Shown here piece by piece: positions 1-41,868 of a stretch of 41,868 nucleotides of DNA; positions within the stretch are counted from its first letter, which is position 1, and each line of letters opens with the position of its first letter. This DNA comes from a virus. Made by a program: the position numbers and the translations under genes. Under the pieces are notes generated by a model. The model saw only the letters and a list, made by a program, of their open reading frames with translations, had not been told where the DNA came from and made no database searches. Location: IMG/VR virus record IMGVR_UViG_3300037264_005735, positions 1 through 41,868 of that record. One strand, 5' to 3'.

Positions 1-559
1 CCTCCCCCTCGCCTACCACCATGCGGACCCCCGCCGTGCGCTCCTCGACCGGGAAGTTCGAGTCGGATCCCGCCCACCTGGCCGCCAGGAGCAGGACCGG
101 CCCCATCCCGTTGACCGCCCGGATGCCCCGGACGCCCGTATAGATGTTCCCCTCGATCGCGGCGGCGGCGTTGTCGATGGTCTCCTCGACGCCGCCCCCG
201 ATCCAGATCCCCACGTCGAACTCGCCCGGCGGGATGTCCCTCGGGAGGAACGGATCACGCGGGGGCCTCGGCTCCGGCGGCCTCCAGGGCGGTCTCCAAG
301 GCGGACGCGGCGGCCTCGGCCACGGGGGCGGAGCCGCGAAGAAGCGGTAGATCTGCCCGTCCACCATGAAGGCATCCTCGGGCACGGGCTGGTCGAGGAA
401 GTGGATGTAGTTCACGCTAGCCCCCCCGGCGTCCATCATCTTCTCCTCGATCGCGACGTTGTTGAAGGACGCCGCGAGGTTCGCGAGGAGCTTCGCGTAC
501 TCGTCCGCGAACGTCCCATAGATGCTCTTGTCCTCGGGCGAGAAGTACGGTCCTGACAT
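1..559 (-). CDS. Partial hypothetical virion-region protein with Pro/Arg/Trp-rich linker (3' end outside window)
   Basis: An uninterrupted frame runs from ATG at 559 to the window edge (186 codons, no stop), so the C-terminus is missing. The start is supported by an AGGAGG site a few bases upstream and by its position 9 bases after the protease gene's stop. The N-terminal 65 residues look helical and acidic (SPEDKSIYGTFADEYAKLL). Then comes a segment at about residues 75-100 made of repeated PRPP/WRPP units. After that is a globular-looking stretch with EFDVGIWIGGGVEETIDNA. I do not recognise the family. The proline-rich linker resembles those in other proteins of this cluster, which suggests a surface or tail-associated protein. 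The open frame is well supported; the function is unknown. Confidence 0.75.
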   Translation of the reverse strand, partial: MSGPYFSPEDKSIYGTFADEYAKLLANLAASFNNVAIEEKMMDAGGASVNYIHFLDQPVPEDAFMVDGQIYRFFAAPPPWPRPPRPPWRPPWRPPEPRPPRDPFLPRDIPPGEFDVGIWIGGGVEETIDNAAAAIEGNIYTGVRGIRAVNGMGPVLLLAARWAGSDSNFPVEERTAGVRMVVGEGE

Positions 560-568
560 CTGGACCTC

Positions 569-1504
569 CTACATGAAGAAGGGCGCCTTGAGCAGAGGCT
601 CCGGCCCCTCCAACTGCGACTCCTGCGTGTACCCCGCCAAGATGATCGCCTTCCTGGCCTCCGCCTGCACCGTCGCCAGGGGCGTCCCCTTGGGGGCCAT
701 CCTGATCGCGTCGATGAGGAAGCGCGAGAGCGCCCCGTTGTACCTCCCGTTGATGAGGGCGTCCGCCGCAGTCTGATTGTCCCTACAGGCCGCGATAAGG
801 GCATGGTTCATCGTCGGAACGGAAGTAGAAATCACGGGCTTTGGCTGGGGCTTCGGCTTGGGCCGCCCCCACCAGAAGAAGCTCCTCTTGCCCCCGTTCT
901 CCTTCGCCGCCCTCCAGTCCCCCCGCCTGCCGTGTCCGCGCCCGATCCTGGAGCAGACGTCCACGCCCTTCCTGGTGACCAGGCCCTCGGCCCGGAGGGC
1001 GATGTCAAGGGGCGGTGGGAGGTAGCGGTCGGCCCTGTAGTGCGGGTTCTCCTGTGGTTGCCCAAGAGAACGCGAAGCCGTGCCTGAGTGACAGCTGTCG
1101 AGAACCACCGTGATCTTGGCCCCCGCCGGGAAGGTCTTGAGCCACGCCCCGATATCGTCGTCCGTGATGACCCGCGTGTTCCAGTCGATATCGACTGGGA
1201 CGATCACTTCGTCCATGAAATCGACGAGTTCGTCGATGATTCCACGGTCTCTTACCCTCGAACCATGACCGCTGAAGGCGAAGAACACCTCGTCGCCCGG
1301 TCCCTTGATGCCCTCCTTGAGCCACGCCATTCGGTCCCGGATGCCCTGGGTGGTCGCCCGCTCGTCGCAGACGGCGCGGATGTTGTCGGCAGGGAACTTC
1401 CCGATGGATGTGAGGAGCTTGTGCCAGTCTTCGACGTCGTTGACGGCCCCTCGCAGAGGCGCACCCGAATACTTGTCGATCCCAACTAAGAGTGCGCGTT
1501 TCAC
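569..1504 (-). CDS. Metacaspase-like (peptidase C14 family) cysteine protease
   Basis: A 311-residue protein with the caspase/metacaspase signature. It opens with ALLVGIDKY and LRGAVNDVEDW. The catalytic histidine is in FSGHGSRV (His80) and the catalytic cysteine in VVLDSCHSG (Cys138). A p10-like part near residues 230-310 contains ACRDNQTAADA and GALSRFLIDAI. Between them lies a basic linker with KPKPQPKP. C14 enzymes cut after basic or acidic residues and act in processing or regulated cell death. No signal peptide is evident. The start is GTG at 1504 with GGAGG upstream; ATG is not available nearby. It sits downstream of the fibre genes, between two small genes of unknown role. It could process a virion protein, act on the host, or be a defence or counter-defence enzyme; the sequence does not decide. 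The protease assignment is strong, the role is open. Confidence 0.88.
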   Translation of the reverse strand: MKRALLVGIDKYSGAPLRGAVNDVEDWHKLLTSIGKFPADNIRAVCDERATTQGIRDRMAWLKEGIKGPGDEVFFAFSGHGSRVRDRGIIDELVDFMDEVIVPVDIDWNTRVITDDDIGAWLKTFPAGAKITVVLDSCHSGTASRSLGQPQENPHYRADRYLPPPLDIALRAEGLVTRKGVDVCSRIGRGHGRRGDWRAAKENGGKRSFFWWGRPKPKPQPKPVISTSVPTMNHALIAACRDNQTAADALINGRYNGALSRFLIDAIRMAPKGTPLATVQAEARKAIILAGYTQESQLEGPEPLLKAPFFM

Positions 1505-1527
1505 ATGACCTCCTGCATCACCCCATA

Positions 1528-1554
1528 GGAAAATGGGCGGAAACTCCTCCGCCC
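1528..1554 (-). terminator. Rho-independent terminator upstream of the protease gene
   Basis: On the minus strand a 7-bp stem GGGCGGA/TCCGCCC with a 6-base loop is followed by ATTTT. A second 7-bp hairpin (GTACGAG/CTCGTAC, 1569-1589) lies just upstream, immediately after the stop of the preceding small gene. The T tract is short, so read-through into the protease gene is likely. No promoter is visible between this terminator and the protease start. Confidence 0.6.
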
Positions 1555-1592
1555 ACTCCCAATCGGAAGTACGAGAGACGTGCTCGTACCTG

Positions 1593-1832
1593 CTACGCCA
1601 AGGGGCCGCCCCCGGGGCCGAAGTCCCCGAGGCCCGGGAACACGGCCTGGCACTGGGCGATGACCTCGCTCGCCAGGCTGATGTGGGGGTAGGCGGGGTT
1701 GATCTTCATGATGTACCCGGCCATGATCTTGTCCCTGTTGCACAGGGCCTTGTCGAAGGGCGAGCCGGGGTTCCCCAGCGGGCTGGAGATGTGCTGGAAC
1801 GAGATGTCTTCGGTGATGATGGGCGCTGGCAT
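1593..1832 (-). CDS. Hypothetical small protein (79 aa)
   Basis: Begins MPAPIITEDISFQHISSPLG at ATG 1832, preceded by a strong GAGGAGG site; the longer in-frame start at 1847 lacks such a site. The C-terminus is glycine-rich (GLGDFGPGGGPLA). The product contains DKALCNRDKIMAGYIMKINPAYPHIS, with no membrane segment or recognised motif (written here in pieces: DKALCNRDK, IMAGYIMKINPAY). It is the first gene after a candidate promoter at 1871-1900 and is followed by a terminator, so it may be expressed more strongly than the protease behind it. Family not recognised. Confidence 0.7.
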   Translation of the reverse strand: MPAPIITEDISFQHISSPLGNPGSPFDKALCNRDKIMAGYIMKINPAYPHISLASEVIAQCQAVFPGLGDFGPGGGPLA

Positions 1833-1870
1833 GTGGTTCCTCCTCAAACGACCTTATGCATCAGGCCTTT

Positions 1871-1900
1871 ATCCTACCATCGGACCCCCGATCCATTCAA
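1871..1900 (-). promoter_or_regulatory. Candidate sigma70-type promoter
   Basis: On the minus strand TTGAAT (1895-1900) is followed after 18 bases by TAGGAT (1871-1876), in the gap between the 74-aa and 79-aa genes. A start site near 1864 would give a short leader carrying the GAGGAGG ribosome site. The -10 box is imperfect, so this is a moderate call. Confidence 0.4.
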
Positions 1901-1903
1901 GAG

Positions 1904-2128
1904 TCAGATGCCCGCCAAGGAGGGGACGTGAACCACCTTCCCCCCATTCACCCGGAGCTGGTGCGCCTTCCCTACTTCCGACTCACCGAGCCGCGTCTGG
2001 AGCGTCCCGTAGACCCTCGGGTCAAACACCCTCTCGGGCGGCATACGGAAGTAGACCGCCCGCACGTATCCTGACAGGAGGTGGTAGATCACCCACACCT
2101 CCCTCTGCCCTTTCCCTGGCCTTGCCAT
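1904..2128 (-). CDS. Hypothetical small protein (74 aa)
   Basis: Starts MARPGKGQREVWVIYHLLSG at ATG 2128, ten bases after the stop of the giant adhesin gene and with a GGAGG-type site. The protein is basic, with VRAVYFRMPPERVFDPRVYG in the middle (a likely beta-rich segment) and no transmembrane helix. Family not recognised. Its position after the giant adhesin suggests co-expression, perhaps as an accessory or chaperone of tail fibres, but that is only context. Confidence 0.65.
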   Translation of the reverse strand: MARPGKGQREVWVIYHLLSGYVRAVYFRMPPERVFDPRVYGTLQTRLGESEVGKAHQLRVNGGKVVHVPSLAGI

Positions 2129-2137
2129 TCGTCCCTC

Positions 2138-5100
2138 CTACAGCGGCGGCGGGGGCGGAGGCGTGCATCTCCCGAACCGCCAGACCTGGAGATCGATCGG
2201 CCCACGGATCCTGGAGTAAGACTGCGCGTTCCCGTTCTTGACGTAAAGCCCGAAGACGTGGTTCCTGGCGGGAAGATCCACGACCCGGGAGATGACCGAC
2301 CCAGCCCCGGAGTCCCCCTCCACGGCGGGAATATCGGCCACATTTCCGTAGGCGAACCGGTCGGCCAGCGGGTAGTAGATCCCCGTGATCTCGTCCTTGA
2401 CCCAGAGCTCGGTCCACACCGCGCTATCAAGAAACCTGGCGACATCCCACCCGAAGAGGGAAACCCTGAACTCCACCCTCGAAGGTACCGTCAGCAAGAA
2501 GGCGAAGACTGCGGGCCCGTCCGTGCCGCTGACGATCTCGTAAGTCGTCGGAGGCTGGACTGCATACTCCTTCTCGCCGTGCTGCTTCGAGTTGTGGAAC
2601 AGAAGCGTCGGGCACTCCCCGACCCCGCAGGTGTCCGGCTCCTCCCCCGAAGGCCCCACGATCTTGATGGGCTTGCTCGGAGGCGACTTGCACCCGCTCT
2701 TGTCGATCCCCTTCAGGAAGTAGATGCCGGGCTCCTGCACGTTCAACTGGATGATCGAGTTGATCGCCCTGAAGCACGCGCAGGGGTTGCTGACGACCGC
2801 CCCGGGGAGGAACGTGAACGTCCCCGTCTCGAAGTCCACCCCCACGAAGTTCTGGCCGTCTACCGGCACGCCGTCCGGGTACACCTTGGTCGTCGGGATG
2901 TAGGCGTACCGCGCCACGTCCGGCTTCACGAAAACCCTGGCCCTCCTGGTCGTCTTGAACCCGTCGATCGATCCGCACCCCACGACCGCCGACGGGATGG
3001 CAGGGATGATCTGGACGTGCCCCTCGGCGGCGTAGAAGGTGTCGCAGGTTGTGGAGGGATCGTCCGGCGCGGTGGCAACCACGGCCCCGACATAGCCTGG
3101 CCCGCTCCCCTCCTTGCCCGTGCAGTTCTCGTCCACGATCTGGATGATGTCGCACGGCTCGAACAGGCAGTAGTCGCAAACCCGAACGTCGTCCTGAGCC
3201 GGTAGGGCGTTGTTCAGGAGCTTGGTCTCCTGCACCGGACTGCACAAGAGGTCCATCCAGTCCACCGGGTTGATAACCTCCCTGGCGATCTCCCCGTGGA
3301 TCTCGTACAGGAGGCTCTCCCCATCCCCGTCGCAGATGTACCCCGCCCCGTTGGTTCCAGGGGCCGGGTACTTCGTCGAGTTCCAGTATCGGAAGCCCCA
3401 CCGGAGGACCGTGTGCTTCACCAGCGGGTCGGTATAGGGGGCCAGCTTGCAGACGTCCACCAGCGCCGGACTCGCCTCCCAGTAGTAGCCCCTCGACTGG
3501 TCAGGGGCCACCATCAGGCACGCCTTCGCCAGCATGGTGAACCGCACCTGCTGGTCCGGGGGGACATTGAACTGGACCGTGACCGTCATGAGATTGGGAT
3601 CGATGGCAGTCACCACCCCGTACAGGCCCGTCACCTCCTCGTCCGGGTTGGCCGACGCCTCCTCGGCCTCGATGTCGAGTCCCGTGATCCTCCTCACGGG
3701 GTTGTCCACGAAGTCCGTGTTGAACGCCCACACCGGGAGCCCCAGGGCGAAGCCCTCGATCCCGGTCCCGCCAAGCTGGAAGACCCAGCTCGCGGTCGAG
3801 GCGGGAATCGTGGCGTCCGAGAAGAGGTACTGCTCCCGCTTGCTCAGCCCGGCGGAACCCGGACCCGCCCACACCTTCGTCCAGAGATTCGTCCCCGGCG
3901 GGGCCACCGGATCCGGCCTCCCCCAGCCCGCCCAGTACACCACCCCGTAGACGTTGGGGTTCTGGCTCCCGAACTGGCGCCAGGAGAGCGTGTCGCAGTC
4001 GAGGTCCATCAGGGTCGCCGGGGAGACGAGCGTCACCGGCGGATTCGGGACGACGACGGCCGCCCCCGTGATCGCCGCGCTACCCCCGTCAAGCTGGGCC
4101 GTCCTCAGCATGTACTCCCTGACGGCCACGTCCCCGACGTTCACTAGCACAATCGCGGCGTCGGACATGGCCCCCTGGATCAGCGTCTCCCCCGGCGGGA
4201 GGACGTCCGCCCAGTTGATCGTGATCGGGGCCTGCTTCGCCGTGAGGGTGACCCGCACGACGTAGTGGCCGAACACCGAGTTGATCGGGTCATCCGGCCT
4301 GGAGCACGAGGGCGTCTCCCTCCTGAACGTGAAGGCCGGGTCCGTGTCGTCCTCGGCGACCGTGTCCAGGTCGGGGATCGCGCAGTACTCGAACTGGATC
4401 GCCTCCGGGTACCCCGAGGGGAGCGGCTGGGCGCCCATCTCCAGGATGAACTGGTCATCCGGCAGGATCCGGTCCAGCCACCCGGGCAAGGGTTGGCCCG
4501 GAGGGTCCTCCCCCCTGTAGTGGGTGACCAGGTTGGAAATCTCCTGGGGCGGTCCGTAGCACGGGCATTCCGTGTCCCAGAAGTTGTACAGGGCCTTCTC
4601 CAGGTCCGTCCCGAGACACACCACCTCGTCGAGATAGCAGAAGTCCATCCAGATGTTCCGGCATCCCTTGAACGGGGGCGACTTGAAGGCGATGTTCCCG
4701 TACCACGCCCCCGTGTCCCTGGCGAGCGCCTCCAGCACGCCGGGGAGGGGGTTCCCGAACTCGTCATAGCCCCGGTTCCCATCGATCCCCACGATCGGGT
4801 CGTCCCTGTACTTGGCGGGGACGAGCACGATCTCAGCGGAGCGCAGCCAGTCCTCGTGCATCCCCCAGTAGGCGATGCCCTTGGTCTTGTCGCAGTTCAG
4901 GGCCACAACCGGGGTCGTGTTGGGGTCTAGCGCCTTACCCACCGAGAACTGGTTCGAGGGATTGGTGAACCCGATGAGCTGCGGCCATGTCGACCGGTTC
5001 CAGTTCCACAGGAGGGCGGGGCTATTCCAATTCCCGATATCGTTCTGGAAGAACCACGTCTTACCCACGTACCATCCGTCCTCGGCGATCAGATCGTATG

Positions 5101-8047
5101 CGACGACGTTGGCCATGTTGAAGGAGGGTCCGTCCTGCTTCTCGCAGAGCCGGAACAGCAGCGCCTTCAGAACGTCGTCAGCCGGGAAGTCGTCAATGAG
5201 ATTGAACGACGCCCACCCGTCGGCGGCGGACCTGACGCCCGATCCTCCGAATCCCTGATTCACCCCGAGGAATATGTCCGAGTACCCTCCGATCCCGTCC
5301 CCGTCGTAGAGCCGAAGTTTGATGTTCCGTATCGTCCACAGGGTCCCGGAGAAAAAGGCAGTCCCGATGGCGAAGATATGGAAGAAGGCGTTCTGGTTGG
5401 CGACGTGGGCCGTGATGTCGATCGGGGCAGGAAGGGCAACCCGCATCACACTAGTCGGTCCCTCCATGAGTTTGTTGATCTTCAGCCAACCGTTGAAGGC
5501 GGCATGGTAGGGTGTCGGAGACGGGCCGAACGGCCACGCCGGGGGCGTGTCTCCTGGCTCCGTCTCGTGATGAACGTGCCCATCGAACATCGGAGGCTGG
5601 TCGTCGCCCCCCATCGCCCCGATGGACCCCGCCCCCACGGACTGGACCGTCTCCCCGGGATGGATCGCTTTCCCATAGAAATCCATCGCCGAGAACCCAC
5701 CCACAAAAAGGGTACCTCTTACCAAGTCCACCTCGTCCCCAGAGAAGATGTCGGCTCCCGTCCCCGGCGACCCGGTCCTGGGCCAGTTGGTAATCCCCTC
5801 CTTCACAAGGCGGACGAGTCTTATGGCGTCAGACCCCACCGCACCGAGGTTCTGAGCCATGTTGCTCTTCAAGGTGCTGAACATCCTTGACCCGTCAGGC
5901 TGGAGGACTCCAGCCCCGTTGTCGAACGAGTATACCGCCGTCTTCCCGTTGTCCACCTGGATCACCAGGTGCATCTTGGCAGGTGGGCCCGGATCCGGCC
6001 TGGCCCGGTATCTCAGCCTAAACTCGCTCCAGTTCCCCCCTGTGGGCTCTGCGGGATCGAACCACCTCTCCGCCCGTACCTCCTGCCCATCGACGCCGAT
6101 GGGCATCTTGCCCCTATCCACCCCTATGTTCCGCATGTCGAAGGCAGGATCCGTCCCCACGGTCACCCCGCCTCCCACGAGGAAATAGAAGCCGGTGTCC
6201 GGATGAGTAATCTGCACCAGCCTCCAGTCCTCGAAGCAGGTGTATCCGCCAGCCCCCTCGAAGGCGAGAGGGTCTGCGTAGCTATTGAACAGGAAGGTCT
6301 TTGTCACCACCTTCCCGAGACCCGCGTCATACCGGAAATGGAACCCCTCGAAGTTGATGACGAACGGGAACACGATGGACGTCATCCCGACGAATCCGAC
6401 CTGCCAGTACACGCACCGTCGGGCGTTGAACTGCCCCTTCGACTCCAACGTGGGCTGCACGACCTTCGCGTCGTTCATGTTGATGGTGAGGATGTTGTCC
6501 CCGATGGACAGGGCGGGCGGGGCCACCGCGATCATCACCTCGCGCCCCACCTCATCGAACAGCGTGAGTATTATCTCCCTGATCACGGTCGCAGGAGGCG
6601 CAACGAGAAGATTGAACGCGATCTGAACATCGGCGTTCACATCAGTGACATCGTTGAAACCGAGATCCCAATACCCGAGAGGATCGGTACAGACCTGGCT
6701 CACCGTCCCGACCGAGAGATCACCCTCCCAAGTGAGGGCATTGAACTTCACTATGATGGGGTTGGGATTGGGTGGGTATAAGATGGACTGAAGGTTGACG
6801 AACTCGCATGTGAGCGTGGTGCCGGGGGCGACCGGCTCCGGGTCGTACCCGCACTGGATGTCAGTCAGGGTGCTCATGTCATTGATGAGCGTAGCCCCGC
6901 CGTTTGTCCTCAACTCATCCAAGGCGAAACGATCGTTGGAGTTGACTCCAGCGGTTCCGAAAATTGTCCACCACTCCGTCACGTTCAGCCAATCGAACCC
7001 GGCATCCGGGAACGTGAACGCCGCAAGAAGCACCGTGACGGTTTGCGACCCGCCAACCGCCACGAAGTTGTGGATCGCCCTCCGGCCGAACTCATCCACC
7101 ATGACGACCCGGACGTTCACCCCCGGCCTCCATGAGTACACCGTGAAGGTCACGTCCGTCGTCAGGATGATCGGCCCCGTCGGGATGTACCGGATGCTCG
7201 GGGGATAGAACGGCGAGGGGATGTCGCACACGCGGAAGTGGACCGCCCCGTTCCCGTCGATGAGCGGCGGCCCCACGTAGCACTCGTCGCAGGGCTCGGG
7301 CGTCGGGGACTCCGGCTCGTCCGCGTCGCACACCACCCTTTCCAGGACCATCTCGCTCTCGAACTCCTCCAGGAAGAAGCAGGAGTCGCCGGGGTTGTTC
7401 CCGCCGTAGGGCTCCGAGTCGACCTCGAAAGCAAGCCCTCCTACTCCCCCGGGCGTCTGGTTTGTGCAGACCCGAAGGTTGTCGATCGCCATCATGCAGG
7501 TGGCGACCTGGTAGTTGTGGGTGAACCCGAAGTAGACGTACCGGACCTTGTCCCAGTTGAAGCCGAGGTCGAGCAGGGTGAAGTCATCCAGGGGGATGTT
7601 CACCCACAGGACCGACCCGATGGACGGCGTGAAGGAGACCCACGCCCGCTGGCCCTGGTCGTCCACCAGGAAGACCTCGTAGACGCCGATCGGCTTGGCG
7701 AGGTAGAGGTTGAACCGGAGCGCGGTGTCGGAGACGTTCCCCCCGCCCGAAAGGAAATCGGTGTCCGCCGTGAGCTGGAGCCTGACGAGGAAGTGAGTCT
7801 CCAGCATCCCCAGCGTCACCCCGAGGGCCCCCCCTGTGATGATCGGGCATCCCCGGTCCATGTCCCCAAGCTGCTCCCCATAGATGAAGCACTCGATCTC
7901 GAACGGGAACGGGGCCCCTGGGTTGGTGCAATCGGAGAAGCACTCGCAGACCCGGACGGGGAACCTTCCCACCTCGACCTGGTTCACCACGCACTGCCGA
8001 TACGGGTCTATCACCAGACCCGGGAAGTCGGTGGGCCTCGTCACCAT
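2138..8047 (-). CDS. Giant multi-domain tail adhesin with repeated jelly-roll-like modules (1969 aa)
   Basis: The largest gene of the window. The N-terminal third holds at least three related beta-sandwich-like modules. Each has a core of the form V-x-V-x-x-V-D-x-x-G-x-R: VFLVDDQGQRAWV (near 7665), VVMVDEFGRRAI (near 7095) and LTLFDEVGREVMI (near 6550). The first two also carry downstream aromatic and FALDEL/AIDNLR strands. Cysteine pairs (CECFSDC, CDECYVG) separate the modules. The middle and C-terminal parts are beta-rich and Trp/Cys-rich, and the protein ends in a polyproline tail. A related module occurs in the preceding gene. The layout fits carbohydrate-binding tail spikes or fibres, so host-surface binding is inferred. 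No hydrolase catalytic site was recognised. ATG 8047 lies 10 bases after the upstream stop. Confidence 0.8.
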   Translation of the reverse strand: MVTRPTDFPGLVIDPYRQCVVNQVEVGRFPVRVCECFSDCTNPGAPFPFEIECFIYGEQLGDMDRGCPIITGGALGVTLGMLETHFLVRLQLTADTDFLSGGGNVSDTALRFNLYLAKPIGVYEVFLVDDQGQRAWVSFTPSIGSVLWVNIPLDDFTLLDLGFNWDKVRYVYFGFTHNYQVATCMMAIDNLRVCTNQTPGGVGGLAFEVDSEPYGGNNPGDSCFFLEEFESEMVLERVVCDADEPESPTPEPCDECYVGPPLIDGNGAVHFRVCDIPSPFYPPSIRYIPTGPIILTTDVTFTVYSWRPGVNVRVVMVDEFGRRAIHNFVAVGGSQTVTVLLAAFTFPDAGFDWLNVTEWWTIFGTAGVNSNDRFALDELRTNGGATLINDMSTLTDIQCGYDPEPVAPGTTLTCEFVNLQSILYPPNPNPIIVKFNALTWEGDLSVGTVSQVCTDPLGYWDLGFNDVTDVNADVQIAFNLLVAPPATVIREIILTLFDEVGREVMIAVAPPALSIGDNILTINMNDAKVVQPTLESKGQFNARRCVYWQVGFVGMTSIVFPFVINFEGFHFRYDAGLGKVVTKTFLFNSYADPLAFEGAGGYTCFEDWRLVQITHPDTGFYFLVGGGVTVGTDPAFDMRNIGVDRGKMPIGVDGQEVRAERWFDPAEPTGGNWSEFRLRYRARPDPGPPAKMHLVIQVDNGKTAVYSFDNGAGVLQPDGSRMFSTLKSNMAQNLGAVGSDAIRLVRLVKEGITNWPRTGSPGTGADIFSGDEVDLVRGTLFVGGFSAMDFYGKAIHPGETVQSVGAGSIGAMGGDDQPPMFDGHVHHETEPGDTPPAWPFGPSPTPYHAAFNGWLKINKLMEGPTSVMRVALPAPIDITAHVANQNAFFHIFAIGTAFFSGTLWTIRNIKLRLYDGDGIGGYSDIFLGVNQGFGGSGVRSAADGWASFNLIDDFPADDVLKALLFRLCEKQDGPSFNMANVVAYDLIAEDGWYVGKTWFFQNDIGNWNSPALLWNWNRSTWPQLIGFTNPSNQFSVGKALDPNTTPVVALNCDKTKGIAYWGMHEDWLRSAEIVLVPAKYRDDPIVGIDGNRGYDEFGNPLPGVLEALARDTGAWYGNIAFKSPPFKGCRNIWMDFCYLDEVVCLGTDLEKALYNFWDTECPCYGPPQEISNLVTHYRGEDPPGQPLPGWLDRILPDDQFILEMGAQPLPSGYPEAIQFEYCAIPDLDTVAEDDTDPAFTFRRETPSCSRPDDPINSVFGHYVVRVTLTAKQAPITINWADVLPPGETLIQGAMSDAAIVLVNVGDVAVREYMLRTAQLDGGSAAITGAAVVVPNPPVTLVSPATLMDLDCDTLSWRQFGSQNPNVYGVVYWAGWGRPDPVAPPGTNLWTKVWAGPGSAGLSKREQYLFSDATIPASTASWVFQLGGTGIEGFALGLPVWAFNTDFVDNPVRRITGLDIEAEEASANPDEEVTGLYGVVTAIDPNLMTVTVQFNVPPDQQVRFTMLAKACLMVAPDQSRGYYWEASPALVDVCKLAPYTDPLVKHTVLRWGFRYWNSTKYPAPGTNGAGYICDGDGESLLYEIHGEIAREVINPVDWMDLLCSPVQETKLLNNALPAQDDVRVCDYCLFEPCDIIQIVDENCTGKEGSGPGYVGAVVATAPDDPSTTCDTFYAAEGHVQIIPAIPSAVVGCGSIDGFKTTRRARVFVKPDVARYAYIPTTKVYPDGVPVDGQNFVGVDFETGTFTFLPGAVVSNPCACFRAINSIIQLNVQEPGIYFLKGIDKSGCKSPPSKPIKIVGPSGEEPDTCGVGECPTLLFHNSKQHGEKEYAVQPPTTYEIVSGTDGPAVFAFLLTVPSRVEFRVSLFGWDVARFLDSAVWTELWVKDEITGIYYPLADRFAYGNVADIPAVEGDSGAGSVISRVVDLPARNHVFGLYVKNGNAQSYSRIRGPIDLQVWRFGRCTPPPPPPL

Positions 8048-8057
8048 GACTCATCCC

Positions 8058-10592
8058 TCACTGCGGTCCCTGGCACTCCTCTTCGAGGACCTCCAGGACC
8101 GTCTGCACCTGGTTGTGGGCCGGGACGAACTCCACTGTACCATCCAGGTTCACCCTGGTGATCACCGGGATCTTGTTCGTCTTGCACCCAATCCCGGGGT
8201 CGATCTCCCCCTCGGGGCCGCTGACTCGGCGAATCTGCGCCGCGCACACCGCGATCTCGAAGGCGTCGGGTCCCACCTCACAGGCGGGCGCGAGCGGGTT
8301 CGGGTCAGGCTCCGGCTGCCTCGGGACCCCCATCCTCGGTGCTTGGATGCCCCTCGGGGCCTCAGGCTCCGAGAAGTACCCGCAGGAGGCGATCTGCTGC
8401 TCGAAGAGTGCCTCCACATCGTCCCAGGACTCGACCACGACCGATCCGTTATTGGACAGCCAGTTGTCGATCGCGTACTCGTCGTGCGCCAGGGGTTCCA
8501 TCCAGTAGATGCACCACGACACTATCCGCGTGAAGTCCGGCATCCCGTCCGGGATCGTGAAGTCCCCCGTGTTGATGACGAGCGTCTCCACCGCCCCCGA
8601 GGTCACATGGTCGTAGTAGGCCCGCTTCCCATCCGCATCCACGAGCATGATCCGCACAGGAGCCGACGGCCTGTTCGACTGGAGATCGAGCGTGATATTC
8701 GGACCGATATCGATCGCCGGGTCGAAGTACCGGCACATAGCGAACGGGGTGATCTGCACCGGGTTCTCGATGCAGGCCCACAACGCCCCCCCTTGCCCCA
8801 TGAGAGGCGGCCCCTGACGGCAGATGTCGCACTCCGGCGGCGGAGGCGGAACGGGAGGCAGCTCGTGCAGGGGCACGATCTCGAAGCAGAGCGTCAGGAT
8901 CACGTTGTCGATGCACTTCGGGAGCTCGATCAGCTTCTCCAGCCTCGTGATCCCGTCCTGGATGGTCAGCCCGGGCTTCTCCGGGTCGAACGTCGAGGGC
9001 TCCCACATCCGGTACGTCCTGGTCCCGACGTACTGGCAGGAGGAGTAGAGGTCCAGCACCATGAGCGGGATGACCGCCTCCTCCCCCTTAGTCACGCAGA
9101 CCGTCTCGATGAGCAGGAACTCGCCGCCGCACTTGATCCCCCCACATACCTCCTGCCTCACCACACATACTACGCAGGAGCGGTTCGACGCCGGGAAGTG
9201 GAGCTCCAGGGACTTGCACCCGCAGAGGTCCTCCCCGCAGAGCGACCCGCACATCCCCATCGAGACGATGACCCTCTCCGCCTCCTCCGGGGGGTACCCA
9301 TAGAGCGGCTGGGGAGCGGCGTTCTCCCACCCCGTGAACCCGTCCTCGAACAGCCCGTTCGAGACCAGGTTGGACCCGAGGATCGAGTCAATCTGGGATT
9401 TTCTATAATATCTGTCGTCGTGGACCTTGAAGTAGCGGGGGTCCAGCGGGTCGTTCACTTCGCTCCAGTTCGGCACCTCGTCCAGGTCGCCGAGGAGATG
9501 GGAGTCCCGCTTCATGTGCCGCTGGGCGACCGTATCCTCGCAGAGGGCATTCCCGTCGATGATGCAGGTCCCCAGCACCCTCCGGCCCAGGGCCAGAGTG
9601 ATGTTCGCCTGCATGACCAGGGTGCCCGTCATGGTGTCCCCGGTCACGTTCACGAAGCGGTCGTCGATCTCGTCCAGACGGAAGAGCTTCCTCCGGAGGT
9701 CCGTGATCATCGCGTCCGTGATGGTTGGGTTTCCCGCCGGGCGCTCGATCAGGGCCAAGGGGACGACGACGTGCGGGTTCCCGTCCGTGTCCGTCCACCC
9801 CGAGGGCATGACATAGGGGAGGACGATCCCCTCCTCCACCTTGACCGTCTGGACCAGCTTCCACCGGAACATCGCCTCGATCTGCATCGAATCGACCGTG
9901 TGCTTGAGGTCCGTGTCCTCCGTCGGGTTCACCTCGTCGAGGTAGCAGTCGAGGTACACCAGGTCCTTCCGGTTCGCCAGGGGCGTCGTCAGCCCCACCC
10001 GGTACTGCGCCCCGACCGCCGCGACCATCGTGACCCCCACCCGGATCGTGGTCGCCGTGTTGGCGACGATCGCGTAGGCGTTCGCCGGGACGGCCAGGTC
10101 CGGGGTGAGGATCCTGCCCACCAGGGCGCCGGGCGTGAAGTCGGCCGCGGTGTCCACGAGGGTGTCGTTCGGGAGGACGGTCTGGATGAAGGCCGTGGAA
10201 ATCGGGGCCGTCTGGCCGCCGGACATGAACGTCTCGTCCGCCCAGAGCTGCGCGTGGTGCCCCTTGTTGAACATCCCCTCCGGCCCGGGCTGCGGCAGAA
10301 CCACCGTCTTGTCGGCGTTGACCGTGAGGTTGACAGCGGGGAGGACGTTCCCGCCGTTGATGAGGAACTCGTTCACCAGGTTCGGGAGGTTCTGGCTGAT
10401 GAGGAAGGCGTCGCCCAAGGCGCCATCGCCCAGGGCCGACTGGATGATCCGGCGGAGCTGGGTGAAAGTGGAGTCCATCTGGTCGTTGTAGTCGGCGTCG
10501 ACGAGGGGGACTCCTGCCTGGAGGATTGTTTGCACATAGCGGCGAGCCTCATCAAACATTCGCCGCGTTATGATTGCTGTGCTGCTTCCCAT
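8058..10592 (-). CDS. DUF6519-like tail/baseplate protein with C-terminal binding module (844 aa)
   Basis: The N-terminus contains FDEARRYVQTILQAGVPLVD followed by ADYNDQ, resembling the start of DUF6519-type proteins of contractile tails (usual form QQGRVxLDADWNEQ). Residues 100-330 are beta-rich, with a DDRFVNVTGDTMTGTL segment typical of tail-fibre proteins. The C-terminal part has paired cysteines (CGSLCGEDLCGC) and a jelly-roll-like module with VRIMLVDADGKRAYYD, matching modules in the next gene. It probably links the baseplate to the adhesins. The start ATG at 10592 is 1 base after the stop of the LAGLIDADG gene, whose end supplies the GGAGGAAGG site. The first 22 codons are unusually A/T-ending and duplicate the fragment at 11356-11436. 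Confidence 0.78.
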   Translation of the reverse strand: MGSSTAIITRRMFDEARRYVQTILQAGVPLVDADYNDQMDSTFTQLRRIIQSALGDGALGDAFLISQNLPNLVNEFLINGGNVLPAVNLTVNADKTVVLPQPGPEGMFNKGHHAQLWADETFMSGGQTAPISTAFIQTVLPNDTLVDTAADFTPGALVGRILTPDLAVPANAYAIVANTATTIRVGVTMVAAVGAQYRVGLTTPLANRKDLVYLDCYLDEVNPTEDTDLKHTVDSMQIEAMFRWKLVQTVKVEEGIVLPYVMPSGWTDTDGNPHVVVPLALIERPAGNPTITDAMITDLRRKLFRLDEIDDRFVNVTGDTMTGTLVMQANITLALGRRVLGTCIIDGNALCEDTVAQRHMKRDSHLLGDLDEVPNWSEVNDPLDPRYFKVHDDRYYRKSQIDSILGSNLVSNGLFEDGFTGWENAAPQPLYGYPPEEAERVIVSMGMCGSLCGEDLCGCKSLELHFPASNRSCVVCVVRQEVCGGIKCGGEFLLIETVCVTKGEEAVIPLMVLDLYSSCQYVGTRTYRMWEPSTFDPEKPGLTIQDGITRLEKLIELPKCIDNVILTLCFEIVPLHELPPVPPPPPECDICRQGPPLMGQGGALWACIENPVQITPFAMCRYFDPAIDIGPNITLDLQSNRPSAPVRIMLVDADGKRAYYDHVTSGAVETLVINTGDFTIPDGMPDFTRIVSWCIYWMEPLAHDEYAIDNWLSNNGSVVVESWDDVEALFEQQIASCGYFSEPEAPRGIQAPRMGVPRQPEPDPNPLAPACEVGPDAFEIAVCAAQIRRVSGPEGEIDPGIGCKTNKIPVITRVNLDGTVEFVPAHNQVQTVLEVLEEECQGPQ
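10527..10592 (-). other. Recoded 5' segment of the DUF6519-like gene (codons 1-22)
   Basis: Among the 22 codons after the ATG through codon 23, 11 end in A or T, against 3 of the next 22. Compared with the leftover copy at 11374-11436, 18 of 21 residues are identical, and 10 of the 17 identical non-Met codons differ synonymously (for example GGA/GGC, ACA/ACG, GCA/GCC, GAT/GAC, TAT/TAC). Normal codon usage resumes at about the point where similarity to the leftover ends. Confidence 0.8.
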
Positions 10593-10593
10593 A

Positions 10594-11310
10594 TCAAGCC
10601 TTCCTCCGCCAGATCGGTACGTGCGACCACGCTTGACAATGGTTCGACCGGAACCCGAGACTGGCGAATCTCGTCGCGTACTCCTTGGTCGTATCCCCGA
10701 ATCCCTTCCGATTCGCGTTCGCCGCCCGCTTCTTGCTGAACTCCAGCATCAGTTCGGCCCTCTCCCTCTTGTTCACCAGGAAAGGAAGAAGTTCCTGGCA
10801 CAGCCGCCAGATCGACCCTGCCTTATTGACCCTGATCTCGATCCGGTCCTTCCACTTCTCATTCTTGGAGATGTCATTTCCTACAGTGAATTCCACACCC
10901 ATCTTCTGAAGAATCTCTATCACCTTTCCGGCAAGTCTCGGATCTGTGTTCGAGACCGACACGTTCGCGCCCGACACCGGTTTGCCTTCTCGCGGAGGGG
11001 CGATGCTTATCGATCCCTCTCCATCCCAGATACCCCCGAGCCACCCCATCTCCCTTTCGGTGAGACCGGCCTCTCCCCAGCTTTTTCCCACCAAGGAGTA
11101 CTGACCATCCAACGCCGCCATGATTCGCTCTGCGTCCTCCGGTCGGAGATAGCGCCATCCCCCAATATCCTCCACCTGGACCCCCATCTCATCAATCTTC
11201 CGAAGGATCACCTTCCTCCGCCTTCCCGATCTCTTGCGAACCTCCAGAATCGAAACTAACCCCCGCCCGTGGGCTTCCTTGTACCGCTTCTGAATCAGGG
11301 CTCCTCTCAT
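10594..11310 (-). CDS. LAGLIDADG homing endonuclease (free-standing, 238 aa)
   Basis: A single LAGLIDADG helix is visible at residues 86-100, REMGWLGGIWDGEGS, with Asp96 as the likely metal-binding residue. Single-motif enzymes usually act as homodimers that cut long asymmetric DNA sites. The first 60 residues are basic with a probable helix-turn-helix (IQKRYKEAHGRGL). The start ATG at 11310 has a strong AAAGGAGG site, which lies inside the hairpin described at 11319-11343. The stop is 1 base before the DUF6519-like gene. Upstream lies a leftover of that gene's 5' end (11356-11436), so the endonuclease interrupts the native gene start. The target is therefore probably the 5' end of the DUF6519-like gene. 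The endonuclease assignment is strong; the target is inferred. Confidence 0.88.
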   Translation of the reverse strand: MRGALIQKRYKEAHGRGLVSILEVRKRSGRRRKVILRKIDEMGVQVEDIGGWRYLRPEDAERIMAALDGQYSLVGKSWGEAGLTEREMGWLGGIWDGEGSISIAPPREGKPVSGANVSVSNTDPRLAGKVIEILQKMGVEFTVGNDISKNEKWKDRIEIRVNKAGSIWRLCQELLPFLVNKRERAELMLEFSKKRAANANRKGFGDTTKEYATRFASLGFRSNHCQAWSHVPIWRRKA

Positions 11311-11318
11311 CGGGCACC

Positions 11319-11359
11319 TCCTTTGTATAAAAGATACAAAGGATGCCCTATCGTGTCAA
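11319..11359 (-). promoter_or_regulatory. Promoter overlapping a Shine-Dalgarno-sequestering hairpin for the endonuclease gene
   Basis: On the minus strand TTGACA (11354-11359), 17 bases, then TATCTT (11331-11336). A perfect 10-bp inverted repeat, TCCTTTGTAT (11334-11343) and ATACAAAGGA (11319-11328) with a 5-base loop, overlaps the -10 box. Its 3' arm contains the first part of the GGAGG site. Read-through mRNA would fold and hide this site. A transcript from this promoter would start near 11324, inside the 3' arm, and would be unable to form the stem. The -35 box overlaps the stop codon of the leftover fragment. Confidence 0.75.
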
Positions 11360-11436
11360 GATGTTTCCTTTATTTGGACGTAGCGTTTCGCCTCGTCAAA
11401 GAGTCGTCTCGTGATTATGGCCGTGCTCTGGCCCAT
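11356..11436 (-). pseudogene. Leftover 5' fragment of the DUF6519-like gene (26 codons)
   Basis: ATG at 11436, with GGAGG upstream, encodes MGQSTAIITRRLFDEAKRYV, then Gln and five unrelated residues before TGA. The first 21 codons match the start of the complete gene at 10592 (18 identical residues; differences S/Q, M/L, R/K). Its codon usage is closer to the surrounding genes than that of the complete gene's start. I interpret it as the native start of the gene, cut off by insertion of the endonuclease cassette. It may still be translated as a short peptide. Confidence 0.82.
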
Positions 11437-11457
11437 CGGAACCTCCGGCCCCGCATC

Positions 11458-11472
11458 CGCACACCGTGTGCG
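11458..11472 (-). repeat. Intergenic palindrome, copy 1 of 3
   Basis: CGCACACGGTGTGCG on the minus strand: 7-bp arms around one central base, directly after the TAG stop of the 200-aa gene (11473-11475). Further copies are at 28175-28193 and 37831-37847. Confidence 0.8.
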
Positions 11473-12075
11473 CTACATTTGGAAGTTTATGTACCTTGTG
11501 ATCTTGACGCTGGCGTTCTTGAACTTCGCCACATGGTAGATCAGGTTCACCATCGTACCCGAGCCCAGGGCCGCAGTCGCCTGCCCGCAAAAGATGCCCT
11601 GCTCCCGGATGTACTCCCCCGCCATCCCGTTTGCCTCTGTATAGTCGAGGATCGTCTGGACCAGGATGCTCCTCGTCGGCCCCGGCACCGGGTTCCCCAA
11701 CGGGTCCAGGTACGAGATGGCCGTCGGAGGCTTCCTGAAGTACTCGTCCACCAGGGAAACCGCCGAGACCAGGGGCGTCGGCGGTGTCGGGAGCGGGTCC
11801 CACGCGGGAAGCCCCCTCCCGACCGCATGGTACTTGATCCCCCCCGCGAAGTTCGGGTCGCCCTTCATCAGGGCAGCCAGGGCGATCGACATCCCGAGGA
11901 CGATCATGTTCGAGTTCCAGGGCGTCTCCTCGACCACCTCCTCCGTCCCGTCGGGCCGCCTGCGGGTGACAACGTCCTTCCACCGTCCCTTCACCTTCGT
12001 GAGGGCGTCATAGACATCCCTGGGAACCGCCACCCTCGGCCTCGGCTTGGGTTTAGGCTCTCCCACCTGCGACAC
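11473..12075 (-). CDS. Tail-associated protein of unknown function (200 aa)
   Basis: A GTG start at 12075 (MSQVGEPKPKPRPRV) lies 6 bases after the upstream fibre gene and follows a purine-rich site. The N-terminus is rich in KP/RP. The body contains NSNMIVLGMSIALAALMKGD and IKYHAVGRG, a pattern I associate loosely with tail-tip or fibre-attached proteins of large contractile phages, without a firm family name. The C-terminus is beta-rich (VKITRYINFQM). It lies between a fibre gene and the DUF6519-like gene, so a virion role is likely but unproven. No membrane anchor is obvious. Confidence 0.65.
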   Translation of the reverse strand: MSQVGEPKPKPRPRVAVPRDVYDALTKVKGRWKDVVTRRRPDGTEEVVEETPWNSNMIVLGMSIALAALMKGDPNFAGGIKYHAVGRGLPAWDPLPTPPTPLVSAVSLVDEYFRKPPTAISYLDPLGNPVPGPTRSILVQTILDYTEANGMAGEYIREQGIFCGQATAALGSGTMVNLIYHVAKFKNASVKITRYINFQM

Positions 12076-12081
12076 CTCTCG

Positions 12082-13107
12082 CTACCCACCCCTCAGCTCA
12101 CGCATGATGCCAGACCCGTAACCCGAGTACAGGTCAGACACCTTCCGCACCACAACCATCAGCCCCCTATTCGCGGTCGTCAGGAACGTCGAGGACCCGA
12201 GATTCGAGTCCTGAAGTAGGGCCGGGGACCCAGTCGATCCTTGACCCCAAACCAGAGCCCTGGCGTTCTCGGCCGGGTTCATCATCAGCCTGACCTTGAA
12301 GTGGATCCCCGCCCCATTCGAGGTCGTCGTAACCGTCGTGGTCAGAGCACTCCATACGGTACCGTTGTAATACTCAACCACGATCTGATACGTCTGCGCG
12401 TTGTTGCTCCCGGCGAGCACTATCCTCCATTCCAGATCGGAGCTCACCAAGAGCTCGTTGGCCGCCCATGTATATGAGCCAAGCGACACCCATGTCGAAC
12501 TGTTGAGGACCGCCTCCTTCACCGAGTTGAGAGCGATCGCCCCGGACGTGTCGTAGGTGACAGCAGTAAAACCAGCAATCTGGGCCAGTGTCTTCACGTA
12601 CAGATTATTCGGCCTCTGCGTCGCGGTGGCCCCGATGTCCCCAGCACCGTCAGTGGACCAGAGGATGTCCTGGCTCGATCCCCCATCTAAGAGGAGATCC
12701 CCATTTAGGTTGATGTTGCCGGTCACAGCGAATCCGGCCAATCTTGTGGACCCGGATCCTCCCCTCGCGTTCCATGTCGCGCCATCGTACTGGAGGAGAT
12801 CACCCGCGTTCTTCGTGGTCGGGTTGGTGATCGCAGTGGAGGCATCCAGAAGCTCCACGGCGGTCGAGGCGTTGCGGAACTTGAATTTCCCGAGGTCCGT
12901 CCTGTACCAGATGTCCCCCGCAACCAGGGTTCCGGGGTCGGACGTGGCCCCCGTGATGGAAATGCGGTCGGTCTTGAGGACTGTCCCGCCCGCGCCGATG
13001 GAGCCGTTGGAGTCGACGTCCCCTATGTAGATCTTCTCGGTGAAGCGGGCGGGCGAGCTGTACCCTACCCTGGCGACCGAGTTCGACTCAAGGCTCAGGA
13101 GGGCCAT
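12082..13107 (-). CDS. Tail fibre protein (341 aa)
   Basis: Gly/Ser/Thr/Asn-rich, beta-rich composition typical of trimeric phage fibres. Segments such as GDIWYRTDLGKFKFRNAS and TKNAGDLLQYDGATWNARGG resemble fibre repeat motifs. The C-terminal half (AANELLVSSDLEWRIVLAGS, YQIVVEYYNGTVW) looks like a globular receptor-binding head. The start at 13107 has an AAGGG site and lies directly downstream of a strong terminator, so expression needs read-through or an unseen promoter. It probably contributes to host recognition. Confidence 0.7.
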   Translation of the reverse strand: MALLSLESNSVARVGYSSPARFTEKIYIGDVDSNGSIGAGGTVLKTDRISITGATSDPGTLVAGDIWYRTDLGKFKFRNASTAVELLDASTAITNPTTKNAGDLLQYDGATWNARGGSGSTRLAGFAVTGNINLNGDLLLDGGSSQDILWSTDGAGDIGATATQRPNNLYVKTLAQIAGFTAVTYDTSGAIALNSVKEAVLNSSTWVSLGSYTWAANELLVSSDLEWRIVLAGSNNAQTYQIVVEYYNGTVWSALTTTVTTTSNGAGIHFKVRLMMNPAENARALVWGQGSTGSPALLQDSNLGSSTFLTTANRGLMVVVRKVSDLYSGYGSGIMRELRGG

Positions 13108-13119
13108 CCATCAGCCCTT

Positions 13120-13165
13120 AAAAAAATGGACCGGCGCGGGACTTCGTTCCATCCCGCGCCAGTCC
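13120..13165 (-). terminator. Strong rho-independent terminator
   Basis: A 14-bp stem (13152-13165 with 13128-13141; one G-T wobble) with a 10-base loop is followed by seven T residues on the minus strand. It lies between the 163-aa gene and the next fibre gene and should end most transcription of the upstream fibre unit. Confidence 0.9.
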
Positions 13166-13174
13166 AATCCTTGA

Positions 13175-13666
13175 CTACGACTGCCCACCGGCCTCCCCGG
13201 ACTCCGTATTCCCCTCAGCCTTCTTCTCTCCCTCGGGAGGCGTCTCCTGCGGAGGTGGGACGGGCGGCTCGGATGAGGGTGCGGGATCGGGAGGCGTCGG
13301 GGGGGCCGCCATCGGCCTGGCCCTTTTGTAGTAGAACTTCCCGTTCTGCTCGAACACGTTGTCGCCAGCCTCGATGTTGAGGTGCCCGACGTCCCTCGTG
13401 TTCTCCTGCCGGATGAGCATGGTCTTGAGCCGAAGCGTCTCCTTCTTCTGGTCGAGGAGCGCCTGCTCGTTCTCGATCTCCCTGTTGGCTGCCGCGATGT
13501 TCTGGTCCTTCTGGACCGCCAGTCTGAACTTCAGGGCGTCGATCTCGGTGATCTCGAAGATTGGAGCGCCACCGGGGGGCACCGGCATCTGAATCATCTT
13601 GCCCATACCCCTCGGAGTGATCCCCTGCGCCGGAGGCCTGAGAGGAATCTTGTTGTGCTTGCTCAC
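13175..13666 (-). CDS. Coiled-coil protein with proline-rich tail (163 aa)
   Basis: Starts MSKHNKIPLRPPAQGITPRG at 13666 with an AAGGAAGG site. Residues 40-90 are a charged helical stretch (FRLAVQKDQNIAAANREIEN) likely to form a coiled coil. It is followed by a short beta segment (VFEQNGKFYYKRA) and a C-terminal 50 residues rich in Pro and Glu. It sits between the large fibre gene and a terminator, so it is the last gene of that unit. It may be a fibre chaperone, a hinge or a fibre-attachment protein. No family was recognised. Confidence 0.65.
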   Translation of the reverse strand: MSKHNKIPLRPPAQGITPRGMGKMIQMPVPPGGAPIFEITEIDALKFRLAVQKDQNIAAANREIENEQALLDQKKETLRLKTMLIRQENTRDVGHLNIEAGDNVFEQNGKFYYKRARPMAAPPTPPDPAPSSEPPVPPPQETPPEGEKKAEGNTESGEAGGQS

Positions 13667-13753
13667 TTTAGCACCTTCCTTTCGCTTGTTCCCTGCCCTA
13701 TCACATGGGCAAAGGGGCGAGGGGCCACGAACCCCCCGCCCCCCATGTTCGGT

Positions 13754-16700
13754 TTACCCCACGATGTCCACCGCGCTGAAGGAGATGTAGACCTGGGCGG
13801 TGGCCTCATCCTGGAGCGCCCGCCCGACGGCCTGGACGACCAAGAGCGGATCGGCCTCGCTGGCCTTGACGACGCCCCCGGCATTGTCGGCGTAGACGAG
13901 CTCGTTTGCCACGATCCCGAGGATGCTGTTGCTGTTCACGAGGCACACCGAACCCGGGAAGGAAACCCATCCGAAGCTGCTAGGGTCCGAGGCAAAGGCC
14001 GTCTGCGCGATGGCCGCCACGGTGTCCACCGCCGTGGTCAATCCAGGCGTACCCTGCACCTGGAAGTTCCCCGTGATCTTGCAGGTATCCCCTTCGGCGA
14101 TCACGACGCCGCTGTTGTTGACGACGTACATCTGAGGCCCGTACTGTGTCAGGCGCGTCAGCCCGAGATAGAGGATCTTGCTGGTCGCCGTGCCGGGCAC
14201 GGTGCTGCCGAGGAAGACGGACCCGGTGCCGGGCAGCAGCGTCTCGGGGTTCGCGGCCGCGCTGCCGATGGTCACCTTCGATGTGGACGTATTGATGTCG
14301 AACCAGCTGTCCCCACCCCCGCTGTCCGAGATGTTGAACGCCGCCGCCGTAGCGTCGGGGATGATTATGGCCGTCTTGCCGGAGCCGAAGATGGTGAGTT
14401 TCGCCGCTCCGCTGGAGTCCTGTATCTGGAAGTCCGTGGCTACCGTAGTGGTCCCCAGCTTGAAAATCGTGGACCCGGTTGCGAGCGTGTTGTTGATGGT
14501 GAGGTCGCCCGTATTGTGAGTCCAGAGGGTATTCGTCCCGCTGGCCGAGAGGGTGTCGTCGGTCCCGCCCGTCCCCAGCCGCAGGCTCTTGCCGTCCGCG
14601 ACGGTCACGTTGTCGTTGGCGTCGATCGGCCCGGTGTGCGTGGTGGTCCCCGTCCCCTGGAAAGAGTAGGACGGGTTGTCCACCGCGTTGCCGAACTTCA
14701 TTGCCGGAGTATCGGTGTTGACATCAAGGTACTTGTCCCCCGCCGCCCGGTACAGCGAGAAGGCCGCCGTTGCGGAGTTGTTCATCACGATGTTCTTCGC
14801 GCCCGTCCCGAGGAGGCTGACCGTTCCGTTGGATGCCGCGATGTTCACGGCGGTCGCGTTGGTCGGGGCGATGGCGAGCGCGGCAGCCGTGCTCCGGTCC
14901 ACTCCGCCATTGGCGTTGATGACCCCGGTCGCCGTGGTGATCCCTGTGATGCCCAGCGTCGTGTCGAGGGTAGTCGCTTCGTTCACCTTCAGGGTGCCCT
15001 TCACCTGCGTCTGGACCCCTGACTTGCTGATGTCCACGGCGCTTGCATTCGTCCCGGCGATGATCAGCCCGGCAGCCGTCGAGCGATCCAGCCCGCCGTT
15101 GGCGTAGGCCGCGCCCGTGAAGGTTGATGCCCCCGTCACCCCGAGGGTCGTGTCCATCGTCACGGCCTCGTCGCAGTTGGCCGTGCCGAGGATCGTGGTC
15201 ATGGCCGCGGACTTACCCAGGTTGAGGGATGTCGCCGTGACCCCCGCGACGGCGAGAGCCCCGGCGGCGGACCTGTCGAAGCTCACCGCGGAGAGAGCCC
15301 CCGCCGCCGTCGACAGGACGTTGGCGTTCGCGGCCCACGCGGACCCGGTGCCCCGAAGGGTGTTGTCGAGTGTTGGTGTGGGGAGCGTCTGAGCCGCCGC
15401 GAGGTCGAAGTTGATCGTGTCGGTGGTCGCGTTTCCAGTGATCACCATCGTGCTGCCGGTCGAGGTCAAGTTCAGCGTGTCCGATCCGGAGTCTGCTACC
15501 GGGTTGGTCCCGGCCGGGCAGGCCATCGTGGTGAACGAGTTCGTGACGGCGGGAGCCGCCGTCCACCCAGCCGTGGTTCCGTCCGACGTGAGGTAGTAAC
15601 CGTTGGCCCCGATGGGCAACTTGGCCCACGTATTGGCGGCTGCGCCGACCATGATGTCGCCCACCGCCGTCGTGCTCTGGCCCGTGCCTCCCATCGTCGC
15701 GGCGAGCGTGCCGACCGACCATGTACCGGCGGTAACTCTTGCCGCCCCCGTCGCCGCGCTGGTGTCGATCGCCGTGCCGCCGAGCGTCGTGGCCTGATTG
15801 TGGCCCGAGAGGGCGAAGGCTGCCGCGTGATTCCCGTCGAGCAGGTCCGCGTCCAGTGTGCTGCCCGAGCCGTCGTTCAGGGAATGCCACGTCGTCGCGG
15901 TGCCGCCCGAGGTCCGAAGCTGGAGCGTGTCGCTCGCAAACCAGGCGTCCCCCGTGCTCGGACTTCCGTTCGCCACCGGGAGGGCGAGCCTTGTCGCGCC
16001 GCTCATGTTCACGATGTTGTCGAAATCGGTGAGGGCGTCGAACTCGTAGTCGCCCGTCAGGGCGTTCGCCCCCGTGAAGTCGAACGCCTTGTTGAAGGAG
16101 AGGGTGTTGCCTGTCTCCAAGAGACCTTCCCCCGCTATGACCGACATAGGCCCCGCGAAGATGACCCACTGCGTGCTCGCCGCCTCATATGCGAAGGCGT
16201 TGTTGTCGTAGTACGAGACATGTGATGGGTCATGAACCAGGATGGCCCACCCGTTCGAGGGCGTGGTCTTGGAGGCGGGCGTGTTGCTCGTCCCGCCGAA
16301 CTGCGCGATCTTGTTCACGTCCGCGATGTCCGTGAGCGGGGCATACAGCGTCATGTCGCCGATCAGGAGCCGAGTCGTATCCGGGACAAACCCACCGGAG
16401 TTCGACACGATCTTCTTCCATGCCAGACTGGCATTGGCCTCTGCCACGTCACCGATGGCGAGAAGATCGGAGCCTGCGTTCGCGGGCGTTCCTGCGCTGC
16501 CCGCGACCACGGTCCACCCCGCGCTGGGAACAAGCGCATCGATCTGCACGATGGTCCGCGTGCCGATGTAGTCCTTGGCCGCGGCAGGGGGCTGCCAGGA
16601 GAGCCCGGCAACCGCCGCATCGAGCTGCCCCTTGTTGACCACGTCGCCAGAAGCAGCCCCGTCCGCGACGCCCGTGATCTTCACGCCGCCCATCGGGAGC

Positions 16701-16870
16701 CCGGCGACGGGGAAGGCGAACCCCGTCGCGACGGACACGTCGAGGGCACCCTCGGCCTTGAGGATGTGCCCCACCCCGAAGGTCGCCTTGTTCAGCGACG
16801 CATCCAGCGTCAGACCCGGATATCTCCTCTGGTTGTTGGTGGATTCAAGGAAAAGGGCGCTTCCAGCCAT
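13754..16870 (-). CDS. Large tail fibre protein with internal repeats (1038 aa)
   Basis: Starts MAGSALFLESTNNQRRYPGL at ATG 16870 after an AGGAGG site. Residues 60-200 contain VNKGQLDAAVAG, a common phage-fibre motif. The middle is Thr/Ala/Gly-rich, with three roughly 62-residue repeats at about residues 530-690 sharing ANGG-x-DRSTAA-x-L-x-IA. The C-terminal 130 residues (GVVIAEGDTCKITGNFQVQG, VVQAVGRALQDEATAQVYIS) form a compact beta-rich domain. It resembles the neighbouring 144-aa protein in general character (a sheet of V-x-G-V/A-x-AV strands). This is a typical long-fibre architecture, so a role in host binding is inferred. Confidence 0.8.
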   Translation of the reverse strand: MAGSALFLESTNNQRRYPGLTLDASLNKATFGVGHILKAEGALDVSVATGFAFPVAGLPMGGVKITGVADGAASGDVVNKGQLDAAVAGLSWQPPAAAKDYIGTRTIVQIDALVPSAGWTVVAGSAGTPANAGSDLLAIGDVAEANASLAWKKIVSNSGGFVPDTTRLLIGDMTLYAPLTDIADVNKIAQFGGTSNTPASKTTPSNGWAILVHDPSHVSYYDNNAFAYEAASTQWVIFAGPMSVIAGEGLLETGNTLSFNKAFDFTGANALTGDYEFDALTDFDNIVNMSGATRLALPVANGSPSTGDAWFASDTLQLRTSGGTATTWHSLNDGSGSTLDADLLDGNHAAAFALSGHNQATTLGGTAIDTSAATGAARVTAGTWSVGTLAATMGGTGQSTTAVGDIMVGAAANTWAKLPIGANGYYLTSDGTTAGWTAAPAVTNSFTTMACPAGTNPVADSGSDTLNLTSTGSTMVITGNATTDTINFDLAAAQTLPTPTLDNTLRGTGSAWAANANVLSTAAGALSAVSFDRSAAGALAVAGVTATSLNLGKSAAMTTILGTANCDEAVTMDTTLGVTGASTFTGAAYANGGLDRSTAAGLIIAGTNASAVDISKSGVQTQVKGTLKVNEATTLDTTLGITGITTATGVINANGGVDRSTAAALAIAPTNATAVNIAASNGTVSLLGTGAKNIVMNNSATAAFSLYRAAGDKYLDVNTDTPAMKFGNAVDNPSYSFQGTGTTTHTGPIDANDNVTVADGKSLRLGTGGTDDTLSASGTNTLWTHNTGDLTINNTLATGSTIFKLGTTTVATDFQIQDSSGAAKLTIFGSGKTAIIIPDATAAAFNISDSGGGDSWFDINTSTSKVTIGSAAANPETLLPGTGSVFLGSTVPGTATSKILYLGLTRLTQYGPQMYVVNNSGVVIAEGDTCKITGNFQVQGTPGLTTAVDTVAAIAQTAFASDPSSFGWVSFPGSVCLVNSNSILGIVANELVYADNAGGVVKASEADPLLVVQAVGRALQDEATAQVYISFSAVDIVG
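14800..15290 (-). repeat. Three in-frame coding repeats of about 186-189 bp in the fibre gene
   Basis: The DRS-(T/A)-AA core recurs near 15273, 15087 and 14898, each followed by an L-x-IA/VAG and (D/N)I-type strand and then an (E)A-x-T-x-DTTLG segment. The first copy is the most diverged. Such repeats extend fibre shafts and can expand or contract by recombination. Confidence 0.7.
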
Positions 16871-16891
16871 TTGTCGTTCCTCCTAATGCCG

Positions 16892-17326
16892 TCAAAGCTC
16901 AAGGTACTCGCCGTCAAAATAGAGCATGAGTTTGTCTACCGCGATTGACACCCCAACCCTCTGCTGAACCTTTCCGCCGTTGGATATGGCCGGGGTGTTC
17001 GTGATCCCTCCGGGAGTGACGGTGTCCACGAAGTATGTGTCTCCGGGGACAAGCCCCGCAAACCCAACGACCTCCCCCTCCCTCCTCATCAGGACTTTCC
17101 CGAGAGGAAGAAGCGCCACAACGAACCCGATACAGGGACTCGTGGTCGTGTAACCCGTGGTCTTGTCCACCGTCCCTGATGAGGAGAGGTACACCGCGTC
17201 AAGAAGACCGGGAAGAGTCGGACCCTGAATCATCTCCACGTCGGAGAGCATCTCGACCTGATCCTGGGAGAGAGCCTCAAGCTCCCCATCCTCCCGGACT
17301 GCGAGCACTCTTACAGGGTAGGTCAT
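16892..17326 (-). CDS. Hypothetical beta-rich virion protein (144 aa)
   Basis: Starts MTYPVRVLAVREDGELEALS at ATG 17326 with a GAGGA site. It contains LVPGDTYFVDTVTPGGIT and KVQQRVGVSIAVDKLMLYF, a pattern resembling small decoration-type or fibre-associated beta domains. It is the first gene behind a good candidate promoter and precedes the large fibre gene by 21 bases. It is probably a small fibre-associated or trimer-capping protein; no family was assigned. Confidence 0.6.
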   Translation of the reverse strand: MTYPVRVLAVREDGELEALSQDQVEMLSDVEMIQGPTLPGLLDAVYLSSSGTVDKTTGYTTTSPCIGFVVALLPLGKVLMRREGEVVGFAGLVPGDTYFVDTVTPGGITNTPAISNGGKVQQRVGVSIAVDKLMLYFDGEYLEL

Positions 17327-17348
17327 GCCGATCCTCGACGTTTTCCCT

Positions 17349-17377
17349 ACTATACCACGATGCCCCTCCTGTGGAAA
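17349..17377 (-). promoter_or_regulatory. Candidate extended -10 promoter for the fibre unit
   Basis: On the minus strand TTTCCA (17372-17377), a 17-base spacer, then TATAGT (17349-17354) preceded by TGG (extended -10). It lies in the gap after the stop of the 345-aa gene and would start transcription near 17342, upstream of the 144-aa and large fibre genes. The downstream terminator at 13120-13165 would complete a fibre transcription unit. Confidence 0.55.
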
Positions 17378-17380
17378 TCC

Positions 17381-18418
17381 CTACGGAACCCAAATCGTCG
17401 GCTCCGGGGACCAGATGACCGTCACGTAGGGGTTCACCGGGAAGATGTACGGGGTCGGGTCCGTGATCACCCCGAGGACCTTCCTGGCACAGGGGTTCGG
17501 CGGGGCGAGCGTCGTGACCGACCCCGGCACGAACTTGGAGAGCCACACCTTCTGGCCGGGGACGAGGGCGGGCATCGGCCCAAGGTTCTCCACGAAGGCT
17601 GTCCCCGTCGTCCCGTGCCACGTCATGAACGGGCCAGGGAACCCTGGAGGCGTGAACGGGGCCATCGCGGACCCCACGACCTCCGCCGTCGCCATCGCGA
17701 GGGCGATCGCCTGCGTCACGGCGTTCGGGAGCCCGGGGAACAGGTACACCATCTCCCCCTGGAGGATCGGCGGCCCGACCGGGCTCGCCGTGAAGACGAC
17801 CGTGCCCGGAGGGGCACCCGGCGTGAGGGGCTGCCAGACCACCCCGTCGAAGACGTAGAGCTGGAGGAGGTCCGTCCGGAAGTACATCTCCCCCGCGAGA
17901 GGCACCGGGACCGCCGGGAAGGCCGCTCCGGCCTGGATCGTGAGCCGCCGGATGCTGTTCCGGTTGCCCTCGATGTCATCGTCCATCTGGGAGGAGTGGA
18001 TGTGGTAGCGGTTGTCCACCTCCCGGATGGCCGTGATGACGCCGCCCGCCGTGTCCACCTCGCCCAGCCGAATCGAGTCCGCCGGGTCGATTCCCGTCTG
18101 GTTCACCATGATCGCCACCGTGATCGCGGAGTACCCGCCTCCGGGGTCCACCGTCTTGGTGAACCCCACGTAGACGTAGTTCGTCGTGTTGTCCGCCAGG
18201 GCGGCGAAGAAGGCGTTCGTCTGCTTCAGCTCGTACCCGTTGCAGTAGGCGAGGTTCAGGCCGAGCTGCCCTACCTGGACGACTAGGCCGAGGGCGGGAT
18301 CCGACAGGTCGTACCCGCCCATGACGAAATTCTTGACCCTGCGGAGGAAGCCCGACACCCGCTCGTCGAGGAGCAGATGCAGGTTCGACCATTCGTCCCA
18401 TGAACTATTGTAGGCCAT
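17381..18418 (-). CDS. Tail fibre or baseplate-attached protein (345 aa)
   Basis: Starts MAYNSSWDEWSNLHLLLDER at 18418 with a GGAGGAGA site. The first 150 residues (RVSGFLRRVKNFVMGGYDLS; a beta-rich stretch ending REVDNRYHIHSSQMDDDIEG) look like a baseplate-attachment domain of fibres. Residues 180-230 have the QLYVFDGVVWQPLTPGAPPG pattern of fibre repeats. The C-terminus is Pro/Val-rich beta. It directly follows the gpI-like gene, the usual place for the first fibre gene in P2/Mu-type clusters. The role as fibre base is inferred from position and composition. Confidence 0.65.
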   Translation of the reverse strand: MAYNSSWDEWSNLHLLLDERVSGFLRRVKNFVMGGYDLSDPALGLVVQVGQLGLNLAYCNGYELKQTNAFFAALADNTTNYVYVGFTKTVDPGGGYSAITVAIMVNQTGIDPADSIRLGEVDTAGGVITAIREVDNRYHIHSSQMDDDIEGNRNSIRRLTIQAGAAFPAVPVPLAGEMYFRTDLLQLYVFDGVVWQPLTPGAPPGTVVFTASPVGPPILQGEMVYLFPGLPNAVTQAIALAMATAEVVGSAMAPFTPPGFPGPFMTWHGTTGTAFVENLGPMPALVPGQKVWLSKFVPGSVTTLAPPNPCARKVLGVITDPTPYIFPVNPYVTVIWSPEPTIWVP

Positions 18419-18430
18419 CTTCTCCTCCCA

Positions 18431-19630
18431 TCACGATGCCCGGCCAAGGTTGATCCGCGCCTGGTTGATCCTGCTCCCTCCGGTCTCGACCACATCCCAC
18501 CACGACTCGCTCGGCCCGGGGTAGATCTCCTGGTGGCGGCAGTCCTCGAAGAGGAAGTACCCGCTCCGACAGACGGGCCACTCGGGCGGCAGCACCCGCG
18601 CCAGCTTCTCCACCACCTGCTCCGAGAGGCAGTCGTCGCACTCCAAGTAGAAGCAGATGAGGAAAGACATGAACGTGATCCCCTGCCCGGGGGTGAAGTC
18701 TGTGTCGTCCCCGCACCGCTTGTACTTCAGGGCCAGGTCCGGGTTCGGGATGTAGACGCTCGTCCGGTCGAGCCGGTTGGAAATCAGGATGTTCTTGCAC
18801 CACTCGTGGACCTCGACCCTCAGGCCGGAGATTAGCCGAGCCCTCGCCGCCACGGCCTGGACCGTGCCCTTGACCTTGAGGATCGCGGCCTGCTGACGGA
18901 TCTCCTCCCTCTGCTTGTTGCAGGGGAACTCCCGATTCACGTCGAGTCCGACCAGGGCACCCAGGGCGGGCAGGGCGTCGCAGCACGCCTCGTCCACGTC
19001 CCACAGGGTCGGCTGGCAGTCGATTAGCCCCTTCACGATGTCGAGCTCGATGGCGAGCTCCTTCAGGAACCGGCTGAGCGGCCCCCGCTTCTTCTCTTCC
19101 CCCATCAGGACGTCGGCAACTTCCTGCTCGGGGTTCTCGTGGATGTTGAACCACTCGTGGTTCTCCGAGTCGAACTCGGGGTACAGCGGGACCACGCTGC
19201 CCGTCGGGTCCACGTCTCCGAGGAGCTTGTCCCCCTGGAGGTAGACCTCAGGCAGAAGCTCCATGAGGCGATGGGTGAAGTACCCCGTCTCGATGGCGAG
19301 CGTGCTCACCTGTGTCCTCACCGAGTACACCCACTGGTAGGTGAGGGGATCGAAGGTGAAGATCGTGTAGTAGTAGCACTTGCAGGGATCGAGATCGAGG
19401 TCGGCGACGTAGCCCTCCCCCACGTCCTCCTCGTAGACGTTGACCGCCGCGGTGTCGTAGGCGTCGTTGGCGAACTCGTAGAGCTTCCGCAGGACGCGGA
19501 CGATCCCCCCCAGGGGAGGCTCCTCCGGAGCGTTCCACTCCACTATGATCTGCGGCCCCTCCAGACCGCGCCGGATCGACACGTTCTGGACAAGCCTCGG
19601 GTCGGTGATGAGGGCTGTCGGGCTGCTCAC
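18431..19630 (-). CDS. Baseplate wedge protein, P2 gpI-like, with N-terminal FN3-like domain (399 aa)
   Basis: Residues 20-115 resemble a fibronectin type III fold (GPQIIVEWNAPEEPP and CYYYTIFTFDPLTYQWVY). From about residue 125 the protein matches tail protein I architecture: HRLMELLPEVYLQGDK, LSRFLKELAIELDIVKGLID, then CCDALPALGALVGLDVNREF. GpI-type proteins help connect the baseplate wedge to fibres. The GTG start at 19630 overlaps the upstream stop by 4 bases (GTGA). Cysteine-rich segments near the end (CFYLECDDCLSEQV, CRSGYFLFEDCRH) are unusual for gpI. The P2-like order gp25, gpJ, gpI supports the call. Confidence 0.8.
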   Translation of the reverse strand: MSSPTALITDPRLVQNVSIRRGLEGPQIIVEWNAPEEPPLGGIVRVLRKLYEFANDAYDTAAVNVYEEDVGEGYVADLDLDPCKCYYYTIFTFDPLTYQWVYSVRTQVSTLAIETGYFTHRLMELLPEVYLQGDKLLGDVDPTGSVVPLYPEFDSENHEWFNIHENPEQEVADVLMGEEKKRGPLSRFLKELAIELDIVKGLIDCQPTLWDVDEACCDALPALGALVGLDVNREFPCNKQREEIRQQAAILKVKGTVQAVAARARLISGLRVEVHEWCKNILISNRLDRTSVYIPNPDLALKYKRCGDDTDFTPGQGITFMSFLICFYLECDDCLSEQVVEKLARVLPPEWPVCRSGYFLFEDCRHQEIYPGPSESWWDVVETGGSRINQARINLGRAS

Positions 19631-19845
19631 TTGCCCCCCGTGGCCTCCATGAACCTCTCCCGCGCCACCCTGACCACCTCGTCAAGGTAGCCGCAGAGCC
19701 TCTTCGCGTCCTTCCCTTCGATCCCGAGGACGCCGAAGTGGCTCACGATCGACCTCGCGCTCGCCTCGATGTTGCTCATCCGCCACCCGAGCTGCTCCGA
19801 GGCACACCTGTTCTTGACCTGACTGGTGGGCTCGCTGTCGCTCAT
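19627..19845 (-). CDS. Hypothetical small baseplate-cluster protein (72 aa)
   Basis: ATG 19845 overlaps the stop of the gpJ-like gene (ATGA), and its own stop overlaps the next gene's GTG. Its reading is MSDSEPTSQVKNRCASEQLG, then a helical C-terminal half with LCGYLDEVVRVARERFMEAT. The double overlap indicates translational coupling between the two wedge genes. It is too small for family recognition; an assembly factor or small wedge subunit is possible. Confidence 0.65.
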   Translation of the reverse strand: MSDSEPTSQVKNRCASEQLGWRMSNIEASARSIVSHFGVLGIEGKDAKRLCGYLDEVVRVARERFMEATGGK

Positions 19846-21617
19846 ACGGGGCACACCCTCTGCGGCTTCGCACCGCCAACGAAGTTGAACGTGAAGAGCC
19901 CCTTGGTCATGATCTCCAGGGGCTTCATGGGCACGTTGGCGACCTTCGGGCTGGTAGTGAACTTGCACCGGTCCCCGACCACCGGGGGCGGCCCGCCGCC
20001 GCACTCGACCTTGAACGAGACCTCCCCGCCGTTCGTTGTGTAGTCCACCCCGACCGTCCCGTTCGCCTGCGGCCCGCTGACGGTCCCGACCACGGAGAAG
20101 ACCGTCGTGGAGATCATGGTGACCGTCCAGTCCTCGTTCTTCGCCGTCGCCCCAACCACGAAATCCTTCAGTTCGCAGTCCCCGCTCCAGGGCACGCAGG
20201 CGGGCACAGGCCTCCGGGTCAGCTCCGTCAGGTCGACGTGATCCACGCCGGAGATGGACTCCAGGAGGTGATAGAAGTCGGAGAGGTAGAGTGGCTGGCC
20301 GAACCCCACGTACTCGCTCCCGAGGTCGAAGAAGGCGTCCAAGGAATCCTCGACGTCCTGCGCCCCCTGCTCTATCGAGAAGTTGCCCGCCATGTAGATC
20401 GTGCCGCCGCCATCGACCGGCTGGTATGTCGGGTCCACGATCTCGATGCAGGTCCCGATCATCTTCCTGGCCTCCAGGTAATCCAGGAGGTCGGCCTTCA
20501 GTTGGGACGACGGGGTGCCCCCACCCGTGGGAGCGATGATGAGCCTGACTAGGCAGCAGCACCCGGTCAGGACGTCCACCGGGACCGCCCCGACGATGAC
20601 TGCCGCCTTGGCGATGCCCGGGAACGCCTCCGCCAGCGTCTTGAAGTCGAGTGCCGTCACCGCCCGGTTGAGGGCCAGGAGGCTCTGGGGCCCGAGGACC
20701 TTCGCCTCCTCGATGGTCATGGCGTCCTCGCCGCCGCTGGCCGCCAGGTCGTTCGTGACCGCCAGGCTCACAGGCACCGCGTTGAAGGTCGGCACGTCGT
20801 TCACCGTGACGATCGTCTCCTCGGGCACGTTCCCCCTTAGCCCGCCCCCGACCCGGCATGTTGCCTCGATCGCTGCCCCGGTGTCAGGGATCTTCCCCTG
20901 GGCGTTGTCCCCGAACAGGGCGGTGACTCGGTCATTCTCGTCTCGGATGGTCGTGAACACCTTGTCGTCCGGGCCCGCGTAGGCGAAGGATTCGATCTCG
21001 ACCCACAGCTCCGGCCCGATCCCCTCGTCGATCATGATCGAGAGGGACCCGTCGATGACAGGGGACGCCGACACATCGAACCGCTGGCGGGGGATCCCGA
21101 GGCTCACCCCGATGGTCTCCGTCTTCGTCTGGCCCTCGACCGCGGGGGCCGTCGCCTCAAGCTGGCCCGCCGGGATCACGGCGTCCTGGGACGTCTCGAA
21201 GTAGATCGGCCCATCCGTCGCATCCGCCGTGGTCTGGAGCTCCGTCCCCTTCGGGATCAGGAGGTCGCCTGGAAGCGGGTTCTGCATGGAGAACCGGACG
21301 TCCACCGACGCGGGAGCCGCGCTATTCAGGGTGAAGTTGATGAGCTGGAGGAGGTTGATGACGCTCTTCCTCGTGATTGCCGTGGGCAAGAACGCCTCGT
21401 TCGATTTCCGGTCCAGGTAGAAATGCAGGCAGTCCGAAGACATCGCCAGGAGCCGGAGAATGACGATCCCGAAGTCGGAGAGGTTGTGGTCCGTCCACTC
21501 CTTGACCATGTACGGGATCGCCCGCAGCATGTCCTGGAAAATCGCCTCGGCATCTCTTGACGTATAGTCAATGGGCGGCACGTTGTTCGTTATCTTGCTG
21601 ATCGTCGAGCCCGGCAA
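19842..21617 (-). CDS. Baseplate wedge protein, gpJ/T4 gp6-like (591 aa)
   Basis: The N-terminus shows the baseplate J signature: IDYTSRDAEAIFQDMLRAIP, then EWTDHNLSDFGIVILRLLA and FYLDRKSNEAFLPTAITRKS. The middle has the beta-rich region with LFGDNAQGKIPDTGAAIEAT and GLRGNVPEETIV, followed by ALNRAVTALDFKTLAEAFPG and IAKAAV, typical of gpJ/gp47 proteins. About 120 C-terminal residues extend beyond the usual end and contain a Cys-containing beta region. It forms the wedge core that joins gp25 and gpI in contractile baseplates. It lies immediately downstream of gp25, as expected. Confidence 0.9.
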   Translation of the reverse strand: MPGSTISKITNNVPPIDYTSRDAEAIFQDMLRAIPYMVKEWTDHNLSDFGIVILRLLAMSSDCLHFYLDRKSNEAFLPTAITRKSVINLLQLINFTLNSAAPASVDVRFSMQNPLPGDLLIPKGTELQTTADATDGPIYFETSQDAVIPAGQLEATAPAVEGQTKTETIGVSLGIPRQRFDVSASPVIDGSLSIMIDEGIGPELWVEIESFAYAGPDDKVFTTIRDENDRVTALFGDNAQGKIPDTGAAIEATCRVGGGLRGNVPEETIVTVNDVPTFNAVPVSLAVTNDLAASGGEDAMTIEEAKVLGPQSLLALNRAVTALDFKTLAEAFPGIAKAAVIVGAVPVDVLTGCCCLVRLIIAPTGGGTPSSQLKADLLDYLEARKMIGTCIEIVDPTYQPVDGGGTIYMAGNFSIEQGAQDVEDSLDAFFDLGSEYVGFGQPLYLSDFYHLLESISGVDHVDLTELTRRPVPACVPWSGDCELKDFVVGATAKNEDWTVTMISTTVFSVVGTVSGPQANGTVGVDYTTNGGEVSFKVECGGGPPPVVGDRCKFTTSPKVANVPMKPLEIMTKGLFTFNFVGGAKPQRVCPV

Positions 21618-21627
21618 GGCGCACCTC

Positions 21628-22071
21628 CTACACGTTGATCTGACCCTGCACCTTCATGGATTCATCGATGTATAGAAAATAGACGAGGTTTCCTTCCCGC
21701 TGAGTGGCGATGATCTTGTAGTACACCGTCACGTCGATGACCCCATCCTTCACCCTGCTGATGTCCACGTCCACCCTCTGCACGTCCACCCGCTTCTCCC
21801 ACGTCTGGATCGCCGAGATCACCGCGAACCTCACCCTGGCGATGGACACCTCGTCGATCGGGGTGAAGAGCACCTCCCTCAGGTCCGATCCGAAGTCACG
21901 GTCAATCACCCTGCTCCCGATCTTGGTCCCGAGGATCTGCCGGATCGCCATCCCGATCTTCTCCGTCGAGGAGGCGTCCGAGACCCCAACGAGCTTGCTC
22001 ACCCTCCCCACGGCGGTAAGCCGGAAGGGAAAATGCCACCCGCGCCCGATGATATCGACCTTCTGGCTCAC
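21628..22071 (-). CDS. Baseplate wedge protein, gp25/GPW family (147 aa)
   Basis: Contains the conserved gp25 core: EKIGMAIRQILGTKIGSRVI, DRDFGSDLREVLFTPIDE and the helix VRFAVISAIQTWEKRVDVQR, then a beta strand DVTVYYKI. Length fits the family (about 110-150 aa). Gp25 initiates sheath polymerisation and joins wedges to the hub. The start overlaps the preceding coiled-coil gene by 4 bases. Very characteristic. Confidence 0.93.
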   Translation of the reverse strand: MSQKVDIIGRGWHFPFRLTAVGRVSKLVGVSDASSTEKIGMAIRQILGTKIGSRVIDRDFGSDLREVLFTPIDEVSIARVRFAVISAIQTWEKRVDVQRVDVDISRVKDGVIDVTVYYKIIATQREGNLVYFLYIDESMKVQGQINV

Positions 22072-22541
22072 GCCTTCTTCGCCTCCTGCTGCACCACCGA
22101 CCGCTCGGCCTGCGCCTCACGCATCTCGACGCTGAGGGACGACACGAGCACCTGAAGCTGGGCTAGGAGCTCACGCTTACGCTCCGTGTCGTACTTCTTC
22201 TCAAGCTTCTCCGAGGGCCGAAGATCCGACACCTCGATCTTCAATTGGCTCTTCCAGAGGGCCAGGATGGACCGGAAGAGCGTGGCCTCCGTGTTGCCCG
22301 GGTTCTCCTTGAGGTGGTTGTCGAGCACACTCAGGAGGATATCGATGTTCTCGATCTTCTGACCCAGGGCGTCCCGCCTACGGTTCACGGTGTCGATCTC
22401 CCTGGTGAGGGAGGAGAGGAAGTTCCGGAGGCTCTCCATGCGCTCCACGGACGCGCTGTCCTGGAGGTCCTGGATGACCCTGATCATCGAGTCCCACTGC
22501 GTGTCCGTAAGGCACTGGAGGAAGTCGTAGATGCCCGCCAT
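22068..22541 (-). CDS. Coiled-coil protein of the baseplate cluster (157 aa)
   Basis: Starts MAGIYDFLQCLTDTQWDSMI at ATG 22541 with a GAGG site. Most of the chain is charged helix (LSSLTREIDTVNRRRDALGQ; LRPSEKLEKKYDTERKRELL), predicting a long coiled coil. It lies between the PAAR and gp25 genes and overlaps gp25 by 4 bases. It may be a baseplate assembly scaffold or a central helical-bundle component. Not recognised as a named family. Confidence 0.65.
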   Translation of the reverse strand: MAGIYDFLQCLTDTQWDSMIRVIQDLQDSASVERMESLRNFLSSLTREIDTVNRRRDALGQKIENIDILLSVLDNHLKENPGNTEATLFRSILALWKSQLKIEVSDLRPSEKLEKKYDTERKRELLAQLQVLVSSLSVEMREAQAERSVVQQEAKKA

Positions 22542-22605
22542 GAGGTCCTCCCAATCAGTCGGAGTCTGTGTTCGGGACGCACGGCCCCGGGATGATCTGC
22601 GCCCC

Positions 22606-22842
22606 TCACGTCGCCGTGTCGCCCACCCTCAGAACGCCGAGCCCCTCGATCTTGGTCACCAGCGACCCCACCGGGAAGGGGTTCGCCGGGATCGGGACGA
22701 TCCCGTGCATGTGGGCCGCCACCATGTCCCCCACCTTGGCGACCACCCCGCAGTCACACGTTACGTGGGGCGTCGGAAGCGGGCCCGTTATCACAGGGGC
22801 CCCGTGGCTCGTCAGCGACCCCAGGTACGCCACCTTCGGCAT
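22606..22842 (-). CDS. PAAR-domain tail spike tip protein
   Basis: Begins MPKVAYLGSLTSHGAPVITG at ATG 22842, preceded by GAGGTG. It has His/Cys positions typical of PAAR metal-binding tips (TPHVTCDCGVVAKVGDMVAA, then HMHGIVPI). PAAR proteins cap the spike trimer and sharpen it for membrane puncture. The gene overlaps the preceding coiled-coil gene by 89 bases in another frame. The longer TTG start at 22857 is less likely. Family length of about 80-95 aa fits. Confidence 0.85.
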   Translation of the reverse strand: MPKVAYLGSLTSHGAPVITGPLPTPHVTCDCGVVAKVGDMVAAHMHGIVPIPANPFPVGSLVTKIEGLGVLRVGDTAT

Positions 22843-23278
22843 GATCCACCTCGTCAATCACCTTCATCAGGAACTCCGCGTTGGCGACCTGCCCTTCGAT
22901 CTCCCTGAGAATACGCTCCGCCCCCTCGATCATCATCGGAACCTTCTCAAGCTCGATGAGGACCTCGCCGCGCTCCTTGAGCAGGGCGGTCCGCTTCTCC
23001 TCCATCATACGGCGGAACTCCTTGGACTCACCAGAGTCCGGGAGACGCTCCAGGAGCGACACGATACACCCCACCTCGGAGTCGATCGCGGAGACCCTCC
23101 CTTGCTTCTTCCTGAGAACCCCCCTCGACGCCTCGACCGTGATCCGGTACGCGGCAACCCTCCTCGGGTCGAGGTCCGATAGGATCGAAAGGACGATCTT
23201 CCGGAGACAGGCACGAGCCTCCTTGTCGGCCACGATCCCCTTCCACTCCTGCCCGTTCGAGAGACGTAGCGTCGGCAT
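22754..23278 (-). CDS. Coiled-coil protein between spike and tip genes (174 aa)
   Basis: Starts MPTLRLSNGQEWKGIVADKE at ATG 23278 after AGGAGG. A short N-terminal beta/helical domain is followed by a long charged helix region (KEFRRMMEEKRTALLKERGE; MIEGAERILREIEGQVAN). The last 30 residues overlap the PAAR gene in another frame and have a composition (Gly/Pro-rich) that suggests they are a by-product of that overlap. It resembles the 157-aa protein in general design, and the two may be related assembly helpers. Not recognised. Confidence 0.6.
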   Translation of the reverse strand: MPTLRLSNGQEWKGIVADKEARACLRKIVLSILSDLDPRRVAAYRITVEASRGVLRKKQGRVSAIDSEVGCIVSLLERLPDSGESKEFRRMMEEKRTALLKERGEVLIELEKVPMMIEGAERILREIEGQVANAEFLMKVIDEVDHAEGGVPGVADEPRGPCDNGPASDAPRNV

Positions 23279-23288
23279 GGAAATCCTC

Positions 23289-24380
23289 CTACGGCGCGGG
23301 CGGGGTCGGGGGACACGAGGTATCCGGGGGCGTTGGGGGGCAGTTGGGGTCCGGAGGCGGCGGAGGGGGTGTGGGCGGCGTCGGCGGGGACCCGGTCGGG
23401 GCCCCGAGCTTGTGGTCGATGGTGGTCGCCTGGTCCTTGATGCTCACAGCGTTCCGCTCGAAGTTGCCCACCACGTTCACCTTGAAGTCCCCCGTCACCC
23501 ACAGGGTGTAGTTCCCCGTGATGACGTCCACCCGCTCCCCCGTGACCCAGTCCTTCAGCCCACCATCGTTCACCCTCTGCTCCTGCCCCGTCACGAACGT
23601 GTCCTTCGTCCCGCCGACCTGGCGGCGTTCGTTGGCCCCGACCGCCGTGAAGTGGTTCGTCCCCACCCTCAGCGTCTCCGCCATCTCGACCAGCGTGTGG
23701 CGGTTCATCTTCACATGGTGCCGGTCGTCCATCTCGACCAGGCGATAGGACTTCCCGGCCACCCGAATCGAAAGCTCCCCCATGTTGTCGATCTCGATCC
23801 ACGACTTCGAGGGGCCGTGCCAGATGTGGATGCGCCCCTTCCCCGGCGTGTCGTCGATCTCGATCGTGATCCCGTTGTTCTTGGTCTTCAGGACCTTGTT
23901 GTACGGATACGTCGGCCCCCCGTTCTTCCGCAGAGGCGACGGCGGCTGGCACTGGTCCTCGTCCGTCAGGCTCTTGAAGCTGTCCGAGCCCTTGGGAGCC
24001 GAGGTGCTCGGGTCCGTCTTCCAGCATGTCTTGCCGTCCGCACGCGCCAGGGCCGGGGTCTCCGGGGGCTGGCCTTTCCGCTGGCCCCACCATGTCCCGC
24101 TCCATAGGGGGCGGTTCACGTCCCCGCTCTCGAACTCGATGAAGACCGCCGACCCGATGTCCGGGACGGCGAAGACACCGCAGTCCACATCGCCCCCGAA
24201 CGCTCCGCCTTTGAACGCCGCCCAGTCGGTCGCCAGCTCCAGGCCCAGGACCTCGTGGCACCGGCACTTCACCCGCCCGAGGCGTAGGGGGTCGTTGTTG
24301 TCCGCGACCATGCCGCGGTACGTCCCCCAAAATCGTTTTTCTTGATGCGGGAACACTTCCCCGGTTACGGAACTACTCAT
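23289..24380 (-). CDS. Baseplate spike protein, gp5/VgrG/gpV-like (363 aa)
   Basis: The N-terminus has the OB-fold motif GTYRGMVADNNDPLRLGRVK. A second patch around residues 60-80 reads FAVPDIGSAVFIEFESGDVN, and then RPLWSGTWWG; both are characteristic of gp5/VgrG/gpV spikes. Residues 150-340 have the repetitive beta-prism pattern of the needle (GITIEIDDTPGKGRIHI, RHTLVEMAETLRVGTNHFTA). The last 35 residues are Pro-rich with two Cys. No lysozyme domain is present, unlike T4 gp5. ATG 24380 overlaps the endonuclease stop (ATGA). Ten of the first 20 codons end in A/T against 1 of the next 20. A leftover 5' copy lies at 25227-25319. Confidence 0.88.
   Translation of the reverse strand: MSSSVTGEVFPHQEKRFWGTYRGMVADNNDPLRLGRVKCRCHEVLGLELATDWAAFKGGAFGGDVDCGVFAVPDIGSAVFIEFESGDVNRPLWSGTWWGQRKGQPPETPALARADGKTCWKTDPSTSAPKGSDSFKSLTDEDQCQPPSPLRKNGGPTYPYNKVLKTKNNGITIEIDDTPGKGRIHIWHGPSKSWIEIDNMGELSIRVAGKSYRLVEMDDRHHVKMNRHTLVEMAETLRVGTNHFTAVGANERRQVGGTKDTFVTGQEQRVNDGGLKDWVTGERVDVITGNYTLWVTGDFKVNVVGNFERNAVSIKDQATTIDHKLGAPTGSPPTPPTPPPPPPDPNCPPTPPDTSCPPTPPAP
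24318..24380 (-). other. Recoded 5' segment of the spike gene (codons 1-21)
   Basis: This segment uses AGT, GTA, GAA, CAT, CAA, AAA, CGA and TTT, whereas the following codons are almost all G/C-ending. The change in codon usage falls at codon 21, exactly where the leftover copy (25227-25319) stops resembling the spike protein. Confidence 0.7.
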
Positions 24381-25207
24381 CGTGACTCCCCGTAGGCCGT
24401 CGCCCACTTCCTCCGAAGAATCATCTGCTCCGGCGTACCTTCGTACATCCAATCACGAAGGCGCTTGGCGTCGTTCAAGTAGAACGCGGCAATCCAATAT
24501 CTTCCTCTGGCGACCCGAACGGTTCCCTTGACGACGCCTGCACACCTTCGCGCAGTCTCAAGGAACCATCGAATAAACCTCTCGGAACCTGAGACAATCT
24601 CGATGTGCAGACACTTGCGTTTCATCCACCGAACGTAACCATCCCCCTCGATGGCCCCCCGAAAGAAGTCCCTCATGAGTTCTTGTGGAATCCCGATCGG
24701 CGGACCGATAGTCATTGACTTCCTGGGCTCAAGACCCACCTGCTTGAAGAAATCCCCCACCCTGATGCTTGAAAAGACCATTCTCGCCACCGCCGATACT
24801 CTCTTCTTTTCTGGCGCTGCCTCTCGCCGATAGATATGGGCCCCGGTAAGCCCAGCAAGATACTCCACCCGATCCCTATCGGAGTCCTGCAATCCCATGT
24901 CAAAAGTACATGTCCCCCCGAACCATCTGACGTTTCCGTCCGTCCAGGCCCAACCCAGGAAATAGGCGAGTTCCCGACTCCATTCCTCGAAGAATCCATA
25001 TTTGATGGACGAGAACCGTTCCCACGTAGCCCTCCTGCCTTCCGAAACCGATCTGGTCTTGATCCCGACCCGCCTCATCCTCGTCCATATACTCCCAATC
25101 GGACGACCGAGCATCCTACCTATCTCCCGCATCCCGGCACCACCCTCGTACATCGCCCGAATCCGATCGTCCTCATCCTTTGTGAACGACCTCGGCCTCG
25201 CTCTCAT
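24377..25207 (-). CDS. LAGLIDADG homing endonuclease with N-terminal HTH (276 aa)
   Basis: Residues 8-52 form a likely helix-turn-helix (FTKDEDDRIRAMYEGGAGMR and RPIGSIWTRMRRVGI). Two degenerate LAGLIDADG helices follow: ELAYFLGWAWTDGN (79-92, Asp90) and LMRDFFRGAIEGDG (177-190), the arrangement of monomeric double-motif enzymes. It is free-standing, with no intron or intein needed. The stop overlaps the spike ATG. The start at 25207 has a GGAGG site that is partly inside a 9-bp hairpin preceded by TATAAT. Upstream lies a leftover 5' end of the spike gene, so the spike gene start is the probable target. Confidence 0.88.
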   Translation of the reverse strand: MRARPRSFTKDEDDRIRAMYEGGAGMREIGRMLGRPIGSIWTRMRRVGIKTRSVSEGRRATWERFSSIKYGFFEEWSRELAYFLGWAWTDGNVRWFGGTCTFDMGLQDSDRDRVEYLAGLTGAHIYRREAAPEKKRVSAVARMVFSSIRVGDFFKQVGLEPRKSMTIGPPIGIPQELMRDFFRGAIEGDGYVRWMKRKCLHIEIVSGSERFIRWFLETARRCAGVVKGTVRVARGRYWIAAFYLNDAKRLRDWMYEGTPEQMILRRKWATAYGESR

Positions 25208-25214
25208 GGTATCC

Positions 25215-25242
25215 TCCGAAGTAACGCTACTTCGGAATTATA
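25215..25242 (-). promoter_or_regulatory. Extended -10 promoter abutting an SD-sequestering hairpin
   Basis: TGG followed by TATAAT (25237-25242) is directly followed by a perfect 9-bp inverted repeat, TCCGAAGTA (25228-25236) and TACTTCGGA (25215-25223), with a 4-base loop. The 3' arm supplies the first part of the GGAGG site. A start near 25230 falls at the end of the 5' arm, so promoter transcripts cannot form the stem while read-through mRNA can. The -35 region is weak, as is common with extended -10 promoters. The layout matches 11319-11359. Confidence 0.7.
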
Positions 25243-25319
25243 CCACATTCCCTCCCAAACGTCCCAAAATACCTCCGCTCCGCGAACGGCATCGAGTTAG
25301 GCTGAAGCGGCTCCACCAT
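25227..25319 (-). pseudogene. Leftover 5' fragment of the spike (gp5-like) gene
   Basis: ATG 25319 encodes MVEPLQPNSMPFAERRYFGT, then F and nine unrelated residues before TAG. Aligned without gaps to the intact spike start it gives the same length (21 residues) and the pattern P-x-x-E-(R/K)-R-(Y/F)-(F/W)-G-T-(F/Y). Its codons are G/C-rich, as in the neighbours. Its start overlaps the end of the membrane-protein gene by 23 bases. Sequence identity is modest, so the fragment is less certain than the one at 11356. Confidence 0.65.
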
Positions 25320-25695
25320 CCCCCTTCTTCTCCTCCTTCTTCTCGACCTCCTCGTGCCTCCAGGTCCGCATGAACAGGGTGAAAGGCACCCGCCCGAGAT
25401 GCCTCGAAACGAACTCGTGCCAGATGTTCGACGCCCGGTGAACCAGGAACCCCCACAGGACCGGCTCGAACCACCCCATCCAGTCGAACACCCCCATGAT
25501 CTGAAGAAGGTAGGCCGTCCCGACACCGACCCAGACGGATTGACAGTATGGGCAACGGGCGAAGACCCCGATCTTCCTCGGCTTCTCCCCCCGGCCCGCC
25601 AGCCACGCCCGGACGCCCTCGAACACCTCCGCCGTGGAGGTGATCTCCACCACGGCCTCGACGAGGACGACCGCGACGATGAACTTCAGGACCAT
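25297..25695 (-). CDS. Small membrane protein, DUF1360-like (132 aa)
   Basis: Starts MVLKFIVAVVLVEAVVEITS at ATG 25695, immediately after the upstream stop. The N-terminal helix is hydrophobic, then CPYCQSVWVG (a CxxC pair) and a second hydrophobic stretch GTAYLLQIMGVFDWMGWFEP follow, ending in a charged Lys/Glu tail. DUF1360 proteins have this Cys-rich two-helix form. In a phage baseplate cluster it could be a holin-like or membrane-associated protein. Its location between the zinc-ribbon gene and the spike is unusual for lysis genes. The family call is tentative. Confidence 0.6.
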   Translation of the reverse strand: MVLKFIVAVVLVEAVVEITSTAEVFEGVRAWLAGRGEKPRKIGVFARCPYCQSVWVGVGTAYLLQIMGVFDWMGWFEPVLWGFLVHRASNIWHEFVSRHLGRVPFTLFMRTWRHEEVEKKEEKKGDGGAASA

Positions 25696-26001
25696 CTACC
25701 CCTCCTGCTTGCACCCGGGGCACCACGACACGTTGTAGTACCGGCGCAACCGGTCGCTCCAGACGCGCTTCAGGACCAGTCTCGTCCCGCACGCCTTACA
25801 GATGATCGTCTTGGTCGGCTCGATGGTGGTCGAAGAGACATGGCCCCTGGGTGCAGGAGGTGCCGGAGGGGCCGGTGTCGGCTGTACCCTCGGCAGTGGT
25901 GGAGGGGGCTGGACCGGCCGGATGGATATCTCCCGCACGGCCTGGCCCCTCGGGACCGGCATCGCCTCGACCGCCCTGGACTTCCTCCCGCAGCACCCCA
26001 T
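25696..26001 (-). CDS. Proline-rich zinc-ribbon protein (101 aa)
   Basis: Starts MGCCGRKSRAVEAMPVPRGQ at ATG 26001 and ends 0 bases before the next ATG (TAGATG). The middle 30 residues are Pro-rich (PPPPLPRVQPTPAPP). The C-terminus has four cysteines in two pairs (CKACGTRL; WCPGCKQ), a likely zinc ribbon. It lies directly downstream of the hub gene. It could be a small baseplate hub component or chaperone; not recognised. Confidence 0.65.
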   Translation of the reverse strand: MGCCGRKSRAVEAMPVPRGQAVREISIRPVQPPPPLPRVQPTPAPPAPPAPRGHVSSTTIEPTKTIICKACGTRLVLKRVWSDRLRRYYNVSWCPGCKQEG

Positions 26002-26010
26002 GCTCGCCTC

Positions 26011-27276
26011 CTACAGCGCGACGGTGCCCGCGCTCTGCGGCTCGACCGTGGTCCCGGTCTCGGCGGACAAGAACCCCGCCCCGCACCTCACCACGTCGAA
26101 CTTGACCCGATACCCGCCTCCCAGCGACCCCTCCTCGGACTCGATCTCGTGGAGGGCCCGGGTCACGAAGTACTTCCCGCTCGACCTCCCCACCCCGTTG
26201 ATCGTGATGATGTCGTTCGCCCGAAGCTGCTCGATCCCGTGGAGAAGACCGCTACCCGCGATCACGTACCTGGTGGACTTCGCCATCTCATCGACCATGC
26301 TCGTCAGAGCCACGCTGGTCTGCTGGTGGCCCTCGCCCACGATGAACCGCTTCGGCTGCCCAACGCCGGGGATGCTCACCAGCTCCGACCAGTTCTGGAA
26401 GTCCATCTGCGCCTGGACCGCATCCGGGGCCTCGGTGGACATGGCGAGGATCTCGTCCTTCGTGACCGGGTCGATCTGCGTCATGGTGAGGGAGAGGCCG
26501 CGCATGAACGTGCGGGACTGCACCATGAAGTCCTGAAGAGCGCCCGGCTCCGACCCGCCCGTCACGGAGATCCCGCTCTCCCGTGGCCTGACCTTGTGGA
26601 AGTGGAGCACCCCGCCGTCCACGTAGAGGACGTACCCGTAGAGCTTCGCCCGCCTCTCCAGGAACTTCCAGTCGGACTCGTTGGCCTGGATCACCTGATC
26701 GTAGATCGGGGTGGTCGTCTCGACGTCCGCCGACAGACCGTTCCGCCCCGCGATGGTCCTGACGATGTCCGAATCCGTCATCTTCCGGTAGACATCGCGG
26801 CGCTCCGTCGCCCCGAGCTTGATCGCCTCGCCGTAGGCCACGATCTCGACCGTCGTAGGGCCCCCGCCCGCCGCATACCGGAACTTCGGCCTCTGGACCA
26901 CGAAGGTCCCGTGCGGGAACTGACCGGGATTGTCGTACCCCAGGGAGACGACGAACGTGGACTGCTCCTTCGCGAGGATAGTCCTACCGAGCCGGTTCTG
27001 CTGGTTGTTGAGGACGACCCTAACCATCGAGACGCCGAACCCGGCCACCTCGTCGAGCCGCAGCCCCCGCACCACTCCGCTGTCCGCCGTGAACCCGAGG
27101 ACGCTGAAGTTGGGAGATGCCCGGAACCGATTCGTCCGGTTCACCGGCCTGGAAGCGAGGGCGATCCCTCCAGGGAGGGGGAGCGACCCGACGATCCCGA
27201 CGTCCGGGACGACGACAGGGACCGGGAGGCCTCTCCCCGACCCGAGTACCGGAAAGCATGGTGCCCCTCGGCCCAT
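26011..27276 (-). CDS. Baseplate hub protein, gpD / T4 gp27 / XkdQ-like (421 aa)
   Basis: Shows the phage late control D pattern: DSDIVRTIAGRNGLSADVET and NESDWKFLERRAKLYGYVLY with VDGGVLHFHK, the region in which gpD-type hubs are most conserved. The C-terminus has a beta-barrel character (NDIITINGVGRSSGKYFVTR). It makes the trimeric hub linking tube to spike. ATG 27276 overlaps the upstream TAA by one base and has a GGAGGG site; a longer open frame upstream is not needed. The adjacent LysM-like protein and spike support the hub role. Confidence 0.88.
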   Translation of the reverse strand: MGRGAPCFPVLGSGRGLPVPVVVPDVGIVGSLPLPGGIALASRPVNRTNRFRASPNFSVLGFTADSGVVRGLRLDEVAGFGVSMVRVVLNNQQNRLGRTILAKEQSTFVVSLGYDNPGQFPHGTFVVQRPKFRYAAGGGPTTVEIVAYGEAIKLGATERRDVYRKMTDSDIVRTIAGRNGLSADVETTTPIYDQVIQANESDWKFLERRAKLYGYVLYVDGGVLHFHKVRPRESGISVTGGSEPGALQDFMVQSRTFMRGLSLTMTQIDPVTKDEILAMSTEAPDAVQAQMDFQNWSELVSIPGVGQPKRFIVGEGHQQTSVALTSMVDEMAKSTRYVIAGSGLLHGIEQLRANDIITINGVGRSSGKYFVTRALHEIESEEGSLGGGYRVKFDVVRCGAGFLSAETGTTVEPQSAGTVAL

Positions 27277-27581
27277 TAGGACTCCCTCCTGCGCGAGAGC
27301 TCCACCATCGGGATCACGAGCTCCGCCCCCGCCTCGATCTCCAGGGGGAACATGACGTTGCTCACGTCGGCGATAACCCACCACAGGCGGGGCTTCCCGA
27401 CCGCCTTCCAGGCCAACTCGTCGATCACCTCGCCCGTCTGGAAGGAATGGATGATGATCGGATCCGCCATGTCCCGCGCCTGGAGCGTGTCGCGGGCGTG
27501 GAGGAACTTCCTCACCTTCCCGTCCCTGCCAAGGACGCCGGTGAACTGACAGTTCTCGTACCTGGAGCCCCTGAAGATCAT
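27276..27581 (-). CDS. LysM-like baseplate protein (gp53/gpX type, 101 aa)
   Basis: The C-terminal half carries the LysM-type pattern ELAWKAVGKPRLWWVIADVS, then NVMFPLEIEAGAELVIP. This is the form found in T4 gp53, P2 gpX and XkdP-like proteins that sit around the baseplate hub. Start ATG 27581. Adjacent to the hub gene with a one-base overlap, as in PBSX/Afp-type clusters. Confidence 0.78.
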   Translation of the reverse strand: MIFRGSRYENCQFTGVLGRDGKVRKFLHARDTLQARDMADPIIIHSFQTGEVIDELAWKAVGKPRLWWVIADVSNVMFPLEIEAGAELVIPMVELSRRRES

Positions 27582-27591
27582 GCTTCTACCC

Positions 27592-28164
27592 CTACCTCAC
27601 CATCGTCTGCTTGGCCGCCTCCGCCTCCTTCTCAGTCTCGAAGAAGACGGCCTCCTTCATCGTAAGGGTGATCGTGGCGCGGACCGCCCGCGTATTCCCG
27701 CCGCTCTCCGAGTCGGCCTTGATATGCGTCCTCTTGATGGACGCACTCGTGATGTAGACATATTTGAGCTGTTCACCCCTATCCCCCCATCCGGGCATCA
27801 CCACGGGGATCGGGTCCATCTTCCCAGCGGCACTGGCAGGACGCTGAAGTTCCTGGATGTAATCCCAGACCCTCTCCGGGTCGTAGATAGGGCAGGATCG
27901 TTCCCTTGATATAGTCTTCTCGGAGAATCCTCCCCCCACCTCGGGGGCGGAATAGGTCATCGACCACTTCTCTTCGTCCTCCTGATTCTTATGGACCGAA
28001 TCGACCACGAAGGAGAGAGTAATTTCCCTCGGATTCCAGCCAGAAAACATCACCCTCGTCACCGTCCCCCACAGCTTCATGTCCTTGACTTCCATACCCT
28101 GGGTTTCGGTGAAATCCTCGGGCTGAAACCTACCCCTGATCTTTCCAATACTCCAGACGCCCAT
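27592..28164 (-). CDS. Baseplate/tube-linked protein, XkdP/Afp7 N-domain-like (190 aa)
   Basis: Starts MGVWSIGKIRGRFQPEDFTE at ATG 28164 with a GGAGGGG site behind palindrome copy 2. Beta-rich core: WNPREITLSFVVDSVHKN, VVMPGWGDRGEQLKYVYITS, then IKRTHIKADSESG and ATITLTMKEA. The end of such domains (a strand pair ending in L-T-L-x-E) is typical of the N-domain of tube-to-hub proteins found between tape measure and LysM gene. Its position, just after the tape measure and just before the LysM gene, supports that. A firm family assignment is not possible by eye. Confidence 0.6.
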   Translation of the reverse strand: MGVWSIGKIRGRFQPEDFTETQGMEVKDMKLWGTVTRVMFSGWNPREITLSFVVDSVHKNQEDEEKWSMTYSAPEVGGGFSEKTISRERSCPIYDPERVWDYIQELQRPASAAGKMDPIPVVMPGWGDRGEQLKYVYITSASIKRTHIKADSESGGNTRAVRATITLTMKEAVFFETEKEAEAAKQTMVR

Positions 28165-28174
28165 TCTCCCCTCC

Positions 28175-28193
28175 AGCGCACACCGTGTGCGCT
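28175..28193 (-). repeat. Intergenic palindrome, copy 2 of 3
   Basis: AGCGCACACGGTGTGCGCT on the minus strand: 9-bp arms around one central base, overlapping the TAG stop of the tape measure gene (28192-28194) and immediately upstream of the next gene's GGAGGGG site. Confidence 0.85.
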
Positions 28194-30906
28194 ATCCGAA
28201 GGCAGGCTCGACCCCCCTCATGGGGTAGCCCGGCGGGTTCATGTTTCGCTCGCCCAGCTCGATGATCTGCTCGACCACCGCCCTGCCGAGCGTCATCCCG
28301 TCGAGCTGGACCGTGACCGGGATCGAGACCCTGACCGCGCTCGGCACCCCAGCGGGGGCCGCGGCAGGGGCCGCAGGAGCCGCGGTGCGCGGATACCGCA
28401 TGGCTGCCATCGCGGCCACCGAAGCCGCCGCCCCCCCGACTGCGGCTCCAGCCGGAGCAGCCATCGGCAGGGACGCCTCGTATGCAGCCTCACCGGTCTT
28501 GGAGAATGCCCCCTGAACGCGCCTGAGGGACGGGATAACGTCCCCCACCCCCTCCTGAATGTGGAACATCGAGGACCCGAAGATATTCTCTTTGACGGCC
28601 CTAACAACCGACCAGATGAGCGAAAAGGAGTCCGCGATTGCCCGGAGAGGGCCAAGAATCCTTGACGTCCCCGATGTCAGGGCCGTCACGATCATCCCCC
28701 ACGCAAACTTCAACCAGAGAAGAGGGGCGACGATCTTAGAAATGGCCTGCTTCACCTTCCCCACAATCCAATCCCACGCGGACCCAATGGCGTCCCGCAT
28801 CATGACGAAGGGAGCAATCAAATCGACCCCCAGCACCATGAAGATCGCCACAAGGTACTTGAAGGCGTCAATGAGCCACCCGATCGCCTTTATCGGAAGC
28901 AGGATCGGCCCCACAAGCGTATAGGCGAGCACCTTCCCGAGTATCTTGAAGATGTCCCACAGCCCGATCCCCTCCCCCCCAGCCATCCCGAGTGCATCCC
29001 CGATCCACTCGAACACCCCGGCCAATGCCTCCCCGGCGGGGATGAGAGGCTCCAGGCCCCACATGAGGACCTCGACGAACCCTTCCGCGAACCCGACGAT
29101 AATCGGAAGGATCGCGTAGAGCACGGCGAAGAAGGCCGCGACCGGCGCGAGGAACGGAGCGGCGATAAGAAGGAGGGCGGCCCCGACCGCGTAGAGCAGG
29201 GGGGCGATCTTCTTCAGGAGCGGAACCAGCGGCTCTATCGCCGCCGTGATCTGCTTCTTGAACTCCATGATCGGCTTCGCCATCAGCATCATGCCGAGGA
29301 CGAACGCACCGATCGGTCCCGTGAGCAGGAGGAGCATGGCCCCGAACGCCTTCGCCGACCCCTCCCCCTCCCTGAACATCTTTACTCCCTTGTAGATCAT
29401 GACGCCCATAATGATGAGTGCCGCAACCAGGGCCAGGATCCATCCGAGCAAGGCCGCCACAGAAATACCAAGTGCCCCCGCCGCGGAGGTCAGACCCGCC
29501 ATCATCCCGGTCGTTCCCGCCGCCCTCGCCAGGTTCGCTCCGCCAGCTCCGACCGGCGTCACGCCCCTCAGCATCGGCGTGTACTTCCTCCCCGCACCCT
29601 CCAAGAGCGCGAGCCTCTTCTTCCTCGTCAGAGCGATCTCAGAGGCAGCCTGCGCCCACTGTGTCGATGTGAGATGGCGGTATGCCGCCGTCAAGCCCCC
29701 AACCGACTTGGTCTGAGCCCAAAGAGTGGTGATCGCCGCGATGGACGATATGACCAGCTTCGTCTGTGACGCCCACGTCCCCAAGAGGATGGCCGCCCCG
29801 AGGGCGGAGAAGGCCGCCGCCAGGGCGAGGACAGGCCTCGGGATCACCATGATCACGTTGAGGGCGCCACGCAGTGCCATGACGAACACCTTGACGACGG
29901 GGACGAGCATCTTCCCCGCCATCTGGTAGATCGCCTTGAGCTGCTCCCATAGGTCCTTCAACTGGTAGGTGAGGGTCTCCTCGATCGAAGCCGCCTCGTC
30001 GGCGAGGGCAGTGTTCTTCTCCATCCCCTCCGAGGCCCACCCGAGATACTTGTTGAAGTTCTGCGACTGCTTCGCCGCAAGGTAGAACTTGGTAGCCAAA
30101 TCGCCCGAGGCGATCCCCAACCCCTTGAGTGTCTCCTCTGCGGCGATCTTGTCCATCTTGCCCAGGCCTTCCATGAACATGGCGACCTGCTGGTCGGGAA
30201 TGGCCTCCTTGAACTCGTCGAGCCTCGTCCCCGTGATCCCTACAGCAGAAGCCATTGCCGAGGTGGCCCCTGACCCCTGCTGCATGAACTTCACCAGGTT
30301 CCCGATTGGACCCGCGACCCGACGACCCTGCATCCCGGCCTGCGTCAGAGACGCCCCGAGGCCCATGACGGCGGCCTCCGTCAGGCCCACCTCCTTCGCC
30401 GCCGCCCCTGACCGCCTCATCAGGAAGGTGAGTTCCTGCGCCGTGATCTTGGTCCTCTGAGAGAGGGCGACCATCCCCGACGCCAGCCGCTCGACCTCCT
30501 CCGGCGTCTTGTATCCGAGGGCGAGCCCGAGATCCGAGAGAGCCCCCCCCGCCGCCTCCGTGCTCATCTTCGTGACGATCCCGAACTTCCTCGACGCCTC
30601 GGTGAGCCGGACGAGGTTCTTCTCCCCCTCGATCCCCATCTTGGCGAACATCTCCGACGTGCGGAGCATGACGGCGGCATCCCGGCCCATCATGTTGAAC
30701 TCGTCGGAGAGTGCCCCGACCGACGCGCCCGCCTCGTTGATCGCAGTCTCGACCTCGGCCATTGCGACCTCGGTCTCGGCGGCGGCGTTGAGGGCCTGGG
30801 AAGGGAACTTCTGCATGGAGCGCCCGAGCCAGTTCATCGCCGTGACGGCGTCTCCCGTCTCGGCCATGAACTGAATGAGGAACGACCTTGTCTCGCCGTT
30901 CGCCAC
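28192..30906 (-). CDS. Tail tape measure protein, TP901-type (904 aa)
   Basis: The N-terminal 300 residues are helical with the TP901 core (MVALSQRTKITAQELTFLMR; AAVMGLGASLTQAGMQGRRV). Residues 340-650 contain at least five hydrophobic helices (LAAAFSALGAAILLGTW; LLGWILALVAALIIMGVMIY; VGAALLLIAAPFLAPVAAFF), the usual membrane-active middle of tape measures. The C-terminus is Ala/Pro-rich and ends in a short beta domain (PVTVQLDGMTLGRAVVEQII). Tape measures set tail length; 904 aa would suggest a tail of roughly 130 nm using the common 0.15 nm per residue rule. The GTG start at 30906 lies 3 bases after the chaperone extension's stop. Confidence 0.92.
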   Translation of the reverse strand: MANGETRSFLIQFMAETGDAVTAMNWLGRSMQKFPSQALNAAAETEVAMAEVETAINEAGASVGALSDEFNMMGRDAAVMLRTSEMFAKMGIEGEKNLVRLTEASRKFGIVTKMSTEAAGGALSDLGLALGYKTPEEVERLASGMVALSQRTKITAQELTFLMRRSGAAAKEVGLTEAAVMGLGASLTQAGMQGRRVAGPIGNLVKFMQQGSGATSAMASAVGITGTRLDEFKEAIPDQQVAMFMEGLGKMDKIAAEETLKGLGIASGDLATKFYLAAKQSQNFNKYLGWASEGMEKNTALADEAASIEETLTYQLKDLWEQLKAIYQMAGKMLVPVVKVFVMALRGALNVIMVIPRPVLALAAAFSALGAAILLGTWASQTKLVISSIAAITTLWAQTKSVGGLTAAYRHLTSTQWAQAASEIALTRKKRLALLEGAGRKYTPMLRGVTPVGAGGANLARAAGTTGMMAGLTSAAGALGISVAALLGWILALVAALIIMGVMIYKGVKMFREGEGSAKAFGAMLLLLTGPIGAFVLGMMLMAKPIMEFKKQITAAIEPLVPLLKKIAPLLYAVGAALLLIAAPFLAPVAAFFAVLYAILPIIVGFAEGFVEVLMWGLEPLIPAGEALAGVFEWIGDALGMAGGEGIGLWDIFKILGKVLAYTLVGPILLPIKAIGWLIDAFKYLVAIFMVLGVDLIAPFVMMRDAIGSAWDWIVGKVKQAISKIVAPLLWLKFAWGMIVTALTSGTSRILGPLRAIADSFSLIWSVVRAVKENIFGSSMFHIQEGVGDVIPSLRRVQGAFSKTGEAAYEASLPMAAPAGAAVGGAAASVAAMAAMRYPRTAAPAAPAAAPAGVPSAVRVSIPVTVQLDGMTLGRAVVEQIIELGERNMNPPGYPMRGVEPAFG

Positions 30907-30909
30907 GGG

Positions 30910-31098
30910 CTACCTCCGCCTCTTGGCGGTGTCGATCTCGTTCTGGACCTTCTCATTGTGGGAGAGGCACTTCTCATACCACCACAGCCTCTCCGAGTCC
31001 TCCATCTCCAGCACGTCCCGAAGCGTGATCCCCCCCTCCGTGGTCATGATGATGAGCCACGCCTGCTCCCTCAGATTCGTCCACGCTTCGGGGCCCGG
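30910..31098 (-). CDS. -1 frame extension of the tail assembly chaperone (T-domain)
   Basis: After slippage at 31101-31107 the -1 frame reads VPGPEAWTNLREQAWLIIMT, then TEGGITLRDVLEMEDSERLW and WYEKCLSHNEKVQNEIDTAK, ending at TAG 30910. The ITL-x-(D/E)-(V/L)L-x-M and YEKxL pattern is like the C-terminal T-domains of tail chaperones. It has no good independent start, ends 3 bases before the tape measure and is 63 residues long including Val at 31101. The frame 0 protein ends only 9 codons beyond the slippery site. Confidence 0.8.
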   Translation of the reverse strand, partial: PGPEAWTNLREQAWLIIMTTEGGITLRDVLEMEDSERLWWYEKCLSHNEKVQNEIDTAKRRR

Positions 31099-31865
31099 AA
31101 CAAAAAATCGGACCCTCTGAACGTGAAGTCAATCGACGCGCCGCACTGGGGGCACGAAGCCTCCTGCTTCATGATCGGCCCCGGCTGGTGCGCCATGAAG
31201 TCCTCCTCGAACTCGTCGATGTCGCTGAGGGGGAGGCTCTCGAAGAACGACGCCTCGAACGGCCCTTTCTGGCCGTTCCACTCCAGGAGGCAGGCGACGT
31301 AGAGCCCGTAGCTGGCCGCCACGGGGTTCTTGGCCGCCCCGGGCATGATGAGCTCCTGGTCGACTCCCTTCGGGAACCGGCACACAGCCTCGAACCGCGT
31401 GCCCTTGACAGCCATCGTGAGGTTGCCGTTCTGGATCGGGTAGTCCTTCTCATCCCCCATCTTGACCATCTCGATCTCGTTGAGATTGAATCTCACCTCG
31501 ACCTTGGCCTTGCAGGAGTCGCACTCGACGTTCGCCGTGATGACGTCGCCCATCGAGACGCGCCGAATCTCCAGGATCAGGAAGTCCCGGTCCCCGATCA
31601 CGAGGTCCCCGAGGAGCTTGGACGTGATCGAGGTGTGCGGGCCAATCCGCTTGAGGCAGTGGGAGAGGATGATGTCCGTGACCTTGATGGGGTTGTTCCG
31701 GGTGTCTTCCCTGGCGATCGCCTTGCGGGTGAGGCCGGTCATGGGGATGATCTCGGCGTCTCGATGAAGATGCCCGTCCCTGAGGTACCCGCATGGAAGG
31801 CGAACGACCGTTCCGTTGATCGGGGGCGTTTCCGGCGCGGACGTGGTGGGGCTTTCCTCCGACAT
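31071..31865 (-). CDS. Tail assembly chaperone (frame 0 product, 264 aa) with C-terminal zinc-finger-like cysteines
   Basis: ATG 31865 has an AGGAGGAAACC leader; the longer in-frame start at 31898 has none. The N-terminal half (PCGYLRDGHLHRDAEIIPMT, then GDLVIGDRDFLILEIRRVSM) resembles the chaperone domain of large contractile phages. Two CxxC pairs follow (VECDSCKAKVEV and ASCPQCGASIDF), likely binding zinc. It keeps the tape measure soluble. The slippery site T TTT TTG lies near the 3' end, giving a second product of about 318 residues. Its place between tube and tape measure genes is the classical position of this gene. Confidence 0.82.
   Translation of the reverse strand: MSEESPTTSAPETPPINGTVVRLPCGYLRDGHLHRDAEIIPMTGLTRKAIAREDTRNNPIKVTDIILSHCLKRIGPHTSITSKLLGDLVIGDRDFLILEIRRVSMGDVITANVECDSCKAKVEVRFNLNEIEMVKMGDEKDYPIQNGNLTMAVKGTRFEAVCRFPKGVDQELIMPGAAKNPVAASYGLYVACLLEWNGQKGPFEASFFESLPLSDIDEFEEDFMAHQPGPIMKQEASCPQCGASIDFTFRGSDFLFRAPKRGRI
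31101..31107 (-). promoter_or_regulatory. Programmed -1 ribosomal frameshift site (T TTT TTG)
   Basis: In frame 0 the codons GAT TTT TTG TTC form the slippery heptamer T TTT TTG, where both tRNAs can re-pair one base back. The -1 frame stays open for a further 63 codons up to the tape measure gene. The context, chaperone 3' end followed by the tape measure, is where such sites occur in many tailed phages. Confidence 0.85.
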
Positions 31866-31923
31866 GGTTTCCTCCTGGGGCACCGCCCCTGAAAACACTA
31901 TTCACTCGCCATCACACGGCGGG

Positions 31924-32379
31924 CTACACGAACATGGAGGGCAGCCCCTTGTCGGAGGCACCCTCGTGCTGGATCGTCATGGACTCGACCGCGATCTCGG
32001 AGGACTTCGCGTCCACGTCCGAGATCTCCAGTCCGCTCGGCCACGACTGGAGCATGACGACGCGCCTCGCGACCGTCCCGGGGCACGTCTGGATGTCCAC
32101 CTCAAGGCGGTCCTTGTAACCCACCCCCTTCATGACCTGGTTCCGCCACTGGATCAGCGCCTTGGCCTCGGTCGTCAGCCCGCGCTCGAACGTCATCTCG
32201 GGATACTTCCGGAGGCCGGGGAACTTCTGGACGAACGAGCTGTCCGTCCCCTCCCGGTACTCGACGACGTCGTTCTCTTCCCGCATCCCCGTCACCTTCG
32301 AGAACCCAGCCCGACACCGCGTCGAGACGACGATGAACCGGAAGTTGGTGACCGGGTCGGAAAGCCTTGTCTCCGCCAT
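31924..32379 (-). CDS. Tail tube protein paralogue 2 (T4 gp19-like, 151 aa)
   Basis: Contains the tube-fold signatures NFRFIVVSTRCRAGFSKVTG and EVDIQTCPGTVARRVVMLQS, with a conserved C-terminal EIAVESMTIQHEG. Length fits gp19-type proteins (about 150 aa). Starts at ATG 32379 with a GAGGTGA site. A second related protein lies immediately upstream, and both share FSKV-(T/S)-G and the IAVESxTIxHEG end, as do tube initiator/tube pairs in extracellular contractile systems (Afp1/Afp5). Confidence 0.85.
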   Translation of the reverse strand: MAETRLSDPVTNFRFIVVSTRCRAGFSKVTGMREENDVVEYREGTDSSFVQKFPGLRKYPEMTFERGLTTEAKALIQWRNQVMKGVGYKDRLEVDIQTCPGTVARRVVMLQSWPSGLEISDVDAKSSEIAVESMTIQHEGASDKGLPSMFV

Positions 32380-32397
32380 GCTTCACCTCACTCCACC

Positions 32398-32976
32398 CTA
32401 TCTGGTTGGCCTGTATGCCCTAAGTTGCTTCGTCCCAGGCTGAATACCTTTGCTGGTAGGTGTAAATCCCTCCCCCACCAATATCCCGTCGTAGTCAAGC
32501 CCCTCATGGACGATTGTGATGGATTCCACCGCGATATCAGAAGCCTTGGCATCCAAATCCCCAACCTCGTACTTGGACGGCCATCCGTTCTGAAGACTCA
32601 CCGAAAGAACCGGATAGTCCAAGCTCAGGTTGTTCAACTTGACAACCACTTCCGCCCAGTACGCTCCTGCCGCCTTCTTGACATCCCGAAACCACTTGAT
32701 GAGGTCAGTGGCGCCGTCGAGAACGCCCCTCTCCAAGGTCACCGACCCGCCCTGATGGGTCCCCTTGATCTTCCTGACGCGGAACGGGTCCGACCCGTCC
32801 CGCATATCCACGACCTCAATCTCCTCGCTGATCCCGCTGACCTTCGAGAACCCGCCCTTGATCCCCCTTGCCTGCACGTCGAACAGGTACTTGAAGGCGA
32901 ACTTCTTGTCTCCCTGGCCCGCGTCCAGGGGTCTCTGTTGCATTTGCGTGTCAGGGGATACGACGTTGCCAGCCAC
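32398..32976 (-). CDS. Tail tube protein paralogue 1 (T4 gp19-like, 192 aa)
   Basis: Shares the tube motifs with the following gene: KYLFDVQARGIKGGFSKVSG, GGSVTLERGVLDGATDLIKW and ASDIAVESITIVHEGLDYDG. It carries an N-terminal extension of 25 residues and a C-terminal extension of about 30 residues. The start is GTG 32976 with GGAGGTAG. One of the two proteins probably forms the shaft and the other a tube initiator or terminal ring; longer extensions suggest a specialised role here, but this is uncertain. Confidence 0.85.
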   Translation of the reverse strand: MAGNVVSPDTQMQQRPLDAGQGDKKFAFKYLFDVQARGIKGGFSKVSGISEEIEVVDMRDGSDPFRVRKIKGTHQGGSVTLERGVLDGATDLIKWFRDVKKAAGAYWAEVVVKLNNLSLDYPVLSVSLQNGWPSKYEVGDLDAKASDIAVESITIVHEGLDYDGILVGEGFTPTSKGIQPGTKQLRAYRPTR

Positions 32977-33054
32977 CTACTACCTCCAGGCCAGCTCCCT
33001 CACGCCAAATCTCCTGTCAACCCACGATACACGCTCGGCAAGGAGCCCAAGATT

Positions 33055-35058
33055 TTACCTTCTCAAAAGTTCCTCTTCGACAGTTGAGCCGCCGTCCCAA
33101 AGCCCGATCCGGCACACGATGAACTCGGCGGGCAGCGGCGGGTTCACCCCGACCTCCACGTTCATGCGCCCCTCGCGCCGCTCGGAGGTGGGGTTGTTCT
33201 CGGAGTCGCACTTGACGAAGTAGGCGCGCTCCGGCGACCCGTCCGGGGAGAAGAGCATCCCACGCTCGAACATGGTGTTCAAGAACTCGCTCACCGCCTG
33301 TTCGACGGTCTGCCAGGTCCTCTGCTCGTTCAGCTCGAAGATGGCGAACCGGAGGCCCCTGCGGAGGCTCTCCTTGACGTAGTTCAGGAGTCGGCGGACG
33401 TTGACGTAGTGCCTGCCGTCCTTGAAGGAGGTAAGGGTCCTCGCACCCCAGGGCCGGATGCCCTCCCCCTGGAACGACCGGATCACGTTGATCCCCACCG
33501 GGTTCAGGATGTCCTGCTCGCCGTCGCTCACGTTGTAGGTCAGGTCCAGCACCCCGAGGAGCGGGACGTTGGCCGGGGCGTAGTGGACGCCCCTGGTCGC
33601 CCCGATGTTCGCGTACACGCCCTGCATGAACCCGGACGGGGGCAGGGCCATCCTCGCGTTCGCGTTGTTCGGGTCCCGCACGATCAGCCACGGGTAGTAG
33701 AGGGTGGCGTAGGAGGTGTCGAAGTTCGCCTCGATGTTGCGGAAGTTCAGGATTTCCATCGGCTCGTCGTAGGCGAGCGGCGAGTCGAGGACCGCCACGA
33801 ACCGCTGGATCAGCTCGGCCCAGTCCGCCGCCGCCTTCTCGACCGCGACCGTGGTCACGCCGGGGATCGAGAAGAAGTTGAGGTCCGGCGACTCGCCCAG
33901 GAGGTACATCCCGCTCTTCGGGCTCGCGTCCGACCCGATGTAGTCGTTGTCCGTGACCACCGCTCCTTCCGTGCCCCCGGCGAGACCCTGATTCAGCACG
34001 GGCAGCGGGATCGCCATGTTCAGGTCCACCAGCGGCGGGAACAGGTCGATGACGGAGATCGTCTTCGATTCGTTCGACTGCCCCGCGAGCCGGATGCCGA
34101 AATAGTCCCTCGTGCAGGTGCTCTCCATCGAGAGCCCCTCGAAGGACTCGCGGAACTTGCCCTTCTCGTAGACCTTGAGATCGAACTCCATCGAGGCCGC
34201 GAGCGTCCCCGTCGGAAGCGTCGCGCCCGACGTGATGGCGATCGGGGCGAACCGGATCTGCTTCCCGTCGATCCGATCCACGATGACCGACCCGTAGTTG
34301 AACCCGTCGTCGAAGTACACCCTGGCCCCGACGGCGAGGTTCCCGGCGTTGGACAGGATCACCGCGGTCGCCCCGTTCACGAGGGGCTCCGCGATGGTGG
34401 TCACCAGGCGGTGGTCCGTCGCGCTGTGGATGAGGCTGCCAACCGGGAAGGTGAACGTCCCGAGGATGCCCGTCATGGCCCGGACGTTCAGGAGCCGGTT
34501 CGCCACGTCGATCGAGACGACGAAGGCGAAGGCGGCGTTCAGGCTCACCGGGTCGTAGACGCGGACGAGGTCGCCGATCTTCACGTTGCGGAGGGAGATC
34601 ACGGGGATCTGGGTGGAGCCGAAGCCGACCGGGGGGACCCCGACCGGACTCACGGCGATGGTCGTCCTCCACCGCTCGGTGGTGATGGACACGTTGTTCC
34701 CCCACGCGCCCTCGGAGATCGCGTTCACGTCGATCGCGGAGACGCCCTCGTGGTTCGCGAGCATGGTGTCCGCGATCGTCGCGCCCTGGCCGACCACGCG
34801 GGCGATGAAGCACCGCGAGCCGCCCTGGTCGAAGAACGCCTGGACGGAGGGGCGGAGGAAAGACCCGAGGTAGGAGTCGCCGTACTTGTCGACGAACTGG
34901 GTCGTGCTCGTGACCAGGTCGGCCCGGTCCGTCGGACCCTTCTCGGCGATCCCGACGAATCCGCCCGTGTTGACGCTCACCCCGACGATGCGGGGGATAC
35001 CGGCTTGCTCGATGACGAACACATCAGGGTGTAACGTCTCTATCCCCGCAAGAGCCAT
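33055..35058 (-). CDS. Contractile tail sheath protein (667 aa)
   Basis: The N-terminus has the sheath motif DVFVIEQAGIPRIVGVSVNT, then GFVGIAEKGPTDRADLVTS and FFDQGGSRCFIARVVG. The C-terminus has RPWGARTLTSFKDGRHYVNV, then LRRGLRFAIFELNEQRTW and PAEFIVCRIGLW, all typical of sheath family proteins. A beta-rich insertion spans residues 100-350, larger than in short sheaths. It surrounds the tube and contracts to drive injection. ATG 35058 lies 10 bases after the endonuclease stop with an AAGGAGG site. The first eight codons encode MALAGIET, the same as the start of the endonuclease, with synonymous differences, and early codons are unusually A/T-ending. Confidence 0.93.
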   Translation of the reverse strand: MALAGIETLHPDVFVIEQAGIPRIVGVSVNTGGFVGIAEKGPTDRADLVTSTTQFVDKYGDSYLGSFLRPSVQAFFDQGGSRCFIARVVGQGATIADTMLANHEGVSAIDVNAISEGAWGNNVSITTERWRTTIAVSPVGVPPVGFGSTQIPVISLRNVKIGDLVRVYDPVSLNAAFAFVVSIDVANRLLNVRAMTGILGTFTFPVGSLIHSATDHRLVTTIAEPLVNGATAVILSNAGNLAVGARVYFDDGFNYGSVIVDRIDGKQIRFAPIAITSGATLPTGTLAASMEFDLKVYEKGKFRESFEGLSMESTCTRDYFGIRLAGQSNESKTISVIDLFPPLVDLNMAIPLPVLNQGLAGGTEGAVVTDNDYIGSDASPKSGMYLLGESPDLNFFSIPGVTTVAVEKAAADWAELIQRFVAVLDSPLAYDEPMEILNFRNIEANFDTSYATLYYPWLIVRDPNNANARMALPPSGFMQGVYANIGATRGVHYAPANVPLLGVLDLTYNVSDGEQDILNPVGINVIRSFQGEGIRPWGARTLTSFKDGRHYVNVRRLLNYVKESLRRGLRFAIFELNEQRTWQTVEQAVSEFLNTMFERGMLFSPDGSPERAYFVKCDSENNPTSERREGRMNVEVGVNPPLPAEFIVCRIGLWDGGSTVEEELLRR
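35002..35058 (-). other. Recoded 5' segment of the sheath gene (about codons 1-19)
   Basis: Codons GCT, CTT, ATA, TTA, CCT, GAT, CAA and GGT are concentrated in the first 20; only one of the next 20 ends in A or T. The first eight codons match those at 35609-35632 at the protein level while differing at three synonymous positions (GCG/GCT, GGG/GGA, ATA/ATC). Confidence 0.65.
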
Positions 35059-35068
35059 GTTTCCTCCT

Positions 35069-35632
35069 TCAGTTCATCAAGGGGACCAGCGTCTTCTCTC
35101 CACGTTGAAGACCCGGATTCCTGCCCGCCCTCAACCGCACCGCAAGTCCCAGGATATCTTCCCGAATTTTCACACATTCAGGAAGCCCCTTGATGGGTCT
35201 CGTTTTCCCACCCCGAAGTCGGAAGCTCAATATTTGAAGTTCCAATGCTTTCTTCCAAATCTCAAAATCTCCGGCCTTCTTGCTCCGCAGAGGATACTTC
35301 TCAAAGTGGGGAACAACTTTGGTCGTCAAATCTTCTATTTTCCTGCAAGAAAACTTGTATTGGTCTCTGGCATTCGGATGCCCTTTTGACCTACTCCTGG
35401 CTCTTGATCCCTTCGCAAGCGTTCCGCACCCGAAGTATGCCTTGATCTTCTCCAAGATCGCCCGGTCGTCCTCCCGGAGTTGGATCGAGAACTCGAAGGA
35501 AAGTATCCCCACAAAGGACTCCACCTTCCCCTGCTTGTAGCAGTAGATCCCGAAGCAGCCCTCGCCGTCGACGAAGCCGGAGAGCCAGTGCCCGAAGGCG
35601 TCTCTCTCCGTCTCGATTCCAGCAAGAGCCAT
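35069..35632 (-). CDS. LAGLIDADG homing endonuclease fused in frame to the leftover sheath start (187 aa)
   Basis: Residues 1-8, MALAGIET, are the native sheath N-terminus. From residue 9 it becomes an endonuclease with one LAGLIDADG helix, HWLSGFVDGEG (15-25, Asp22), followed by FGIYCYKQGK and FEFSIQLREDDRAILEKIKA. The single motif suggests a homodimer. The base composition is lower in G+C than neighbours. Translation uses the sheath gene's original start signals (AAAGGATGAGCAC before ATG 35632), without the hairpin control seen for the other two endonucleases. The sheath gene restarts 10 bases downstream. The target is probably the sheath gene start. Confidence 0.88.
   Translation of the reverse strand: MALAGIETERDAFGHWLSGFVDGEGCFGIYCYKQGKVESFVGILSFEFSIQLREDDRAILEKIKAYFGCGTLAKGSRARSRSKGHPNARDQYKFSCRKIEDLTTKVVPHFEKYPLRSKKAGDFEIWKKALELQILSFRLRGGKTRPIKGLPECVKIREDILGLAVRLRAGRNPGLQRGEKTLVPLMN
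35609..35632 (-). repeat. Leftover first eight codons of the sheath gene
   Basis: ATGGCTCTTGCTGGAATCGA followed by GACG encodes MALAGIET and matches the start of the intact sheath gene at 35058 in all eight residues and 21 of 24 bases. Here it forms the N-terminus of the endonuclease. Confidence 0.8.
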
Positions 35633-35703
35633 GTGCTCATCCTTTCATCGGTTCCTCCGCCCGGTCACATGGGCGACCTGGAAAACTCGGACGGGTGGGG
35701 CGC

Positions 35704-35919
35704 TCACCTCGCCCCGGACCGACGCCTCTCCTCCGCCGCCGTCACGTCCACGAGGAACTTGGAGCGAAGGAGCTTCTGTACCTGGGGGCTGCCGAGCTCT
35801 GCTTCCGACACCTCGATGCGCTGGGACGGCATGAAATGGAGACCCCTGCCGGAGGCGTCCATCGAGGTCATGGTTCGGCTGATGCTCATCAAAACGTGCC
35901 TTTTCTGGGCTTCCGGCAT
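35704..35919 (-). CDS. Hypothetical small protein upstream of the sheath locus (71 aa)
   Basis: Starts MPEAQKRHVLMSISRTMTSM at ATG 35919 with an AAGGGG site, 11 bases after the upstream stop. The middle (RIEVSEAELGSPQVQKLLRS) resembles a helical linker ending in a beta strand (KFLVDVTA) and a basic Arg-rich tail. Small proteins are often encoded before the sheath in Mu-like phages, but I cannot assign a family. Confidence 0.6.
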   Translation of the reverse strand: MPEAQKRHVLMSISRTMTSMDASGRGLHFMPSQRIEVSEAELGSPQVQKLLRSKFLVDVTAAEERRRSGAR

Positions 35920-35930
35920 GGCGAAACCCC

Positions 35931-37274
35931 TTATTCTGACTCGGTTCTCTCCCGATACACTCTACGCAGGTGCTCCGGTAAAAGCAAGTTGCAAGTGTTC
36001 TGTCCGCCGACCTCCGTGACGACCTTCTGGACCAGCGGCGTCTCGGGGACAACCTCGTCCGGGAGCCACTGCTTCCCCACCACCAGGAGGCTCACCGTGC
36101 CCACCCAGATACCCTGAGCGACTCGATCCTCCCGGAGGTAGTTGTCCTGGCTCCAGACGCAGTACAGCTCCCCGTTTGCCACGGAGACGAACTCCATCCC
36201 GACGTCGAGGATCCTCGCCACGGCGTCCGTCATCTGCCGCGCCTCACGGTTCAGGGACGACTGGACCCGGATCGGCATGGTGATCTTGTAATAGAGGCGC
36301 TGGTACTGGTAGCGCCCGACCAGCCTCGCATTCGACTTCTCCAACTCCGGGAACCAGCTCCTCGTCGCGTCGTAGGGCTCAATCCTCGGCGTGAAGACCA
36401 CGACGGAGGGCATCTTGCTGACCTGGAAGAACTCCTCCGACCCGATGAACACGTCGGGCACGCCGACAAACTGCACCTCGACCTGACCGACCTGCGACCC
36501 CAGCATCGTCACCATCCGCCCCTCTGGTCCCCCCAGGGACGAGAAGAGGTTGATGTTCCTGGCCGGGTCGTTGGTCAGGTTGAAGACCTTGATCGGTTCT
36601 TGCACGGTCACGTCGAGCCCAATGTCCTTCTCAATCGCGATCGTCGTGGACGGCGAGGCAAGCTCGGCCATGTAGTACATGGGGACCTTGAGCACCTGGT
36701 CGAGGTATCTCTTGACCGATCTGGCGCAGTCCTCCGAGATGTCCATGTTGTGCTTGTTGAAGAGAGCCAGCCCGCGGACGATAGGTCGCTGGAGACCCCC
36801 CACGCCCGGGATCATCTTGATCTTGAACCGTACCTGGCGGGGATTCCCCCACGGCAGGAGGGGTATCCTCGCGTCCACGGTGGCGAGATCATTGAAGTAC
36901 CCGAGAAGCGGTCCCACCGCGGGCACCCACTGCAACATGGAATCCTGCCACACAAGCCAGGTCACCCCGTTGTCGTTGGACACCTGCAACCCGAGGTTGG
37001 CGAGCTGCGACGGGTCCTGCCCCTCGATCACCGGATCAACATCCCAGAAGACCTGGAGGGCGTAGAGCTCCGTGATTCCCTCGCCGATCCAGTTCGGGGA
37101 GACGACCTCGACCTCGTAGTACCGCCCGGCCACGTCGTACCGCGTCTCGGCCAAGTCGAGCTTGCACAGGACGGTCCCGACCTCGGGAAGAATGGATGCC
37201 CTGGGCGCGAGCGCGGGAAGCACCGGAAGCGGGATCTCCACCCCCTCGCGCATGCAGTAGACGTGTACTGGCAC
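35931..37274 (-). CDS. Neck/tail-terminator region protein of unknown family (447 aa)
   Basis: A GTG start at 37274 overlaps the upstream TAG by one base. The N-terminal half is beta-rich (YALQVFWDVDPVIEGQDPSQ, GLQVSNDNGVTWLVWQDS). The C-terminal half has QRLYYKITMPIRVQSSLNRE followed by ARQMTDAVARILD and QGIWVGTVSLLVVGKQWL, which has the alternating strand-helix-strand feel of tail terminator proteins. Directly after a gp10-like completion protein and before the sheath, this is where a tail terminator would be expected. It is much longer than usual (about 150 aa), so it may be a terminator fused to a neck domain. Inference only. Confidence 0.6.
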   Translation of the reverse strand: MPVHVYCMREGVEIPLPVLPALAPRASILPEVGTVLCKLDLAETRYDVAGRYYEVEVVSPNWIGEGITELYALQVFWDVDPVIEGQDPSQLANLGLQVSNDNGVTWLVWQDSMLQWVPAVGPLLGYFNDLATVDARIPLLPWGNPRQVRFKIKMIPGVGGLQRPIVRGLALFNKHNMDISEDCARSVKRYLDQVLKVPMYYMAELASPSTTIAIEKDIGLDVTVQEPIKVFNLTNDPARNINLFSSLGGPEGRMVTMLGSQVGQVEVQFVGVPDVFIGSEEFFQVSKMPSVVVFTPRIEPYDATRSWFPELEKSNARLVGRYQYQRLYYKITMPIRVQSSLNREARQMTDAVARILDVGMEFVSVANGELYCVWSQDNYLREDRVAQGIWVGTVSLLVVGKQWLPDEVVPETPLVQKVVTEVGGQNTCNLLLPEHLRRVYRERTESE

Positions 37275-37822
37275 TACCCGATCTCCTCAAGCAGGGCGTC
37301 CACGAGGGGCCCCACGACCTCGGTGGCGTACTCGTGCAGCTCGGCGTAGGCTGGCGCGAACCACGCCCTCGGGGGGATGGTCAGATACTTTGTGTCCGCC
37401 CGAAGGGGAAACCCATTTGCCGCGAAGAACCCCCGAATCTCGTCGGACACTGGCACCGTGGCCCCCCATTCGTGAACCATCCCGACCAGGTTTAGGTCCT
37501 GTCCCTTGTCGCCCGTAGCCCCATTCGGGAGCCCCCCAAACCACCGCCTCCCCTCCTTCCAGACAGTCATGGCCCCCACGAACGATCCCGAGTCCACCAG
37601 GATGTCGTCCTTGCCCTTCAGGCGCTTCGTGATCTCGTTCAGGTCCGCCCACGCCTCGCGTCCGTTCTTGATCCCCTCGACGATGAAGTCCTTCCCGGCC
37701 GTGGCGAGCTGCTGGAGGGCGGCGTCGGTCCTCTCCCCCTCCAGGATCCTCTCCGCCTTCTGGAGGTCCCGGATGAGCTTCTCGTACTTGCCCCTCGGGG
37801 CGATCCTGATCGAGAATGCCAT
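37274..37822 (-). CDS. Tail completion protein, HK97 gp10-like (182 aa)
   Basis: Pattern of gp10/gpG-type proteins: a basic N-terminus (MAFSIRIAPRGKYEKLIRDL) followed by an amphipathic helix region, then ILVDSGSFVGAMTVWKEGRR. After that come LNLVGMVHEWGATVPVSDEI (the HExG-like motif common in this family), IPPRAWFAPAYAELHEYATE and a C-terminal helix. It joins head and tail. No Shine-Dalgarno site precedes ATG 37822; only palindrome copy 3 and TTTTGTGA lie upstream, so translation may depend on coupling. Confidence 0.8.
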   Translation of the reverse strand: MAFSIRIAPRGKYEKLIRDLQKAERILEGERTDAALQQLATAGKDFIVEGIKNGREAWADLNEITKRLKGKDDILVDSGSFVGAMTVWKEGRRWFGGLPNGATGDKGQDLNLVGMVHEWGATVPVSDEIRGFFAANGFPLRADTKYLTIPPRAWFAPAYAELHEYATEVVGPLVDALLEEIG

Positions 37823-37830
37823 TCACAAAA

Positions 37831-37847
37831 GCGCACACCGTGTGCGC
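37831..37847 (-). repeat. Intergenic palindrome, copy 3 of 3
   Basis: GCGCACACGGTGTGCGC on the minus strand: 8-bp arms around one central base, 1 base after the TGA of the upstream gene (37849-37851) and followed by TTTT before ATG 37822. It could act as a weak terminator or attenuator here. Confidence 0.85.
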
Positions 37848-37848
37848 C

Positions 37849-38292
37849 TCAGATGGACCCGAACTTCTTCCTCGTGGCCTCCACGTCTAAGTGAAGCAGG
37901 ATCGGCCTGGCGAACGATTTGGTGCGGTTGCCGTACAGGGGGGACCCCTTCGACGCTTTGATGATGGTCCACTCGGAGGGGATCCCGTTCACGGAGACCA
38001 CCCGGTCCCCCTTCTTCGGGAGGAAGCCCGACTGCACGGCGTCGAGGTCCTTGAACCTGAACACCATGTGGCCGGTCGTCGGGAGCGCGTCGCCCGTCAT
38101 GGTGCGCTCCAGCCTGAAGGACTGCTCGCCGCCAACCCACTGCCCGATGACCTCGACCGGATCGGAGTAGACGCGGTTCTCCTTCGCCTCCCGGTAGTCT
38201 GTATCCTTCACCGTTTTGGTGATAGAGAGCACCCGGATCCCCACCTTGATCCGATTGATCCTGACGGGATGTCCACTCGTGAACGGCATCAT
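37849..38292 (-). CDS. Probable head-closure/neck protein (147 aa)
   Basis: ATG 38292 (MMPFTSGHPVRINRIKVGIR) overlaps the upstream stop (ATGA). The protein is beta-rich: RVYSDPVEVIGQWVGGEQSF, GHMVFRFKDLD, then KKGDRVVSVNGIPSEWTIIK, with a basic C-terminus. Small beta-barrel proteins of this type close the head in many phages, and the position after the connector protein fits. A firm family assignment is not possible. The longer open frame extending to 38532 is the shadow of the upstream gene. Confidence 0.6.
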   Translation of the reverse strand: MMPFTSGHPVRINRIKVGIRVLSITKTVKDTDYREAKENRVYSDPVEVIGQWVGGEQSFRLERTMTGDALPTTGHMVFRFKDLDAVQSGFLPKKGDRVVSVNGIPSEWTIIKASKGSPLYGNRTKSFARPILLHLDVEATRKKFGSI

Positions 38293-39239
38293 GCGTACCC
38301 GATGAAGAGCCCGCCTCGGTCGGGCGTGAACTCGGTGAGGATATCGTCCACCTCGGCGTTGCCCGTGGTCATGGCCCCGCCGCCGGGGCTGTTGATCGCC
38401 TTCAGGGGGGACAGACTGTAGGAATAGCCCTCCACCGACTCGCTGTTCAGCCTCGTCCCGATCCCCCCTGGCGAGTCGGAGGTGTCGATGTCCCCTACCT
38501 TCTGTATCTTGTCCCTGACGAGCAAGAGGCACGCCCTCTGGATCCTGTCGGGCACCCTCCCGTACCTGGAAACAAGGACGCCAGATGGCAGGGAGAACGG
38601 GACGACCGGCTCGATCACGACCTTGAGGGGCGGCGTCGGAACCACGCCGATCACGATGGCGGGATAGGACAGGGGCTCCGGATCATTCCCCACCAGGATG
38701 GCGTCCCCCGCGTTGAACCCGTCTACGCTGGCGACCAGGATGTCCTTCGTCTTGGCTGTCACGTCGGATCCCGTGACGGACAGGGTGGCCACGGTCCTCG
38801 TCTTGGCCTTCACGTAGTCGTCGACCAGCCACCCGAACACCCCATCCAGGACGACGAAGTGAGGCTGCTCGGGGAGCTTCATGTGCCGGTCCAGCATCAT
38901 CACGTACCGCTGCTTCACCATGTACGCGACGTCGGGCAGGTCGAGCGAGAAAAGCCCAGGCTTCTCCAGCTTCAGGGAGAACAGCTCCAGGATGGGGATG
39001 AGATTGGGGATCCTGGCGACGGCCCCGTTGTTGCCGTCCGTCCTCTCGCGGAGCCGGATCGGCAGGAACCACTGGTCCGTGAGGCGATTGATCCAGTGGC
39101 TCACCTCCCTGATGAGAGGCCGGAGCCTCTCGTCAGGGATGCCCGAGTCCCCCGAGTCGGGGATCCCGGCGGCCCTCACCTGTTCCACCGTCAGATATGC
39201 AAACGCCGTGTGGAGCCCTGACGCGAATCCTACGGGCAT
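38289..39239 (-). CDS. Probable head-tail connector/adaptor protein (316 aa)
   Basis: Starts MPVGFASGLHTAFAYLTVEQ at ATG 39239 with AGGAGGTC. The N-terminal 70 residues are helical with LRPLIREVSHWINRLTDQWF, resembling the helices of gp6/gp15-type adaptors. A beta-rich insertion (TVATLSVTGSDVTAKTKDIL) follows, then IQRACLLLVRDKIQKVGDID and a C-terminal EVDDILTEFTPDRG. The position (first larger gene after capsid) supports the assignment; sequence evidence alone is moderate. Confidence 0.6.
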   Translation of the reverse strand: MPVGFASGLHTAFAYLTVEQVRAAGIPDSGDSGIPDERLRPLIREVSHWINRLTDQWFLPIRLRERTDGNNGAVARIPNLIPILELFSLKLEKPGLFSLDLPDVAYMVKQRYVMMLDRHMKLPEQPHFVVLDGVFGWLVDDYVKAKTRTVATLSVTGSDVTAKTKDILVASVDGFNAGDAILVGNDPEPLSYPAIVIGVVPTPPLKVVIEPVVPFSLPSGVLVSRYGRVPDRIQRACLLLVRDKIQKVGDIDTSDSPGGIGTRLNSESVEGYSYSLSPLKAINSPGGGAMTTGNAEVDDILTEFTPDRGGLFIGYA

Positions 39240-39248
39240 GAGGACCTC

Positions 39249-39632
39249 CTACGGCTGCCCCCCGCGCCCGAAGTTCAGCTTCCTGCGGACGAAGTGGAAA
39301 TAGAGCGTAGGGTCGGCCATGTCCTCCGTCGCGACCCTCCACTCCCTCGTGGTCATCGCCATCCTGTCCGACGGGAACCGCTTCGGGTTGATCATGCTTT
39401 GCCTGTTCGCCATGTCGACCGGGGGGAACGGCCCGATCGGGTTCCCGTACTGGTCCGTCTCCCGGAAGAGGTAAAACCCGCTGTCCGGCGACCCCATGTG
39501 GAGAAAAATCTCCGCATCCCTCTCGTCGCTCACCGTGGTGACGGTATCCATCGAGAAGGTGTACGAGAGACCGCTGGCGGGGCCCACCACCTGCCGGACC
39601 CCGCCGTACCGATACACAAAGTACCTCGGCAT
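39249..39632 (-). CDS. Hypothetical head-region protein (127 aa)
   Basis: Starts MPRYFVYRYGGVRQVVGPAS at ATG 39632 with a strong GGAGGTCC site. Contains SYTFSMDTVTTVSDERDAEI, then FLHMGSPDSGFYLFRETDQ and YFHFVRRKLNFGRGG. A small beta-containing protein that ends 10 bases before the connector gene. Not recognised; may be a head decoration or neck protein. Confidence 0.6.
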   Translation of the reverse strand: MPRYFVYRYGGVRQVVGPASGLSYTFSMDTVTTVSDERDAEIFLHMGSPDSGFYLFRETDQYGNPIGPFPPVDMANRQSMINPKRFPSDRMAMTTREWRVATEDMADPTLYFHFVRRKLNFGRGGQP

Positions 39633-39692
39633 GGGGACCTCCTACCCCATCGTACATGCCAACCGCCGAACCGTCTACCCTTAGCAAGGGGA

Positions 39693-41192
39693 TTAGGCCC
39701 GCCGAAGTATGAACCGCAGCTTCCGCCTCCCGAAGACCTTGACCAGACCGTTCGCCTCCGCGAAGTCGGCCTCAACCATCCCCATCCGGCTGGCATGACG
39801 GTAGAGCGCCTGCTTCCCCGTCACGAAGCCCCCCTCGTCCACGTACCAGTAGTCAGGGGCGACCTCCCCGTCCTCCAACCACCCCGCTGCCCTATAGAGC
39901 CCCCCGGAGTGCCCGTATGTCTCGTCGGCGTAGGAGATGAGCAGCCGGACCTCCTGTTCCCTCTCCCACTCCAACCTCACAGCCCTGGAGAGGAACCAGG
40001 AGCCAAAGTTCTCCGCGTGCCTGTCCGGCTTGATGGCGAACCGGGAGAGCTCCCTGACGGTGCCGAAGTCCTCCCCCATCCGCCCGGCGATGTTCTGGCG
40101 GGCAAGATGGGAGAATACGGCCACGGCGACCATCTCCTCCCCGATGGAGGCGCCAACGCACACGCCTCCGCGCCCGATCCCCCCAAGATAGTGGTACCTC
40201 CCCAGGAAGTCCCTGGCGTCACCGGCCGGGATGTCCTCCACGGAGACCTCGGAGAAGTCGAAAGGCCTCGTCTCCTCCAGGCCGACCCACCTCCGCACGG
40301 TGTCCGCCACGCGGTTGACCGCCAGGAATTCGTGCTCCCATAGGGTGCGGACTTCGTACTTTCCCCTGAAGTAGTTGTCGATGTAGGTCCGCTTGGAGTC
40401 GTCCACGCGCCTGACCCGGTCGAGCGAATGCCAGTAGTCCCCGTTCGCCTCGACAAGGAAATCCGTCTTCCCTGGTCTCCTAAGCAGCACGTCGAACTGG
40501 TACGGCCCGACCTGGAAATGCCTCTCCCAGTCCCGCCCCTCCTCCAGCCCAAGGCCCCCGAGAATGCCCCACAGGACGCGCTCGATGGAGGAGCCTTCCT
40601 TCTGGATCCTTCGGAACTTCTCCACAACATCGGGCCGAAGCCGCGCCTGGCGACAGGACTCCGCATGTCTCGAACGGTTTTTGGGGTCGGAGAAGAAGGC
40701 GTCCCTCCCCGCCGTGATCGCCTCCCGAAACGAGGGATTGTCCCACCTCTTCCGGTTCGACTCCGCCCTCCCGTCTTTCCTCTCCTCGATCACGAACCGA
40801 TCCAGAGACTTCGGCCTTGGGTTCCTCTTGAGGGCGGCCCGGACCCCATCTGCGATGTTCGCGTGCTTCACCGGATTGGCGTGTACCTCCCGCATCCTGC
40901 TGCGCTGCGCCTCCCGGTTCTTAGGATCCGACCAGTACGCCTTCATCCTCTCCGAAAGGGCTTCCTTCCTACCAGACGTGGCCCACCGTTTCTTGGCCCC
41001 CTCCGACGTCCCGTGCCCACCCCCTGAAGCCCGAATGAATTGTATTCCGAGGCGCCACGCCTTCAATCGGACGGCCCGTCTCGAAAGAGAGAGGGCTTCG
41101 ACGACCTCCCCCAACGTCTTTCCCTCATCAGCCATCCTATGAAGGATCGCCACCTCCTCTTCCGTCCAACGATACTTCTCTGACGCTGACAT
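39693..41192 (-). CDS. Vsr-type (EDxHD-like) homing nuclease fused to a Mom/GNAT-like domain (499 aa)
   Basis: Residues 8-50 look like an HTH (TEEEVAILHRMADEGKTLGE and LSRRAVRLKAWRLGI). Two NUMOD3-like repeats follow around residues 80-105 and 145-175, with SDPKNR at 88-93 and 168-173. Residues 203-300 have a Vsr-like nuclease core: E204 in SSIERVLWGI, D234 in YQFDVLLRR, E248/D252/H255 in VEANGDYWHS, and TLWEHEFLAV. Residues 320-470 have a GNAT-like pattern also seen in phage Mu Mom: FLGRYHYLGG, RELSRFAIKPD and RLLISYADETYGHSGGLYRA. The gene has no Shine-Dalgarno site; the promoter at 41199-41226 would give a leaderless mRNA. Fusion of a homing nuclease to a Mom-like domain is unusual. Confidence 0.75.
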   Translation of the reverse strand: MSASEKYRWTEEEVAILHRMADEGKTLGEVVEALSLSRRAVRLKAWRLGIQFIRASGGGHGTSEGAKKRWATSGRKEALSERMKAYWSDPKNREAQRSRMREVHANPVKHANIADGVRAALKRNPRPKSLDRFVIEERKDGRAESNRKRWDNPSFREAITAGRDAFFSDPKNRSRHAESCRQARLRPDVVEKFRRIQKEGSSIERVLWGILGGLGLEEGRDWERHFQVGPYQFDVLLRRPGKTDFLVEANGDYWHSLDRVRRVDDSKRTYIDNYFRGKYEVRTLWEHEFLAVNRVADTVRRWVGLEETRPFDFSEVSVEDIPAGDARDFLGRYHYLGGIGRGGVCVGASIGEEMVAVAVFSHLARQNIAGRMGEDFGTVRELSRFAIKPDRHAENFGSWFLSRAVRLEWEREQEVRLLISYADETYGHSGGLYRAAGWLEDGEVAPDYWYVDEGGFVTGKQALYRHASRMGMVEADFAEANGLVKVFGRRKLRFILRRA

Positions 41193-41198
41193 ACCATG

Positions 41199-41226
41199 AT
41201 CATACAGGAGGCCCAGGAGAAGTAAA
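41199..41226 (-). promoter_or_regulatory. Candidate promoter for the Vsr-type nuclease gene
   Basis: On the minus strand TTTACT (41221-41226), a 16-base spacer, then TATGAT (41199-41204). The expected start, about 7 bases beyond the -10 box, coincides with ATG 41192, so the mRNA would be leaderless. The absence of a purine-rich site upstream of this ATG agrees with that. A perfect 8-bp palindrome ATGATCAT overlaps the -10 box. Confidence 0.45.
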
Positions 41227-41266
41227 TGGCTTTTCCATAAACATGAGATAAAAGTCTACAATCCAT

Positions 41267-41304
41267 AAAAAAACGGGAAGCGAACCTTTCGGAACACTTC
41301 CCGT
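41267..41304 (-). terminator. Rho-independent terminator downstream of the capsid gene
   Basis: An 8-bp stem (ACGGGAAG with CTTCCCGT) is followed by seven T residues on the minus strand, in the 147-base gap between the capsid gene stop (41340) and the nuclease gene. The rest of that gap holds only the promoter above. It separates capsid transcription from the neck/tail unit. Confidence 0.88.
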
Positions 41305-41339
41305 AAAACCCCTCGGATCGGCTATTCGTGGCCTTCCGG

Positions 41340-41868
41340 TCAGATGATCAGGCTCCTGCGCCGGATGTTCTTCGCCTTGACGATCGCGTCCACGTTCTCG
41401 ACCTGGGCGTCCACCTGGTTGTAGACGATCGTCTCGATCTGGTCCGTGTTCTTGTTGAACTCGGTGAAGATCCTCGTCCCGTCGAGGATGCCCCACACGA
41501 AGTTCTTCGGGTTCACGAGCCAGATGTACGACCCCTCGTACACCGTGTTCGGGGTGCCCGAGGCCGCGCCCGTCTTGATGACAGGGGCCACCGGCCAGTT
41601 GACCGGAGGCGGGACCGGCGGGGCCCCGAGGAGACCCAGCGTGGTGTAGGCCTGCACGCCGACCGCCACCGGGAGCATGGTCAGCGAGGATGCCGCGCCC
41701 AGCGTCGGGCTCTCCAGGAGCAGCCGCCCCTCGCGGTCGTCGCGAGCCACGTCCTGGGTCAGGGTGGCGATGGCGGCCTTGAGGGCGGCGTTGATCTGCC
41801 GAGCGATCTCGACCGTGTTCAGGGTGCCGTGGGTCAGGACCACGGTGACACCGGGGCCGGGTGCCCCG
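41340..41868 (-). CDS. Probable major capsid protein, C-terminal part (5' end outside window)
   Basis: The frame is open to the window edge, with no stop, so the N-terminus is missing. Visible C-terminal residues include GSYIWLVNPKNFVWGILDGT, then RIFTEFNKNTDQIETIVYNQ and VDAQVENVDAIVKAKNIRR. The pattern of an aromatic strand, a DGTRIFTEFN segment and a late AIVKxxxI strand is similar to the end of HK97-fold capsid proteins. Its position upstream of the head-tail connector cluster and its own strong terminator also fit a highly expressed capsid gene. Without the N-terminal part the assignment is moderate; another head protein cannot be excluded. Confidence 0.55.
   Translation of the reverse strand, partial: GAPGPGVTVVLTHGTLNTVEIARQINAALKAAIATLTQDVARDDREGRLLLESPTLGAASSLTMLPVAVGVQAYTTLGLLGAPPVPPPVNWPVAPVIKTGAASGTPNTVYEGSYIWLVNPKNFVWGILDGTRIFTEFNKNTDQIETIVYNQVDAQVENVDAIVKAKNIRRRSLII

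Follow-up and report, generated by a model that had tools for sequence, protein, structure and literature searches.

Organisation of the C1 locus

We analysed a stretch of 41,868 nucleotides, here called the window, which derives from a tailed phage and carries sheath, tape measure and hub genes; all features for which coordinates are given below lie on its minus strand. At the first locus, C1, a tail-region gene of 200 aa (11473–12075), syntenic with the gene that precedes the target gene in relatives, adjoins an intergenic palindrome, GCGCACACGGTGTGCG (11458–11473), which identifies the sequence natively upstream of the target gene. Relatives carry GCGCAAACGGTTTGCG and GCGCAAACAGTTTGCG, that is, paired changes that preserve the palindrome, and its fold z-score of −1.5 is not significant alone. 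The next feature is the leftover, the target gene's own native start now displaced: 26 codons plus stop (11356–11436, encoding MGQSTAIITRRLFDEAKRYVQIKETS). Its homology to relatives stops at position 11375 (codon 21), and it is identical at 49 of 62 nucleotides to L007, a relative with an empty site.

Beyond the leftover lies a LAGLIDADG homing endonuclease gene (HEG; 10594–11310, 238 aa, motif WLGGIWDGEG) that matches PF14528 with an E-value of 3.3e-7 and 30.9 bits against a cutoff of 22.5. Its candidate expression signals (11313–11359) comprise a promoter-like TTGACA-17-TATCTT at 11359–11331, ahead of the gene, and a hairpin, CCTTTGTAT..ATACAAAGG, that covers the ribosome binding site (fold z −3.2). 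A single-sequence model of the endonuclease (P0002) was too poor for a fold search (pLDDT 49), and the influenza HA2 matches returned for it by phmmer against the PDB were rejected as spurious. Downstream lies the complete target gene of 844 aa (8058–10592), encoding a tail- or baseplate-region protein, the first 27 codons of which (10512–10592) form the replacement, or rescue, 5′ tract.

The succession of leftover, LAGLIDADG gene and full gene had been described in the initial annotation, and all three are present as described. Our recount also reproduced the agreement between leftover and target start at 18 of 21 residues, and the synonymous differences in 10 of the 17 identical non-Met codons. 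A tblastn search of the 844-aa protein against the whole record recovered the leftover with an E-value of 1.9e-5, and the likeness of the two is therefore not due to chance. The suggestion of a DUF6519-like locus was not borne out, as no Pfam or PHROG family matched the 844-aa protein. A search for P0001 in GenBank phages gave no match.

Relatives without the endonuclease gene and the point of identity switch

Four relatives (L004–L007, with 55–74% protein identity) carry the target gene uninterrupted, starting like the leftover and without an HEG, which is the configuration that the initial annotation had proposed to look for; two full-length copies, the sign of a simple tandem duplication, were not seen in the relatives. 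The leftover at C1 is continuous with the upstream sequence as in L004–L007, and the downstream start is not. When the target gene was compared with L007, the closest relative, identity rose from 0.667 to 0.863 at codon 27 (permutation P 0.008), with 66.7% of positions identical within codons 1–27 and 86.3% beyond the tract. The switch is thus placed six codons past the end of the leftover and near codon 27, not at codon 21 as first proposed.

The argument from composition had to be given up as well. The GC3 of the new start is 0.52 vs 0.91, and this is weak evidence because 3.7% of the 21-codon windows of this phage have an equally low GC3 and other gene starts are as low or lower. Moreover, at C1 taken alone the distance of the replacement start from the relatives does not exceed the distances among the relatives themselves, and "recoded" may therefore just mean "foreign". 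The replacement ends resemble foreign, diverged alleles no less than they resemble minimally recoded ones. The cassette reading itself gained from the HEG-less relatives and from the recurrence of its anatomy, which this phage group shows at four loci and which is found in unrelated phages and in archaea as well, while losing the composition argument and the codon-21 switch.

Two further cassettes in the window and a fourth in relatives

All three HEGs of the window lie shortly after the start of a tail gene and show the same anatomy of leftover start, HEG and replacement start. At C2, the native tail sheath start, MALAGIET (35609–35632), now forms the first eight codons of the HEG reading frame (35069–35632), an in-frame fusion whose LAGLIDADG_1 product resembles one half of I-OnuI. 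It matches PF00961 (E 1.3e-22, 81 bits vs a cutoff of 23.1) and I-OnuI-family structures (E 5e-29). In the 25 nucleotides upstream of this leftover, 18 are identical to the empty L012, vs 8 of 25 for the rescue copy. The tail sheath gene with its replacement start occupies 33055–35058, the tract covering codons 1–12 (35058–35023) with a change point at codon 12 (P 0.18), and empty sites are present in relatives. The C2 leftover gives the HEG its start codon and ribosome site.

The C3 leftover is the native start of a baseplate hub gene (25227–25319, MVEPLQPNSMPFAERRYFGTF continuing to a stop) and is identical to the empty relative G004 at 47 of 60 nucleotides, vs 24 of 60 for the rescue copy; against its own second copy the leftover scores 23 of 60. 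The LAGLIDADG_3 endonuclease (24377–25207, 276 aa, two motifs) matches PF14528 with 26.2 bits against a cutoff of 22.5, and a hairpin lies at its start (z −5.5). In the baseplate hub or tail lysozyme-like gene that follows (23289–24380), about the first 22 codons have been replaced; C3, too, has empty sites in relatives.

A fourth gene with cassette anatomy, C4, was found in related contigs and is present in five of them. In the window the corresponding small gene is intact (25297–25695) and represents the empty site, its homologue in G004–G007 carrying the cassette. The C4 leftover matches the window at 129 of 153 positions, the replacement matches the window at 106 of 153, and the two match each other at 101 of 153, with a rise in identity at codon 59 (P<0.002).

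Recurrence in other phages and in archaea

A mirror-image case at the 3′ end was found in the cultured Streptomyces phage Jada, whose leftover is identical to Gilson at 54 of 54 positions. The Jada replacement end matches each of three relatives at 35 of 54 positions, and the same relatives match the Jada leftover at 43–54 of 54. Forrest was rejected as the empty site, since it has a deletion there, and Gilson was taken instead; assignment of the change to gp203 was likewise withdrawn, the end belonging to the adjacent gene 204, which was later fused to gp203 by deletion. Further 5′ cases occur in other phages, in archaeal pth2 (three genomes, one site) and in archaeal metK, where 11 of 11 residues are retained and six codons changed.

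When ten cassettes were pooled, 86 of 145 identical non-M/W codons differed synonymously, a count that is only suggestive of resistance of the rescue copy to its own nuclease. Pooled identity to the empty relative was 293/347 for leftovers vs 224/347 for replacement copies (Fisher P 2e-9), a difference driven by C3, C4 and Jada (C1 and C2 alone gave P 0.22 and P 1.0).

A survey restricted to tight junctions found the pattern at 6 of 228 HEGs vs 2 of 660 control ORFs (P 0.005). The loose score did not separate HEGs from controls (14/247 vs 7/168 at score 50), and the loose-window survey was no better than the within-locus control; the tight-junction version alone was. Matches L080 and L081, which are tandem tail paralogues with an HEG between them, and L149, which reflects DNA repeats, were not counted, nor were L092, L156 and L260. 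A de novo scan of all lineage ORFs for upstream copies was dominated by wrong-frame, GC-rich ORFs, which left it with no usable null.

Interpretation and alternative explanations

In these loci the native start has been severed and left as a short dead ORF, and the inserted block consists of the endonuclease gene together with a divergent copy of the 5′ end of the gene, with its own start codon. The junction of this copy with the native gene lies a few codons beyond the insertion point, and the resulting hybrid gene is complete. Such arrangements have arisen independently in three genes of this phage, in a fourth in relatives, in other phages and in archaea. We consider it quite likely that an HEG inserted at a gene end and carried a divergent replacement end that kept the gene intact and probably uncuttable, cleavage resistance and homing being the parts that we infer. 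On this reading a free-standing LAGLIDADG gene has entered the 5′ end of a tail-region gene at, or close to, the site that its enzyme presumably cuts; the endonuclease would cut empty alleles of coinfecting relatives at the insertion site, and repair of the break would copy the whole block. The replacement end would keep the target gene working and would escape recutting because its sequence differs. In the first event it was probably taken from a diverged homologue and attached through homology at one flank and by end-joining to the cut at the other. Against this reading, searches of viral contigs recovered no close relative of either the C1 or the C2 endonuclease, whose mobility is therefore presumed, and C2 is short.

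Passive hitch-hiking is a serious possibility that falls somewhat short of probable: the replacement end would be the allele of a donor phage, acquired by co-conversion or one-sided recombination beside the HEG, and the codon differences would be ordinary divergence never selected for cleavage resistance. It agrees with the replacement ends of C3, C4 and L103, which differ in amino acids too, with the distances from replacement to relative at C1 and C4, which equal those between lineages, and with fungal mitochondrial replacement ends, which have been traced to foreign donors. Against it, the divergence of the Jada replacement far exceeds that of each of the three relatives of its genus (35/54 vs 43–54/54), and metK changes six codons yet keeps every residue. 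Any donor allele has to withstand its own enzyme, and hitch-hiking and escape from cleavage therefore overlap as readings.

Tandem duplication of a gene, with one copy decayed and the HEG between the copies by chance, would explain the duplicated ends, and tandem tail paralogues flanking an HEG do occur (L080, L081). We disfavour it as very unlikely: the gene end alone is duplicated, the duplication stops at the HEG, the pattern recurs at three of three window HEGs, and leftovers are nearer to empty relatives than to their own second copy (47/60 vs 23/60 at C3; 129/153 vs 101/153 at C4). A retained function of the leftover, as leader peptide or as translational coupler of the endonuclease gene, suits the fusion at C2, yet is improbable: at C1 and C3 the HEG has a start of its own and a ribosome site covered by a hairpin, at C1 a promoter-like site as well, and leftover lengths and stops vary freely. 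LAGLIDADG genes are usually located in introns or inteins, which would favour a remnant of such an element that once spliced both parts; this is highly improbable, as the window has no Rfam match and no intein block, the downstream gene is complete and has a start codon of its own, and the leftover reaches a stop within a few codons. An assembly chimera is scarcely credible: the window is a single metagenomic contig and near-identical copies of C1–C3 were not found, but C4 is present in five contigs, Jada has been isolated in culture and has relatives, and the archaeal cases come from independent genomes.

The preferred reading, an HEG that brings a replacement gene end, would answer how a free-standing HEG can reside in an essential gene when no splicing element is present, namely by supplying a replacement for the severed part. 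Certain short "duplicate" ORFs that seem puzzling, and certain hybrid gene ends, would also be explained, and the target site of each enzyme becomes predictable from sequence, because it should straddle the end of the leftover. With Jada in culture and Gilson as its empty relative, homing and cleavage resistance are open to direct test. A broader proposal, that natural home-and-rescue elements form a widespread class of mobility in phages and archaea, in which free-standing endonucleases invade essential genes with a gene end re-spelled under selection to escape their own cut, is a real possibility, though somewhat less likely than not; if true, introns and inteins would not be needed, and hybrid virion and housekeeping genes would have been made repeatedly.

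Comparison with known systems

A free-standing HEG with a replacement gene end and no intron or intein is known from fungal mitochondria, mostly at 3′ ends (PMC3630166), in mobile ORFs (mORFs) with foreign C-terminal ends, the nearest kind known to the present cassettes, described first for Allomyces atp6 and also for Glomus atp6, atp9, cox2 and nad3 (PMC3630166). In both systems an endonuclease ORF lies in a protein gene, a foreign end creates a full-length hybrid gene, the native end is retained but displaced beyond the HEG, the differences are mostly synonymous, and no intron or intein is involved. The endonuclease of the mORFs is of the LAGLIDADG or GIY-YIG type. The mORFs are mitochondrial and replace 3′ ends, whereas here phages and archaea are concerned, with mostly 5′ ends of virion or housekeeping genes and several cassettes in one phage, Jada having the 3′ form. 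The replacement-end form is thereby extended to phages and archaeal cells, where it occurs repeatedly (5′ ends of virion genes, pth2, metK), and no description of such cassettes in phages or prokaryotes was found in the literature searched.

Among T4-type free-standing HEGs, mobE in nrdA of Aeh1 and mobA in gene 60 of T4 (PMC2988022) likewise lie within an essential phage gene, but there the gene stays split into two working polypeptides with no replacement end, whereas in the window the downstream gene is complete and its end duplicated. Nuclease genes at the borders of phage genetic exchange (PMC10448857) share the position of an HEG where foreign sequence adjoins the rest of a phage genome, and no gene-end replacement was found in the searchable text of that source. 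The cassettes may be seen as a natural counterpart of engineered home-and-rescue or cleave-and-rescue drives (PMC7968924, PMC7951863), by functional analogy: as far as those accounts extend, the nuclease is aimed at an essential gene, which a re-spelled copy travelling with it restores, but the drives are CRISPR constructs in insects, resistant to cutting by design, whereas for the cassettes such resistance is presumed.

A parallel to the fused start of C2 is provided by the nad3-GIY-YIG ORFs of Cryphonectria and Chrysoporthe, in which the 5′ part resembles the nad3 start (160–368 bp, 82% identity) and the 3′ part is the endonuclease (PMC4894602), that of C. parasitica lying 98 bp from the real nad3 (PMC4894602). 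They differ in being GIY-YIG and mitochondrial, and were reported as partial duplications, not read as replacements.

Endonuclease cassettes at three tail genes of the window

The window, a linear 41.9-kb virus record from IMG/VR, belongs to a contractile-tailed phage whose tail genes (sheath, tape measure and hub) lie on the minus strand. The first cassette, C1, occupies the following order on that strand: an upstream tail-region gene (12075-11473), a 16-nt intergenic palindrome (11458-11473), a 26-codon ORF, MGQSTAIITRRLFDEAKRYVQIKETS* (11436-11356), a LAGLIDADG gene (11310-10594; PF14528) and, directly after it, the complete 844-aa target gene, beginning MGSSTAIITRRMFDEARRYVQTILQAGVPLVDADYND (10592-8058). 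The initial annotation regarded the short ORF as the displaced gene start, and its counts are correct: 18 of 21 residues match the start of the 844-aa gene, and at 10 of the 17 identical non-Met residues the codon differs. This likeness exceeds chance, as tblastn recovers the leftover with an E value of 1.9e-5. The accompanying argument from composition for a replaced start proved weak, and the name DUF6519 for the locus is unsupported.

The continuous, endonuclease-free gene anticipated in relatives is present in four related contigs, L004, L005, L006 and L007 (64, 73, 55 and 74% identity, respectively), where the upstream gene is followed by a short spacer and a single continuous target gene. 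A palindrome of the same type, changed in both arms, directly precedes the gene in L007, L004 and L005, and is not present in the L006 spacer. Since the window's palindrome directly precedes the leftover in the same way, the leftover is the native start. It aligns to L007 through TACGTCCA (codon 21) and diverges beyond. The downstream start is 66.7% identical to L007 over 27 codons and 86.3% thereafter (permutation P 0.008), which places the identity switch at codon 27 rather than at the initially proposed codon 21. As a separate observation, the palindrome GCGCACACGGTGTGCG (11458-11473) is kept between the two tail genes, changes in one arm being matched by changes in the other.

The window encodes two more LAGLIDADG genes, and all three show the cassette anatomy. 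In C2 (35632-35023, minus), which gives the tail sheath gene a replacement start, the leftover sheath start continues in frame into the endonuclease (35632-35069, minus), so that the endonuclease and the sheath gene that follows it (from 35058, minus) both begin with MALAGIET. Because the upstream region in L012, a relative with 86% identity, continues straight into the sheath gene, the original sheath start site now serves the endonuclease, and a new one serves the sheath. C3 (25319-24315, minus) lies at the baseplate hub gene: the leftover MVEPLQPNSMPFAERRYFGTF, upstream of the LAGLIDADG endonuclease (25207-24377, minus), is the native hub start found in the relatives L017, L018 and G004, and the complete hub gene, starting MSSSVTGEVFPHQEKRFWGTYRG, runs from 24380 on the minus strand.

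Cassettes in related phages and in a cultured phage

A fourth cassette, C4, occurs in relatives at the small gene before the hub (L033:804-2171; also L030-L032 and L034), the homologue of which is intact in the window (25695-25297, minus). In G004-G007 and L034, five contigs that come from separate metagenomes, a 262-aa endonuclease interrupts this gene, leaving 51 native start codons upstream and a complete gene downstream. Over 153 nt, the leftover and the window share 129 identical positions, the replacement and the window 106, and the leftover and the replacement 101; the downstream gene becomes more like the window at codon 59, where identity climbs from 0.695 to 0.877 (permutation P<0.002). 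For the cassette of G004 the window is the empty control, and vice versa. In a related phage, a LAGLIDADG_3 match within a 939-aa open frame (L029, G004:C1:89761-89928) is possibly an intein.

Streptomyces phage Jada, a cultured phage, carries the mirror-image form, in which a homologue of Gilson 204 has received a new 3' end (L041:3213-4099), with the replacement end before the endonuclease gene and the native end after it. The native end is identical to that of its empty relative Gilson at 54 of 54 positions, and the replacement end at only 35 of 54 to each of Gilson, Phredrick and Patelgo. The body of the Gilson-204-like gene was later lost by deletion, fusing gp203 to the replacement end. 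When C1-C4 and Jada were pooled, leftovers matched the empty relative at 293 of 347 positions and replacement copies at 224 of 347 (Fisher P 2e-9), a value driven by C3, C4 and Jada; for C1 alone (P 0.22) and C2 alone (P 1.0) the comparison was not significant. Together, these loci show that a homing endonuclease gene entered another gene and displaced its native end, and that a divergent end made the gene full-length again, as a hybrid.

Survey of LAGLIDADG loci

The survey of LAGLIDADG loci drew on IMG/VR, GenBank phages, and bacterial and archaeal genomes. A loose, score-only test did not separate endonuclease loci (14/247) from same-contig control ORFs (7/168) at score 50, since hits also arise from GC-rich wrong frames and from tandem paralogues. 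In the tight version, both copies had to abut the gene and low-complexity matches were left out, which yielded 6 of 228 endonuclease loci against 2 of 660 controls (P 0.005), both control matches being wrong-frame sequence rich in arginine and proline. This frequency is a lower bound, since short leftovers like those of C2 and C3 would be missed. Besides Jada, the clear cases are a helicase-like gene whose leftover stops at the Walker A motif (L103) and a tail gene (L131).

In three archaeal cellular genomes (L296, L293 and L321), the same cassette type occupies the same site in what we take, from recognised conserved motifs, to be pth2 (peptidyl-tRNA hydrolase), a gene present in 38 of 40 relatives searched; degraded forms, some with degraded endonuclease genes, occur in other archaea (L330/L334 and L335). 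One cassette lies in a gene presumed on the same grounds to be metK (SAM synthetase; L326), where the leftover YFFTSESVTEG and the replacement YFFTSESVTEGHPDK are identical at 11 of 11 residues with six codons changed. Counting non-Met, non-Trp codons of identical residues across ten cassettes, 86 of 145 carry synonymous changes.

Proposed mechanism and known systems

The enzyme would cut the native site near the end of the leftover, repair would copy the whole block into empty alleles, and the divergent replacement end would escape recutting. At first invasion, the end would most simply have been taken from a diverged homologue, its gene-body side entering by homologous recombination and its other side by joining at the break; such a combination would account for leftovers that end at the insertion point as well as for a foreign tract that reaches a few codons past it. 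Hairpins cover the ribosome binding site in two of the window's endonuclease genes (z -3.2 and -5.5), a feature known from the intron endonucleases of T4; an Rfam search of the window found no intron.

Among known systems, the mobile ORFs of fungal mitochondria come closest. In the Glomus genes atp6, atp9, cox2 and nad3, LAGLIDADG or GIY-YIG genes are accompanied by foreign C-terminal ends, while the native gene end stays beyond the endonuclease gene (PMC3630166). The nad3-GIY-YIG ORFs of Chrysoporthe and Cryphonectria (PMC4894602) may represent the 5' form. Insertions that split genes in T4-like phages come without a replacement part (PMC2988022). Engineered home-and-rescue drives follow the same logic as the cassettes here. 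Among open-licence papers, we found no description of such cassettes in phages or prokaryotes.

Additional observations at tail loci

The 844-aa protein (8058-10592) and the product of the next gene (1969 aa) have in common a segment of about 190 residues (6755-7318 in the latter), 31% identical and also present in L004 and L007; these are paralogous domains in adjacent tail genes. In L080 (1075-3878) and L081, a LAGLIDADG gene directly precedes each of the tandem paralogous tail genes, and these may be replacement cassettes that bring a whole gene. At L149:900-3620, LAGLIDADG genes follow one another with copies of a DNA repeat of about 70 nt between them.
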